Positions 1 to 64,000 of a stretch of 64,000 nucleotides of DNA are shown here, one piece after another (position 1 is the first letter of the stretch; each line of letters starts with the position of its first letter). A model generated the notes under the pieces. It was not told the DNA's origin and ran no database searches. It saw only the letters and a program-made list of their open reading frames with translations. A program made the translations under genes and the position numbers. Origin of the DNA: Thelephora terrestris (lineage: Eukaryota > Basidiomycota > Agaricomycetes > Thelephorales > Thelephoraceae); contig WIUZ02000022.1 in NCBI GenBank assembly GCA_015956445.1, positions 434,001 through 498,000 of the forward strand. Direction: 5' to 3'.

Positions 1-369
1 GTCGGCCTTCCCCTCGCGCTCAGTTTGGAGGACGAGGCGAAGATTGTCGCGCAAGAAAAAGAGATGTTGGCCCAGCAGCAAGGCGCTCAACAGGCACGTA
101 CACTGAATCTGGATTCTACGCGTTCCTCGTTAATCGAAAAAAATTCTACAGATGCTCGCCGGTTCCTCGATGTATCCTCAGCCAGGTTCAGAACAACAGC
201 CCAAGGCCATTGTCCCTCCTGGTTTCTGATACACGTACATTTGCCACCCCTACTATCGCGTACACCCACTATTAATGACATCCCCTTGCTTTGGTTCAAT
301 ACGCCTCGCCCCCCTCAAACACTGCAGCGGTCACTCGGAGCATCCGACCTTCGGTACGACTGGCTATGA
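1..369 (+). CDS. 3' end of an unidentified gene (partial)
   Basis: A frame is open from the first base of the window to a TGA at 367-369, giving about 122 codons. The first 45 or so residues are rich in Glu, Lys, Gln and Ala (for example LSLEDEAKIVAQEKEML) and look like a helical coding segment. The remainder is of mixed composition and may be untranslated sequence that happens to be open. No family was recognised. The true last exon may end before the TGA. The gene begins outside the window. Confidence 0.3.
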   Translation, partial: VGLPLALSLEDEAKIVAQEKEMLAQQQGAQQARTLNLDSTRSSLIEKNSTDARRFLDVSSARFRTTAQGHCPSWFLIHVHLPPLLSRTPTINDIPLLWFNTPRPPQTLQRSLGASDLRYDWL

Positions 370-591
370 ATACAATTTTAGGTTTCATTGACATTTCAAT
401 GACACACTACACGTACAAATCAGCGCACCCCAGATACGTCTTACTGAACGTTTCGGACTGATGTCTGCCAAATGCAAGTCGCTCGATGATTTCATTTCCC
501 TCGGCCCGTGCTCCTTTTACACACGTTTGATGTTCCAGACCATTAGCATCACGATCGATAACGAATATCTAATTCTTTAATCTTTCCACCC

Positions 592-1966
592 ATGTCCGCG
601 CAGCCTGTCTATCGCACCTGTGAATCTTCGCTTGGCCGTCTACCCACCAAGCTCCCAACACCTCGAACAAAGCGTCTTCACCGATGGATGTTCAGCGACC
701 TCCTCAAACACCCATTGGAGATCGTTTCGCCCCCGGCTCTGCAAGGGATTGAGAAACATATCGCGCCAAAGCACTTGAAATATATTGGCTCGTACAACTG
801 GATCGATGCTCCCACGCCAACCATCATCGTTCCAGGTCAGTCAATTTTCCCGTTCGTCCCTAGATGATCTGTGCAACTCTGTGCGTCACCACTCGCTGTG
901 TACAGGGTGTCCTCCGATATGGGCGGAGAAGCGCGCACCGCTCATCGTTCCCCGCGACAACGGCAGAGATTTCATTGACCAGAATGGATACCACATGAAG
1001 AGGAGATTTACCCTCCTACCCCTAATCAGAGCAGTCCAAACCATCACGAACCGGAAGACTTCCAAGTTCGATTGGCCCTCAGTCGATTTTGTGGCCGACC
1101 GTGGCGCTCTGAGAAAGCTGGCCGCATGGGCGAACGACAAGTCTGGTCATTGGAGGATGGATACTCAACTTGCGGGCCATAACACCGTCCTCATCAACAG
1201 CTGGCCACCAGTAACGAAACAGACAATCGGACACTCCGATTCCTATGGCTACAATTTTGAGAAAGCATGCACACACCCTGCTCCCGGCTGTGAAAGTGGA
1301 ACAGGTCATCACCGGATTATCACCTACGTGCGTCATCTACAATACCATCCGGACGTGTACACCGGAAATAATTGCCAATAGGATTTCGGCGGCCTAACGA
1401 TGGTAGTCCGGTTCGAAGTTGATGCATGCCTGCCTTTTCCAACTACCCGCTCACGTCGCAAGTCCGGTAACGCCAGGAACCACGCCAAATCCGCTCCAGG
1501 TGCGCAAGCCTGGGGAACAGACACACCTACCTTCCGAACGGTCAGCAAACCCACCCTGCGCTTCCCACATGTGGCTGTCATCCGAGCTGGATCTCGCGTC
1601 CCCCAATCACACCTGATCGAACTCAAGACATATTCCGGGGCGAAGAAGCACTGGAACAGGTCATATCCACAACTTTTCTTGTCTCAGACACCCCACATCT
1701 ATTACGGCGCACACAAAAATGGCGAGTTCTCGGAGATCAAGAAATACACCCTTGGAGAACCTCACTTGAAGCCTATCGATCATAATGCACAGGTCGCATT
1801 CAAGAAGCTCAAGGTGGCGCTGGAGGCCATCCAAGAACTCGTTGGGAAACACGGAACGAACGGACGGATAACTCTCGTTTGCACCGGGAAGGAGCTGGGA
1901 GTGTATCAGAGGGAAAATGCTGGTAGTTGCCTACCCAAGTACGCCTTGGCACTCTTCAGACTCTAG
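592..1966 (+). CDS. RAI1/DXO-like protein, paralogue A (all motifs kept)
   Basis: Three exons (592-835, 906-1327, 1382-1966) give 416 residues. The RAI1/DXO fold (5'-end decapping and 5'-3' RNA surveillance nucleases) is suggested by its ordered motif blocks. Motif I is FVADRGALRKL (Arg about 147, like the TWRG block). Motif II is GYNFE (Glu about 200). Motif III is EhD in RFEVDA (Glu234, Asp236). Motif IV is EhK in LIELKT (Glu302, Lys304). It is followed by YPQLFLSQTP, like the family's AQSFL-G-P block. All likely metal and catalytic residues are present, so it could be active. The introns at 836-905 and 1328-1381 sit at the same codons as in the two neighbouring paralogues. Proteins of this type are, from memory, often annotated in basidiomycetes as geranylgeranyl pyrophosphate synthetase; no prenyl-synthase DDxxD motif is visible. 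The substrate is unknown. Confidence 0.72.
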
Positions 1967-3800
1967 AGTTTCTCCTGGGTGATTTTTGTATTTTTAGCGG
2001 ACTGTGCAATAGATATCTATGTAACTCAAATCGGGTTCACTCAAAAGGAGGCTTTCGCAACAGCCACAGTTTTTGCACCCTCTTCCATCCACACCACCAT
2101 GATATCCCGCGGCAACAGAGGGCCTTTTGGCCACCCTGGTCCACACAGGGGAGGTCGTACCTCGAACTCCTTTGAAAGGGCAAAGTCGGACTCGGCTTGC
2201 AAGGACCTCTACGAAGGTCTCGATGAAGTGTCCACCGACGTCATCCATAAACCTTTCCTAGACCCTCGGGCTTCGAGGAAAGATATAAAACCCCAGAATC
2301 TTGTTTGCCTCGGTTCATACACCTGGATTGAGGGAACTGTGGCCAGCATCATCGTCCCTGGTGAGTCTGTGATGCCTTGCCACACTTTTTGTCACCCCGC
2401 CACACTTTCGAGTCGAGGGCGATCGCACTAACCTTGACCCAGGTTCACCAAGGATATGGGTCGAGAAGCCCCTTCCGATCTGCGTACCGTTAGATCATGG
2501 CTGCGACTTCATCGACCAGAACGGCCACAGAATGGGGTCTCGCACCCTCTTCCCACTCATCCGAGCTGTCCAAGATGTCGAGTCGCAATCAGGAACTAAA
2601 GAGAAAGACAAATTTGACTGGTCTTCCGCCGACTTTGTCACCGACCGAAATGGGTTGAGGAAACTCTTGAGATGGATCATTGCCAGGCCTGGAGACCCGC
2701 CTAGGGACTTTAGGATCGACTTGCAGTTGGCCGGTTCGAAGACCGTCTTGATGAATCGGTGGGAACAGTTCGCCAAACAACAGGGCGGCTCTCGTCACTC
2801 GTATGGGTTCAATTTTGAAGAGACCATGACCATTCCAAGTCCTGGGTGCGAGAGAGGAACAGGTTACCACAGGATCGTCACATACGTGCGTCTACTTGCC
2901 ACCGCGCTGAAATTTTGGGTCTTGCAAAGCTGATACATCCGCACGAACCTAGGATTTTGATGGCTTGAAAATGGTCGTCCGATTCGAAGTTGACGCATGC
3001 CTTTCTCCCAAAGACCCGGGTTCCAAGGCAACCAAGAAACGCCGGGGCGTTGTGGATGGAGACCCAGAAGATGACCTCTTGGGAGCACTATCCGGTCTCT
3101 CCATTGGAACGAACACTCGTTCCAGCGGGGTGTTACCACCATCTCCACTCACTACCACGGACCTAAAGATCTCGAGAGCCGGTACTCAAGTCCCTCAATC
3201 CAACCTGATCGAGATGACGGCCCGATCAGAAGCCTCGGCCGCTAGATTCGATTGGAGCGAGGCGTATCCCCAACTCTACCTCTCCCAAACGCCCTATCAT
3301 TACCTCGCCGTTCACCGCGGCGGAACGTTTTTCTCGCTCGCAAAGCGTGAGATTGGAAAGCAAGATCTTGTCGCGATCGAGAGAAGGGCGCAACTTGGAT
3401 TCAAACGGCTCAGGAAGGTGTTGGGAGAGATCCAAACTAGGGTGAAGAAAGGTGGAGCGAATGGGCGGATCAGTATCGTTTGTAATGATGGGGTTTTGAA
3501 GGTCCACGAGAGAACCAGCAAGGAAAGTTGCTTGTCTGACGATTCGCTCGCTCTTTTCGAACGAAAACAAGTCTAGGCGGCGATTTGTATGCAAAAGAAT
3601 TATGTCTCCAATTTTTGTATAGTATCTTCCGTAGTCCTATTCGGACTTGCTTTTTCTACTCAGCCCAGGGACTGGGTAACGTTGAGCATGTGCGCCCTCC
3701 TCGTCACGGGGATGAAAACGGGGTATTCACCGACGAGTGAGGCGTTCCTGGTGCGCGTCTCCTGTCAGGTGTGTCAATCACAAACCCCATCTAGCCTGTC
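1765..3800 (+). repeat. Segmental duplication, left copy (A tail + gene B)
   Basis: This stretch covers the last part of paralogue A, the A-B intergenic DNA, gene B and about 220 bp downstream. It corresponds in order to 3835-5990 (relic, intergenic DNA, gene C, downstream DNA). Shared non-coding landmarks include AGATATCTATGTAAC, TTTTGCACCCTCTTCCATCC just before the start codons, and GAGGCGTTCC after the stop codons. The breakpoint between copies lies at about 3800-3835. Confidence 0.8.
2099..3576 (+). CDS. RAI1/DXO-like protein, paralogue B (EhK lysine lost)
   Basis: Exons 2099-2360, 2443-2885 and 2953-3576 encode 442 residues. The RAI1/DXO-like blocks are FVTDRNGLRKL (Arg about 156), GFNFE (Glu213), RFEVDA (Glu247, Asp249) and LIEMTARS, where the EhK motif reads E-M-T (Glu322, Thr324). 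The lysine that completes the active site in the family is therefore replaced by threonine. YPQLYLSQTP follows. Relative to paralogue A there is a different N-terminus (Gly/Arg-rich, MISRGNRGPFG) and an insertion with DPEDDLLGALSG between motifs III and IV. The ATG at 2099 was chosen because paralogue C has the same start context (CACCACCATGA). It could be catalytically dead, for example an RNA-binding or regulatory form, or use altered chemistry. The introns are 82 and 67 nt. Confidence 0.72.
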
Positions 3801-3834
3801 TCTAACTTGGGAGATATTCGGGCGGGGGTATATG

Positions 3835-4230
3835 TAGAGCCAATCGTTCAGATTGCACAGGTAGCATTCAAGAAACTGGCATTGAAGGCTATCCAAGGAC
3901 CCGTTAGGAAGCACGGAACGAATTAGTCTCGTTTGCAATGGAGTTGGGAGTGGGTGACTGTCCGTAGGATCTACACAGTGTACACTTGAACCCAGATGAA
4001 TACCTAAGGACATTTAAGGGAACTGTCAATTAGTGTTAGGACCCCGACCGCTCCATAGGGTCAGGCACACTGCGAAACACGGCTAGTGGCACCCTTCCAC
4101 GACGGATATCTTGTTTCTCATCTAATGTACTCCTACGGATAGTCACCCAGTGTATCAGAGGGAAAATACGGACGGTCGTTTAAGCAAGTACGCCTTGGCC
4201 CCCTTCGGATCTCAGGATTTATTTGTATTT
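3835..4230 (+). pseudogene. Truncated relic of an A-type RAI1/DXO-like gene
   Basis: The DNA at 3840-3950 and 4150-4215 matches the 3' end of paralogue A (about 1765-1965) base by base with scattered changes. The recognisable shared pieces are GCACAGGT-GCATTCAAGAA, AAGCACGGAACGAA, CTCGTTTGCA and GTATCAGAGGGAAAAT. Only the last quarter of the gene is represented. The reading frame is interrupted, and a 197-bp MITE-like element splits it. The relic lies directly upstream of paralogue C just as the end of A lies upstream of B, so it was carried along when the A-tail plus B segment was duplicated. Confidence 0.8.
3952..4148. mobile_element. MITE-like DNA element, 197 bp, 18-bp TIRs
   Basis: The left end reads GGGTGACTGTCCGTAGGA. 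The right end is TCCTACGGATAGTCACCC, its reverse complement with one mismatch. AGT occurs on both sides (3949-3951 and 4149-4151), and removing the element plus one AGT restores the uninterrupted sequence of paralogue A (GGGAGTGTATCAG). This is direct evidence for an insertion with a 3-bp target duplication. It has no coding capacity, so it would be non-autonomous. A 3-bp duplication and GGG ends recall PIF/Harbinger-type elements, but the target is not TWA, so the family is left open. It inserted after the segmental duplication that made the relic. Confidence 0.85.
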
Positions 4231-4337
4231 TTTAGCGGGCTCTTCAATAGATATCTATGTAACCCAGATCGGGTTCGCTCAAAAGGAGACTTTCGCAACA
4301 AGCCACAGCTTTTGCACCCTCTTCCATCCACACCACC

Positions 4338-5787
4338 ATGACATCCCGTGGCCACAGAGGGCCTTTTGGCTATATTGGTTCACACAGGGGAGGTCATACC
4401 TTGAACGCCTACGAAAGGAAAAGGCCGGACCCACCCAGTAGAGACCTTTATGATGGTATCGACAAGGCATCCACGGAAGTCATCTCCAAACCTTCCTTAG
4501 ACAGTCGGGATTCTGTGCAAGATCTGCAGCCCAAAAATCTTGCCTTCCTCGGTTCGTACACCTGGATCGAGTCAACGGTGCCTAGCATTATCGTCCCTGG
4601 TGAGTTTGGGAGCCCTGCCACACTTTTTGTTACCCCGCCACACTTTTGAGTCGCGGGTGACCAAACTCACCTTGACCCAGGTTCACCCAGGGTATGGGTC
4701 GATAAGCCCCTTCCAATCTCCGTACCATTGGACCACGGCTACAACTTTGTTGACCAGAACGGCCACAGAATGGGAGCTCGTGCTCTCCTCCCGCTCATCC
4801 AAGCGGTCCGAGATGTCGAATCCCAATCAGGGGTTAAAGAAGCATTCGATTGGTCTTCGGTTGACATTGTGACGGACCGGAATGGGTTGAGGAAGCTCTT
4901 GAGATGGATCATTGCCGGATCTGGAGACCCACCTAGGGACTTTAGGATTGACATGCAATTGGCCGGCTCCAAGACCGTCTTGATGAATCGGTGGGAGCAG
5001 TTCACCAAAGAACAGGCTGGAACTCGCCGTTCGTATGGATTCAATTTCGAGGAGACTATGACTATCCCTGGTCCTGGGTGTGAGAGAGGGACAAGTTACC
5101 ACAGGATCGTCACATACGTCGGTCTACCTGTTGAAAATTGTGATCTTGCCGAGCTGATATATCTGCACCTAGGATTTTGATGGCTTGAAGATGGTCGTCC
5201 GATTCGAAGTTGACGCCTGCCTTCCTCACGAAGTCCCTGATTCCAAGACAACCAGGAAACAGGGTGTTGAGGATGAAGACCCAGAAGATGCCCTCTTAGG
5301 AGCACTGTCTGGTCTCTCCATCGGAACGAACACTCGTTCCAGCACGATGCCACCACCATCCCCACTCGCTTCCGCCGATCTAAAAATCTCGAGAGCCGGG
5401 ACTCAAGTCCCTCAATCGAACCTCATCGAAATGACGACCCGCTCAGAAATTTCGGCCGCCAAATTCGATTGGAGCGACGCATATCCCCAACTCTACCTCT
5501 CTCAGACACCGTATCATCACCTGGCCGTTCACCGCGGCGGGACGTTTTTCTCGATCGCAAAGCGTGAGATCGGAAAGAAAGATCTTGTCGCGATCGAAAG
5601 CAAGGCGCAACCGGGTTTCAAAAAACTGAGGAAGATATTGGGAGAGATCCAAACTAGGGTGAAGAAAGGTGGAGCGGATGGGAGGATTAGTCTCGTTTGT
5701 AAGAATGGGGTCTTGAAAGTCCACGAGAGAACCAGCAAGGAAAGTTGCTTGTCCGAGGATTCGCTTGCTCTTTTCGAACGAAAATGA
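4338..5787 (+). CDS. RAI1/DXO-like protein, paralogue C (EhK lysine lost)
   Basis: Exons 4338-4599, 4681-5117 and 5173-5787 encode 437 residues, closest to paralogue B along the whole length. Blocks: IVTDRNGLRKL, GFNFE, RFEVDA (Glu245, Asp247) and LIEMTTRS (Glu319, Thr321 where the family has Lys). The loss of the EhK lysine is shared with B and so predates their duplication. The frame is open throughout despite many changes relative to B, which suggests the protein is still under selection. The upstream 130 bp and downstream 200 bp also match those of B. The N-terminus is Gly/Arg-rich (MTSRGHRGPFG). The most likely roles are as for B. The assignment to the fold rests on motif order and spacing only. 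Confidence 0.72.
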
Positions 5788-5990
5788 GTCTAGACATTTT
5801 GTGTGCCAAGGAATTTCGTCTCCGACGTTGTACAATATCTTCCGTAGTCAATTTGATTTTTCTAGCTCAGGGATGGGATATGTGCGCCTTTCTCGTCTTG
5901 GGGAAGAAATTGAGGCATTCACCTGTGAGCGAGGCGTTCCCAGAGCACGTGTCAGGTCAGCTGTGCCATTCATGAACCACATCTGGCTCA

Positions 5991-6628
5991 TCCGTAGACT
6001 GTCTCGTATTGATGGATGTTATTCGGGTGAGGGGACACGTATCTGTCAATGATCGATGGTGGAGCACGACAAGTCCGCAAGGCCGTCGATTGGTGACCAC
6101 CTGTACACGCATCACGCATCCCCGTTGTCTGTTTGCCTTTCAGATCAATATGTGCGTCTAGTGAAGGCGCCTGCACATTTTAGGAACAAGGCAAGCTCGA
6201 TGTGGCATCTCCATGGGATAGAGCGGAACTTACGAAACCAGTCGAAACCGATATTTTCAGAACGTACTTGCAGTCTTTTGCCAACTCCAGCGAGTATTCT
6301 GGAATCGCCCTCCATCAAAGGTCTCTGTAAGTCGTACGAGATAAGAGCAGTAGTGCCATCGTCGGCTGTCGATGAGGTTGGATGAACTGTACATGTCCTC
6401 TTGCGAGGCGAGAACACGGGCATCTCCAAGTCATTGATTCCGTTACTGCTTGTCAATGAATGAAGGGCCATGGCGAGGAGACTCAGACCCGGCCACTACG
6501 ATATTGTACCTACCCTCCTGTCGATACGTAAGTTACCAGATGTCCAAAGAAAATAGAGAAAAAAGCGGGAGTGAAAATATCTTGATTGGTGAACGTTTGA
6601 ACGACAATGAAATAGAAAAGATTAAAAA
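5991..6628. other. Intergenic, nothing recognised
   Basis: Between gene C and the 5S gene the frames are short and show no family resemblance. No repeats or RNA genes were seen. Confidence 0.5.
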
Positions 6629-6630
6629 AA
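6622..6630 (-). terminator. Pol III oligo-T terminator of the 5S gene
   Basis: Seven adenines on the plus strand (6624-6630) give a run of seven T on the transcribed sense of the 5S gene immediately after its conserved GTGGTT end. This is the usual termination signal for RNA polymerase III. Confidence 0.85.
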
Positions 6631-6746
6631 CCACAGCACCCAGGATTCCCGCGTGGTCCCCCACCGTGGTACTAACTTGGCGGCACCCTGGTTAACTTCG
6701 CAGATCGGACGGGATGCGGTGCTTTCAAGGTCCTATGGCCGTGGAT
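6629..6746 (-). rRNA. 5S ribosomal RNA gene (solitary)
   Basis: Read on the minus strand, 118 nt begin ATCCACGGCCATAGGA and end GGGTGCTGTGGTT, the classic fungal 5S termini, which pair to form helix I. The conserved internal stretches GCACCGCATCCCGTCCGATC, GAAGTTAACC, TTAGTACCACGGTGGGGGAC and GGGAATCCTGGG are all present in order; they carry the internal Pol III control region. No disabling change is visible, so it is probably functional. It is not next to 18S/28S sequence, so it is either a dispersed 5S gene or an orphan copy outside the rDNA repeat. Confidence 0.95.
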
Positions 6747-7615
6747 GTCTTTACTGTCTTACGCCAACCCTTATACCATCTTTCCTTGCAGAATTCACAA
6801 ATTGAAAAGTGCTCCCCAATTCCTGAGGCAAAGATATAGGAGGTACAACAATGTGCATAAGGCATTTGGGCACACCAATCGCTCAAGCCCCCTCCTCCAA
6901 CGTCGTCAGACCCCCAGGCTCGTGCCCATCAGCCATGTAATCTTCCAACCCCAGCATGGCTAAAGCAACGGTTCAAACAGACGTTGAGAAGCCAGATGAA
7001 CTTCCTCCACATCGCGATGACGGGAGACGCGAAATCAAAATGTGTTCTGCGCTGTGACTTGATGCAACCAGCTTGTAACCCGTTCGATATGAGAGAGAAA
7101 AAGGTAAGCGCAGGATCTCAGATCAGGAAGGCCAAAGCAATGCGAAAGGTCAGAAGGAAGGCAGTATCACGGGTTTTCCACATCGTACATTTCGGACAGC
7201 AGTTGGACATCCGGTAGTTTTCATCTTACGAGCAAAAAAAATCATGTTCGCTCACCTACTGAAGTGAACCGATGATCGTGGCTTCCGTGAAAGGAGTTGA
7301 ACACTAATTCCTTATGAAAGCTGTCGAACTGATGGTTGCGACAAGAATAATCGGATGTAGCCAATGCCAATGGGTATCCAAGGCTGTGATTGTGTGGTGT
7401 ACTACTGAAAACTACCAGATATGCGTGGTACCAGAAGACGATTAAGGAGTGCCCAGAGGCGAGAGGGAGGGGATGCTCTCAACATAAAAGCGCGGGTTAG
7501 AAAGCGGAAAGATGTATGCACTTGTCCGGTGGTTGCAAGAAAGATAATAAAAAGCGAGGATGGAGGTCTGCAACTTATCGATATCGCGTAAAAGTATCGT
7601 GAACGAAGCGAGCGT
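6747..7615. other. Intergenic between 5S gene and ROT1
   Basis: About 870 bp with only short frames of no recognisable content. It must hold the 5' flank of the 5S gene and the 3' untranslated region of ROT1. No repeat or RNA gene was seen. Confidence 0.5.
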
Positions 7616-8480
7616 TCAAAGAAAAAGCGGACCAGCGACGCCGCCAGCCAGCGTGACTATGAGAGCAAGAACCGTCAGCCCTGCACTAGCTGGACTGTAG
7701 GTCGTATCTCCCGCGTTCCTCTTCTGGACTTTGACGGATCCGGTGCCAACGGGGCTAGAGATGTTACGCAGAGACTTTGTGGGGTTCATAATAGGGGTCG
7801 CGGACTTGTAGAACATGGGTGCATATGGGGCACCTGTCGAGTCGAACAAATGAAGCTTGTAACCGTCAGTTGGATCTTGGAATATTTGGTACAACGGGTA
7901 GAACTCGGTCTGGTTGTAGTTCTCGATGAAGTTGGTTACCGCTTCGCAAACGTTCTGGATCTGCTGGTATCCGTCGCCGAAAGGATTGAGTGTGATGGAG
8001 TCGGCGGTTTGGTCGACAACGTAGGTGCCGTGGTGCCAGTTCAAGACACCAGTAATGCACTTGTGCTTTGTGGCTGCAGACAGAAACATGATGAACACCC
8101 ACTTGGGTCGCAAATGGACAGGTGGCTCACCGTTGCTCTTAAACCGATAACGGGCCAGCTCGTAATATCCGTCAGTGGTACTTGACATCCACGTTAGTCG
8201 GAGGGACCACGTATGCTCAATGGCCGTACTCACAAGGAGACAGAGACACCAGTGTTCTGGGGGTAATTGAATGTCGTGTTCTCAGGGGTGCAGAAACCCT
8301 AGAAAGGCGTCCGTCTGTTTAGTCCCAGGGAGATTATCAAAAAAAAATGAAACGTACCGGGCCAGTGAGGACGGCTCCGCTACCTGTTGACCACGTTCCT
8401 GGCAGGAGGTTGGCATTGGTGACCTGGGCGAAGGTGGGGACGGAGAGAAGGAGAGCAACGACAAGCGAAAGGCCAAACAT
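7616..8480 (-). CDS. ROT1: ROT1, ER-resident chaperone for cell wall synthesis
   Basis: Starting at the ATG at 8480 and splicing at least three introns (one at 8075-8130), the product begins MFGLSLVVALLLSVPTFAQ, a signal peptide. It continues with the Rot1 signature: LPGTWSTGSGAVLTGPGFC, SFTTDGYYELARYRF, CITGVLNWHHGTY, YPLYQIFQDPTDGYKLHLFD and GAPYAPMFY. A C-terminal hydrophobic segment (SAGLTVLALIVTLAGGVAGPLFL) would anchor it in the ER membrane. In yeast, Rot1 is an essential ER membrane chaperone needed for beta-1,6-glucan synthesis and N-/O-glycosylation. Length (about 225-230 residues) and order fit the family. Introns elsewhere fall at CCG|gtacg and TCCTT|gtgag. Confidence 0.93.
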
Positions 8481-9680
8481 TGGGGGAGTTGTCTGCAGCA
8501 ACTAGGCTAAGGGGGGAGAGGAATCAGGAGATACTGCGCAAGTCGGGAAAGATTGCGAGGACGATGGCAACGACGATGAGAACTGAAAGGAACGAAAATA
8601 GGCATAGATTCTCACGCCACCTTTCCACTCACTCGCAACCGAACTGAGGTGACCCTTATTCGCTTGCGTGTAGCACGACCGCGTTCGGGCCATACAACCG
8701 CTGAATCTACAGAGGGAACGCCTAGGCATTGGATTCGGCCACACATTACGTTCAACATCATCGTTAATCTACTGGGCGGGCCCCCAGCCGCTGTGGGTCG
8801 AACGCAATACACTTTTGGTGGTTTGTCCACCACGAAGTAAGCAGGCCTTCGCCGATGGGACGTCCCTCTCGTTTCTCTGCCCCCCTTTTTTCCTGGGCAT
8901 TGGCTCGGTATCACTACATAGTTCTAACCTGGTTCTCACCCAGCAGATCACCTTGTGCGACTGAGTCCAAAGCCTGTCTTCACGGCGTTCTATCTTCGCT
9001 GCTGCGTGATCTGACGCGAATGATGTCCGTCTTAGAGCTTGGTCAGTTCATCTGGCGGAGTTGATGAGACCAGAGCCGCCGTTGACACTTCCAATACCAA
9101 CTAATAGGGTGTTGGATCATGGATGAAGGTCTTACCCGAGTCTCCGATCTTGGAAACCTCGACCCACGGTTCTTGCACGGTTCTATACTGCTTTCCAGTG
9201 CTGTTACACGCTTCCTTCGGATTAGTTCTAAGTTATGCGTACAAACACTCTCACGTAGCTACTCTTTCTGCGGAATACATTACGTATGTCGTTAATACAC
9301 AACAAGATACAGGGGCACCTGAATCATCGCTTGTGCAATGTTCCGAAGTTATACAACACCCATCGCTGGAGGAAAATTATCACAGGGAAAGGGAAACAGC
9401 AAAAAGAAAAGTGAAATGAAACAAATAGCGTTGGAACAATTAGGTTGTGCGGAGTTGATAGGGGGAACACACGGGGGCTGTAGTTCAACAAATTTGTCAG
9501 CTGTAGGTCGGCCATGATGAAAGTAAAATACTCACGAATGCGGGAAGGGAGAAGGAGAGGGGGGGATGAATGGCCGGACGAAAGTCCGGAAAGAGGGAGT
9601 ATGGGAAGCCAATGGAGGCGGGATAGCGGGGAGGGGGATAACTGGCCTGGCCAGCAGGGGAACGATGTCAAAGTTCAAAT
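8481..9680. other. Intergenic, upstream of ROT1 and downstream of next gene
   Basis: Contains the ROT1 promoter and the 3' flank of the next minus-strand gene. Short frames here do not form a splice-compatible gene model. Nothing recognisable. Confidence 0.45.
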
Positions 9681-12104
9681 CTATTTCTTGTTGCGCGTAG
9701 ACTTCCTGACCGGGGCCTTCACGGTGGGAGCATCGGGTTTAATCGCTGCAGATCTGCCCCTCCTAAGTTTCTGAGGGGGGTTGCTGGCAGAAATCGAGGG
9801 GACTCCGCCTTCGGGGTTGATGGTGGGCTCAGGCTTGACTGAAGGGGCGGTTTTTAACTTGCGGGCCCGTGCCCCAACCGCTCGCTTTTTCTTGGGTGAG
9901 GGGGGGAGAGGATCCAGCGTGTCCTGCCTCTCGACTTCGGTTTCAGCAGCAAGCGCTTTTTTAGCTTCGGAAGCTCTCAACGAAGTCCCGGTCCTAGGCC
10001 TGATGGGCGTTTTGCGGAAGACCTTGTATTCCTTGTCCTCGGCCTCGCCATTGAGGCTAAACCGAGTAGACTTGTGGGAAGCCGTGGCGGTTTCGTATTC
10101 AGAGTTGAGAACGACGTTGTTGCCGTGCATGTCATTCTGGGAGACTGCTGCAGGCAAGTTACCCGAGATCTTATTGGCCTTGACGCTTAGAAGAACCGGT
10201 CCAAAGACGTCTTCCGGAGAAAGAACCGGTGCGTTTGCAGATAGCTGAGGTTTAGCCTGAGGGGTCTTCAACTTCAACCCGGATTGGGTGTTTTCCGTGG
10301 AGGCACCTTGGCCGTTATCTGCGGTCAAGGCAGGAAAGGAGTGCGACATCCCAAAGCTGGAGATTATGATTCCGGTTGGATCTTCTTCATCCTCGGATTC
10401 TCCTTGTTCGACTACCCCGCCAAGCATCTTGAAAACTTGAGACTTTTCGATCTCGGAATCCTTTTGTATCAGTGATGTGCCGATGAGCGCGAGAGAGCCC
10501 TGTTTATGTGCAAGTTGAGATGCAGGTTCTGAGGCGTGCGTTAAAGCTCCTGCATGAGGGAGGGAGGGAACGCGGCCGGCTTCTGGAAACATTTCGTGTT
10601 CCCAAGTTGGCTGATGTGTGAGGAGCCTTCGTCTCTTAGCAGATACCCTGCCACCGTTGATACTTGCCTCGACCTGAAGTAAGGTGCTACGGTCGAGCTC
10701 CACGGCAGCGGCGGATGGACCGGCAATGTTCCCGGCGTCTTTCTCCTCTTCACCCTCCGGTGTGGAAACGCGCTTGCGTTTGCGGTTGAGAACGGCACGA
10801 GAGGGCGAAGGAGTGCGGAGAACCGGACGGGGAGGCACGAGGTGTTGAGGCACCAGTTGAAAGGTGGCAGCGGGAGAGGAAGATGGGATATATGACTGTG
10901 CTAGTGGGTGGCGGGGATGGGGGACATTGGTGGGCGGACCCATGGCCAGGGCTGCAGCGTTATTCATGGCCTCGCGCTTAAACTCTTTGGAGATCCTATC
11001 AAATTCCTCATCAGGAAGCGGGAAGAGCAACCCAGTATCTGAGGCAATTCTGAGGTCAGCTCCAGAGCGGTTGAACGTAGAATCGTCGGACGCGAGATCG
11101 GCATGGTGAGGAGGAACCGAGAAGTCGGAGCGCATTTCTATCATATTTTCCACATACTCGAGCCCGTTTTCGTCTTCGTGGCCGGGAGGGAGTGAAGGCT
11201 GTCTAGCGGGAGGAGTCTCCGGTCTGAAGGGGTTTTCTTCTTCGGCACGGTTGTTAGGGGATTCAGGCGAGGAATACCCAAGCACCTGCCGAGGATGATC
11301 ACGAGAAAGATCGGGGTAGTGTGTGTTCCTAAGAGGTCCATATGAGCAAACGTCCGGCGATTGAGATCTTCCAGCTGAACGTACTTAAGAAAGTGCTCTC
11401 CGACCATGGGGCCGGTTCTACTCGCATTTTGGATGTACATCAATGTAGGAGACAAGTCTTGTTTCCTGCTAAAATGTCAGGCGCGTTTACAAATGAGGAG
11501 GTTGACGGACGTACGGAACGTCATCTTCATCGTCCGAGGATTCGCTAGAACCCAGGGCCTCAACCCCTACAGGAGGATCTTCAGGCAGTTGCTGGTGTGT
11601 CCCCTGATCGCCAGTTTTCTGTCGTTGGTCTACGAAGAGTTCTATTCTCCCCCTGACACCCTTGTACGAATGTAACTGGGACCCGGTCCGGGTGGCATAT
11701 TCCAAGATGGCAGCCGCACGGTAGTTCAGGGCTTCGACGTATTCGAGAACCTCACGATCACTTTTGAAGAGCACCCTGGCGGTGGCATCAAGTGTGTCTA
11801 GCTCCTCCAGGTCAGCTGGGCGGCTGCCCTCCGGCTCCGGGGTGGGATCGGCCTTCCGGTAAGGCTCGTACCGGTATTGGCCTTGCTGGTTTGCAGGATC
11901 GTCAATCGATTCGGTAGGCTCAGACTTTTTGGCCGCCTTCTTTGCCAGTGCCTTCTTCTTCTTCTTCTTCTTGCCCGCAATCTTCTTTGTTGAAGTGGGG
12001 TCGGTAGTTGACGCGCCGCCGATGGGGTTCGGGGGGGTGGGCGGTTGCTCCTGGGCGGGAGCTGAGGAGGGTGGAAGTGCAATATCAGAGCCTTGGAGAG
12101 ACAT
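9681..12104 (-). CDS. Unidentified, probably nuclear, low-complexity protein
   Basis: A three-exon model fits well: 12104-11515, 11468-11385 and 11328-9681, joined through GTACGT donors, giving a long continuous protein. The start MSLQGSDIALPP was taken at 12104; an in-frame ATG at 12254 is possible. Near the N-terminus is a run of seven lysines (GKKKKKKKALAKKAAKK), followed by a more structured acidic stretch (LEELDTLDATARVLF, EVLEYVEALNYRAAAILEYA) that looks helical. The middle and C-terminus are disordered, with nuclear-localisation-like basic patches (NRKRKRVSTPE, SAKRRRLL, SPKKKRAVGARARK) and a KSTRNKK end. No domain was recognised. A chromatin or kinetochore-associated role is only a guess from composition. 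Confidence 0.6.
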
Positions 12105-12617
12105 TGGATAAGTCTTGTGGTAGTCGTTAACTTTATGGCGTTGAGCAGCGGCACAAGGTAGGAGTTCAGTGGTTAATGAGAAAAGGGAGATCAAGGAAGT
12201 GGTCGTGGTTATGGTTAAAGGGGCAGACGAGGAATCATGGGTGCGAGGTCCCATTTAGATATGTGAGAGAACAATGGGAGACGTGGGCCATGGCTAATCA
12301 CCACGGCGTCGGTTCCAGTTTTGGGGTTTGTTCCGTTGAATCCCTCAGATATCCATCGATCCGCAAACTTGGGAAAAGCCCCGGGACGTATTCGCCTCCA
12401 TAATGGACCCTACTATCGCAACCTAGAGATCGCATTTTGTTGAGTAATCATAGAGTCAGAACCCAGAGAATGGAGGACAAGGCGGCAGCGCTAGGAACGC
12501 CCACTACCAAATCGGGAATCACGCCTCACGCGTCATCTGACATCAGCAATTCAAACCGCCCAAGGCGAACTCGTGACTTGTCCATTCGCCACATCCACGC
12601 TTCACGCCCTTCTCGCC
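12105..12617. promoter_or_regulatory. Divergent intergenic region
   Basis: About 510 bp separating two divergent starts (12104 minus, 12618 plus). It should contain both promoters. No individual binding site was identified with confidence. Confidence 0.4.
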
Positions 12618-13685
12618 ATGCCCAAGCTTCGCCTGAAACGCACTCCTGCGGAGGAGGAGGAGGAAAGGGCTCAACGCAAAGCAAGAAAAGCTCAGCGCAA
12701 GGAGACTAAACCCCTCGGGCAAAAGTATGAATCTCACGGCTCATCTTCCACTTCCACACGTGATGATCATCACCGATCCAAACGCCGTGCTACAGGCTCC
12801 CGAGAAGATGCCAGCCATGATACGGACTACGAGTCTGATGATCGCCTGGAATGGCTGGAGGAGAAGGAACGCCGGAAAAAGGAAGAAGAAGAGTTCCAGC
12901 AGAGATTGTGGGACGAGCTTGGCCACCAGGAGAGGCTGGATAACCTCACGAGTAACCTGAATTCGTATCCTCACATCCCCCACCGCTGGAAATCTAGTGG
13001 GATGGCCGATTTAGAGGATGTCGTCTACAGCGATCCTAACCTGATGGATGACGAGCATTACGCTGAGTGGATGAGGGAAGGAATGTGGAAGTGCGTCTCG
13101 TTTTTTGCTTGCAAATGCTGTTTTCCCTCACGGGAAACCCTGTCCAGGAAGCGGAACGCTCAAGCATACCAAGAACAGCTCAAGAAAACGGCCGAGGAGG
13201 AGGCTCGACTGAAACTTGCTGATCAACTCGCATCCAAGCGGGCTCGCTGGGAGGCTCGCGAGGCTGACGAACGAAGGAGGCGAAAACGGTCGAGAGAACG
13301 CAGAGCAAAGCAGAACGCCCGCAGTGACTATGACACACGCTGGGATATACTTCTATCCACTGGCGAAACCGCCGGACAGCCCCTCACGTTCCAGGATATT
13401 CCTTGGCCTTGTCAGATTGCATACTCCTCTTCCGATGGTAGAAAGTTCTCTCTGGACGACCTTACCACCGAGTCCATATCAGAATTTCTGTTCAGCTCTG
13501 AAATGGAACGCTCGGAGTCTGCGCAGAGGGTCAAGACGATCAGGGGGACTCTACTTCGTTTTCATCCTGACAAATTCGATGGCCGAATTATTAGCAGGGT
13601 CCCGGAAGCTGAAAGGGCCATGGTCCGGGAAGGAGTTGGAATTGTGGTACGGACAATGAACGAACTGCTGAAAACTGCCAAGTAG
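12618..13685 (+). CDS. NFKBIL1-like protein with C-terminal J-like segment
   Basis: Two exons, 12618-13090 and 13148-13685, with the intron removed from GGAA|gtgcgt to tgtccag|GAAG so that MWKKRNAQAYQEQL reads through. The N-terminal part is highly charged (EEEEERAQRKARKAQRKE, an acidic/basic coiled coil). The C-terminal half carries the pattern of NF-kappa-B-inhibitor-like 1 proteins: YDTRWDILLS, FQDIPWPCQ and RGTLLRFHPDKFDGRI, the last like the HPD turn of a J-domain. No ankyrin repeats are visible, unlike animal NFKBIL1, but fungal forms commonly lack them. In animals the family is linked to RNA processing; the fungal role is unknown. The start at MPKLRLKRTP is the first ATG after the long upstream flank. 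Confidence 0.7.
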   Translation: MPKLRLKRTPAEEEEERAQRKARKAQRKETKPLGQKYESHGSSSTSTRDDHHRSKRRATGSREDASHDTDYESDDRLEWLEEKERRKKEEEEFQQRLWDELGHQERLDNLTSNLNSYPHIPHRWKSSGMADLEDVVYSDPNLMDDEHYAEWMREGMWKCVSFFACKCCFPSRETLSRKRNAQAYQEQLKKTAEEEARLKLADQLASKRARWEAREADERRRRKRSRERRAKQNARSDYDTRWDILLSTGETAGQPLTFQDIPWPCQIAYSSSDGRKFSLDDLTTESISEFLFSSEMERSESAQRVKTIRGTLLRFHPDKFDGRIISRVPEAERAMVREGVGIVVRTMNELLKTAK

Positions 13686-13794
13686 ACAACAACTACAGCC
13701 AGGTGTATATACATCGTAGACTCGTATCCTCTGTGATTTCGTGACACATTAAGGACCGATAACGCACAGAAAAAAAGAGAGAGTCAAGTCATTG

Positions 13795-16250
13795 ATGTTC
13801 GGCTCAAGAACATCGTTGAAAGAGAGTGGGCAAGCGGAGGGAGATCTGGAAGCGCTGATCATTCGATCATCGATCAAGATCGATACCACCATGAGCTCGG
13901 GAGTGGGGGAGGCAAGTGCGAGTCCACGTGAGTTACATTGTTTCAAGCAGCGTAGCTTCTGTGAGATTTCGTATTCTTCTAGTCAAGCCGCTCTTGGAGT
14001 CAATCATCAAACATTGCGGCAAGATGCCGGTCGCCAAGGTCGTTCCGTCCCTCTCTCTCGTCCCTCAGATGCTGATTATGCGATCCACGTCCCCCAAGCA
14101 GAAAGAAACTTCTGAGCTGGAGGACTTGTGCACAATTCTTAGCAATCGTCTCGGCGATCGTTCCCTCACTCCGCAACAGCCCAACTATAACGATCTCAGA
14201 AGGCCTGTTTGTCGTGCACCCTCAATCTACCCTCCGCTGACGTAAACTTACAGCGAGCTGGTCGAAGTTGAACAACAGTTGGCAAGCTGGTCGAGAAACA
14301 CTTCTTCAAAGAGCTCGGGTAAGTTTGAATTGTCTTCGCCTTCTCTAATCTGAGAGGTCTGTCAGCGAAAAGAAAGGATATCGAGGCGGGTGTCGCAGGT
14401 TTCGTTGAGAAGCTCGGGACTTTTGTAAGTTGTGTCAAAATTTCCGTCAGGTTGTTTGCCAGAATTCCCCTCAATTGTGGTGTCGTCCCAGTGTCCGGTT
14501 ATCCAGCCCAACTCCGCTTCTTCTTCCGGCGATCACGGGGTAAGCCCTCTAGACCGCAAGGGTCGCGAACGAATTCACCCTCGGAGGGGTGAAGGCGATG
14601 GTAGCTCCAGTGTCGTGACGTTGGTCAGTTATAATGCAAGTGTCTTTTTGCGTCTACCAGGGATGTAGATGATGACCGTTGCTTAGAACCACGAACCGTT
14701 ACCACGTCAAACCGCGGAACCCGAGGCGCTAGAGAACCATTCGACTGAGGTCAATCAACCACCGCCTGTCAAGCGACTGGACGGCCAAATTTCAAAAAAA
14801 GGGGAGATAGCCTTTGTCGCTGGGCCGCATTGTGAGATCTGGAAGGGGTTATGGGAGAAAGGAGGCGGGGAAGGGATCAACGGGTGGAAAGCAGGTGGTA
14901 AAGGAGTACACGGGGAGAAAGCAAACGTCGAGAGAGTGAGCCTGGGTCCTCACCACACCTACCCAGCTGATATGGCTCTTGTCAGGTAGCTCTGAAAGCA
15001 CTTCGAATAACCAGGTCACCAGAGAAACCGCGTGAGGTTCGTTTCTTGCTGACCTTCTCTGTGCTTCTTGCCCACGAATCTCATCAGAAACTCGAACATG
15101 AGCTCCCGAGCTGGGCAGCGCTACGTCATCAAAACATCCTGCCGCTCCATGGTGCGTTTGTTTCTCAAGCTCTTTTCCCGAGATTTATCATGGTTTTGTA
15201 GGGACGGTTGAAATCGGGCCACGCCTCTACATGGTGAGTGAACAATCGTGAGCGAAAAAACTCGCGGACAAATTCCGGTCCCTAGGTATTACCCTGGCGG
15301 GAAAATGGAAATCTGATCACCTACATCAAGAAGAATCCTCAACCGGACAAAAACTATCTGGTAGGCCCCATAGCAAATTATGGTGAAATTGAACCTCATT
15401 TATCGCCGTTTTAGTTGCGTGGCTCCGCGGCTGGGTTGAATTACCTCCACTCAAAGGACGTTGTGCATGGGAGCGGTGAGTCTAACATAAGCTTGACGAT
15501 TATGCACGATCTGACACCTCACAGTCAAATGCGTGAGTCTTAGATGGTGTTCTCTCAATCGTTTTTGGCTGAAGGCTCACAGAATAACGTCCTTGTCTCC
15601 GAGGAGGTAAATTCTACGCCTTTACCCACTCGCGGAACAGGAGCTGAACACGCGCCGATAAGGGTGAACCGCAGATCTGTGACTTCGGAATAGCAGGGAT
15701 CACAGTGGAAGAGCCCAACGAGAACACGATCTCGAGGACGTTGTCATCCGCGGCTATCGTTAGGTATGCAGCCCCAGAGCTGATCGAAAACAACGATTTC
15801 TGCGCAACGACGCGTTCAGACACATATTCGTTTGCAATGCTGATACTCGAATGCTTCACGGAAGAAGTACCGTTTTCCAACATCACCCATGATGCTGCAG
15901 TCATTCACGCGAGGGTCAGCAAGAAGCAGTGCCCTCCTCGACCAAACGGGCGGGAGGAGAAACACCGTATATCGGAAGGTTTATGGGATCTTATGAAGCT
16001 TTGCTGGTCTGTCCAACCCGACCACAGACCTACGATGGAACAGGTCCACCGTTTCTTCCTCGACCTGCCCGAAGAACGTTATTACAACCCTCCACCCCCT
16101 CGGTCACCCCTTCCACCATCACAGTCTCCACCTTCCCCTTCACTACAGCCACCGGAGCCCGTCTCGCGCTCCCCTTCTCGTAGACGCGACCGACTAGCCA
16201 GATTCTTGACGGGGAGCTCGCGGAGTTCAAGCACCGGACACTATGGGTGA
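13795..16250 (+). CDS. TKL-like protein kinase, probable pseudokinase
   Basis: A many-exon gene. The N-terminal exons (from the ATG at 13795) give helical, Ser-rich sequence (ELVEVEQQLASWSRN). The kinase domain starts in exon 14687-14935 (FVAGPHCEIWKGLW, glycine-loop region) and continues with VALKAL (Lys, exon from 14986), LRHQNILPLHG, LYMVLPWRENGNL, HGSVKCNN (15466-15588), ICDFGIAGI (from 15675), YAAPELIE, SDTYSFAMLILE and CWSVQPDHRPTM. These match Agaricomycete TKL kinases. The HRD-type catalytic loop reads H-G-S-V-K-C-N-N, so the catalytic Asp is Ser while the Lys, Asn and DFG remain. An 8-nt exon (15525-15532) encodes the V-K-C of that loop. The C-terminal tail is Pro/Ser-rich. Splicing around 14210-14260 and 14520-14690 is uncertain; one junction needs a GC donor. 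Confidence 0.72.
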
Positions 16251-17080
16251 ATTCTCAATTAATCCGATTACGTTCCGCCTAAAAGCCGGCAGATTTCGAG
16301 ATAATTTAGCCTCGAGAGCCTGGAACACACAGTGCCCGGATCTTCTTTGCACGCGCATTTGGTTGAACCCTCGTTGCGCAGAACTTTTTATCCTACTGTA
16401 GCACGTTTTCTGGACATTCAAGGAATCGGTATATATAAAATGCAGCGTATCGTGTTTAGGTGCGAAAGCGGAGGGAAAGGCCAAGGATATGTGGGACTCT
16501 GGGGGTTCGTGCCACCCGGCATTACGATTGAGGGTATCGTTGTATCTACATACAAAATCTATCGAGGATGCCCAGCTGCCAACTTAAGAAGTACCACAAC
16601 TGAAAATGATCACGGCCGCCCACAAACAACTCGACGAAGGCAAGGCACATCGCTGCAAGCCCATCCTTTCTTATTCTGAGAGTCAAACTGCGTAAAGAGA
16701 TATACAACCCACGAAGGGAGGAAGCAACTGCTCAATGAGACTGGGTTGAAAGCGATGCAGACGGCTGTCGAATAACATTGATACACAACAGAGTACATTG
16801 ACTGATCGACGGTGGTTACGCAGAACATACACATGGTTGGGAGGGGAAGAAATTGCGAAGGGGAGTAATGTGAAACTGGGGCATCGATGAACGACAAGGG
16901 GGATAAAACTCAGGATGAGGCTGCCACGCGGACGCATGCGGAAGATGGGTGCATACCATAAATTGATACACAACATTGGCTCATCCGCCCTCAAGCTTCA
17001 GCTCTTGGGATTTCTTCAAAGAATCGCGAGAATGAAAAAAGAAAGGGATTGAACGTAGCAAACGCGGGGGTGGGCGACGC
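16251..17080. other. Intergenic, nothing recognised
   Basis: Convergent 3' flanks of the kinase and proteasome genes. A TATATAAAA string occurs at about 16432-16441 on the plus strand, but no plausible gene follows it. Confidence 0.45.
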
Positions 17081-18233
17081 TCAGTCTTTCTTTAGATCCA
17101 GACGCATAACGAAGATCCGTTCACCGTCCTCCGTAACCGTGAGTTCTTGCGTAAGGTGGACGTTCCTTGCCCGAATGGCTTCAAAGTCTTGAAGGTCCCT
17201 GCCCTTGGCGAGAACAATGTAAACTTCGAGACCATCACCGACCTGATCGAAAGAGAAAGGAAGGTGAGCAAAGTTTTGACAATACCGGGATAGATGTAAC
17301 GAGGGGAGGATTCGACTAACTTCTATATGACGCTCGGTGGCACTCGTGAATGAATCGATGACTATTGACAATACATCAGGCAACGGTAAATGGGCCGGGT
17401 GGGTCGTTCCAGGTGCTGCCACCTGATTTTTGAAGTATATCTGTAGAAGGAGTATACCACCATAAGAATTTTGAAAAGGCATTCCATCAGACGGTTAAAA
17501 ATCGGGTTAAGTTGGCGTAAAGGGGGTTGTAGAAGCAAGTGGAATCAGAAACGGAAGAAAAAAGCGGGAGAAGTAGGGAAGGGGCTTGCCTGGTTGTCGA
17601 GGAAGGGTTGGACGAGGGATTGTGCGGCACCAGCAGCTCTACAAGCCTCGCGCTCATATGACCCGACGGGATCGAAAGAGTAAACAGCACCAGTTCCTGG
17701 GAGATATTGAGGAGGGTGAGATGGCGATAAGAGAAACGAGAGCACGGACCATCCTCCTCGATTCCTCCGAGAATGTTGTACACATAATAAGGGAAGAACC
17801 GCTTGGCATAGAGCATGGTTTGGATAAGGCGAGCTATAGCCTTTAGAGGCATGTCCTTTGAGTGTGCATGCTTGTACCACTAGAATAACAAGTCGTTAAC
17901 ATCTGACACAAAGAGTGGAAGAACGAGACCGTACTTCTAGGCGCTGCTTAACCTTTTTGACGAACATGTTACCATCTGCCGCGAAACCGTTCACCGCTAA
18001 GACGGCGCGATCGGTTCTGTTGACACGCAGAGGTTCGTAAATTGACATCGGGGAGAAAATTGGGAGAAATGAAGGACATACAGCCTGAACACCTTTGGGG
18101 CGTATCTTGTTTGGATGCTATAGCCCTCGCTCTGACGTGTGTCGCCGGCGATGACTGAAAAATCTTGGCCAGAGATGGCGAGGATTGTGCCGCCATTCTC
18201 TGTGTATGGGTTGAATGATCTAGTTTGAGCCAT
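17081..18233 (-). CDS. PRE7: 20S proteasome subunit beta-6
   Basis: Six exons (18233-18082, 18016-17935, 17879-17750, 17696-17590, 17440-17321, 17242-17081) sum exactly to 251 codons (250 residues). The product is a textbook beta6: [122 protein letters not shown]. It forms part of the beta-rings of the 20S core but is not one of the three catalytic beta subunits. The intron after DNQ (17441-17589, 149 nt) starts with GCAAGC instead of GT and ends CTACAG, a GC-AG intron. The ATG at 18233 is the only one near the start of the conserved FNPY block. Confidence 0.95.
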
Positions 18234-18840
18234 GGGAGAACGGTAAGGGATCGTGAGAGGAGAAGACAAGGAGTCTACGAAGTGTATCGATTTATATCTT
18301 GGATGATCCTGTTGTAAGGAGGAAGACGCGTCACTCGTCCAAGGGCAGGATTCACTTCGGAGTTTTGATTCCCATCACGTCGCGCGGCTAATCCTCGGAG
18401 GCCGACATTCTTCCGATTTACCTTCCGAGCTTTCGATTCTGCCACACTGGCGGATAATTGATTCGCTTCAAAGTCAGTCACTCGCCGTATCTTGTGTGCT
18501 ATTCTTTGTTAAGCTTGCTACGGGTCTGTATTTGGAATTGATACACCTTAATTCACCTCGCTCTCCACCGTCTACTTCTCCTTCATCGGCCCGAACCTTG
18601 AACCTCCTTGGCAGAATTGTGACCAGTCGCTCCGGAAGATGCGACATTGCGACCTGGGGAATGTTCGGTCGCACCTTTCCACATCCCATGGCCGCTCACA
18701 GGAGCAATCTCGGTGGAGCCATTATCTACAACACCTTGCCATGCCATATGCGAACGCCCCGCCCGTTTGTTCCTTCTCGCATCATCCCCTGAAATATCAG
18801 AAATGCTCAAGCTCAAGCTACAAGCTCCAAGGCTTTAAGT
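18234..18840. other. Intergenic with no clear gene
   Basis: Upstream flank of the proteasome gene. Short frames on both strands (for example around 18583-18816 minus) have plausible composition but no family match and no splice-supported continuation. Confidence 0.4.
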
Positions 18841-20300
18841 ATGGCTCGCCCTGATAGTCCGGCGCAGGATCGTTTGTCCGATTATTCTCTTGGCACACAG
18901 CCAGTGCGGACGCTAATAAGTATTACCCTTTCTTTTGTCGTAGATTTCCAAGATTTCCATCATATAACGGGGCCAAGCTGGGCCTACTTCGCTAAAACCT
19001 ATGGAAAGTCTTCTCCAGGGTTTTTCCGCATCGCTTCCGCCGCCCGCCGACATTCTGGCGTCCGCCCCCTCCGGCCTCGCACGTTTCACTACCACCGCGC
19101 TTGCCCTGCCCGTAGTCCTCATCCCCTGATCTTCCTGGGAGAGTCGAACCGCTCGGCAAAACCCCGGAGCGCCGGTCTCATTCCTTCGCCCTGTGGGACG
19201 CCTACTCTATATATATGTACAGAACCCATTTACTGGTTGGCACAACAAGACGCTCCTGTCCTAGAATCAGCTACGGAAATCGCTCTCGCACGCTATCCGA
19301 CATCCCAACATCTAGAAAGGGATCTGAACACCTTGGAAGCATACCCGAAATCACTCTTCAACCGCAAAACCGTGGATCAACTTCGGTTATTCACGCCTTG
19401 CGTTGAGTTGGAACTTCGAATTCAGAGGGAGAGGTCGAATCGATAGGTAGAAGAACACGGGCCAAGTCGCCACTCTACTCTGACCGCATCCATGAGAACG
19501 ATACTCGCGCCCTCGTTACAAGGTGCCTCCGAGACATCTCCCCTGCGTCCTCTATACCAACGAGGCGCTCTCACCGGTACACTGCAACCGTGCCCTCACC
19601 TTCACCACTCTCTCACGGTCGATGAATTCTGCTACAGCAGTGGTCGGAAATACTTGCGGCCCAAAACGCTCCAACGACCGTACAAACTTGGTTGCTTCCG
19701 TTTGTTTTGTATAGAGATTTCGTATCCGCCCGGATATTCTCGGCGAAATTCCACCCCCGAAAAGCTCTTTGGGTTGTTTTTCCGTACTCAAAAACCTCCA
19801 AGAGCTTGGCCTTGACTTATCTTCAGGCGTTTGCCTATGTGCCAAATATCCACAAGCGCTTCAAACACCGAACGCTAACATTTCAATTTCCTGCTCTCGC
19901 AGCGCCCAGAAGCTCTCGCCGACGGATCCTGTATCTCATCAGACTCTTTCTAAATCTCCGAGGCTTCGACCTCAAGCTTTACCATCAATCCCCCGCGCGG
20001 GAGAAGGAAAAGAAAAGTGACGTTTCCGTACAACCTTTCAAGTTCCACGCGTATCCGAAATCTGTGTCCTCTCCTTCTGACTTTGTTGCTCAGACGAATA
20101 GAAGGTAGCCGAGGTGACGCGCGGCCTGGTCGACCATCGGCCGTGAAAGGGTGGACGGAACTAAGCTTTCTACCAATCTTGATCCAGAATGACCCCGAAC
20201 CCTTGCCCTGCTTTCTTGGTCGGATCATACGTACCGTAGGTGCAAATATCCTTACATGTGTGCAATTACAGCCCCACGTGGACCGTACTCGTTCCTAAGC
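18841..20300 (+). other. Unresolved possible gene or pseudogene
   Basis: Several overlapping frames on the plus strand are open for 60-200 codons and look coding in composition (for example 19001-19129 in one frame, then Ser/Pro/Arg-rich text to about 19400 in another, and 19769-20020). I could not connect them with canonical introns into one protein, and none matches a family I recognise. It is either a fast-evolving gene with many small introns or a decayed one. No firm function or boundaries can be given. Confidence 0.3.
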
Positions 20301-21017
20301 GCAACTCTTCTCGAGCGACAATGGGTTCACCGCCACCGCCGCACACTCAATGCGCCCCCAGGAAGGTTAGATACGACATCACCTCGTGTTTAGGGCGTGA
20401 TACCTAAGCGCGCGCTCCACTCGCACAGCACGGAAATGAGGCGAACACATCAAAGCCACCGGTGAGATGGTGAAGGGATAAAATCCGTCTGACGTGTGTT
20501 GACGGTGGCGCCTTTGGTGATGATGTATCGAGGTCGCCACAGCACCAAAAACGGTGGGAAGATTGGGGTCCATGCTCACATCCGCGCGTTAGTTTTCTCC
20601 TGGAGTACTGGAGCATCGATCATCCCGTGGCTGTGCAAACAGATGTGTCCAGACCGCCAATCCATCGAGGGCCAGACCCATCCAGCCAAGAAGGGGATAT
20701 TATCACTGAGTAAAACGAGACATCAATCAAAGAACAAGTTTGCATAGACGTAAAGGGGTGCAAAAATAAGAAAAATAAACTACGATAAGGTATGATAAGA
20801 TGGTGAAAGTAGAAAGACAGCGTCTCACGAAGAGAATTCAATGTTCGGTGTTGGAAATGAGAAAAACGTCCACAAATCGTGTGATGAGATGCTCATGGGG
20901 TGGCCGGTGGGGAGATATGAATGAGGCAGCAGCGATAAAAGGGATGTTCGGGGCGCATCAGAGTGTAAGGGGACAGATGGGAGTAAAGATGAGGGGGGAA
21001 ATGAGCAACAAAATTGC
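20301..21017. other. Intergenic, nothing recognised
   Basis: About 700 bp with no splice-compatible gene, repeat or RNA gene. It includes the 3' flank of the next minus-strand gene. Confidence 0.45.
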
Positions 21018-22459
21018 TCAAGACGCATTCATCGCAAGTTCGATCGGGCAGTTCGCATTTGTAACCTGCGCTGACGTCGCCCGACTTCCAATCAGCCCTG
21101 CGATGTTCATCTCCAGTATAAGTCGGAAACGAAGACCTGTATACCACGCGAAGTAAAGAATATCCAAGTTAGATACGACACCCCAGGAACGGTAGAATGA
21201 CTTACCTGGTCTCTGTCCGTCGGCGTATTGTCCCGGGTTTTTGCAGGCGTTGTGCCAGTTCGCCCCTGAATAGGTCAGAATATGAGTGACACCGCATGCG
21301 AGAGAACGCCAACAGCAAGGGAACCTCACATGTGATATCGCTACTGTTATTCGCGATGTACGAAAAGTTGACTGGCATCTGAAGGTTCACAAACTGCTTC
21401 GCAGGGAGATTTAATCCGTAAACGTCGCCGTTTCCGACCTGATTGTTGGTGTCGAGATCAAAGACCTGCGCGTTCATGTGGGTGATCTGCAGAGGGATGA
21501 AGTTCGATCCCGTATCGACCTGCAGTTGCGCGAAAGCAGGGAATGAGAAGTTTGCGGGGGCGGTCATGAATTCTGTTTGAACGGAGCTATTGAAGCTGCC
21601 GGTCGCAGGCACGAGCGGCGTGTCTTGGTTGATCGTGATTCCGGGCACTCGGGGGATGAAGAAGACGAGGAGAATCCCGACGCTAAACAACGACAGTCGG
21701 TAGCGATCAACCAGGGGCATTTAAAGAATCCAGACCATAACTCACGCTATACACAGCCCAAAGACGAAGAAGACGGTAAACCTCCAGGTGCACCAGCGTC
21801 CACATAGACCTCGCTGACCTCTCCTCCACTGCTTGTACTTTTTGGTCCGATCTTCGGCGTTCCGCTCCTTCTTTGCACTCCGGCTCATCTCGTGCAACTC
21901 GGAAGTCTTCCATTCGGGACCAAGAACAGGAACTGTGACCATCTCCACCTGGGTGCCTGTGGCACTGGCCGAGTCATCATGCAGAGGCTTGACGCTTCCA
22001 CGAGTAACTGGCTGGTATCTATCCCGTGTATGAATCAACAACCCGAGGCCAAAAGCGGGGCGCCACTGGGAAAAAAGAGGCACGATGCACTCACTTGGGC
22101 TCAGGATCAACAAACGCTTCACTGTATCTCGGTCCAGCGTTGTTAAAATCGGCAAAGACGTCCCAGCTTCCCTCGTTCTTCCCACTCAAGGGATCCTCCT
22201 CGTCAAAGCCACCCTTGAGCGGTTCAGTCCTGCCAGCATCGAAGAAGGAATTCTGGTTGTACCCCGCCGATCTCGTACCGCCGTTCAGAAGCTCGGTGCT
22301 AGGTCTCGGTTGACCAGCGTCCTGGTTTTGATACGAAGAAGCGGAGTCGTATCGACTTCGTTGGGGCCGAACGGGGTTGCCTGAGTTGTCGTTCAAGGCG
22401 TCGCCGGACCGCCTGCCACCGTAATATGAAGAAACTTGGGATTTCCTATCGGGATCCAT
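21018..22459 (-). CDS. Single-pass membrane protein with LEA2-like extracytosolic domain
   Basis: Starts at the ATG at 22459 (MDPDRKSQVSSYYGG) and ends with TGA at 21018. Splicing at CCCAA|gtgagt, TATAGC|gtgagt, CACAT|gtgagg and CCAG|gtaagt keeps one frame. The N-terminal 150-200 residues are cytosolic, disordered and Ser/Asn-rich. A basic stretch (KKYKQWRRGQRGLCGRWC) precedes one transmembrane helix (FTVFFVFGLCIAVGILLVFFIP). The outer part has VPGITINQDTPL, LQITHMNAQVFDLDTN, NLPAKQFVNLQMPVNFSYIANNSSD and a cysteine pair near the end, resembling the water-stress/LEA2-type beta-sandwich found in plant and fungal type II membrane proteins. The family is conserved in fungi, but I know of no settled function. 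Confidence 0.7.
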
Positions 22460-22691
22460 AGGTGAGAATGACTTGGAGCAAACGAGCGTGCGTAGGAAGG
22501 AAGGAGGAGCCTGTTGGGTGGCTGGGGTCCGAGGTTCGCTCAAGCCCGCTGTTTGCAAGCGCCCGAACGGCCGCGATCGGAGTTTGAAAAGCCGAAATGG
22601 TCGGGCATACCGCCAGCGCTAAAACTGTCTAGAAAACAAACCTCTTTGCTGTCTAGAACACTTGGTCTCCTTCGTGGAAACTTGCTTTGCT

Positions 22692-24258
22692 ATGACGGAT
22701 CGATACCCGTCCTCTTTACGCTCTGTGAAGAGCAACCGGGCTCTTCGGAAACGTTCCGGGGCACATGGGAAAGGCGCGCAGGAGGACACGCCGGGGTTCG
22801 ACACCACCAGAGCTCCTTCTCGGTATTCTACACGCGTCAACTCAGCCTCATCCGTGGTCGCTGGGAAGTCCCGCAGGAGGTCTACTGTTGCGGAAGATGG
22901 GAGCATGCCCCCTCGGTCAACTTCGACGCGCGTTGTCGCGCTCAAGGACGCGCCGCTTCCGCCATTGCCTGAACCATCTCCTAATCCAGCCAGCGATGGG
23001 TTCTCGGATCCCGACGACCTCCACTACGACGATCATCCACAGCACTTGAGCGATATACCCTTGACACCTTCGCAGAGATCTCTGGACTTGGAACGCGACG
23101 GGAACCCTTCCAGGTTTAGCTCTTATCTCCCCACTCCGGATTTCTCTAGACAAAATTCTGTCCGCTCTCGATTCTCGGTTTCGAAACTGGCGCCGTCTGT
23201 TGCCGGACAACGAAGCTCAAAACGTCCGGATTCCACCACCGTGGTCCTCACAAGGACCAACGACTGGAAATCTGATGCTGAAACCATCGTGCGTAATCGG
23301 CCAGCTTTGGTACCTGCGTCAAGCAGCAATTGGACACAAAAGTGGCCAAAGCCGCGTATCAACCCCAGGTCGCTCGGAGGGTTGGTTGCTGCGATCGAAG
23401 AGAGCGAAGGTCTTGGGTTCGACAAACCTGACAGATGGACACCACACAAATGGGTTCTCCTGATGTCCATCCTGATAGCTTTTGGGTATTCTTCTGTGGG
23501 ACTGACATATGCTATGCTCACGTGGTTCAGAGGTGAGGCAATAACACTTTCCAATCGTGCGGTTTTCTAACCACAAGTTTACTGCAGGCTGGGAGCACGC
23601 AGAGGTGATGTACACCGCGGACACTGATATCCTGATTTACATCACCGTCGCTGCATCGATCCAAATCTTCACGTCCTTGGTTGGGCTCTGTGGAGTGATC
23701 CTAAACTCGCGTCCTATCCTGGCCGTCTACTGTCTTTTGCTTTGGCCCTCGTTCGTTTCTCTGGCAGTCGTAGGATACGGGAGTTACAAACGATCGGAAT
23801 TCGCTCTCAACCGAAAGTTGAACTTGGCATGGAGTCAATGGTATAATCCCCACGACCGACTGGCAATCCAAACTTCTCTCCGATGCTGTGGCTACTACAA
23901 CCCTCTGCACCAGGCCGTACCCAGCAAAAGGTGCTTCCCGAGGACGACTCTGCCGGGCTGCAAAGCCAAACTGTACCTGTTCGAGAAGCAGAACCTCGGG
24001 ATGATCTGGTCCACGACATTCTCTCTGGTACCTCTGCACGTCCTAGTCATCTGTTTATCCCTGCTGTGTTCGAACCACGTAACGGAAACGTTCGGCAAGA
24101 ACATTATGCCAAGGAAGTATAGGCTGAATTTGGGCGACGTGCAGCTGGAAGCGGAGGCACAGGGACACGGGCTGTTTAGGAACAGGAGCGAGTTGATTGA
24201 GCGGCCGGGAGAGACTAGGACGGGCGTTACGAGGACACTTAGAGAGGATAGGAGGTAA
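22692..24258 (+). CDS. Basidiomycete-type tetraspanin (Tsp2-like)
   Basis: Exons 22692-23532 and 23588-24258 give 503 residues. A long disordered Ser/Arg/Pro-rich N-terminal region of about 250 residues is followed by four hydrophobic segments (WVLLMSILIAFGYSSVGLTY; IYITVAASIQIFTSLVGLCG; ILAVYCLLLWPSFVSLAVVG; STTFSLVPLHVLVICLSLLC). Between helices 3 and 4 lies the large extracellular loop with the tetraspanin CCG motif (LRCCGYYNP) and two more cysteines (KRCFP, PGCKA). This arrangement matches fungal Tsp2-type tetraspanins, which organise membrane microdomains and affect morphogenesis and virulence in basidiomycetes. The intron lies just after the first helix (TTCAGAG|gtgagg). The assignment to Tsp2 rather than another class is inference from the long N-terminal extension. 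Confidence 0.85.
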
Positions 24259-25144
24259 ACCATAACCGCGTTTCGGCGGCGTACGGAATTCAAGGGTAGA
24301 AAGGCTGTGGGCGTATTTCATGTTACGTTATCGAGAGGCGGCTTTGGACAAATGTGCGACGCGCAGCAGACGGCGCAGACTGGAACAAAACCGACTACGA
24401 GGTGGAGTCTTACGCAATCGTGAGTCTTGGCGATGCGAAACTGCGCACGTAAATCGGAGAAAGCTCAGCGGAGGAGCACGTTTCCTTCGTAGAGTGAGAC
24501 GTGGGCGGAACCCTGGACGTTGCACTGACCGGAGGGATGACCTGGTATACGTGAAGGATTTATCATCCAAAAACAAAGGCCGATGGGACTAAAATTCGTT
24601 GTACACATATCCCGGCAACATCGGGGGGAGAGTAACGGAAGCTTCTTGAAAGGGGCAAGTGAAGTGGGGCGCGGAAGCAAAGTTCTTCCGCTTGACTCGA
24701 ATCGCGGATCCTGTTGGCAGATCGATTCGTTGGAGTGAGGGAGCGTGCTAGGATGGAATTCTCGGGCCTTTCAAGTGGCCAGCTCACAGGACCAGGTCGA
24801 TGATTTCAAAGCTGCCGCGTCGCCTTGTCACTGCTCATTCCCAGTCGCTTTTTCATTCACGCTTCTCCGTCTTCACACGACATGGAATAAGCATTCGTCA
24901 AGAATGCGATTCAGTGCCTCTGTAACAACAGAGGAAAGGACGTAGAAACTACAGCTACCGCGCCAGTGAGGAAAGGGATGGTGGGACAACAATAATGACG
25001 ATTAGATTTAGATTACATGCGGCGTGAGGAGGAGTTGGCGAAGGGATATGCACAATGGGAGTGTCGTTAGTGGTCACTGGGGTTCACCGACGCTACCTAT
25101 CGATGCGGGGTCAACGACGCAAAGAGTAGAGGGATAGAGTGCAC
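24259..25144. other. Intergenic, nothing recognised
   Basis: Convergent flanks of the tetraspanin and a small membrane-protein gene. No supported gene, RNA or repeat. Confidence 0.45.
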
Positions 25145-25584
25145 TCACGAACGCCGAAGCGGACGCATTTCTTCGTAGTAACTCATCTGGATGTCGTCCT
25201 CATGATAATGAGGGGGTTGATATGCCGGTGGCGGGGTTTTCAGCCCCAGTGTTGCTATGGAGAAACCCCGGACAGGCGAACCTCGACGATTTGAGACCTG
25301 ACCCATGCTGTTTGCCGATGGCCTTGGAGTGGCGTATGGAACTCTGGAAGCGAAGAATCCCCCCTTCCACTTGTACGCACCCCAGATGAGGAAGAACAAG
25401 AAGGCTGATGGGAAGAGCATCAGCACCAGTGGACGGACGTGAGTAATGCAGCGCGGAAGGACTGACCTCCAAAAAGGATCGGCCAGAAGACGAGGCCCAC
25501 TACTCCGCGTGGTCCGAGAGGAAGTTGAGAGTGGTTACCGGTAGCGGCGGGGGGAGGGGTTGGCAAAGTGGATGGGATAGGCAT
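25145..25584 (-). CDS. Small single-helix membrane protein, unknown
   Basis: Two exons (25584-25467 and 25404-25145) joined at GGAG|gtcagt and cccatcag|CC give 125 residues. The order is MPIPSTLPTPPP (disordered), a hydrophobic span running LVFWPILFGAFLFFLIWGAYKW across the splice junction, and a cytosolic-looking tail with Pro-rich and Tyr motifs (KTPPPAYQPPHY, MSYYEEMRPLRRS). The intron placement that restores a complete helix supports the model. The PPPAY motif could bind a WW-domain ubiquitin ligase adaptor. The last codons overlap a possible GTGAGT donor, so a further 3' exon cannot be excluded. No family name can be given. Confidence 0.55.
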
Positions 25585-27540
25585 ATTGGAACGACGAATA
25601 GTGTGGGAGGGAGGAGGGGTGGATGAGGAGCGCGAGGGTAGACGGGCAGGGCGAGGGCAGACGAGGGGGCGAGGATTATGATAGACGATTGTGGGGGGTG
25701 GTGGGTAGAGGTGGAGGTGGATGTTCACATCTCTGTATCTTATCTTTTTATAGTGAAGCGTGGGTTAGAAAAGGCTGCGCAGCGGGGGTCACTTCCACTG
25801 TTTTTTTTTTTTGGGGGGGGGATGTTTAGTAACGGGAGAAGAAAGAGCGGTGGGAACTTATCAATATCCTGAACGTCTTCGAGCTAACTTCTTCCCAGGA
25901 GCGTGCGCTCGTCACCTCTCAGGCTCTCTCACATTTTGGAGTGACATTCAAGACCGGCATCAATGCCACAAAAAAAGAAAAAACCTGGACCGTGACAGTC
26001 ATATCCGAGATCGTATTGGTATCAAAATACAAAAGCGAATTTCATCGAACTGTCTCGGCTGAGATGATAATATACACTCTAAATTGACGTCTCCCGTTTA
26101 CGAATTGCCGACAGTTAGGCGGTCGCGGCATGGTTGCGTTCTTTGGAGGGACTGGGGCCCTCGGAAGGCGTGTAAGGCGGTAGAGTGTCGACGGAATCTG
26201 GCCCGTGTAGTCTTCGAGTAAGGGCGGTCGCAGGCAGAGCCAACGGGGGAGCACTTGGCGAATTTACAGCAGGTCTTGTCGATTGTGGCGCGCCTGTCAT
26301 GCCACACGGTCAGTGTTCAGGTGGGTCGCACAAGTGTGGGAACACGCACTCTGCGTCGTGGTCCTTTCCTTTAACCGCCTAACGAGATCTCCGAGCGTCC
26401 TCCAGCAGAGGAAGGTGGTGGTGAGCAGTAGAAAACAGACTTGATCGGTTGAGGCTTTTCCTCAAGCTTAGACTGGCAACGAACTCACATAACGCCCCGC
26501 ATAGTACACCGACGATATTTGACGAAACTTCGGTCTGGCTGGGAGCGTTTGAAGTAGAATTCGAAAGGATCATAAGCAAGAAGATGCAAGAGAAATTTCC
26601 AAAACTTCGCGACCGGAAGCAGCTTTGATTTTGAGAACTGCAAGCTTTGGACAGGTTTGGACAGCCTTTAGTATATTTTTGGATCATCTCAAGGCGCTGG
26701 TATAATGTATTGGGGGGCCTTGGCAGGGTGTCTCGCCATGCGACAAGTAGTTACATTCATACTCGTACATTGAACGCTATAGACAAAATCAAGTACTGCT
26801 ACCGTGAACCCTTGAAATCAAATCGCGTGTCCGATCTCGATGAGATGAGAAGCGTGATTGTCGACTTTTAGACCCGGCTGGAGGGACGTATACGATCTAA
26901 ATCGCTGGGTGAAGGGTGTACAAGAAGCGTGAAATAAAATATTAAACATTTTGAAATTTTTGATTGGCGAAGAGTGACGCTTTTACAGATTATCCTCCCC
27001 CTCCGCCGAGACACCGCCTCGTACTTTCCGCAACGTACTCTGTTCGGCTGCAATCGTCATCGCGCCGGAACCAAGTTCTCACAATGGTCCACAACGATAT
27101 GCAAGCGTGGGAATGATCAATCGTTCTCGGGGTGGATCTGCCCCAATGTGGCAGCGGAAGAAAATTATTTGACGCACCGCGACTCTTTGTGCGGTAAATC
27201 GGAGTGGATCCCGGGGCTTACACACGTGAGCGTTCCTCGCTTGTAGTTACCGTGGGGGTGGAAACATAAAACTCCGCGGCAAAACATCTCCTCGACCGAA
27301 TTAATGGATGGAATCTATAAACGAGGTAAGCGACATCCGTGCCCGAGGGATCTCCGGGCTCCTTATGAGGATTCCAAAAAAACGCCAAGTCCGCAACGGG
27401 TGCTCCAGTCAGGAACACCCCAACCTGCCGTTCGCGCATTCTGATTCTGCCACTTTCACCCCAGGTTGTTCGGAGTGGAGCGGGCGGTGCTCTAGACTCC
27501 GGTCGCCGCCTGACAAAAAAACTCTTGGCTAGTCACGGCA
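25585..27540. other. Long stretch without a supported gene
   Basis: Nearly 2 kb with only short unconnected frames. It includes a homopolymer junction at 25801-25821 (twelve T then nine G on the plus strand). AT content rises around 26900-26970. No RNA gene or repeat was recognised. Confidence 0.45.
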
Positions 27541-27541
27541 A

Positions 27542-27877
27542 ATGTTGCCCGAGAACCCCACTTTCATGTCACTGTACCCCTCCAGAATGTCTAGACCACG
27601 CTCCACCCTCGTGCCCCACACGAACCTAAGCGTAAGTACCACTACACCTGTACTAGGAATCCGAAGGGCCTCGCGCAATTCTTTCCCGCAGTCGGACACG
27701 TTCCCCCACCTCCGAACTATTCTTCGAATCGAAGACGCCGTGATCCGCGCCATACTGCGAACGACGCCACACGAACTCATCGATTCTCACGAGAAATTCC
27801 ACGACGTCCTTGACTTCGCCCAGGGCATGGGGTACATCGGTGATGGATCTCGGGTCGTCGTCCAATGGAAGATTTGA
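27542..27877 (+). CDS. Possible short gene or last exon, unknown
   Basis: An open frame of 111 codons. The last 45 residues (RIEDAVIRAILRTTPHELID, then EKFHDVLDFAQGMGYIGDG) read like a compact helical protein end. There is no family match, and the minus strand over the same bases is also open in two frames, so the strand is not certain. Confidence 0.3.
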   Translation: MLPENPTFMSLYPSRMSRPRSTLVPHTNLSVSTTTPVLGIRRASRNSFPQSDTFPHLRTILRIEDAVIRAILRTTPHELIDSHEKFHDVLDFAQGMGYIGDGSRVVVQWKI

Positions 27878-27921
27878 CTTGAACGCGTCGGAGATTTCCT
27901 AGGGGTGTAATCACTCTTCGA

Positions 27922-28770
27922 TCACGGTGAATGGTGACGGAGACACGCACGAGTAGCAGTTGCTTCGCCTCCCCTTCGGAGATTCGATCTACCCAACCCC
28001 TTGGGTGTGCAGAATACTCTGCGGGATTCCGGATCTAAATACACGCAGCCTCCTTCGTGCTTTCGCCTATACCATACCTGAAAACCGCCCGAGAGATCTT
28101 GGATAGATTTCCAAATGGGGACACCGCGCCTGTCGGGATGAGAATCAGTATTGAAACTCACGTCTTTTCCGCTCGGTGAGGATACTGCCTTCCGGCCCCC
28201 GAAGTCCGACATTGAGCACTCCTCTGGAGCGTCGCAAGGCTGCTTTTGAGAAAGGAGCTTGTTAGCGCGAGAACGGGGGCCGTGTCCCAATCTTGGGCTC
28301 ACCAGCCGACTACCACTCCTCCCTACACAGGTGAGACGGATCAGTTACCGAGTCGTAGTCCGAACCAGTGCACTGGCATTAGGCCACACGACACGAGGCA
28401 ACCGCGACCTTTCCGTATCAGAATCATCGTACGCACCTGAACTATTTCCAGAGTGATCCGGGAACGCAGGACCGGTCGACCATCCCTCAAGCTCTCTCCC
28501 ACCCCTTTCTCCTCTCCCTTCTTCTTTCTCTCGTAATACGCCCTCACCTGACCCAAATCGAGCTTCCCATTCAGCCCTCTTTGGACACCATCAGCGTCAT
28601 TAACCTTCCGAGACCCGGCGCCATCATCTCCAGAAGGAGGTTCAACGTTCAGGTTCAGCCCCATCCGAAGCAAGCAAATCAAGCAAGGGCTCAAATTCCT
28701 TCTCCGCCTTTCGGCCTGGCGTCATCTTCTGGAGGCGGTGGCAAGCGAGCACAGTTTGTGAAATTGATGA
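27922..28770 (-). CDS. Unidentified multi-exon gene
   Basis: On the minus strand several coding-like segments can be chained. Near 28610-28720 there are Gly/Asp/Lys-rich residues. Around 28390-28440 a segment reads GAYDDSDTERSRLPRVVWPNA. It connects through a 51-nt intron (GCCA|gtgcac to gtgtag|GG) to RRSGSRLVSPRLGHGPRSR, and the last part contains GGFQVWYRRKHEGGCVYLD. The exact 5' exon and the intron around 28450-28560 could not be fixed. The product appears mostly disordered and basic. No known domain. Confidence 0.4.
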
Positions 28771-29091
28771 GCTGTCGATCCTGAAAGTCTACAAGTCGCT
28801 ATGCGTCACTGGGGAGAACGGGCCGACCTGGAGGGACAAGAAGCGAATTAAGCGGTGAAGAAAAGACGTGCGTGGGGTCTGGAACGATATCGATGTGGAG
28901 AGAAGAACGGCACTGGCAGTGCGCCTCCGGTTTAGCTTCCGGTGACGCAAACTCGCGTGTTCTATTGAAGACCGAGGGGTTTTTTCAAATTTTTATTTTG
29001 GGAAAGCGCCTCAAACGAGGGACTTCTCGAGGACTTTTTTGAGCCGAGGGAGGGCGTAACACGTGTACGCCACGAACCCGGTTTTAAGGGA

Positions 29092-29292
29092 CTATGGGCA
29101 TAGGCCGGGAGCGCGTTTCTTCGGCGTTTCTCTGCCGGTCTCGGCGGAGGGAAGCATGATCGGAGCAAGGAGAGTATAGTCTTTGCGGCTCGGAAGGTGA
29201 TCCGGCACGTGTCTCTCTTCAGAGTACACCGCCATCTCCTCCATCTCCGTCTCACCTTCGCTCTTCCCTTCTCTCTTTTCCCCACCCTCCAC
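29092..29292 (-). CDS. Possible terminal exon of a small gene
   Basis: A 66-codon frame with strongly biased, protein-like content (Glu/Lys-rich start, EERHVPDHLPSRKDYTLLAP, ETPKKR end) and a stop at 29092. The frame continues upstream to about 29340. It may be the last exon of a short minus-strand gene starting near 29400. No family was recognised. Confidence 0.3.
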   Translation of the reverse strand: MEGGEKREGKSEGETEMEEMAVYSEERHVPDHLPSRKDYTLLAPIMLPSAETGRETPKKRAPGLCP

Positions 29293-29787
29293 ACCCTCTT
29301 CGTGAAGACGCTCACTCCAGCAAACGCCTTCACGCTCGCTGGCTCAGATCATACTTGACCGAAGGATACGGCCCCCGAGCCAGCTTCGTGGACCCTCCCG
29401 CCCACGCAGCTGGCCTCCAACGCCCGATTCCCTCGGCCTGAAAGCCCTGCGGGCTTTTGCCCAGTTATCTCACTCTGCTTCAACTATGTACCCTAACGAA
29501 TAAAAATCTCATTTTGATTGCGCACCACTAATCACGAGAGAGACAAGCTAAGATGAACCTAATACGTATTACAAGACGCACGTAGTACCCGCCTTGCGTC
29601 ACGTTCAGCGTCCAACAAGAGTGCGGGGAACTTCAACGCCTATTACACCCCAATAGCCCAGTAAGGGATAAATTCCCTGGCAACCACCCTCTATATCTAA
29701 TCCCACGTTTTCGCTTCGACGTGGTGGGAAATATGGCCCCCACGAATCACCGCCTCGATCGGTCACAATCATCAGCTATAGTATATC
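29293..29787. promoter_or_regulatory. Upstream flank of DAD1
   Basis: No gene was found. The sequence close to the DAD1 start contains CTATAGTATATC (about 29774-29785), a TATA-like stretch only a few bases from the ATG, so it is probably not a true core promoter element. Otherwise unremarkable. Confidence 0.35.
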
Positions 29788-30172
29788 ATGTCCCGGACCA
29801 ATGACGAGGACTCGTTCTTTGTCCAAGAACGCGACCGCCTGGTATCCGAGATATCTTCCGTGCGTTCGTTCAATCCCTTTGTTCTCTCTAACCTTCTTCC
29901 TTCATTTCCTTCCCACCTAGGGTTTCGAAGAACTCCTCTCCCTCACAAACGTTTTAAACCGTCAGGTCGAAGAAGTATTCTCCATGTCCGCCGAATACGA
30001 AACAGTCGCAGACCTCTGGCACTCTTTTCACCAAATCGTGCAAGATCAAGACGAAGCGACCACCCCAGGTCAACCAGCTGAAACCGAAGACGATCGCACC
30101 ACTCCCCTCCCGACCGGTCTTCCAGGTACCGGCACCCACATCCTCACAGACCAAGTCAAAGAAACCGCTTAA
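29788..30172 (+). CDS. DAD1: DASH complex subunit DAD1
   Basis: Exons 29788-29859 and 29921-30172 yield 107 residues beginning MSRTNDEDSFFVQERDRLVSEISSGFEELLSLTNVLNRQVEEVF, a clear match to Dad1, followed by EYETVADLWHSFHQI. The C-terminal 45 residues are an acidic, Pro/Thr-rich tail not seen in the very short yeast protein. Dad1 is a subunit of the outer-kinetochore DASH/Dam1 ring that couples chromosomes to spindle microtubules. The intron (ATCTTCC|gtgcgt to cacctag|GGTTTC) interrupts between SS and GF. A GA-dinucleotide run at about 30181-30196 follows the stop. Confidence 0.9.
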
Positions 30173-30300
30173 AATAAACAGAGAGAGAGAGAGAGAACAA
30201 AGCCGAATACAGGAGGGAGGTTCGTCACACCGGAAGATCAATCATTGTACTCAAAGCTTTCGTAAACGGAACAAAATCACTACACGCGTCAAACAACCTC

Positions 30301-34241
<3,941 letters not shown>

Positions 34242-34364
34242 TGAAGGTCAGTCTGCGATAGCGAAGAAAGGCCGCCGAGGGCGAATTGGAGTTGGTCGTG
34301 GATGGAGAGAAAGAGGGAGCTCTGGAAAGGGAGATGATCTAGGTCACGCCACTTTCCTACTCTC
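34242..34364. promoter_or_regulatory. Short divergent spacer PKC1 / unknown gene
   Basis: If the plus-strand model starting at 34365 is right, only about 120 bp separate its start from the PKC1 ATG. The promoters would then overlap the 5' untranslated regions. No specific site was identified. Confidence 0.3.
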
Positions 34365-36218
34365 ATGCCGACCCTGTGCTGGTCTTCACCGCTCTTCAAA
34401 TCAACTGCGGACGGCCTCTCCCTCGCGGTGGAAATAACCCACCAGATAAAGCTCGCTCTAGACGACGAGCCCGTTCTGAAAATACACAAATTTCCATCGC
34501 CAGAATCACTCGATATCCTCTCATCCTCCAACATACTCCTACGTCTCACTGGATCGTTCGAGAAGAAGCCAGTTTCTACGGAAACGCTCAGGAAGTCATC
34601 ACTGGCCGCATATCTCCTTGAATATCTCAAATTTGTGTGAAACGATCCCACATTTCGGCGCATACATAGCCTCCTCTGACACTTCACAGCATTCCACTCA
34701 GCTTTTCATCGGCAGCGTCTCTGACCCCTACGCCAATGCTGACGGAACTCTTGAGTGTGCGTACCCTTCGGAATCGCTTCAGTGTGCTTACTTACCAGCG
34801 CTAGTAGTCGCTATCGCGTCGTCTCGCGCGTTGCTGAACCCAGATGAACTGCCGGTTACCACCGCGACTCTTATTGCCATCAATTGGTCCTTTGCTTGGA
34901 AATCGAACTCGACGGACACCTGTCGGTATCCACTTCGTCCGACTTTGGCTTGTTTTGAATGCGATTAGGTGTGAACCCATTTTCATCTCAAAACCTTCTC
35001 CCAGTTCAAAACATGGTGAGCGCTGTCGTCGGAAAGGTCCTTTCCCGTGACTTTGTCAGGTGCGGCGATGCATTTCCACACGGGTTACCGGTCTGACGCT
35101 TGATCAGGCGTTATCCACTCATCTTTGGTTCTTGGAGAAACGTGCGCTCTTTGTATCTCGATTTCCGGTCTCTTTAAACCTCCACAGTTCCTTGGTGCAG
35201 AAATAGACATGTTTCCTCAAGTCGTTCAGCCTATCTTGAATATTATCTCCCGCTCGCAAAATCCCGCCTTCCAAAAGCAATGCAGAATGCTTCTGAGGGC
35301 GAGTTTCGTTTATCCTATCTACCGAGACCGAACTGATGCCTGACGCAGTCGCTGCGGAGGAGCAACAACGCAGCCTATGAGAACTCTATGGATAGACTCC
35401 GGGATACCATCGGCTCATCGACTCTAGATGGCGTTTCAGCCCTCCCTCGCAAAGACAACGAAAAAGTCCTCCTTGTTTCGCTACAACGTCTGCATCGAAC
35501 TTTGTTTCGTGCTGACTGTTTCAGGGTTTGGCTTACCTATATCCCATGCCTGGAGAATGGATCTCTGACGGACGCACCTTAGAGCTCAGTGTTCATCCCC
35601 AAATCGGATGATCCTCTATGCAATCCTGATCACCCCGCACTCTCATTAGATGCGCTTCTCAAATACGACGATTCAGATCTGTGCGAGGACGAGGATTGCT
35701 CGCCTCTGGATTCGAGCGGAACCATCTTCATGGATTTATTTGCAGAACCCGAGTCTTCCCAAGACACGGAGAACATGGTTTGTGGTTGTCATCTACCCGC
35801 AGCGCATCTAACCTACAATCTAGGAGGTATTCCCTGTAATTTCCACGTGTATAGTTCTTCTGCAGTACTAATATTTCGGGTGACGCAGCTTGATCCTGAA
35901 GAAACGTTCTACAGTCGCAACCTAGGAGACGCCGATGTCTATACTCTTGCTGGATTGGACGACGACCGGGATTCAATTGACTTACAACCGAGTCTCATAC
36001 ACGGGTTAGAATATTCGACACTCGACGGCGGTGATCCTGGTTGCAGGGCTCTTGGTCTGGATGTTTCCTCTACTGGACTTTTCTGTCACACAAGTGCTCT
36101 CCCTGATGTTTCTCGGTTTGATGATCCCTGTGCCACTCTGGATCAGCCTGTGCTTCTTGACTTGGACTCAGATGACGACGAAGGGACGGGAAAAGAGGAA
36201 GCTGTTCTAAATTTCTAG
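34365..36218 (+). CDS. Unidentified acidic protein, multi-exon
   Basis: The first segment (34365-34637) is a good coding stretch with SLAVEITHQIKLALDDEPVLK and a helical end ETLRKSSLAAYLLEYLKF, then a probable donor TTT|gtgtga and acceptor cttcacag|CATTC. Middle segments include LFIGSVSDPYANADGTLE, ALVVAIASSRALLNPDEL and, from 35388, MDRLRDTIGSSTLDG. The last part (35589-36218) is strongly acidic (DDSDLCEDEDCSPLDSSG; LDLDSDDDEGTGKEE) with a likely in-frame 39-nt intron at about 35823. Exon joins in 34970-35390 are not settled. No domain was recognised; composition suggests a soluble regulatory protein. Confidence 0.42.
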
Positions 36219-36485
36219 GAGACTATGTAGTCCAGTATCGAATTACAAACAATTACAATGAAATTGGAGTACGTGAGGGGCAAGTCCGACAAGATCCGCT
36301 GAGCCCATATCCGATGACTACTTATGGAGTCCATGTCATGGGATGTGTGGCCTCGATTGAAACTCCGCAGCCAATCCACCCTCCATCTTGCTCTCGACAC
36401 TTACCAACACAAGCCCGTCGTCTGCGTCAAAGTCAATCTCGTTCTTTCTCCAGAGCTCAGAGCTTACCGCCAGGGCCCTTCAATC

Positions 36486-37250
36486 ATGCTCCCAGCCAGG
36501 CGCAACAAGGTCGATATCAGTGTGGGTAACCTTTTGACCCCAGATCAGACATCGTAGCTTTGGTCACACATCTGACCACGACTGCATGCGAGGATTCATC
36601 GATGTGGAACGCATGGGAGATGCTGACTTTTTGTTTCACCTCTTTTTACAGGCTATGAGCGAAGAGGAGCAGAAGCTCTTTCGTCTGTATGGCAAGCTCC
36701 CAACTCACAAGAATGTGTTGGCGAAGATGCAGAAAGTTCGTCCATAAACCCACCTCATCACCTCGCATCTCGCCCGTGCTGACGAACCGCGCGGTATAAA
36801 GGACCGGAAGTTTTTTGATTCCGGAGACTATGCGCTGTCCAAAGCCGGAAAGGCACCCCGGGAAACCGTCGGTACTGCCATTCCCAATCCGGAGAAGTAC
36901 GTTGATACCCATCTCAACGGTATTAACCCTCACATTAGTTTTACAGCATCCCTCATGCTTCTCCTACCCAGGTCTCTAACTCCTCCAGTCCCCACATTTC
37001 CGTGCAGACTTCGCCTGTGAATTCGCCCACGAGCCCAGTCAAGGAAAGCTCACTCTCACAGGAGTCAACCCTTGCCGATATTATGAATACCGACCCCAAC
37101 CCCTCAGATACCACTGTCGAGACCGATTCAACCGTCGTGGAGGAGGTTGAAGAACCCAACCTTGCCAATGTACCTGCCGAGGACGCACCAGAAACCGAAG
37201 CAAAAGCCACGGAGTCCGGTTCAGGGGACTCAGATATCAAGATGGATTAG
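36486..37250 (+). CDS. IGO1: Endosulfine-family PP2A inhibitor (Igo1/ENSA)
   Basis: Four exons (36486-36521, 36652-36735, 36802-36896, 36947-37250) sum to 173 codons (172 residues). The product begins MLPARRNKVDISAMSEEEQKLFRLYGKLPTHKN and contains the invariant core KFFDSGDYALSKAG, whose Ser (in FDSGDY) is phosphorylated by the Greatwall/Rim15 kinase to turn the protein into a PP2A-B55 inhibitor. It continues PNPENIPHASP. The C-terminal 90 residues are disordered and acidic. In yeast Igo1/2 promote quiescence entry and mRNA stability; in animals ENSA/ARPP19 promote mitosis. The IPHAS block appears only if the acceptor at 36946 is used, which supports that splice choice. Confidence 0.92.
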
Positions 37251-37615
37251 GTACCCAGGGAGAAGGATATGCCTACTTGGACTTGGAAAACGCCGTTGGT
37301 CAGCCTAATCGCTTCACTTCCATCTGGTAAAACCTTTTGAAACAGATCAAAATGGCAACATTCGCCCACCGATCGTATGTCTCCAGCCAGAGAACGTTTT
37401 CTTATCTCTTCCCCCCCTTTGCCTATCGTTTCTGTACAACTTAGTCTGTGCTGCGGTAAAATCCTGTTCATTATGGGATATTCTCGCGGCCAAGTTACGA
37501 GGTGGAATTAAACTTGTACGATTTAACGAGTTATCGCGAGTCGGATCCAGCTGTGTCGAACCCAATCGAAAAATATGGTAATCACGTCGCGACGCGTCAA
37601 GGTCTAGAATGGTAT
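37251..37615. other. Convergent 3' flanks of IGO1 and SSZ1
   Basis: About 365 bp between two stop codons; holds both 3' untranslated regions. Nothing else seen. Confidence 0.5.
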
Positions 37616-39672
37616 CTACGTCTGAATGATCTTGTGAACCTTTTCTCCTCCGTCGACCTCCCAGGCGGTAATCTCCACCTTTCCCCCTTCATCCGCCACA
37701 AGCTGCACGCTGACTTTCGTCTTCCACCTCCCTTTCTCCTTCTTCCCGTTGTTTATTGGGACGATTATACTCGTCAGAGCTGCGCCATCTTTCTCAATAA
37801 GCTTCTCCTTCTCTTCGTTCTCTTCCGGCTCTTCCTCCTCGTCCTCGTCCCCGCCCTCCGGAGGGGGTCCCTTGACTAACTCCACCTTGATGCTCTCCTT
37901 CACCTCCCACACCTCAAATCCGACCTTCCCAGAGTTGTTTTTCCCAAGGTCCACGTCAAATGCGCATATTCTCCTCGCTGGGAGGGCGGTTTCCTTGAGG
38001 ATTACTGGGATCCACTGGCCGCCCAAACTACTCTCTTCCGTGGCCTCCTCGGGGAAGATCAACCCGAGGGTCCTGCTTGTAGCCTTAACTTTTGTATGGT
38101 CTGTGGCGGTTTCAAACGCCGGAAGGAGATCCTGATCGCCAGCAATTTCGGCCAAGAGCTTCGCCTGAACGACGGCTCCTTTCGCCAAAATTGTTGTAGG
38201 GTCTGAAGCACCACCTCCCACAGCGGCTCCAGTAGAAAAGGGGGTAATAACTGTCTCGTTGAACCCGACGTCCAGCACGGTTTGGTCCAACCCCGGCAGA
38301 CATCCAGTTCCGCCAGCGTATACGATCTCGTCTATGTCGTATAAGTCCAGGCCCGCGTCGGCGACAAGATTTTTCGCGGATTCCGCGATCTTGGTATATA
38401 CCTCCCGAGCTTCCATGTCGAACCTCATCCGGTTGATCGTTCCCGAGAGGTCATAGCCATCCTTCAAACTCTCAACAGAACACGTGGCGGCGCCGGGCGA
38501 CGCAGAGATGGTTCGTTTTGTGTGTTCGATGGCGAGACGAAGTTTAGCCTCAGCACGCTTGTCGGCAGCAGAAGAGGAAGTAGTCACGGGAAGCGACAGG
38601 GGAATTTTCGTTTTCTTGGTGAAGTCCTTGGCGAAGAATTTTATGAGCTTGTCATCGATGAGATCAGCACCGATCGCGGGATCTGAGGAAGAAGCAAGTG
38701 GGTAGATGAGGCCTTGGCGAATGGAAAGTATGGCGAGAGAGAGGGAGGAGGAGCCGAGGTCTATGACAAGCTGAGTCCGGTCTTCTTTGACGTCGGAGGA
38801 CGCTGGAGTGGTAATCGATTGGAGAGCGGCGGCCGCGATATCGTCGATCAACTGGAGAACTTTGACACCAGCATCTTCTGCGGCCTTGATCAAAGCCTCG
38901 CGCTGAACCTCCTCGAACCAGCTCGGGACAGCAATGACCACGCCCTCAACCTTCTTCCCTAGGAAATCTTCGGCGGATTGAATGAGGGATTTGATGAAGA
39001 TTGTATTGACTTCGGAGACGGTTAAATACCGTTCTACCTGAGTAGGCTCTGATCGTGGTGTCCCCAGTTTGGATGCAAGGGGGGTGTTGGCCGACGAGGT
39101 GACTGAAGGAGTGGGGAGAGGTTTGGGAGCTGGCTGAAGGATTGTAACCTTGTAGGCGGGCTCATCCTGATTCTCGGGGTGTTGGATGACGGGGGCGGAG
39201 ACCAGGGGTCTATCCTTGGGTATCTCGGAAAACCTGCAACGTAAGTGTTCAGCGCAGCACCTAATTCCACAAAAATCTTGGTTCACTTTCTTCCGAGGAG
39301 GTTCCTGAATCCGATAATCGTGTTCTCGGCGTTTTTAACCAGCTGATGTTTTGCACCGGCGCCGATGTACTGCATCCCGCGTCATTTGTGAGATACAAAA
39401 ATATTTGTTGGGACGGTAAAACGCGCACTGTTTCTTCGCCATGAAAGGAGATAGCAGAGGCAATCTGGCGTTCACCGTCCTCATTGGCGATACAGTCTGC
39501 TAGTCCTTCCTGCAACTCAAGTGAGCAATCTTGATTTGGTGAGGAGATGCAAGCGAACCTTGGACACCACCGCAATAGATGCGTATGAATTTCCGTAGTT
39601 AATGCCAACAACCGTTGGTAACGAGGAGGAAGAAGCATTTATTGACGCATCGGCTGACCCGTTCTGCGCCAT
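37616..39672 (-). CDS. SSZ1: Ssz1, atypical Hsp70 of the ribosome-associated complex
   Basis: Four exons, roughly 630 residues, start at the ATG at 39672 (MAQNGSADAS). The N-terminal ATPase-like part shows VVGINYGNSYASIAVV, DCIANEDGERQIASAISF, YIGAGAKHQLVKNAENTI and FRNLLGRKFSEIP. These match Ssz1 rather than canonical Hsp70: the usual phosphate loop is GINYGNS, and a short divergent C-terminal region replaces a full substrate domain. Further motifs are VVIAVPSWFEEVQREALIKAAEDAGVKVLQLIDDIAAAAL, DLGSSSLSLAIL and EIVYAGGTGCLPGLD. Introns follow TCCAAG, GAAACA and AGAAA. Ssz1 pairs with zuotin to stimulate Ssb on nascent chains. An insert rich in Pro/Thr/Ser separates the FSEIPKD block from the VERYLTVSEV block. 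Confidence 0.93.
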
Positions 39673-39888
39673 TTGAACAGATTGCTTCTGAAATTTTGAG
39701 CGGGAGGTAGGAAAGATAATCGAGGTCACGTGGTCACCCTCGGCTAACAACCTGACACGCGAAAGACGCCCGAGTCTGTTTCTTCCGTTGATCAGCATAA
39801 TCATACGAGGTAAGACCCCAGATTCGCTGAAGAAGGTCACATCAGACTCACTGGAATGTTTACTTTGCAAGACCTGGGACTAGAGGCC
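39673..39888. promoter_or_regulatory. Divergent promoter SSZ1 / UBP14 with CACGTG
   Basis: About 215 bp separate the two start codons. A CACGTG E-box lies at 39727-39732, inside GGTCACGTGGTC, itself palindromic-like, and could bind a bHLH factor such as Cbf1 or Pho4 types. Whether it acts on one or both genes is inference. Confidence 0.35.
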
Positions 39889-42802
39889 ATGTATCTTGCC
39901 CAGTTGTCCAAACTACAACCTCCTAAGTTGTCGCAATCAGTGCATCGAGAAGAGTGCACGCAATGTTTCGACAACCAGGTGCGAATGAAACACCGGAAGG
40001 TTTTGATCTGGATTGCGATTACGATCCTCTGTCTTTATAGGATGGCCCGCTTGGGATCGATGTCTGTTTGACTTGTTTCAATGGTGGCTGCGTTGATCCC
40101 GACCGCCACCACGCTCTTACCCACTACAAGAAGTCTGGGCACAGCTTCGCGTTGAATGTGAAGAGGCGGAGGAAGCCCTCTTCCAGAAGGGTACATGTTT
40201 GCCTCGCATTTGCTGCTACAGTCCTGTCTGACACTGTCGATGAAGGGAGAGGGCGAGGAACCTCCAACGAAAATCACAAAACTCGCCGTTTCCGAGGAAC
40301 GCGAAGAAGACAAATACGTCCACACCGTCGTTTTGAAATCGTACGAGGACGGTCTCGAGCATCCGGAACTTTCTACGGACCCCCTAGTCCAATCGCTTTC
40401 TGATGGCATCCTAAAATCGCTTTCCTCTGGCCGGCAATCGGAGGTCCAATCATGGGAAGAAGAGATCACATTCTGTGAACATACGTTGACGCTTGAGCAG
40501 CTTGCAACCGGACCTATTCTTGCATCCGGGCTCGCTCATTGTAGTCAGTGCGAACTCAAGGAAAACTTGTGGTTATGCTTGACCTGCGGTTCGCTTGGCT
40601 GCGGAAGGAAACAGTACGGCGGTGTCTCTGGTGGAAATGGCCACGGCCTCAACCACTTTGATGAAACCGGTCACCCAGTGAGCGTCAAACTTGGAACCAT
40701 TACCCCCGAGGGACAGGCAGGTCAGTTAATACGGGCTTCTCCATGAGATTTTTAGTTGATCCCCTGCTCGACCAGATATACACTGTTACGTCTGCAACGA
40801 TTCGAAAGTCGACCCTGAAATAGCTTCGCATCTTTCAACATTTGGCATAAACATCCAAACCCAGACGAAAACTGAGAAATCGATGACGGAACTGGTACGT
40901 TTCTAAAGCTTTCCGGGTGATGAGTCTAAACAGCCAACCAGCAAATTGAGCACAACCTCAAATATGACTTCTCCCTGACTGGTGAAGATGGAAAGGCGCT
41001 TGAATCCATCTTTGGTCCTGGACTCACGGGTCTTTCTAACCTGGGCAACAGGTAGGGTTCGCTCGTAACTACATCCGCTCTGGAACATTGACAGACGTTA
41101 ACAGTTGTTATATGGCTTCTGTTATTCAAACACTTTTCTCCCTTTCCTCATTCCAACAAGCTTACCATCCATCCGCCTCCGAACATTGGGAAAAATGTGC
41201 CGAGCCATTACCAGCCGATTGTGTGACATGCCAGATGCATAAACTTGCCGATGGTCTGCTCTCCGGTCGATATTCCGTTCCATCTTCCGCCCAAGAGCAC
41301 CTCCCCCTCTCTCACGACTCCCCAACCCCTGTCTTTCAAGATGGGGTACGCCCCGTGGGATTCAAGGCACTTATTGGCAAAGGGCACGAAGAATTTTCTA
41401 CAATGAAGCAGCAAGACTCAGAAGAATTTTTCACGCACCTCCTAAAAGTTCTCCGACGCACACTCAAACGAACACAGGATTCTTCTGGTGAACTTGATCC
41501 GACAAAAGTCTTCACCTTTGCGATGGAGCAGCGATTGCAATGCACATCATGCCACCGGGTGCGATACCGGACCGACGAACTTGACGTCGTCAGCGTCGCT
41601 GTTCCAGCAATCGAGGAGAGCAAGGATGTAGAAGGGAAGATCGTTTATAGAGACGTACTACTGACGGATCTCCTTGATATCCTGACTGGGGACGAAGGAT
41701 TGGAATACACCTGTCCGCAATGTGATAAGACTGTCATCGCACATAAGTAAGCGCCTCTCAAGGGTTTTTACCTCCCCCCTTACCTTGGTCTTCCAGGCGA
41801 TCCCGATTTGCGACGTTCCCAGACGTTCTCGTAATCCATGCGAAGAAGTTCCAACTTGTGAACTGGGTTCCTACGAAACTCGATATCCCTATCAACCTCC
41901 CGCCCTCGGATAACCTCAGCCTGGACAAGTACATCGGGGAAGGGCTACAAGCTACAGAGGTTGAACTCCCAGAAGATAAGCCAGGTGGGGATACCCTCCT
42001 GCTTTGCTCTGAGTCAGTACTCAATCTATGTTTGATCCCTGAAGAACCCTCTGGGTTGCCAGCTTTCAATGCTGAAGCAATGGCTCAGCTCGAAGGTATG
42101 GGCTTCCCAACAGTTCGCTGCCAGAAAGCGTTGCTCGCTACTGGAAACGCCGACCCAACCGCTGCCATGGATTGGCTGTTTGCACACATGGAAGATCCTG
42201 GTACGATCTCTCCAAGAACGAGAACCTCTTATATCGCTAACCGACATACAGGGATCGACGATCCGATTACTGTTGGTGTCAGCAGTTCTAAGGGCCCCGA
42301 ACCATCCCCTGAACAGGTTGCTATGCTGAGCGATATGGGGTTTGCCCCCGCTCAGGCCAGGAAGGCGCTCCGCGAGACGGTGAGTTCTAGGCCTTTTACC
42401 GGTAGGGCGCATCTCATGGTGTCGACAAAGGGTGGTGATACAGAGCGGGCTATTGAATGGTTATTCAATCACCCCGACGACACTGGAGAAGACGTAACAA
42501 TGGGTGACGCCCCTGAAGGATCTCCCTCTACAGCCAAGGAGCTTCCTGGCACTAAAAGATTACCAGCGACTTACAGGCTGAAGGCTTTCATCTCCCACAA
42601 GGGGCCGTCAGTACATTCTGGCCATTATGTTGTCCATATCAAACACCAAGGTCTTGTACCTCGAACTTCAACCGAGACTGTGGACGGGGAGCCGGAGGAA
42701 GGCTGGGTCTTATTCAACGACGAGAAGGTCGTCAAGGCGGACAAGGAAAGTGTGCGGGACTTAAAGCGCCTCGCGTACTTGTACATCTTTGAGAAAGTTT
42801 AG
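39889..42802 (+). CDS. UBP14: Ubiquitin hydrolase UBP14 / USP5 (isopeptidase T)
   Basis: The product has the USP5 domain order. A variant Zn-finger comes first (LSQSVHREECTQCFDNQDGPLGIDVCLTCFNGGC). The ZnF-UBP is LAHCSQCELKENLWLCLTCGSLGCGR, then NHFDETGHPVSVKLG. The catalytic Cys box is GLSNLGNSCYMASVIQTLF, formed across an intron in AACAG|T TGT. Then come QQDSEEFFTHLL, CP-CDKT zinc ligands, two UBA domains (MAQLEGMGFPTVRCQKAL; VAMLSDMGFAPAQARKAL) and the His box HKGPSVHSGHYVVHI. The second UBA is split by a 51-nt in-frame intron (ACG|gtgagt to gacaaag|GG). The enzyme recycles free Lys-linked ubiquitin chains ahead of the proteasome. The start is 39889; an in-frame ATG at 39856 would add 11 residues. 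Confidence 0.94.
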
Positions 42803-42952
42803 GCACGAGGTTGTGTTGGGATCCAATTGATGAGTTCGCGGTTGTTCGCGGTCGCGCATGCTGTCACGCGTTTAGAACACGTGATGTGTGACAGAACGTG
42901 TCTCTCGCCAATCCTCCGCTTTCATTTGTGAATTCCATTTCCGTGTAGATCG

Positions 42953-45126
42953 ATGGCGTCCGGTGTCCCACCCCAAATACTTTTGAAGAAGGTTGAGAAG
43001 AGATTTCGTGAATATCTTCCCCAGGACTGCGACAATCTTCTTGGTGAATGTACGTGCCCCCTTAGCTAGTGTATAGCATCCGAGACTTACGATAGGACAG
43101 GTGTAAAACTGTGCCAGCACTACGATCTATCGGCTGACGATCTGTTTTGGAAGTGGGAGGCGGTCAAACATTCAAATCGAGAGACACACCGTCTAGATGC
43201 ATCCAATCTCCAGGAACTTAAGATACATGTCGCGAAGGACCATGCCAAACCTAGCAGACCCACGAACAAGGGTTCAAGTGCACAGTTGTCGGGAGTGATG
43301 TCAGCGCGTAGTGGAGCCTTCGGATATGGCCCCGGGAGAATTCCACGCCAACTCGGCGGAGGCTTTGTGCCCAGCATGAAGAAGGAGGGTGTTGATCGCC
43401 CGGTTCCTGTACCGGGATCGAGCAAGCTCTTTTTCTCGCAAGTGGGTAAAGTTGGGAGGCGCGAATGTGAGTGCCAAACCCCAGTGAACCTTACGCGTAC
43501 CGACTCGATCCACGCCTAGATCGTTACATGTACGAGAAATTGTCGGAGAGGAGTGATGGTAGGCGTTCCTTCATCCGTAGAGACGACCATACTCACTGAG
43601 CTCTTGTTTACAAAGTCTTGGACGAAAGGGTCGACGATATGGCCGAAATTGTCCGCCTGCACTACAACCTCCAGGAACTCTGCGATCCAGCCTCTGTTAC
43701 AGAAGTACTTCCCTCCCTCCGACCGATTATACGCCCCAGTAACCATATCCTAGGAAGATGTGGTTGTGGTTGGAAGGATCGTAGCGAATGTGGATATCCC
43801 AGCGACATCTGAGCCTTCAAAACTCAACGATGCTTCAATTGCCCTTGAATCATCCCGGATGATGGGATCTGGTGTACGTGTCCCGCTGAGGTTCAACACG
43901 CCACTCAAAGTCCACGGGACTACTCGAGCGGGGTTCTTCCCCGGAGCGATCGTTGCTCTCAGAGGTCGCAACGGTGGCGGAGGCTGGTTCTCGGTCTCCG
44001 AGGTACTTTCGGTGGGTAAGATCTTTGATTAATTTCGCATGCATGCTCATAGACGAGACCACAGTTGCCACGTATGAATGGCCCCCCACCTCCACCAAAG
44101 GAAGACGTCGAGAGCCCGTTTTGTATGCTCATCGCGAGCGGGCCATTCACTCAGGACACCGATTTACAATATAGGCCTTGGCACAACCTCGCAAAAATCA
44201 TCTCCGAGGAGTCCCCCGATGGGGTGTTATTGGTTGGTGCAATTTTCTACATGTCTGCACAGAAGTGCTGAGCCTAAGCCAGCTCGGACCATTTGTGGAC
44301 TCATCGCACCCATGGGTAAAAAGCGGTGATGTGGATGAGAACCCGGAGCAGCTTTTCGCAAACCACTTCGCGCAGATCGTTGTGGATATCTTGGCAGAAA
44401 AACCTTCAATGTCGTTTTTTGTGGTTCCCAGCGTTGGCGATACCCTCAGCGAACACGCCTCTTTTCCGCAGAGTGAATTTGACAGATCATTGCTGTGTCA
44501 CAATGTAAGTTGCTGAAACCATGAACTCCATCTTTTGCTGAATCTCACGCCCAGCGCGTTTATTTTCTCGATAATCCGTGTAGATTCTCCGTCAACGGCA
44601 TAGAAATTGCTGTCTCTACGGTGGACACTCTGTTCCATCTCAAAAAAGCAGAATTTTTGAAGCAAGGGCAACGAGCTCACATTGAAACAGGGAGCGAAGA
44701 GACTTTGGATCCCATGGCCGAGCTGTGCCGGTACATGCTGCAGCAACGGAGGTAGGCCCTCCATCCCTCTCTGCACTCGAAGATCCACGCCTCTTACCTG
44801 ACCCAGTTTCTACCCCGTTTTCCCTTCTCCAGCAGACGTCTCACATGAGGTCAATCTTGACGTCTCGCGCTCCAAACTCCTCGATCTGGACCGTGGGATT
44901 CAAGACCATACCCCTCACGTACTCGTGGTTCCCAGTCGGTTGAAACAATTCTCGAAGGTCAGCGAAGTTTCGCACCGCATGTTATCAAGATTTTTAAAAG
45001 CATCCTCCGCAGCGAGTCGATGGTGCAACCTTCATCAACCCATCCTCCGCATCAAAGGGCTCGTATGCATTCGTGAGATACTTAGGCCAGGAGGAAGGCA
45101 TCAATGTGGACATTCGGAAACTCTAG
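42953..45126 (+). CDS. POL12: DNA polymerase alpha subunit B
   Basis: Multi-exon gene from the ATG at 42953 (MASGVPPQILLKKVEKRF) to TAG at 45124-45126. The N-terminal domain (LCQHYDLSADDLFWKWEAV) and the OB-fold/phosphoesterase core are typical of the B subunit of Pol alpha-primase. Diagnostic stretches are SRMMGSGVRVPLRFNT, PGAIVALRGRNGGGGWFSV, GPFVDSSHPWV, FFVVPSVGDTLSEHASFP, ADVSHEVNLDVSRS and PHVLVVPSRLKQFSK. The C-terminus FINPSSASKGSYAFVRYLGQ appears only after removing the intron 3' of FSK. The core is calcineurin-like but inactive in the family. The protein tethers the polymerase-primase complex and regulates replication initiation. Confidence 0.94.
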
Positions 45127-45579
45127 ATCACCGCGCAATATACAACGAGACATTAGATCATGCGTCTATTCGCCCATTCACTGCCAATTCGGTGCCTCGG
45201 GGTGCACAGTCCACCCCGCCACAGGGTGTTACACCAGATTCCGACAGCCTGGATATTGGTAGTCGTATCAAATGGGGATGTCGTGGCCTTAGGTCGTGTG
45301 GGGCACGCAGGAGAGATTGCGGCAACACGATGTTGTAGTTCTTGACAATAACGTTCTCTCACCGTGACTGGACTACAGTGGGATGTCGCTACATGGGTGA
45401 GAGGTACATAAACTCCTCAATCTAAGTTTCATAACTATGCGTTTCCTCCATTACACTAGCATGATGGTCTCGCGTGTGGATAATTATTTCCTAAGACCGT
45501 TCTATTGGATACCAGAAACCCACCAAATGGGGTTGCTGGGATAAGTAATTTCAGTGCCACATAACGTCGACCACGCTGG
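45127..45579. other. Intergenic, nothing recognised
   Basis: 3' flank of POL12; only short frames. Confidence 0.45.
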
Positions 45580-46170
45580 ATGTTAGGCATTAGCTTCGTT
45601 CAGTGCTGCCGCGGCTTCTCCTGCTTCCCTCCCAAAAACCGCATCGGAGGTAAGCCCAGTTCCTCCGGGGTATTTTCTGTCATGGGGGTTCATCGCTGCT
45701 CTAGGAATTGTGGGGGACTTACGAATAGAACAGTCCTCCGACGATCTCCCCTGCTGCGAATAGGCCGGTTATGGTGTTGCCCTCAGAGATTTCACACACG
45801 CAGTCCTTGGATCGACTGGGCGCTGGCGTCCCAGCAAGTGCTATGGCACCCCCCCGCATCTCCTTGGAAAGTGGCACCCGCACGCCAAGCCATCATGAGG
45901 GTCTCTCCGGCGTTGTATGGGGTCCCTCGGACCCTTGGAAGTTAGCGAATCTGCTAATACCTCAAGAATAACCGGCCTACCCTCGCATTCAGCCAATCAG
46001 ACCCAAGGTGCTCGCGCCGCATGGCTGGATTCAAAGCCACTGGCCTTTCTTGACCTTAAAACTAGAAACCTTCTCGTTGGATAACACTAGATCAATCGCC
46101 CCCGTGTTAAACCAAACCCTGACTCCAGATTCATCAAGGGCCCGGCGATAGGCTGCCTTGAGAGGATTGA
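45580..46170 (-). pseudogene. Relic of a FAD-binding (fumarate reductase-type) oxidoreductase
   Basis: Read on the minus strand, from 46170 down, fragments of the FAD_binding_2 family appear in the right order: LKAAYRRALDESGVRVWFNTG, GFESSHAARAPW, GLFAAGEIVGGLFY, then, after an intron-like gap beginning gtaagt, GGTGLTSDAVFGREAGEAAAAL near the end. Frames differ between pieces and stop codons intervene (for example right after the GFESS and APWV segments), and most of the N-terminal half is absent. The closest relatives would be fumarate-reductase or tricarballylate/3-ketosteroid dehydrogenase-like fungal flavoproteins. No intact copy lies in this window. Confidence 0.75.
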
Positions 46171-46500
46171 TAACCGAACGAAAGTCGGCCTCCTCGATCT
46201 GCCGGCTGAAGAAACCACCCCAGGCGGGAGCGGTGACACAGCAGAACTGAGGTCATCAGTGCTGAGCATGGTGCCAGTGTCGATTATCAAAAGAGTAAGG
46301 GGGAAGATAATATGCATCGAACGTTCTGAAGATCAGTCCAATGTCTTGAAGAGGTGCCAGAAACCGTACCCGAGGATGGAGCCACAGACGATGGAAATTG
46401 ATATTTGAAGTGAATAGAGAGGATTAGATAACGATGGTGAACGTAACACGAAGAAGGAGCGACTTACACTGGACCAGGAACGATTGGGCAATGTTACTAT
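46160..46500 (-). pseudogene. Relic of an NHA1-type Na+/H+ antiporter
   Basis: DNA matches the intact antiporter gene at about 55230-55620, including exon and intron. On the minus strand it begins with AQSFLVQ at an intron border like AIAQWFLE, then ISISIVCGSILGYGFWHLFK (compare LLSIIYGSILGFGFRHLMK), LLIIDTGTMLSTDD (compare LLVIGTATMLGVDD) and EEADFRSVIN (compare EEAVFSSVID). A stop codon follows the HLFKTLD stretch, and a frameshift lies after the TMLSTDD block. The relic breaks off into the FAD-oxidoreductase relic at about 46160-46180. Confidence 0.8.
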
Positions 46501-48069
46501 ACGACTGCCGCCTCATCGACGCTCTACCCACCTGGCAAGTCGTCGGGCGCCTCACCATACTTCCCCTGAGGCCCTGATGCTCCGTGACCGGTTGATTGTA
46601 GGCTGTAACCCGGCCTCAAAGTCAGAGTGGGGGGATGCTCCGTTGATTGGTCTGAGTACGTCAACGGTCGCGTTCTCTTGCACAGGGAAGCCCCTACAAT
46701 GGACCCATCGCGAAGATTAACAAAATGGGATAAGTTGGCATCTGCTAACGCGGACCCAGCGCGAGGGAGAAGTCAGTGGATTAAAGGGGCGCATCGCAGA
46801 GAAATACATCCCGGTCCTAGGTCGAAAACATCTCTTCGCTGGTGTTAGTGAACTTCAACAATGGAATTTGGTCTAGAAGATGGCTCACGTGCCCACGGGC
46901 GCAAACAAAAGGTCAAGGACAACGACGAGGATATACTTGTCCGTGTGAGCGACATGTTCCAGAAATTGTAAGCGATTAATAGCTGTATAGTATCTCAGTC
47001 AGCATCAGGTCGAAAACAACCATTTACAAATTCCTGACGAGAGAGCCTTCCGTCCTGCTGTGGCGTATGTTCCAACACTAGCGAGGTTGTATTGTCTATT
47101 GAAGGACAATTAGAGCGGCCGATTGGAACCGTGTCAACCAATTACGGTAAGGCCTGCTAAGATGGGCTGGACTCAGTAGCGCTTCTGCCCACAAGATAAT
47201 ACACCAACAATACGCCGCACGCTGGACACCGACTTCACTAGATCTACCAGCCAAGCATCGTTACCGTCGCCATTCGCAAACGTCTGCATGACCTGGTAAC
47301 ATTTCATCCAATTGAACGTTCGGTGAAATTATCGATCCGGTGTTTTGGTCAATGATGAAATCACTCCAATGCTATGTAAGAATCCAAGTCGGTTATGCCT
47401 GTGGGCGTCGCAAATAATCCCCAAATGGCTAACACCATAGTACTATTCTTCCTATGATGCCGTTTTGCGATGGTCCTCCGCAAGCGACGGTTTATTCTGG
47501 CTTAGCTCGTTGACACATCACCGCGCGTCAGACGGACAAGCACCACATTTCGTGATAGCCAGGGACTAGGCTCTGTCGACGCCTTCCTGCATAAATCTTC
47601 CTTCCCCAAGGTCCTGCATTTGTTGGCGGGAAACGGCCCTATAGTTGATGCAGATGGGCCACCATCCCCCGTATGCGTTCTCCTCGAACTACTCGGCGCT
47701 CAGAAACCAGTCTAGGCCACGACTAGTCGCCCCTCGTCTTTTAGTAACTGCTTGCTGAGAAGGGGAGATGCACCTCCGGAGCGGATCCACGCGTTGGTTC
47801 CTATTCAATCTATTATACATCATCAGTCAAATTCTCTTGTGGACCATCGGTCATCCTTCCAACTATTCCCTGCGCCTCGTCACGTCCTCAAGGCATCCTA
47901 AGGCATTCAGGTACTGTTTCACCTTATGTAATCCCTCGGAGGGAACCCACAGAGCCGTACCTTGAATCGGTCTCGGGTATTTAAACTGAGACCAAGGAAG
48001 GATATGTGCCATCTCCCTTGATACTCTGCGCCACCATCCATTCTCCCTCCTCTTCCCCTTTGAGGCGCT
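46501..48069. other. Intergenic, decayed-looking sequence
   Basis: About 1.5 kb without a supported gene. A 36-codon frame at 46861-46971 (MEFGLEDGSRAHGRKQKVKD) and a following KTTIYKFLTREPSVLLWRM stretch look faintly protein-like but end quickly. This may be further relic sequence. No RNA or repeat was seen. Confidence 0.4.
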
Positions 48070-50134
48070 ATGAAGATCGCCGTCGTTGGATCTGGTTGTA
48101 CTGGCTTGGGTGCGACCTGGGTGCGTATCACTGCTCCCGATCACAGAAATCCGTGTCAACAACCGATTTTAGTTGTTGAACGAACACAGCAAACATGAAG
48201 TCCATTTGTATGAGTCGGACGACCGACCCGGTGGCCACGCAAATACCTTTACGTTCTCTGCTCCTGGGAAGGAGCCAGTGGATGTCGATGGGTCGGTAGC
48301 ATCCACTTCGCGTTGCTGGCCTTTATTGACTAATGATCGTTGCTTGTCACAGAGGATTCGTAGGTCCCTTGATTACAAATTACTCTTCCAGTGCCCTAAA
48401 ATCCGCGTCTTTAGGTTGTGTTCAATCCAGATTCGTATCCAAACTTCCTTCGGTTCCTACAACGGTACCCCCATCTTAAGATCCTGGAGACGAGCATGGC
48501 TTTCGCCATCTCCCGGGACTTGGGTAAATTCGAGTGGTCTGGTCACAGCATATCCACCGTCTTCTCCCAACGATGGAGAATCCTGGACCCAAAGATGTGG
48601 CGGTTGATCTACGACGTGTTAAGGTTCAACGCTTGCGCTCGACGGTTGATCTTGGGTTGGAACCGCTTGACTTCACCTCTCCAGGATCACGACACCACAA
48701 TCGGGGAGTATCTGCGAAAAGAGGGTTATTCGGAACAATTCTCGAATGACTTCCTGCTCGTTCGTCCACGTTTTTCCTCCCCTTTCTAATTGTCACATTG
48801 ACGGATCCACCCAGCCAATCAGCGCTGCCGTTTGGGACACCGCGCCCGAGAAGTTGTTCAACGAGTTCCCGGTCCGGACCCTCGTGCAGTTTATGAACAA
48901 TCACAACCTGCTGCAGATAATCGGCGCTCCGGATTGGTTGACGATCGGGGGAGGCAGGTAGGCCTTGACGGTCCCTTTGACGTTATTCCGAGTTATCGAT
49001 TAATCTCGCCTCCCGTAGTAAAACCTACGTGGATACCGTTCTGTCCGCATTGCCTCCTGGCGCTTTGCGCCTGTCCTCACCCGTGCACTCCGTGCGAACC
49101 CTCGAGTCTGGAAAGGTACTCCTGACGACTGTCGGCGGCAAGTCGGAGGAGTACGACCATGTGGTAATGGCTTGCCACGCGGACGCTTCGCTGGCGATTC
49201 TCAGGGCAGGTGGTGGGGTCACCAACGAGGAGGAGAGTATCCTCGGAGGGTTCCAATGGAACAAGAACGTCGCGGTTATCCATTCTGACCCCAAGGTTAG
49301 CCTGTTTTCCTTTCTGCCTTTGATCACGATGAAAAACCGCCCCTTGCATCCAGCTCATGCCCAAGAACCAAAACGCGTGGTCAAGCTGGAACTACCTCGC
49401 GCAATCGTACGTGGACGACACGGGTGCGCACCGCGCTCACTACGACTCGGTCTCTTGGTGAGTTCTCTTCCACAAATGGGTTAGAAGCATGCGAGAACTA
49501 ACGTATGTGTAGTACATGTCAGTGAAAGAGTCTAGAGCGCGCATATGAAGCGTCCTACTGACGATTAATTACCCAGATTGGCTGAATTACATCCAGCATC
49601 TGTCCGTCGAGAAGCACGGTCAAATCTTCCTCACCCTCAACCCTCCTTTCGAGCCAGATCCGGAGTCGGTGTTTAGAGAGTTCGTGTACGATCATCCAGT
49701 CCTGGACGCAAACGTAAACTCCCCGTCTCATACTTCATCGCGCATATTCATTAACCACACTATGCCTTCCGCAGGCCGTCTCTCTCCAACGCCGAATCCA
49801 CACGGTCCAAAACACTCGTGGGATATCATACGCAGGGGCCTGGCTAAGCTATGGATTCCACGAGGACGGGTTCACGTCCGGCTTGCGCGCGGTCACAAAC
49901 GCGATCCCCGACGTTCTCCCTCCATTTGAAATCCTTCACCCGGACCGAGAACCGAAGGAGACGTCTATGGCGCGGGTGTTCGATTGGTTGGAGGAGTCTG
50001 GGTGGAGGGTGTACCTCGGCTCGGTTTTGGCGACTTGGCTCGGCTGGATCGCTTGGCTGGTCGGTGTTGACGTTCGCGGTGGGATTTCGGGTGAGGGAGA
50101 TTTGAAGAGGGCGACTGGCAAGGCGAGAGCTTGA
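48070..50134 (+). CDS. FAD-dependent amine oxidase-like oxidoreductase (COG2907 type)
   Basis: Starts MKIAVVGSGCTGLGATWLLNEHS, a dinucleotide-binding GxGxxG fold, followed by VHLYESDDRPGGHANTFTF. Further family blocks are FVVFNPDSYPNFLRFL, WDTAPEKLFNEFPVRTLVQFMNNHNLLQI, YDHVVMACHADASLAIL, LGGFQWNKNVAVIHSD, NAWSSWNYL, SVCTYWLNYIQHL and RGISYAGAWLSYGFHEDGFTSGLRA. A hydrophobic C-terminal segment (YLGSVLATWLGWIAWLVGV) may anchor it in a membrane. To keep the conserved text, two microexons are needed: AGGATTC (48353-48359, 7 nt) and TACAT (49513-49517, 5 nt). Exon phases add up: 48070-48120, 48173-48291, 48353-48359, 48415 on. In bacteria, relatives often neighbour cyclopropane-fatty-acid synthase; here no such gene is adjacent. 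The substrate is unknown. Confidence 0.85.
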
Positions 50135-50520
50135 ACGGCTTTCCTTGCCATGTCAGACCTTGATGAGATCCATTGACTTCTGCCGCACCGCTCAGTCCTT
50201 CGCGGTTGTACAACACATCCATCGTGTCTTGTACAAGGTAAACCTGTTGTTTGTAATTCTTGCATTGAGTGCATATGACCTTTCTTGCCTGATGTAAAGA
50301 ATAGCATTTTGTAACCATCGTGAAGCGTGCAACGCGTGCCTTTTTACGTTTTTCGGACTCGATCTATATACACTGCTGATCTATGACGAATGGGCCTACA
50401 CAACAACATCGCACGTATGTCACACAGGCATTCGCGGGTTAGATGGATAGGGAAAGAGGAAGAGAAAAGGTGCCAACGATACATGGAGTTGCGAATGAAG
50501 CAAGAACAGAAAGTTCAACA
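49752..50520 (+). repeat. Source copy of the dispersed 0.6-0.8 kb duplication
   Basis: The last exon and 3' flank of the intact amine oxidase gene; the matching truncated copy is at 52625-53250 in the same orientation. The matching extends about 380 bp beyond the stop codon into non-coding DNA, so it arose as a DNA-level duplication and not through an mRNA. Confidence 0.85.
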
Positions 50521-50662
50521 GCAGCAGCGGGAAAATAGCAGATTGATGGGAGATGGCGGCAAGTGGGAGAGAGGTGGATAAGCGTAGGTTTCCTTGTTGG
50601 TCAACGATTTTGAGTCATTCAAAGGGTGGGGGAAAGGGGGAGAGTAGATCTGGTGGATGCGA

Positions 50663-52363
50663 CTAGGTGGTGAGGACCGGGCTGAGATTGAGCTTATGGA
50701 GTCCTTGTTCTTGCATGCGCTTGAGGAGGAAACTGATCGGCGTAGCATAGGTGATGTCCAAGGAGGACGCGTCCTTGCCAGTGCCACCGGTTAGTAAGCC
50801 GCCGATGCGCCCGTGGCCATCGATAATGACAGCACCCGAGTCGCCCTTTTCGGAAAAGGCGCGAGACTGATAGTCGAAGGGGAGGATGGCCCATTCTTTG
50901 GAGGTCCTTGGATTATCATCTTCGTAGCAGTAACGGGCGTAGGAGCAGACGTTGTTGGCATGGCCGACGGTCAGGCCAGTGGTGCTACCACGCTTGATCA
51001 CCGTGAGGCTCCGGTGATTGTTCTTGTCGACTGCAGTCGGGTGGCGCATCTCCTCGTCCGGAATGGTGCCCTTGAGCCTCAGAAGACGGTCGAACGGATA
51101 CTGGAAGGAACGGGGCTCCTGCCGAATGGGGGACATCATAAGACTGAAAGCCCCAGGTGAGATGCGGTTACCGAGGTCGACGGCATTGCCATCAAAATTG
51201 CTTGTGTCGATCTTGGAAGCGTCAATCTCGATGACGGCCCAGTCCTCGGTATAACCCTCGCTGCTGCTACCGACACCGAAGTTGATGGGAGGGGAGAGGA
51301 TGACATGGCCTAGAATGCGATTCTCCGGGGTGGCCCAGCCATTCAAAACATCCTGGTGCAAGGTTTTGAGACGTTCAGCTGCCTCCTTTATCTCGTCTAA
51401 CTCATTCTGGCGCTTATCGCACGCTGCCCGGTCGTTTTTCTCCTCAGCCCCTCTGATGCAGGTCTCTCGATACTCGGCAGAAAATCCATTGAGTCTACTC
51501 TCGTGCTTGATGGATTTAAGGTAGTTGCTGAATGCCACATCACCAAAGAGCGTGACATTACAACGATTCTGGTCGTCATCCTTAAACTCGAAGTGCTTGT
51601 TCTCGTTCTTGTCCTGCGGGAGAATGACATGGCGAGCGGTGACGAGTAGGAGCCTCTCGGTGTTCTCGCCCTCAGTAATAAAGAAGCCACCGGTACCCTC
51701 GACCCAAGGTGTTGATTGTGCACAGATGGGGAGACCGAGCGTGGTGGTAAGAGGTTCGCGAACATCCGCGATGGGGTCAGAAAAGTAGTTAGATGCAGAT
51801 GTGAGGAGCTTGGGACCAGCCGAGAGGGAAACAACCGACTCGCGGATCTCGACGTTAACCTTGTTAATGTTGTATTCTTGAAGAATCCCCTTGCACTTGT
51901 AGGCCACAATGACGCCATCATCGCCAGAGAGAGATGTGGGCGTCACACCAATCCAGAGGATAACACGGGCAGTGGGCTCTCCGGCGTCCCCGATGCGCAC
52001 AACGTCAGTGCTGGTCCACTTCACCTTCATCGAGTCTAGAAGGGCGTGGATCTTGAGGGCCAGGTCGTCTTCCCAGACCCCCCGGATCGGGTGGTTGCCG
52101 ACGGGGTGGAGTTCCTTGTCTTGCGAGTATGCCTCCGGGCCGGTGGGCTCCACCCATGGAATGCCGGATCGGGCGACTAAGACTGGACGAGAGGGCAGGC
52201 GAACGTAATAGCAGTACGCCTCCGTCTCGGACGGAGGAGTCAGGGGCGTAGGGGAAGAATTCTTCAGTGGGGGGATTTCTCCTGCGCCCAGGGAACCACT
52301 GTGGCTAAGACCTAAGGAAGTGGTCATAAGAGGGGAGTGGGAAGTCTCATACCGGTTAGCCAT
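50663..52363 (-). CDS. Intronless trypsin-fold serine protease-like protein
   Basis: A single uninterrupted frame; the first ATG is at 52363 (MANRYETSHSPLMTTS), giving about 566 residues. The C-terminal half has a plausible chymotrypsin-type triad: LLVTARHVILP (His), EDWAVIEIDAS (Asp) and SEKGDSGAVIIDGHGRIGGLLTGG (Ser in GDSG). An Arg/Glu/Lys-rich helical insert of about 80 residues (SRLNGFSAEYRETCIRG to RLKTLHQDV) lies between the His and Asp blocks. There is no signal peptide, so it should be cytosolic. Such proteins are found as lineage-specific families in Agaricomycetes; from memory they are usually annotated only as hypothetical. The absence of introns contrasts with almost every other gene here. 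Confidence 0.72.
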   Translation of the reverse strand: MANRYETSHSPLMTTSLGLSHSGSLGAGEIPPLKNSSPTPLTPPSETEAYCYYVRLPSRPVLVARSGIPWVEPTGPEAYSQDKELHPVGNHPIRGVWEDDLALKIHALLDSMKVKWTSTDVVRIGDAGEPTARVILWIGVTPTSLSGDDGVIVAYKCKGILQEYNINKVNVEIRESVVSLSAGPKLLTSASNYFSDPIADVREPLTTTLGLPICAQSTPWVEGTGGFFITEGENTERLLLVTARHVILPQDKNENKHFEFKDDDQNRCNVTLFGDVAFSNYLKSIKHESRLNGFSAEYRETCIRGAEEKNDRAACDKRQNELDEIKEAAERLKTLHQDVLNGWATPENRILGHVILSPPINFGVGSSSEGYTEDWAVIEIDASKIDTSNFDGNAVDLGNRISPGAFSLMMSPIRQEPRSFQYPFDRLLRLKGTIPDEEMRHPTAVDKNNHRSLTVIKRGSTTGLTVGHANNVCSYARYCYEDDNPRTSKEWAILPFDYQSRAFSEKGDSGAVIIDGHGRIGGLLTGGTGKDASSLDITYATPISFLLKRMQEQGLHKLNLSPVLTT

Positions 52364-52624
52364 GGATACCGTAATGCAGCTTGAGACGAAAGTTAATGCA
52401 GAGGTTATCGGAGGAAGGGAGGACACTAGATGGCAAGGAAGAGTTGGTCACTTTAGGGGGTTTGGCGTGCGCGATCGCATCCAAGACCGGATGGCATCCG
52501 GTCTTGGATAGGCTGGTATCCAGGGGGGGACTGCTGTGGGGGCCCGGGAATCAAGGGGGGATGCTCTGGTCTTGGATGGGAAGAACATAGAAAATGGCTC
52601 ACCCGTCTCGCACCTCACCGTGCA
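52364..52624. promoter_or_regulatory. Upstream flank of the protease-like gene
   Basis: Contains the perfect inverted repeat at 52479-52509 and otherwise no recognisable element; it ends where the duplicated amine-oxidase sequence begins. Confidence 0.3.
52479..52509. repeat. Perfect 14-bp inverted repeat (hairpin)
   Basis: ATCCAAGACCGGAT (52479-52492), three bases, then ATCCGGTCTTGGAT (52496-52509). The arms are exact reverse complements, and the outer two of the three central bases also pair. It sits about 115 bp upstream of the start of the intronless protease-like gene, next to an 8-bp palindrome GCGATCGC (52471-52478). It might be a dimer-binding operator or simply a cruciform-forming relic. 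Confidence 0.8.
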
Positions 52625-53250
52625 GAATCATTGACCACACCATGCCTTCCGCAGGCCATCCTCTCTCCAACGCCGAATCCACGCAATGCAGAATACTCGT
52701 GGGATATCATGCGCAGGAGCCTGGGTAAGCTATGGATCTCACCAAGAAGAGTTCATGTCCGGCTTGCGCGCGGTTACAAACGCGGTCCCTGACGTTTACC
52801 ATCCGTTGAGATCCTCCACCCGGACCGAGCGCCTGGCCTGTCGGACCTCTATGAGCCGCGTCCATGAACTTCTCTTGCACGGCTCCGTTCGTCGCGGTTG
52901 TGCAGCGTGTGTGTAGTGGGAAACGCTTCCGGGCCCCCATCGTGTCCTGTGCAAGGTGATTCTGAACCAGCTTGTAATGCTTGCATTAGGTATGACCTTT
53001 CTTGCCCTGACGTACAAAAGAGCATTCTGTAATCATCGTAAAGCGTGTAATGCGTGCCTTTTTACAAAATTCGGACTCGCTCTATATACACAGCTGATCT
53101 ATAACAAACGAGCCTACACATTAACGTCGCACACGCGTGTATCACAACAGACAATCACGAGTGAGAGAGGTGGGGAAAGAGAAAGAGAAAAAGCGCCAAC
53201 GATACACGGAATTGCAAACGAAGCAAGAATAGCAAATTCAACAGCAGCAG
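52625..53250 (+). pseudogene. Truncated duplicate of the amine oxidase 3' end
   Basis: Matches 49752-50520: the end of the last intron (CATGCCTTCCGCAG), the last-exon text encoding NTRGIS-AGAW-SYG and SGLRAVTNA-PDV, then the 3' flank with TTGTAAT-CTTGCATT, TATGACCTTTCTTGCC, GTGCCTTTTTAC, CTATATACAC and GCCAACGATACA. About 190 bp covering the C-terminal end of the coding region is missing, and the frame is shifted near the beginning, so this is not functional. It lies between the protease-like gene and NHA1. Confidence 0.88.
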
Positions 53251-53573
53251 CAGCTTAGGAGAGGAGGGAAAGCAGTAGATCAAAGGGAGGTGACGGCGTG
53301 GATAATAACGGTGACAGGAAAGGTGGATCAGCGTAAATGCATCTGTATGTGGGGGAATATATTAGTATGAGGTAGAACTGTCGCCGTCGTATGATATAGG
53401 GTGTGTGCGTGTGTCCGAAGTGATGAGAAAATAAACCGGGAATAAGAAACCCGGAGGTGGGACCTGGCGGCAGATCGTGACAGGGTCATTAGAGGACATG
53501 GAGCTGATGGGGAAGCGTTTGAGAACTTCGCCTCCAGCTGAAGCAAGAGTGGCAGTGACGACAAGAAGGCGAT

Positions 53574-56493
53574 CTAATGCTTATCACCGGGTAGCTCGAA
53601 AGCGACCTTGGCATTCCTCGGAGAGTCTTCGTCATTATCCCCTTGTCCCGACTGTGACGTTCCGGCAGCTGACGTGTCCTGTAAAGGCAGAGGCGTTCTC
53701 TGTGGGTGCGAGTCGACAAATCTCACAGATCTCGCGGGAGAGAGCTCTCTAGGCGATCCCGGCATTCCCGAAAACCTCAATGAGTCGATACGCAAGTTCC
53801 TAACCGACCCCCTCCTCGAATCCGTATGCACAGAATCGGATTGAGGGTGGTACGAGGAAACTAAATCCCACGAAGTTGCCCGTGACACCGGGATACCCGT
53901 CCCCCTGTGATGTCGACCGTAACGTTGGGGACTCGGAGTCGACGACCGGTCCTCTCGTACTCTGGAGTGCTCGCGGGAGATGTTCGGAGTCGGGGCGGTT
54001 GAAGGTCGGATGTACTTCTTTGCGGATCCTCTGCTCTTGGACGGAAGAGTCGTCTTTCCGCCCAAAGACTTGGTCTTTGTCGGCCGTGATGCCCTCGTGT
54101 CACTGTTATCAGACACCCAGCCGTCTTCTTCAACTAATTCGGAGGGCGAACGCTGGACTTCTTCCACGGTCGAGTTGGAGTCGGGGGTACGGTGGTGCGT
54201 CTTTGGGCTGAGGTGTCTTTTGATCTCCTCTTCAGTGGACTTCAGACCATTCACGAGTCCCTCGGCACGCTTGTGGGTATCCTCCTTTAACCAACGGAGG
54301 TAGTCGCCAACAGCGTTCCTGACTTCGGACTCTCCACCGACAAACCGGGAGGTCATGCGCTCCACGTTTTCTGGGGCATACACGTTTCGACGGACTTCGA
54401 CTTCGACCTAAGGTTGGGAGGTATGCCGTCAATATACCACGAAGCAGAGTTATTGAGGACAGGCAAACTCACCTCCTCGCCAGGACCAGACTTCCTCTCG
54501 ATGACTTGATGCGGACCTTCCCGCCACTCGCTCAGGATGACTGAGCCCTCCCGCTCGCTCACAGTTTGTCCCGACTCCTCTCCATCGCTCGTAGGGGTCT
54601 GCGTGAGGGAGGCGTCTTTCTCAAGAATGGTCGCTGCCGGCGTTATCTCGCCTCTCTCCATTCCATCGTGAACGTCTCGGGGATCGCGATTAATTATGAT
54701 GTCCTCGGCTTTGGACACCCGTCGGGTGAGGGTGGTCCAATCGGCGGCTGCACTATGCCGAGACCACGTGCGAGAGACAGTGTGGACGCGTTTGCCGAGG
54801 GAAAAGAAGGGGATCGACAGACCGTGAACGAGAATCGAGCAGAGGACTACAAAGGAGACTATCGGTTGAATGGACACTGCCAGAAGTTCGGCTTGGGTCT
54901 GTGGATTTGTTCCATCTGCAGGTCGTGGCAACTGTTGAACGGCCAGAGTAGAGATGAATATGGCGCCTGAAACAGTCCGGTGAGGAAGTGCGGCAAGCTG
55001 CGATTGACAATGGGATACGTACCAACGCCCATAGGACCGAAATGACCGCTGAAAACGGCCTCCCTGAGCGTCTTGATGTCGGGAATCCATTTGTAGAGGG
55101 CAACCATAATCGGCAAACGCCTAAGGAGCAAGACGAGTATAGAGATTACAATCAATCTCCAAACGGTGATGCTGAGCGTCGGATCATCGAAGCTGTCGAA
55201 GGGTGTCCAAGCTCCGATGTATACGAAGCAGGCGATGTTGAAGAGAAGGTCGATTACGGAACTGAAGACGGCCTCCTCGGTCTGCTGGTTGAAGAAACCA
55301 TCCCAAGCAAAGGCGGTACCACAGCAGAACGCAGCGAGGAGGTCATCAACGCCGAGCATGGTGGCAGTGCCGATTACCAAAAGAGCGAGGGAGACATATT
55401 GAGCAACGGAGGACTGGCGATCGATCAGCTTTCTGCCCTCGCAAAACTTCATGAGATGCCGGAAGCCGAAACCGAGGATGGAACCGTAGATGATGGAGAG
55501 CAGGATTTCGACTAGTGAACGGAGAAGCAAAGATTTAATTAGATAACGAAGATGAACGGATAGCACGAAGAAGGAGCGACTCACACAACCACAACTCCAG
55601 GAACCATTGGGCAATGGCATCTCCCACATTGTCGTTGGTGATAAGGTATAAGGAAATGAATAAGAATGGGAACGCAGCTCCATCGTTGCAACCACACTCT
55701 GCTGCCAAGAGATGCCTGATATGAGCTGGGACGTGCTTTTCGGCATATTTGCCTCCAACCACGGCTGCGGCAAGGATGGGATCTGTGGGTGTGAGGCATG
55801 CAGCAACGGCCAATGAGGAGAGGAAATCGAGTTTGGGAATGAGGGCATAAATGAGCCCAGCGGAGACAAACCACCCCTGGGAAGACGATGAGGGTTGGGA
55901 AAAGGCGAGGCAGAATGGGAGTTTCACGTACGTATGTCATGACTGGAATGAGAAGGAAAAGTAAGCTTTTCCAATGCTTGAGCATGTAAGCCTTTGGAAG
56001 CTCGACACCGACGGCAAAGACGCCGATTGCGAGGACAACCCTGGTCAGTTCGAGAGTGATGTGGTTGTCGGTGTTGTTGTTTGCCCATGACCTTGGGTCG
56101 AATATGCCGGCTCCGTAGGGACCTGTAAGGGCGGGAGTGATAAGCGAAGTGTGGGTATAGGGAGATAATCCGGACTTGCCGATCACAACTCCGAAGAGGA
56201 ACGCCCAAATGGCTTCTCCAATGTAGAGCTGCGGGGGCTGTTTAGCGTGGATTGGAAGGGAAGAAGATGAATACCGCTCACCCTCTCTCGGATGAAGAGG
56301 GAGAACATGCCGAACTGATGCGGAGAATGAGAGGGGTGATCATTGAGGAGATGGGAGAACGCACGAGGACAACGAATCCTCCGAGACATGCGTATACAAT
56401 GTGAGGGGTGCTCACGTCGAACTGGGGGGATGTTGCGGTGAGTTTCGTTTGGTGGTGTAACCGAGCAAGACTGACCGGATGGAAGTGGAACAT
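53574..56493 (-). CDS. NHA1: NHA1-type plasma membrane Na+,K+/H+ antiporter
   Basis: Starts MFHFHP at 56493, with short early exons FDVSTPHIVYACLGGFVVL and FGMFSLFIRERL. The transmembrane core matches fungal Nha1: GPYGAGIFDPRSW, ELTRVVLAIGVFAVGVELPKAY, LKHWKSLLFLLIPVMT, AACLTPTDPILAAAVVGGKYAEKHVP, AAECGCNDGAAFPFLF (the Asp-rich ion-binding site, reading CNDG) and LREAVFSGHFGPMGVGAIF. A long cytosolic tail of some 400 residues contains SEWREGPHQVIERKSGPGEEVEVEVRR and NVYAPENVERMTSRFVGGESEVRNAVGDYLRWL, conserved in the family, then a disordered Ser/Arg-rich end. The protein exports Na+ and K+ in exchange for protons. A decayed fragment of the same family is at 46160-46500. Confidence 0.94.
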
Positions 56494-59190
56494 GATTTAG
56501 GTCGTGAAGAATAGAAGAGTAAGAGTCGTGAACGTCGTATGCATCAACTGGGGGAGAGAGGATAAGCGGTTGGACAGGAGAGAGGGAGGGGTCTCGGTTG
56601 AAACGCTGACGGGAGAGCCGATCCACTTTCTTATGTACTCAACTCACTCCGAAGTTCTGAGCCGCGCCATGTTTTGTGATAGCCGCTTGGAAAATGGCAA
56701 CGCGAACAACATTAGAAATGATTCCCTCTTATGCGAGATTGAAGGGTGCTGGCCGTGATCCACTCGAAAGAGACGAAAGACGGTCATTGCCTTATTGGTT
56801 CCCTACGCCCTCGGCTTTATCGGCTCCTTTTCTTCTGCGACTTTTCTGCATTTTCTTCCTCTTCTTCGAACCAGGCACGGAGGTTAATCTGCGTCTCTCC
56901 AACGTGCCTGTGCCCTGGCTGGGAATCCGAAACTTCAGGTACAACCGCGACCGCCCCTTTCTCACAGCTGCTCATCTTCCCTGCTTCGAGTCGCCTGTAA
57001 CCAAGATCATACCCGACGTTAACGCTAATCTTTCCTTGGCGTGTCTCGTCCGGAGCATGCGAATGATGCCGGACCACGTGGTGGCGCTTGACATCCTATC
57101 AATCCCTCGGCCACTATTACAAATCGCTATCCTCCCGCAGTCGACAAATGAGACAATAATCCCCGACCGCTTGGTGGCGCACTGATCGCAGCATGCGAAC
57201 AAGCTTCTCCTACACAGATTGGGCTCGCGGTTGCTTCCCGAGCGTTGTCGTAATCACCCTACACTCTCGTTTGATGCTTTGCCACCTGACTATCATGCCA
57301 AGTTTTGACTACGCTCCTCCCAAATGCGCAAACCTTGTTGCCTGCCTAGACTCCAAAATGGCTTGGCCATTAGTTCCAAGCACTTGCAGACCCTCCAGCG
57401 CGTTCCTAGGATACTCCAGGCCGTCCCGGGACTTTCCGCAATGAGCGCAATCTTCATGGCCTTAAGGTTACCCTTCCGATGGTCCGGACCCCAATTTACC
57501 ACAAGGGGAGGGTTTCGAGCCTGGCGGAAATTCCGTGGGTCTCCTTTGACATGAATCAACATGAACGGCTGTTGCCTTCATGGGACGTCCACACCGCGAC
57601 ACAACGAAACGTCATCTTGTCGAAAATCGAGATAATCTAAAGCTCCAGCGACCCGGCGGTCCACCGAATGAGCGCCTCCGCTCGGAGACAGGACGGTCAC
57701 GGGTGCTGTAACACACAGAGCCCGTCGTAAAAACGAGTAAAGAAAGCGTAACCAGCGAGTCCAGATTGTGGCGTTTATGTAGACTCCACCCTCGAATCCA
57801 ATTCAACCATCACGGGCTCAGTATTGGCATACGTGTACCAAGGCGAGCTAGACCAAACCCGCTTCGTCCCCCTCCCTTGGCCCGGTTCCAAGGACCTCTA
57901 TCGACCAAGAAAACTCTGGGGCTCCTGACTCTGCCCACCCGACGTCAAATGACGCACTCTGCATACCGAATTCTCAGCGCTAAGCCCCTTAATTTTGCTT
58001 TCCTTCTCAGCCGCATCAAAGTTTCCCCGTCATCGGCTGATGCGGAGCTGAAGTCGATGTAGCTAACGCTTCGCTCCCGCCCGAGCAAGCGTTGAAATTG
58101 AAAACAGCTGTGCAGCTCACCGCAATGTGGACGACGAGACCGGTGCAGCACGACGGTTGTAAAGTACTGGAATATCCTGTCGCAAAGCTTTGTTTCATCG
58201 TCGCAAGGGATGTTAATTACCACACACCATGTGATGTGTCTCACGGGTTTACCGTCGAGCGTCCCGACCACCGTGAAAATTCCAGCAAACGCCACAACAC
58301 TGACAGATCCGCCGACGGTGACAGCTTGCACGGCAGGGCTATATTGTCAATTCAGCCATTCGATGCGGTCGCTGAGTTATGCGAAGGCTAGACGGCAACT
58401 CTAGCTCCTGAAAAGCTCGTAATCATTGTCCGTTACGATGACCCGGACCTCGCTACAGTGGCGATGAGTCCTGTTTCCTACAATGTAGCCGTCACATCAG
58501 ACCAGCGCATGCGGATGATTTTGAGCGCTTACCAAGCTCGATAAATGGCAATTTCGTGGCTGAGGATGAATCTCTGCATTATACGCATGCCCCTGGAATC
58601 CTTTTTCGGGCGTCCGTGATTCATGTATGCATGCAGAAATCCTGCCCTGTGCGTGAAATTTCGTACCATTGGTTACTGACATTCAGACTTATCGCCTCTT
58701 GATGCTCCGGGGTGATTTTGTGAGGGGTAGGGAACATGGCTGGTATAAGCTGCGATTGAGGAATGGTTGCATCAGAAGAGCAATTTATCGAGAGAAGGGG
58801 CGTACCAACGTAAAAGTTTTGGCCTTGGGAACTGATGTTCCGCTCCCCCAAAACCCGACTGTTGTTTTCCGACCGTGCTAGGCTGGACTAGAACGTGTCG
58901 ACGAAGTGCGCGAGACGTGCTGACCGACGACCCAAGATCCGAGTCGGTGTAAGCACAGAAGGGAGGATGCTCTTGGACCCGTGTCGGTTAGAGCTCTTTG
59001 CTGCGGGTCTGAACTCCCGTAGTGACGGCGTGAAAAGTGGGCACTCTGAGACACCAAAACATCCGGTGAGACCGACTCGTATCTGCAAACAACGGCCGCC
59101 AGAGGCTACGGAGGGAAGCACGCCGCACGCCAAGGTGGTCGACGACAGAGGATGATCGATGATCGGGATCAGCCAACTACACTCCGTTCC
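56494..59190. other. 2.7 kb without a supported gene
   Basis: No frame longer than about 170 codons and none with recognisable motifs. The overlapping frames on both strands at 56676-57185 and 57945-58331 show no splice-compatible partners. No repeat, RNA gene or relic of neighbouring genes was found. It may hold long non-coding or fast-evolving sequence. Confidence 0.45.
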
Positions 59191-60331
59191 ATGTACCGGT
59201 CCTCCCGGGCAGTTCCTTCGAGTCGCTTGTTTCACTCCTCACTTCGATGCCTCAATATAGTCCAACCACGCCCGACCCCTGGTAAACCAGAGGAATCGTC
59301 GGAGAGGCAGGATAGCACTCGGACGGACGGTGAACCCGCCCTTTCGCATAGACTCCGAGAGGCGACATCTCTTCTTCAAGGCTACATCACCAAAGCCACT
59401 GGTGATACCGCCATAGGTATCAGGAAGCGCGCAGACGAGTTTACTGTCGTCTCTCAAGCTTTGTTCTCTGAACTCGGTGGACAACTCAATCGTGCAACCG
59501 GATACGGAGAAATCGAGCTGCTCAAGAAGAAAGTGGAAGTACAAGGTATGCCTTTTGTCACCAACCACTGTTATTCGTATTGGTGCATGTAAATTTAATG
59601 TCGCAAATTTATTCTGACCAGAGTCTAGGATAAACGCTGCCCGTGAAGCGGCGCAAACCACGAAACGGGTCTATGAGGAGGCAGTGATCAGGCGATCCAA
59701 CTCTCAACGAGAAGTAAACGAACTCCTCCAGCGCAAACACACGTGGACAGACGCTGACGTCGGGAGGTTCACATTGCTTGTCCGCGAGGATCATTCGTAT
59801 GAGCAAGCGGAGGCTCGGGCCAAAGAGGCTGCCAAAGCGGCAGATGAAGATGTCGAGCGGGAGCTAAAAGAACTTCTTCGGTCCATTTTGGCCAGGTACC
59901 ACGAAGAACAGATTTGGTCCGACAAAATCCGGAGTGCTTCGACGTATGGATCAATGGCGGCCTTAGCGCTCAATTTGCTCGTCTTCATCATGGCCACCCT
60001 CATCGTCGAACCCTGGAAAAGGCGCCGGTTAGCTCACACGTTCGAGAAAAAGGTCGAAGAGTTGTCTGGGGAGACGAAGGATCTGCTAGAGAAGGAGATT
60101 CATGACCTTGCGACCCGACTGGACACGGTGATAGCGGCTCTTCCCCCGCCACAACCTCCATCCTCGCCTCCGCCCGCGATCGAAGCTGAGATGATCCCGG
60201 TTCCACTAGAACCAGTGACGCTATCCTCATCATGGTTATATAATGACTGGCGTAGTATACCATACAAGCTGGAAGGCGGCTTAGTTGCATCAGCGTTAGT
60301 TCTCGGTTGGGTACTCGGTAGACATCACTGA
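59191..60331 (+). CDS. SHE9: She9/Mdm33, mitochondrial inner-membrane shaping protein
   Basis: Exons 59191-59545 and 59622-60331 encode 354 residues. The basic, hydroxylated N-terminus (MYRSSRAVPSSRLFHSSLRCLN) is a mitochondrial targeting sequence. The matrix-facing part is a long coiled coil (LSHRLREATSLLQGYITKATG; RRSNSQREVNELLQRKHTWTDADVGRFTLLVREDH; EQAEARAKEAAKAADEDVERELKELL) ending RYHEEQIWSDKIRSASTYGS, the family's most conserved stretch. Two transmembrane segments follow (MAALALNLLVFIMATLIVEPW and GGLVASALVLGWVLG). The yeast protein controls inner-membrane fission and cristae shape. The intron splits CAAG|gtatgc and ctgaccag|AGTC. Confidence 0.93.
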
Positions 60332-60491
60332 AATATAGTAGAGTCACGTGCGCTTCGTGGAAGGCAACTGTTTTGGGAGTTGACCCCCGCACATCGGTGC
60401 CCAAGCGGCCATCATCCTTTCTGGTCAGGAATCCGCCCGTTGTAGCCCTCGGCCTCTCTGACCGCTACCACACGAGAAATCAGGTCTGACA

Positions 60492-63400
60492 ATGGCCGCT
60501 GAAGTCTTCAACTCGAGAGCGCACACCATGTCTCTTGGCCTCGACCCCGCTCACCAACAACCGGAGGAAGAATTCCTCTCGACCTTTTTCTGTCGTGCCC
60601 TCTTCGACTATCAGACCGATAATGACTCCTCTCTCTCCTTCCGCAAAGACGACATCATCGAGGTTCTCACCAGGCTGGAATCAGGATGGTGGGACGGCTT
60701 GCTCGGTCAGGAGCGGGGATGGTTTCCCTCCAATTATGTGACAGTCATCTCTGATCACGAGGCCGACGCCGCCCTCGCCGCCGCTGAAGCTGCAGCTCAG
60801 CTCGAGTTCCAAAATCCTCAGGCAGCTATCGGTCACGCACACAACCTCTCACTCGCGCGCGCACAAAACGTTGCTTCACAGGAGTGGGACCAACATCGTG
60901 CAATGCCCCACGGTAACCTCCAACCGCATTCTCATGCACTCTCACAGTCCCAAAACATTCAATTGGATACAAGTAACCTTACCGCCGCAAGTATCAGCTT
61001 ACAAGGCGATGGGTCGTTCCCAAGGTCTGGGACTCAGTCAAGCGACTTTTGGGTGCCACAGGTGTCTGCAGACGGACGTGTGAGCGCTTTCCCCCTTGTT
61101 CCGACTCAGTTCCTCCGCCTTTTACCTCTTTCTGACATTTCTTTGCATTTACGACATTATTTCATCCCATTCGCGACATACCTTGTTATGGGCGCTTACG
61201 TTATGGTTCCTTGGCGTCATCTATTCAGATCTACTATGTGAACACCCAAACGGGTCAGCAGTCTCGCGATCTCCCGCTCGACGTGGACCAAGACATATCT
61301 GAGGGTGAGCCCCCTCCCTCTCATCGACTCTAGCTGCCGCGAGCTGACCCGCTGGCAATGATCACCACAGATGTTGCGACCATCAATGGGCCTCGTAACG
61401 GCGCCGGATTTGGTGTTCCGAGGCGGATTAGCACTCCCGAGCCATGGAAGAGGGCCCTGGCTGACGACGGACTATCTTACTATTTTGTCAACACGGTCGA
61501 CGGAACGATCAGCTTGACTGTGCCTTCCGGGAGCACCCAGCAACTACATCCGGCTACTCGCGATCCCGGTCCCCCTCAGTCCGATCTCTCCCCAGCTGAC
61601 GCACATATACGTGTATCTCCCACCACGCGATCATCTTCGCAGGCGGGTGTCGCGTCCGGGAGCGAGAGCGACCGATATAGCGTACACTCGGACGATTCGG
61701 ACGTCCACCCATCCCCCACTACTTTGGGTCGAGTAAACTCCTCTCCAAGTCTTTCCCCCAATGCAGGCTCATCAAATTTTACGGCCACACAACTGACCCA
61801 GTCCTTGTCGAGTGACCTCACACCTGCAGAGCGCTCCGCCCAGGAACTGCAACGAGCTTTGACTGCCCCGCCCCCTGACTCGGTCAATCAACTCGCGGTT
61901 GTCGCCAGAGAAGCAATCGGAAATGTCGTCCAATACATCCAAACCCATGATAACACCCCTCCCGGCCGATACGGCAACGAGCTGAACGACAGGGTTCTGT
62001 CCGTCGTTTACAGCATACGCAATTTGCTCTACGTTTCCGCCACTCCATCTAGCCAGATCACAAACAACCTATATCCCCGGGATACTCGGCATATACGAAC
62101 CACTCCTCCCTCTCAGGCACTTCAGGCTCACCTGAAGCCTGCACAACGCAAAGTGGCTGGAACACTCTCGAAACTGGTGTTGTCTACACTGGCGGTCCAG
62201 TACGAAGCAAATCATTCTCAATCAGCCGATAAGCCTATGCGCATGGAAGGCGATGCAGGAGAGCTCGACAGGGCCGTGGCTGCGTTTGTCGCGGAGGTGC
62301 AGAGGTTTTTGGAGCAAAATGCTCAGTCCTCGGATGTGAACGTAATTAAAAGGCTGCATGGCGTGTTTGAGCCAGAGCATGTGGGGCTGGGCTTGGTTGG
62401 AGGTGGTGCCGCGGCTGGATGGAAGGGTTTTGGATGGTTAGCATTAGAAGGAGAAGATGAGGCTCCAAACAGGCAACTGTCGGTCGAAGTGATCACGGAG
62501 CTGAAGGGCCTCATCGCAGGACTCGACGCAAAGCGTACCGCGTTAGTGGATACGAAGTTTGACCCATTCGGTGAACCGGGTAAGTCCTTCAACATTCTGA
62601 CCTTTGATTCGGCTTTTCTAATTCACCTGAACGAACCCGCCCTGTAGACGTCGTCGCACATTGTTGCGATTTTCTCTCAAGACTATCGGAGTGCATCGAT
62701 TATATCTCGACGATTCACGTTGCCAGGCATGTCGATGTCGACGGATTCAACGTTGATACGGGGGTCACGCCGAACCGGGAGCTATACCTTCAGACCGTCG
62801 ATAAAGCAAAGAGGCTCGTTCGAAAGCTGGAAGTAGCTGTTCAGGCAGTTTACGACGAGGGCGCCTCGACCCTGATGGCTCTTCAGACCTTGCGTTCGGC
62901 CACGACCGACTTCCCTACCTCTTGGCACCAGCTTTTGTCTCTGACGGCGGTTCTGCAGACGAACTTTGGAGTCGCTTGCGAGACTTTCGAGGCGTTGCTC
63001 AGTGTGGGTCATGATCAAGCCGAGCTGGGCCAGGGAGAGTACAACGGGTCAATCGAATGGAGGATGTCTCGTGTCAGCATCATCGAGAGCAGAATCGCGG
63101 CCGTTGCAACGTTCCCACGTATAGTCGGCGCGTCCTCACAATCGGAGACAGAGGATGAAGTCGTTAACATGGAAGTCGCGTTCAGGAGACCTGACACGAA
63201 AACCAAGTTGACTGACCTACCGTTGGTCAGTCCCTCGTCCTTGTACAGGAACCCTTCGCAAAGCTCAGAGACGAGTCTTGAGCCGTTGAGCGAGACTTAT
63301 AGTGAGTTGGGCGGAACTACTATAACTTCAACGTGGTCGCGCGATGGGAGGGACTCGACGGTCAACGGGTCCGGCACGTTGACGCCGAAGACGGACCTTG

Positions 63401-64000
63401 ACACGGATATCGATCGGCTTCTGGAGGCTGATAATAGTATGTCCACGCCCTTACCACACGAGCTTTCCAGGCTAAAAGGGTTTTTTTAGCTGCGTCTGCG
63501 AAGAGTCCGCCAAGAGCAGCCAAATTGCGCAAGATCCTTGGCGACGATGCTCCCCAGGCGTATATTGACAAGGTCAATGCGGACTTCAAGAAGTGGTACC
63601 TACGGTCGGATCATGCACCAGAGGATCTACAAACCGACCCAGAGGGTACCGTGAAAGGGGGAACGATACAAGCTCTTGTCGAGAGGCTCACGACACATGA
63701 TGCACCAGGTCAGTCTCCTGCATTGGGGCTCCTCACGTATTCACTCTGAACCTCCGCTAGATACCAAGTACAACAAGACATTTTTAATGACATACAAATC
63801 GTTCTCAACAACGAATGAACTGTTCGACCTCCTCGCGGCTAGGTTTTGGATACAACCTCCCGACAATCTCACCCCTGCGGAGCTCGACGAGTGGAAGAGG
63901 TTAAAGCAACACGTGGTCCGAGCTAGGTTAGTGCCTCCTCGAAACCCATCTTAGTGTGCTCTCAACGTTAGCACCAGGGTCCTGAATACCTTCAAGTCGA
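60492..64000 (+). CDS. CDC25: CDC25-type Ras guanine nucleotide exchange factor (partial)
   Basis: 5' part of a long gene that continues beyond the window. The start is the ATG at 60492. An SH3 domain (CRALFDYQTDNDSSLSFRKDDIIEVL, then GWWDGLLGQERGWFPSNYV) lies at about residues 35-95. Two WW-like stretches follow (DFWVPQVSADGRIYYVNTQTGQQSRDLP and PWKRALADDGLSYYFVNTVDGTISLTVP). Then come a Ser-rich linker, a helical central region (MEGDAGELDRAVAAFVAEVQRFLEQ; RELYLQTVDKAKRLVRKLEVAVQAV) and the start of the RasGEF N-terminal module (GGTIQALVERLTTHDAP, TKYNKTFLMTYKSFSTTNELFDLLAARFWIQ). The catalytic RasGEF domain should follow outside. Introns were placed at CGT|gtgagc, GAACCG|gtaagt, GATAATA|gtatgt and GCACCAG|gtcagt. 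The protein activates Ras in the cAMP/PKA or MAPK pathway. Confidence 0.93.

Follow-up and report, generated by a model that had tools for sequence, protein, structure and literature searches.

Divergent RAI1/DXO-like genes in tandem in the basidiomycete Thelephora terrestris, two of them with threonine in place of the motif IV lysine

Introduction

Do three neighbouring RAI1/DXO-like genes in the genome of Thelephora terrestris all encode enzymes that act on RNA 5' ends, or could the two of them that have lost the motif IV lysine serve mainly in binding? The genes lie in a 64,000-nucleotide stretch of contig WIUZ02000022.1 (positions 434,001 to 498,000 of the forward strand, GenBank assembly GCA_015956445.1), which we call the window and whose first letter is position 1 below. 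The definition of motif IV in this family includes the lysine (PMC4513879), and the residues of other motifs have been assigned contacts as well: the motif V lysine and the motif VI arginine of CaRai1 touch the RNA backbone (PMC4513879), and an arginine and a glutamine of DXO bind pyrophosphate (PMC13213243).

Results

Three genes with shared intron positions

The three genes, named A, B and C, occupy positions 592–5787 on the forward strand, and the span reported in the initial annotation coincides exactly with the ATG of A at 592 and the end of the stop codon of C at 5787. Gene A (592–1966; exons 592–835, 906–1327 and 1382–1966) encodes 416 amino acids, gene B (2099–3576; exons 2099–2360, 2443–2885 and 2953–3576) encodes 442, and gene C (4338–5787; exons 4338–4599, 4681–5117 and 5173–5787) encodes 437. 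Each gene has two introns at positions common to all three, intron 1 falling within the glycine codon of I-V-P-G and intron 2 between T-Y and D-F. The donor of intron 2 reads GTCGGT in C and GTGCGT in its counterpart in B, and the N-terminus of B contains three R-G pairs. At the protein level, A shares 43% identity with B and C.

Profile searches place the proteins in the RAI1 family

RAI1 (PF08652) was the sole Pfam family with a significant E-value for any of the three proteins. The match of A (E 1.9e-7, 31.1 bits) lies above the gathering score of 26.8, and those of B (E 7.5e-6, 25.9 bits) and C (E 1.2e-5, 25.2 bits) lie just under it; exon 3 alone had no Pfam match. When the alignment of A, B and C was compared by hhalign with five solved DXO/Rai1 sequences, P was 1.3e-5 in one direction and 2.4e-6 in the other, and the profile-profile score of 45.97 was reached by none of 100 column shuffles, the best of which scored 21.67. 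For the region after motif III alone, three of 100 shuffles reached the score, so that motifs I–III are well backed by this comparison and motifs IV–VI only weakly. A search of PDB sequences with the A/B/C profile returned none at E ≤ 10.

The membership in a RAI1/DXO-like family that had been proposed from motif blocks was thus borne out by the Pfam match and the profile comparison and, weakly, by a structural search with exon 3 of B described below, while the profile search favoured no other family. On sequence grounds, the three are divergent RAI1/DXO-like members of the PD-(D/E)XK superfamily, with a fold that is predicted. Such proteins of basidiomycetes were described in the initial annotation as often being labelled prenyl synthases. 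No prenyl (geranylgeranyl diphosphate) synthase family was among the Pfam matches listed for A, B or C at a maximum E of 10, although the filters of the search remove the majority of matches weaker than about 0.1, nor was a Pet127-type mitochondrial nuclease among them. DUF7755, which appeared below the Pfam cut-off with A (E 0.091; 0.01 with exon 2 of A alone), was taken as noise. The literature, as far as our partial coverage of it goes, yielded nothing linking geranylgeranyl pyrophosphate synthetase with RAI1 in fungi and nothing on Rai1 and decapping in basidiomycetes.

Relatives were also sought in viral contigs and prokaryote genomes. The A/B/C alignment gave 293 pattern-matching stretches in viral contigs and 117 in prokaryote genomes, and exon 3 of A gave four in viral contigs; tblastn confirmed none of them.

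The motif IV lysine is kept in A and is threonine in B and C

The blocks named in the initial annotation (the arginine block, G-aromatic-x-F-E, E-h-D, the E-h-K region and the glutamine) are present in order in all three proteins. The motif I arginine is R147 in A, R156 in B and R154 in C, hhalign pairing D-R-G-A-L of A with W-R-G-H-L of DXO. Motif II, G-Phi-x-Phi-E, reads GYNFE in A and GFNFE in B and C, is aligned with GYKFE, and ends in the glutamate at position 200 in A, 213 in B and 211 in C. The E-V-D of motif III (residues 234–236 in A, 247–249 in B and 245–247 in C) is aligned with E-V-D of DXO, and a long, variable linker separates it from motif IV in each protein.

At motif IV the proteins part, as had been claimed: residues 302–304 of A read E-L-K, whereas B (322–324) and C (319–321) both read E-M-T. 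On the forward strand, the codon of K304 in A is AAG (1625–1627), and those of T324 in B (3217–3219) and T321 in C (5434–5436) are both ACG. We rejected a sequencing error as the source of this change, because B and C agree in the ACG codon even though 216 aligned coding positions differ between them. The PD-(D/E)XK pattern of an acid followed by acid-x-K can be read in the sequence of A, and its lysine is absent from B and C, the strands that would carry it being taken from a low-confidence model. The four metal-binding acids are retained in all three proteins.

Beyond motif IV, all three proteins depart from a fully canonical DXO. In motif V, K-x4-Phi-h-Q, the Phi-h-Q end is kept as Y-P-Q, with the helix glutamine at position 319 in A, 342 in B and 339 in C, but at the spacing of the lysine there is a histidine in A and an aspartate in B and C. 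Each protein has a basic residue two positions ahead of this site (K310 in A, R333 in B and K330 in C), and in the hhalign alignment the motif V lysine of DXO falls opposite a gap. Motif VI, which is G-h-R in the family and G-h-K in yeast Rai1, reads G-A-H in A and A-V-H in B and C when aligned ungapped; with the one-residue gap introduced by hhalign, the next residue, a lysine in A and an arginine in B and C, is paired with the DXO arginine. The motif V lysine and the motif VI arginine, both missing from the original list of blocks, are therefore off their usual spacing in every copy, and the claim that every motif block is shared stands for the blocks that were listed. That A, too, departs from the strict patterns of motifs V and VI had been missed.

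Predicted structures are of low confidence

AlphaFold models were poor, with a mean pLDDT of 32.8 for exons 2 and 3 of A (five-row alignment) and 47.6 for exon 3 of B (three-row alignment). In a Foldseek search with the low-confidence model of B exon 3, yeast Rai1 came first (E 0.008, TM 0.27) and nine Rai1 chains were among the best 50 matches listed; the DNA nucleases RecE and PvuII appeared among the lower matches, behind the best Rai1 chains. The first match of the A model was an unrelated enzyme, and neither this model nor that of B exon 3 had a match passing E 0.001.

B and C arose by duplication and have stayed under constraint

The source arm of a tandem duplication, positions 1900–3795, which holds the end of A and B with its flanks, is 80.5% identical across 1,897 aligned columns to the copy arm, positions 4149–5987, which holds C with its flanks and, before it, the end of a decayed fragment of A. 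This fragment, the 3' part of a second copy of A, lies at 3838–4219 and, like both arms of the duplication, runs on the forward strand. It was detected by blastn (1770–1903 against 3838–3952, 72%) and by tblastn, which placed pieces of A at 3831–3923 and 4150–4206; a three-frame translation found stops in every forward frame. The relic travelled with B in the duplication that produced C, and all three genes are products of local duplication. Since threonine is found at motif IV in both B and C, the change is, by parsimony, most simply older than their duplication.

B and C have been held under purifying selection since they duplicated. With synonymous sites as the yardstick, their dN/dS is 0.245 (bootstrap 0.177–0.328) and falls to 0.161 in the catalytic core; the three coding indels between them are all multiples of three, and only four of 5000 neutral simulations were without stops. 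The frames are thus not only maintained, as had been noted, but constrained, and the dN/dS check proposed for the pair came out on that side. When measured against introns and flanks and not synonymous sites, however, the constraint looks weaker: coding sequences are 84% identical, and the corresponding values are 86% (70/81) for intron 1, 89% (104/117) for the 5' flank, 39/55 for intron 2 and 149/197 for the 3' flank, or 362 of 450 positions for introns and flanks pooled, with 54 gap columns left out.

Discussion

We tentatively favour the explanation that these are divergent RAI1-like proteins of which A is probably a nuclease, while B and C probably bind 5' ends with weak or no hydrolysis. 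A, with its four acids, pocket arginine and glutamine and motif IV lysine, would be catalytically active as a metal-dependent nuclease or a 5'-end hydrolase, and the displacement of its basic residues in motifs V and VI may give it contacts to the body of the nucleic acid that differ from those of DXO. In B and C the acids, the arginine and the glutamine remain, so that binding of metal and of a 5' phosphate or cap would be expected to persist; hydrolysis by them would most likely be slow or nil, with the binding of 5' ends or of a partner as their main role, in which their RG-containing N-terminus possibly helps. For B and C as binders we count the contact of DXO Lys255 with the 3' phosphate of a cap analogue (PMC7293010), the threonine that both copies share, the existence of non-catalytic homologues, and the complementation by inactive AtDXO1 described below. 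Against this explanation stand the weak alignment after motif III, the poor models and Foldseek matches, the weaker constraint relative to introns and flanks, and the retention of all metal ligands in B and C, since a dead protein need not keep them.

B and C do lack the lysine, which the initial annotation took to be needed for 5'-end hydrolysis in DXO, but its loss does not prove inactivity, because active PD-(D/E)XK nucleases with E, Q or N at this place are known and the acids are kept. It is quite possible, although we would not expect it, that B and C retain nuclease activity, the lysine being auxiliary and catalysis being carried by the four acids with two metal ions; the stand-in for the lysine could be the threonine with a water, or R333 of B and K330 of C, nine places before the helix glutamine. 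Both copies retain the four acids, the arginine and the glutamine and show the low core dN/dS, some PD-(D/E)XK restriction enzymes work without the lysine (PMC4081073), and in DXO it is only 'possibly' involved in activating water (PMC13213243). The lysine nevertheless belongs to the defining motif IV (PMC4513879), and the substitutions that the available text of PMC4081073 gives do not include threonine.

Two further explanations concern what A, B and C have become. All three could be RAI1-derived PD-(D/E)XK nucleases that have moved from the mRNA 5' end to another substrate, such as DNA or structured RNA, in which case the analogy with DXO misleads about function. The off-position counterparts of the RNA-backbone residues of CaRai1, the limitation of statistical support in the alignment to motifs I–III, and RecE and PvuII among the lower Foldseek matches are consistent with this, but we consider it quite unlikely: the pocket arginine, G-aromatic-x-F-E and the glutamine are kept, and the arginine and glutamine bind pyrophosphate in DXO; the best Rai1 chains rank above the DNA nucleases, albeit with a low-confidence model; and the gapped alignment pairs a lysine of A with the motif VI arginine, so that this contact may survive. 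That B and C represent pseudogenes, or redundant copies of recent origin heading to decay, with the lysine change as an early loss of function, is very improbable. The same duplication did leave a dead fragment of A, the intron 2 donor of C is GTCGGT, and intron 1 and the 5' flank are conserved at least as well as the coding sequence; yet the dN/dS, the in-frame indels and the simulations all speak for constraint, and the lysine change, being shared, came before a time over which both copies remained intact.

A bolder version of the binding explanation, which we regard as unlikely, is that the genes represent an ancient fungal lineage within the DXO/Rai1 family, in which a lysine-bearing enzyme of the A type would be accompanied by a lysine-less, metal-binding partner of the B/C type that works with or against A at RNA 5' ends, not as a nuclease but as a sensor of the cap or 5' phosphate. 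If both types were widespread in fungi, better annotation of such proteins would become possible. If B and C are folded, bind metal and lack the lysine, they would offer a natural test of its role in 5'-end hydrolysis, a role that the structural paper leaves at 'possibly' (PMC13213243).

Comparison with known systems

With mouse DXO, yeast Rai1 and Dxo1 and S. pombe Rai1 (din1), the three proteins share motifs I–III, the Phi-h-Q end of motif V, the motif order and a RAI1 Pfam match, which exceeds the gathering score in A and falls just short of it in B and C. The E-h-K of motif IV is common to the family and A, in contrast to the threonine of B and C, and all three proteins differ from the family in the displaced motif V lysine, in a motif VI that does not match G-h-R ungapped and in the linker, long and variable, that leads from motif III to motif IV. 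Among working PD-(D/E)XK enzymes, BamHI has E, BglII and NotI have Q and MspI has N for the lysine (PMC4081073); they share the active site of the superfamily and a replaced lysine with B and C, but they are DNA enzymes.

A putative RNA 5'-end surveillance system, expanded to active and inactive members, had been put forward as new, but tandem copies and non-catalytic homologues are already on record. For C. elegans, eleven DXO homologues (EOL-1/DXO) and three tandem clusters are described (PMC13129544), a tandem expansion like that of A, B and C in another phylum. eIF3d and Cutoff are called non-catalytic DXO homologues (PMC7293010); Cutoff (Cuff), a Rai1-like protein of Drosophila, lacks key catalytic residues according to a review (PMC11125864), and the available text of PMC9283932 does not mention Cutoff or Cuff. 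In mutants of DXO whose design drew in part on eIF3d and Cutoff, the acids were altered (PMC7293010). Taking acid loss from these mutants as the mark of the type, and comparing with Cutoff and eIF3d by description, the kind of loss in B and C is probably different, since they keep the four acids and differ at the lysine. In Arabidopsis, which has a single gene against the three here, most functions of DXO1 can be separated from catalysis: a version of AtDXO1 without catalytic activity rescues the majority of mutant phenotypes. The N-terminal extension of DXO1 interacts with RNMT1 (PMC9839713). If our preferred reading of B and C as binders is right, they would be a further case, beside Cutoff and eIF3d, of the DXO family drifting to binding, in this case with the metal site intact.

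Results

Genes A, B and C, which very probably belong to the RAI1/DXO-like family, lie side by side on the forward strand at 592-1966, 2099-3576 and 4338-5787, so that the interval of 592-5787 given in the initial annotation is exact at both ends (A start, C end). Each gene is open after removal of two short introns, and both intron positions are identical across the three; introns 1 and 2 measure 70 and 54 bases (A), 82 and 67 bases (B) and 81 and 55 bases (C). A is 43% identical to B (179/415 aligned residues) and to C (178/415), and B is 79% identical to C (344/437). The intron 2 donor of gene C (5118-5123) reads GTCGGT and its counterpart in B reads GTGCGT; the C intron retains a CTGAT branch-like site and its acceptor, and its splicing may be weaker, though a loss is not clear.

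The family assignment was analyzed by profile comparison. Among Pfam families, only RAI1 reached a significant E-value with A, B and C (31.1 bits for A, 25.9 for B and 25.2 for C; cut-off 26.8), the match falling mainly within exon 2, with the best stretch in B and C extending beyond motif III; exon 3 by itself gave no Pfam match. In a finer test, we used hhalign to align the A/B/C profile to one built from five sequences taken from PDB searches, those of mouse DXO and of four fungal Rai1 proteins, and obtained a probability of 81-89% (P 1.3e-5 to 2.4e-6), with the Arg of motif I as well as G-Y-x-F-E and E-V-D lined up with their DXO/Rai1 counterparts. None of 100 column shuffles reached the real score (45.97; best shuffle 21.67). 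The part after motif III was weak alone, its score of 16.68 being reached by 3 of 100 shuffles, and a forced global alignment of it was meaningless; the best alignment there nonetheless placed L-I-E-L-K-T of A opposite Y-V-E-L-K-T of DXO and, in the correct order, Y-P-Q-L-F-L-S-Q-T-P-H-I-Y-Y-G opposite W-A-Q-S-F-L-P-G-V-P-H-V-V-A-G. An HMM of the five known sequences scored the three proteins weakly (E 0.0024 for A, 0.0057 for C and 0.013 for B in a three-sequence search), and a search of PDB sequences with the A/B/C profile returned no match at E ≤ 10.

Structure models were built from very shallow alignments. The model of the A core was unusable (mean pLDDT 32.8) and that of B exon 3 was poor overall (47.6); residues 81-160 of the latter, which include the E-M-T strand, the Gln helix and the following strand, were fair (62-74 in ten-residue blocks). 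Foldseek ranked yeast Rai1 first for the B exon 3 model (E 0.008, probability 0.85, TM 0.27), and 9 of the best 50 of 307 matches were Rai1 chains, with none of the 307 below E 0.001. For the poor A model, five DXO/Rai1 chains appeared among 46 matches at E of at least 1.4, and rank 1 was an unrelated enzyme. These predicted structures support a DXO/Rai1 fold without proving it.

Of the six family motifs (defined in PMC4513879), A, B and C share the Arg of motif I, the Gly and Glu of motif II, the E-h-D of motif III, the Glu of motif IV and the Gln of motif V. At the motif IV Lys position A has K304 (AAG) and both B and C have Thr (ACG), codons that differ by one base and that bear out the lysine in A and the E-M-T in B and C reported in the initial annotation. 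The motif V Lys spacing is occupied by His in A and by Asp in the other two proteins, and each of the three has a basic residue two positions before it. In an ungapped reading, motif VI (G-h-R in the family) is G-A-H in A and A-V-H in both B and C; once hhalign introduces a one-residue gap, a Lys of A stands opposite the DXO Arg, and B and C carry Arg there. These apparent departures in motifs V and VI, not remarked on earlier, also affect A.

Positions 1900-3795, which take in the end of A and all of B, recur at 4149-5987 (80.5% identical across 1,897 columns), and 3838-3952 is 72% identical to a further segment of A exon 3 (1770-1903); the duplicated unit therefore started within the last exon of A and included B. 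Between B and C lies a relic of the 3' end of A (3838-4219, stops in all three forward frames). The A piece was severed from its gene and then decayed, and the copy of B became C. The relic also marks the duplication boundaries. Because A-B divergence far exceeds B-C divergence, the A/B split must predate this duplication; at synonymous sites, A and B have diverged to saturation. In tblastn with A and B, the window held no further copy besides these genes and the relic (remaining hits E ≥ 0.39).

Both B and C were maintained after the lysine was lost, since their dN/dS is 0.245 (0.177-0.328 over 500 bootstraps), their coding indels are of 6, 3 and 6 bases, changes polarised with A as outgroup number 17 on B and 18 on C, and 4 of 5000 simulated runs, in which 108 random changes were made in each gene at the observed transition share, stayed free of stops (mean 6.5 stops). 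By region, dN/dS is lowest in the core (0.161) and higher in the linker (0.444) and in the first 60 residues (0.557), and differences at codon positions 1, 2 and 3 number 59, 41 and 114. The constraint looks weaker when set against introns and flanks (80% identity pooled, 362/450), because intron 1 and the 5' flank equal or exceed the coding sequence in conservation. Between B (2099-3576) and C (4338-5787), dS ranges from 0.28 in the linker to 0.70 at residues 61-165 of B, and this unevenness could reflect gene conversion. Agreement by chance of all seven catalytic-site residues between A and B would occur at about 0.3% if 43% identity held everywhere, a comparison that cannot date the lysine loss because part of the agreement predates it; the same figure for B and C, 19%, is uninformative.

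A full-length 5S ribosomal RNA match (RF00001, 106.3 bits) lies on the minus strand at 6628-6746, less than 1 kb downstream of C. The window has 54 frames of at least 150 codons, cluster included; of 20 other long frames scanned, the closest to the cluster encodes Rot1, a fungal ER chaperone (7619-8281, minus strand; PF10681, E 1.1e-25), and those at 9684-11384, 11490-12254, 12495-13682 and 50666-52447 (255-594 codons) had no Pfam match at E 0.001. Together with the 5S rRNA gene and the nearby Rot1 gene, the introns fit a fungal source.

Discussion

The initial observation of a tandem family with two lysine-less members was real and correctly read, and the cluster is best described, from its sequence, as a divergent, locally duplicated RAI1/DXO-like family that includes a constrained pair, B and C. 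E-M-T may reduce the rate of hydrolysis, but a dead enzyme is not established, because some restriction enzymes of the same superfamily carry E, Q or N in place of the lysine (PMC4081073) and the literature consulted describes no mutation of the motif IV lysine alone (Lys255 in DXO). The four metal-binding acids retained in B and C argue for a site that would still bind metal. Both the Lys of motif V and the Arg of motif VI contact the RNA backbone in CaRai1 (PMC4513879), so their displacement here suggests that A, B and C might grip nucleic acid otherwise than DXO does.

Judging from its residues, A would perform metal-dependent hydrolysis near a 5' end, and B and C would bind the 5' end or a partner, with hydrolysis weak or absent. 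Within their first 30 residues, B and C each carry three R-G pairs that are absent from A and that offer a possible RNA or protein contact. A non-catalytic role has precedents in eIF3d and Cutoff, called non-catalytic DXO homologues (PMC7293010), and in Arabidopsis DXO1, whose catalytically inactive form complements most knockout phenotypes (PMC9839713). The cluster is not a new kind of system; expansion too has its precedent in C. elegans, with eleven DXO homologues and three tandem clusters (PMC13129544).
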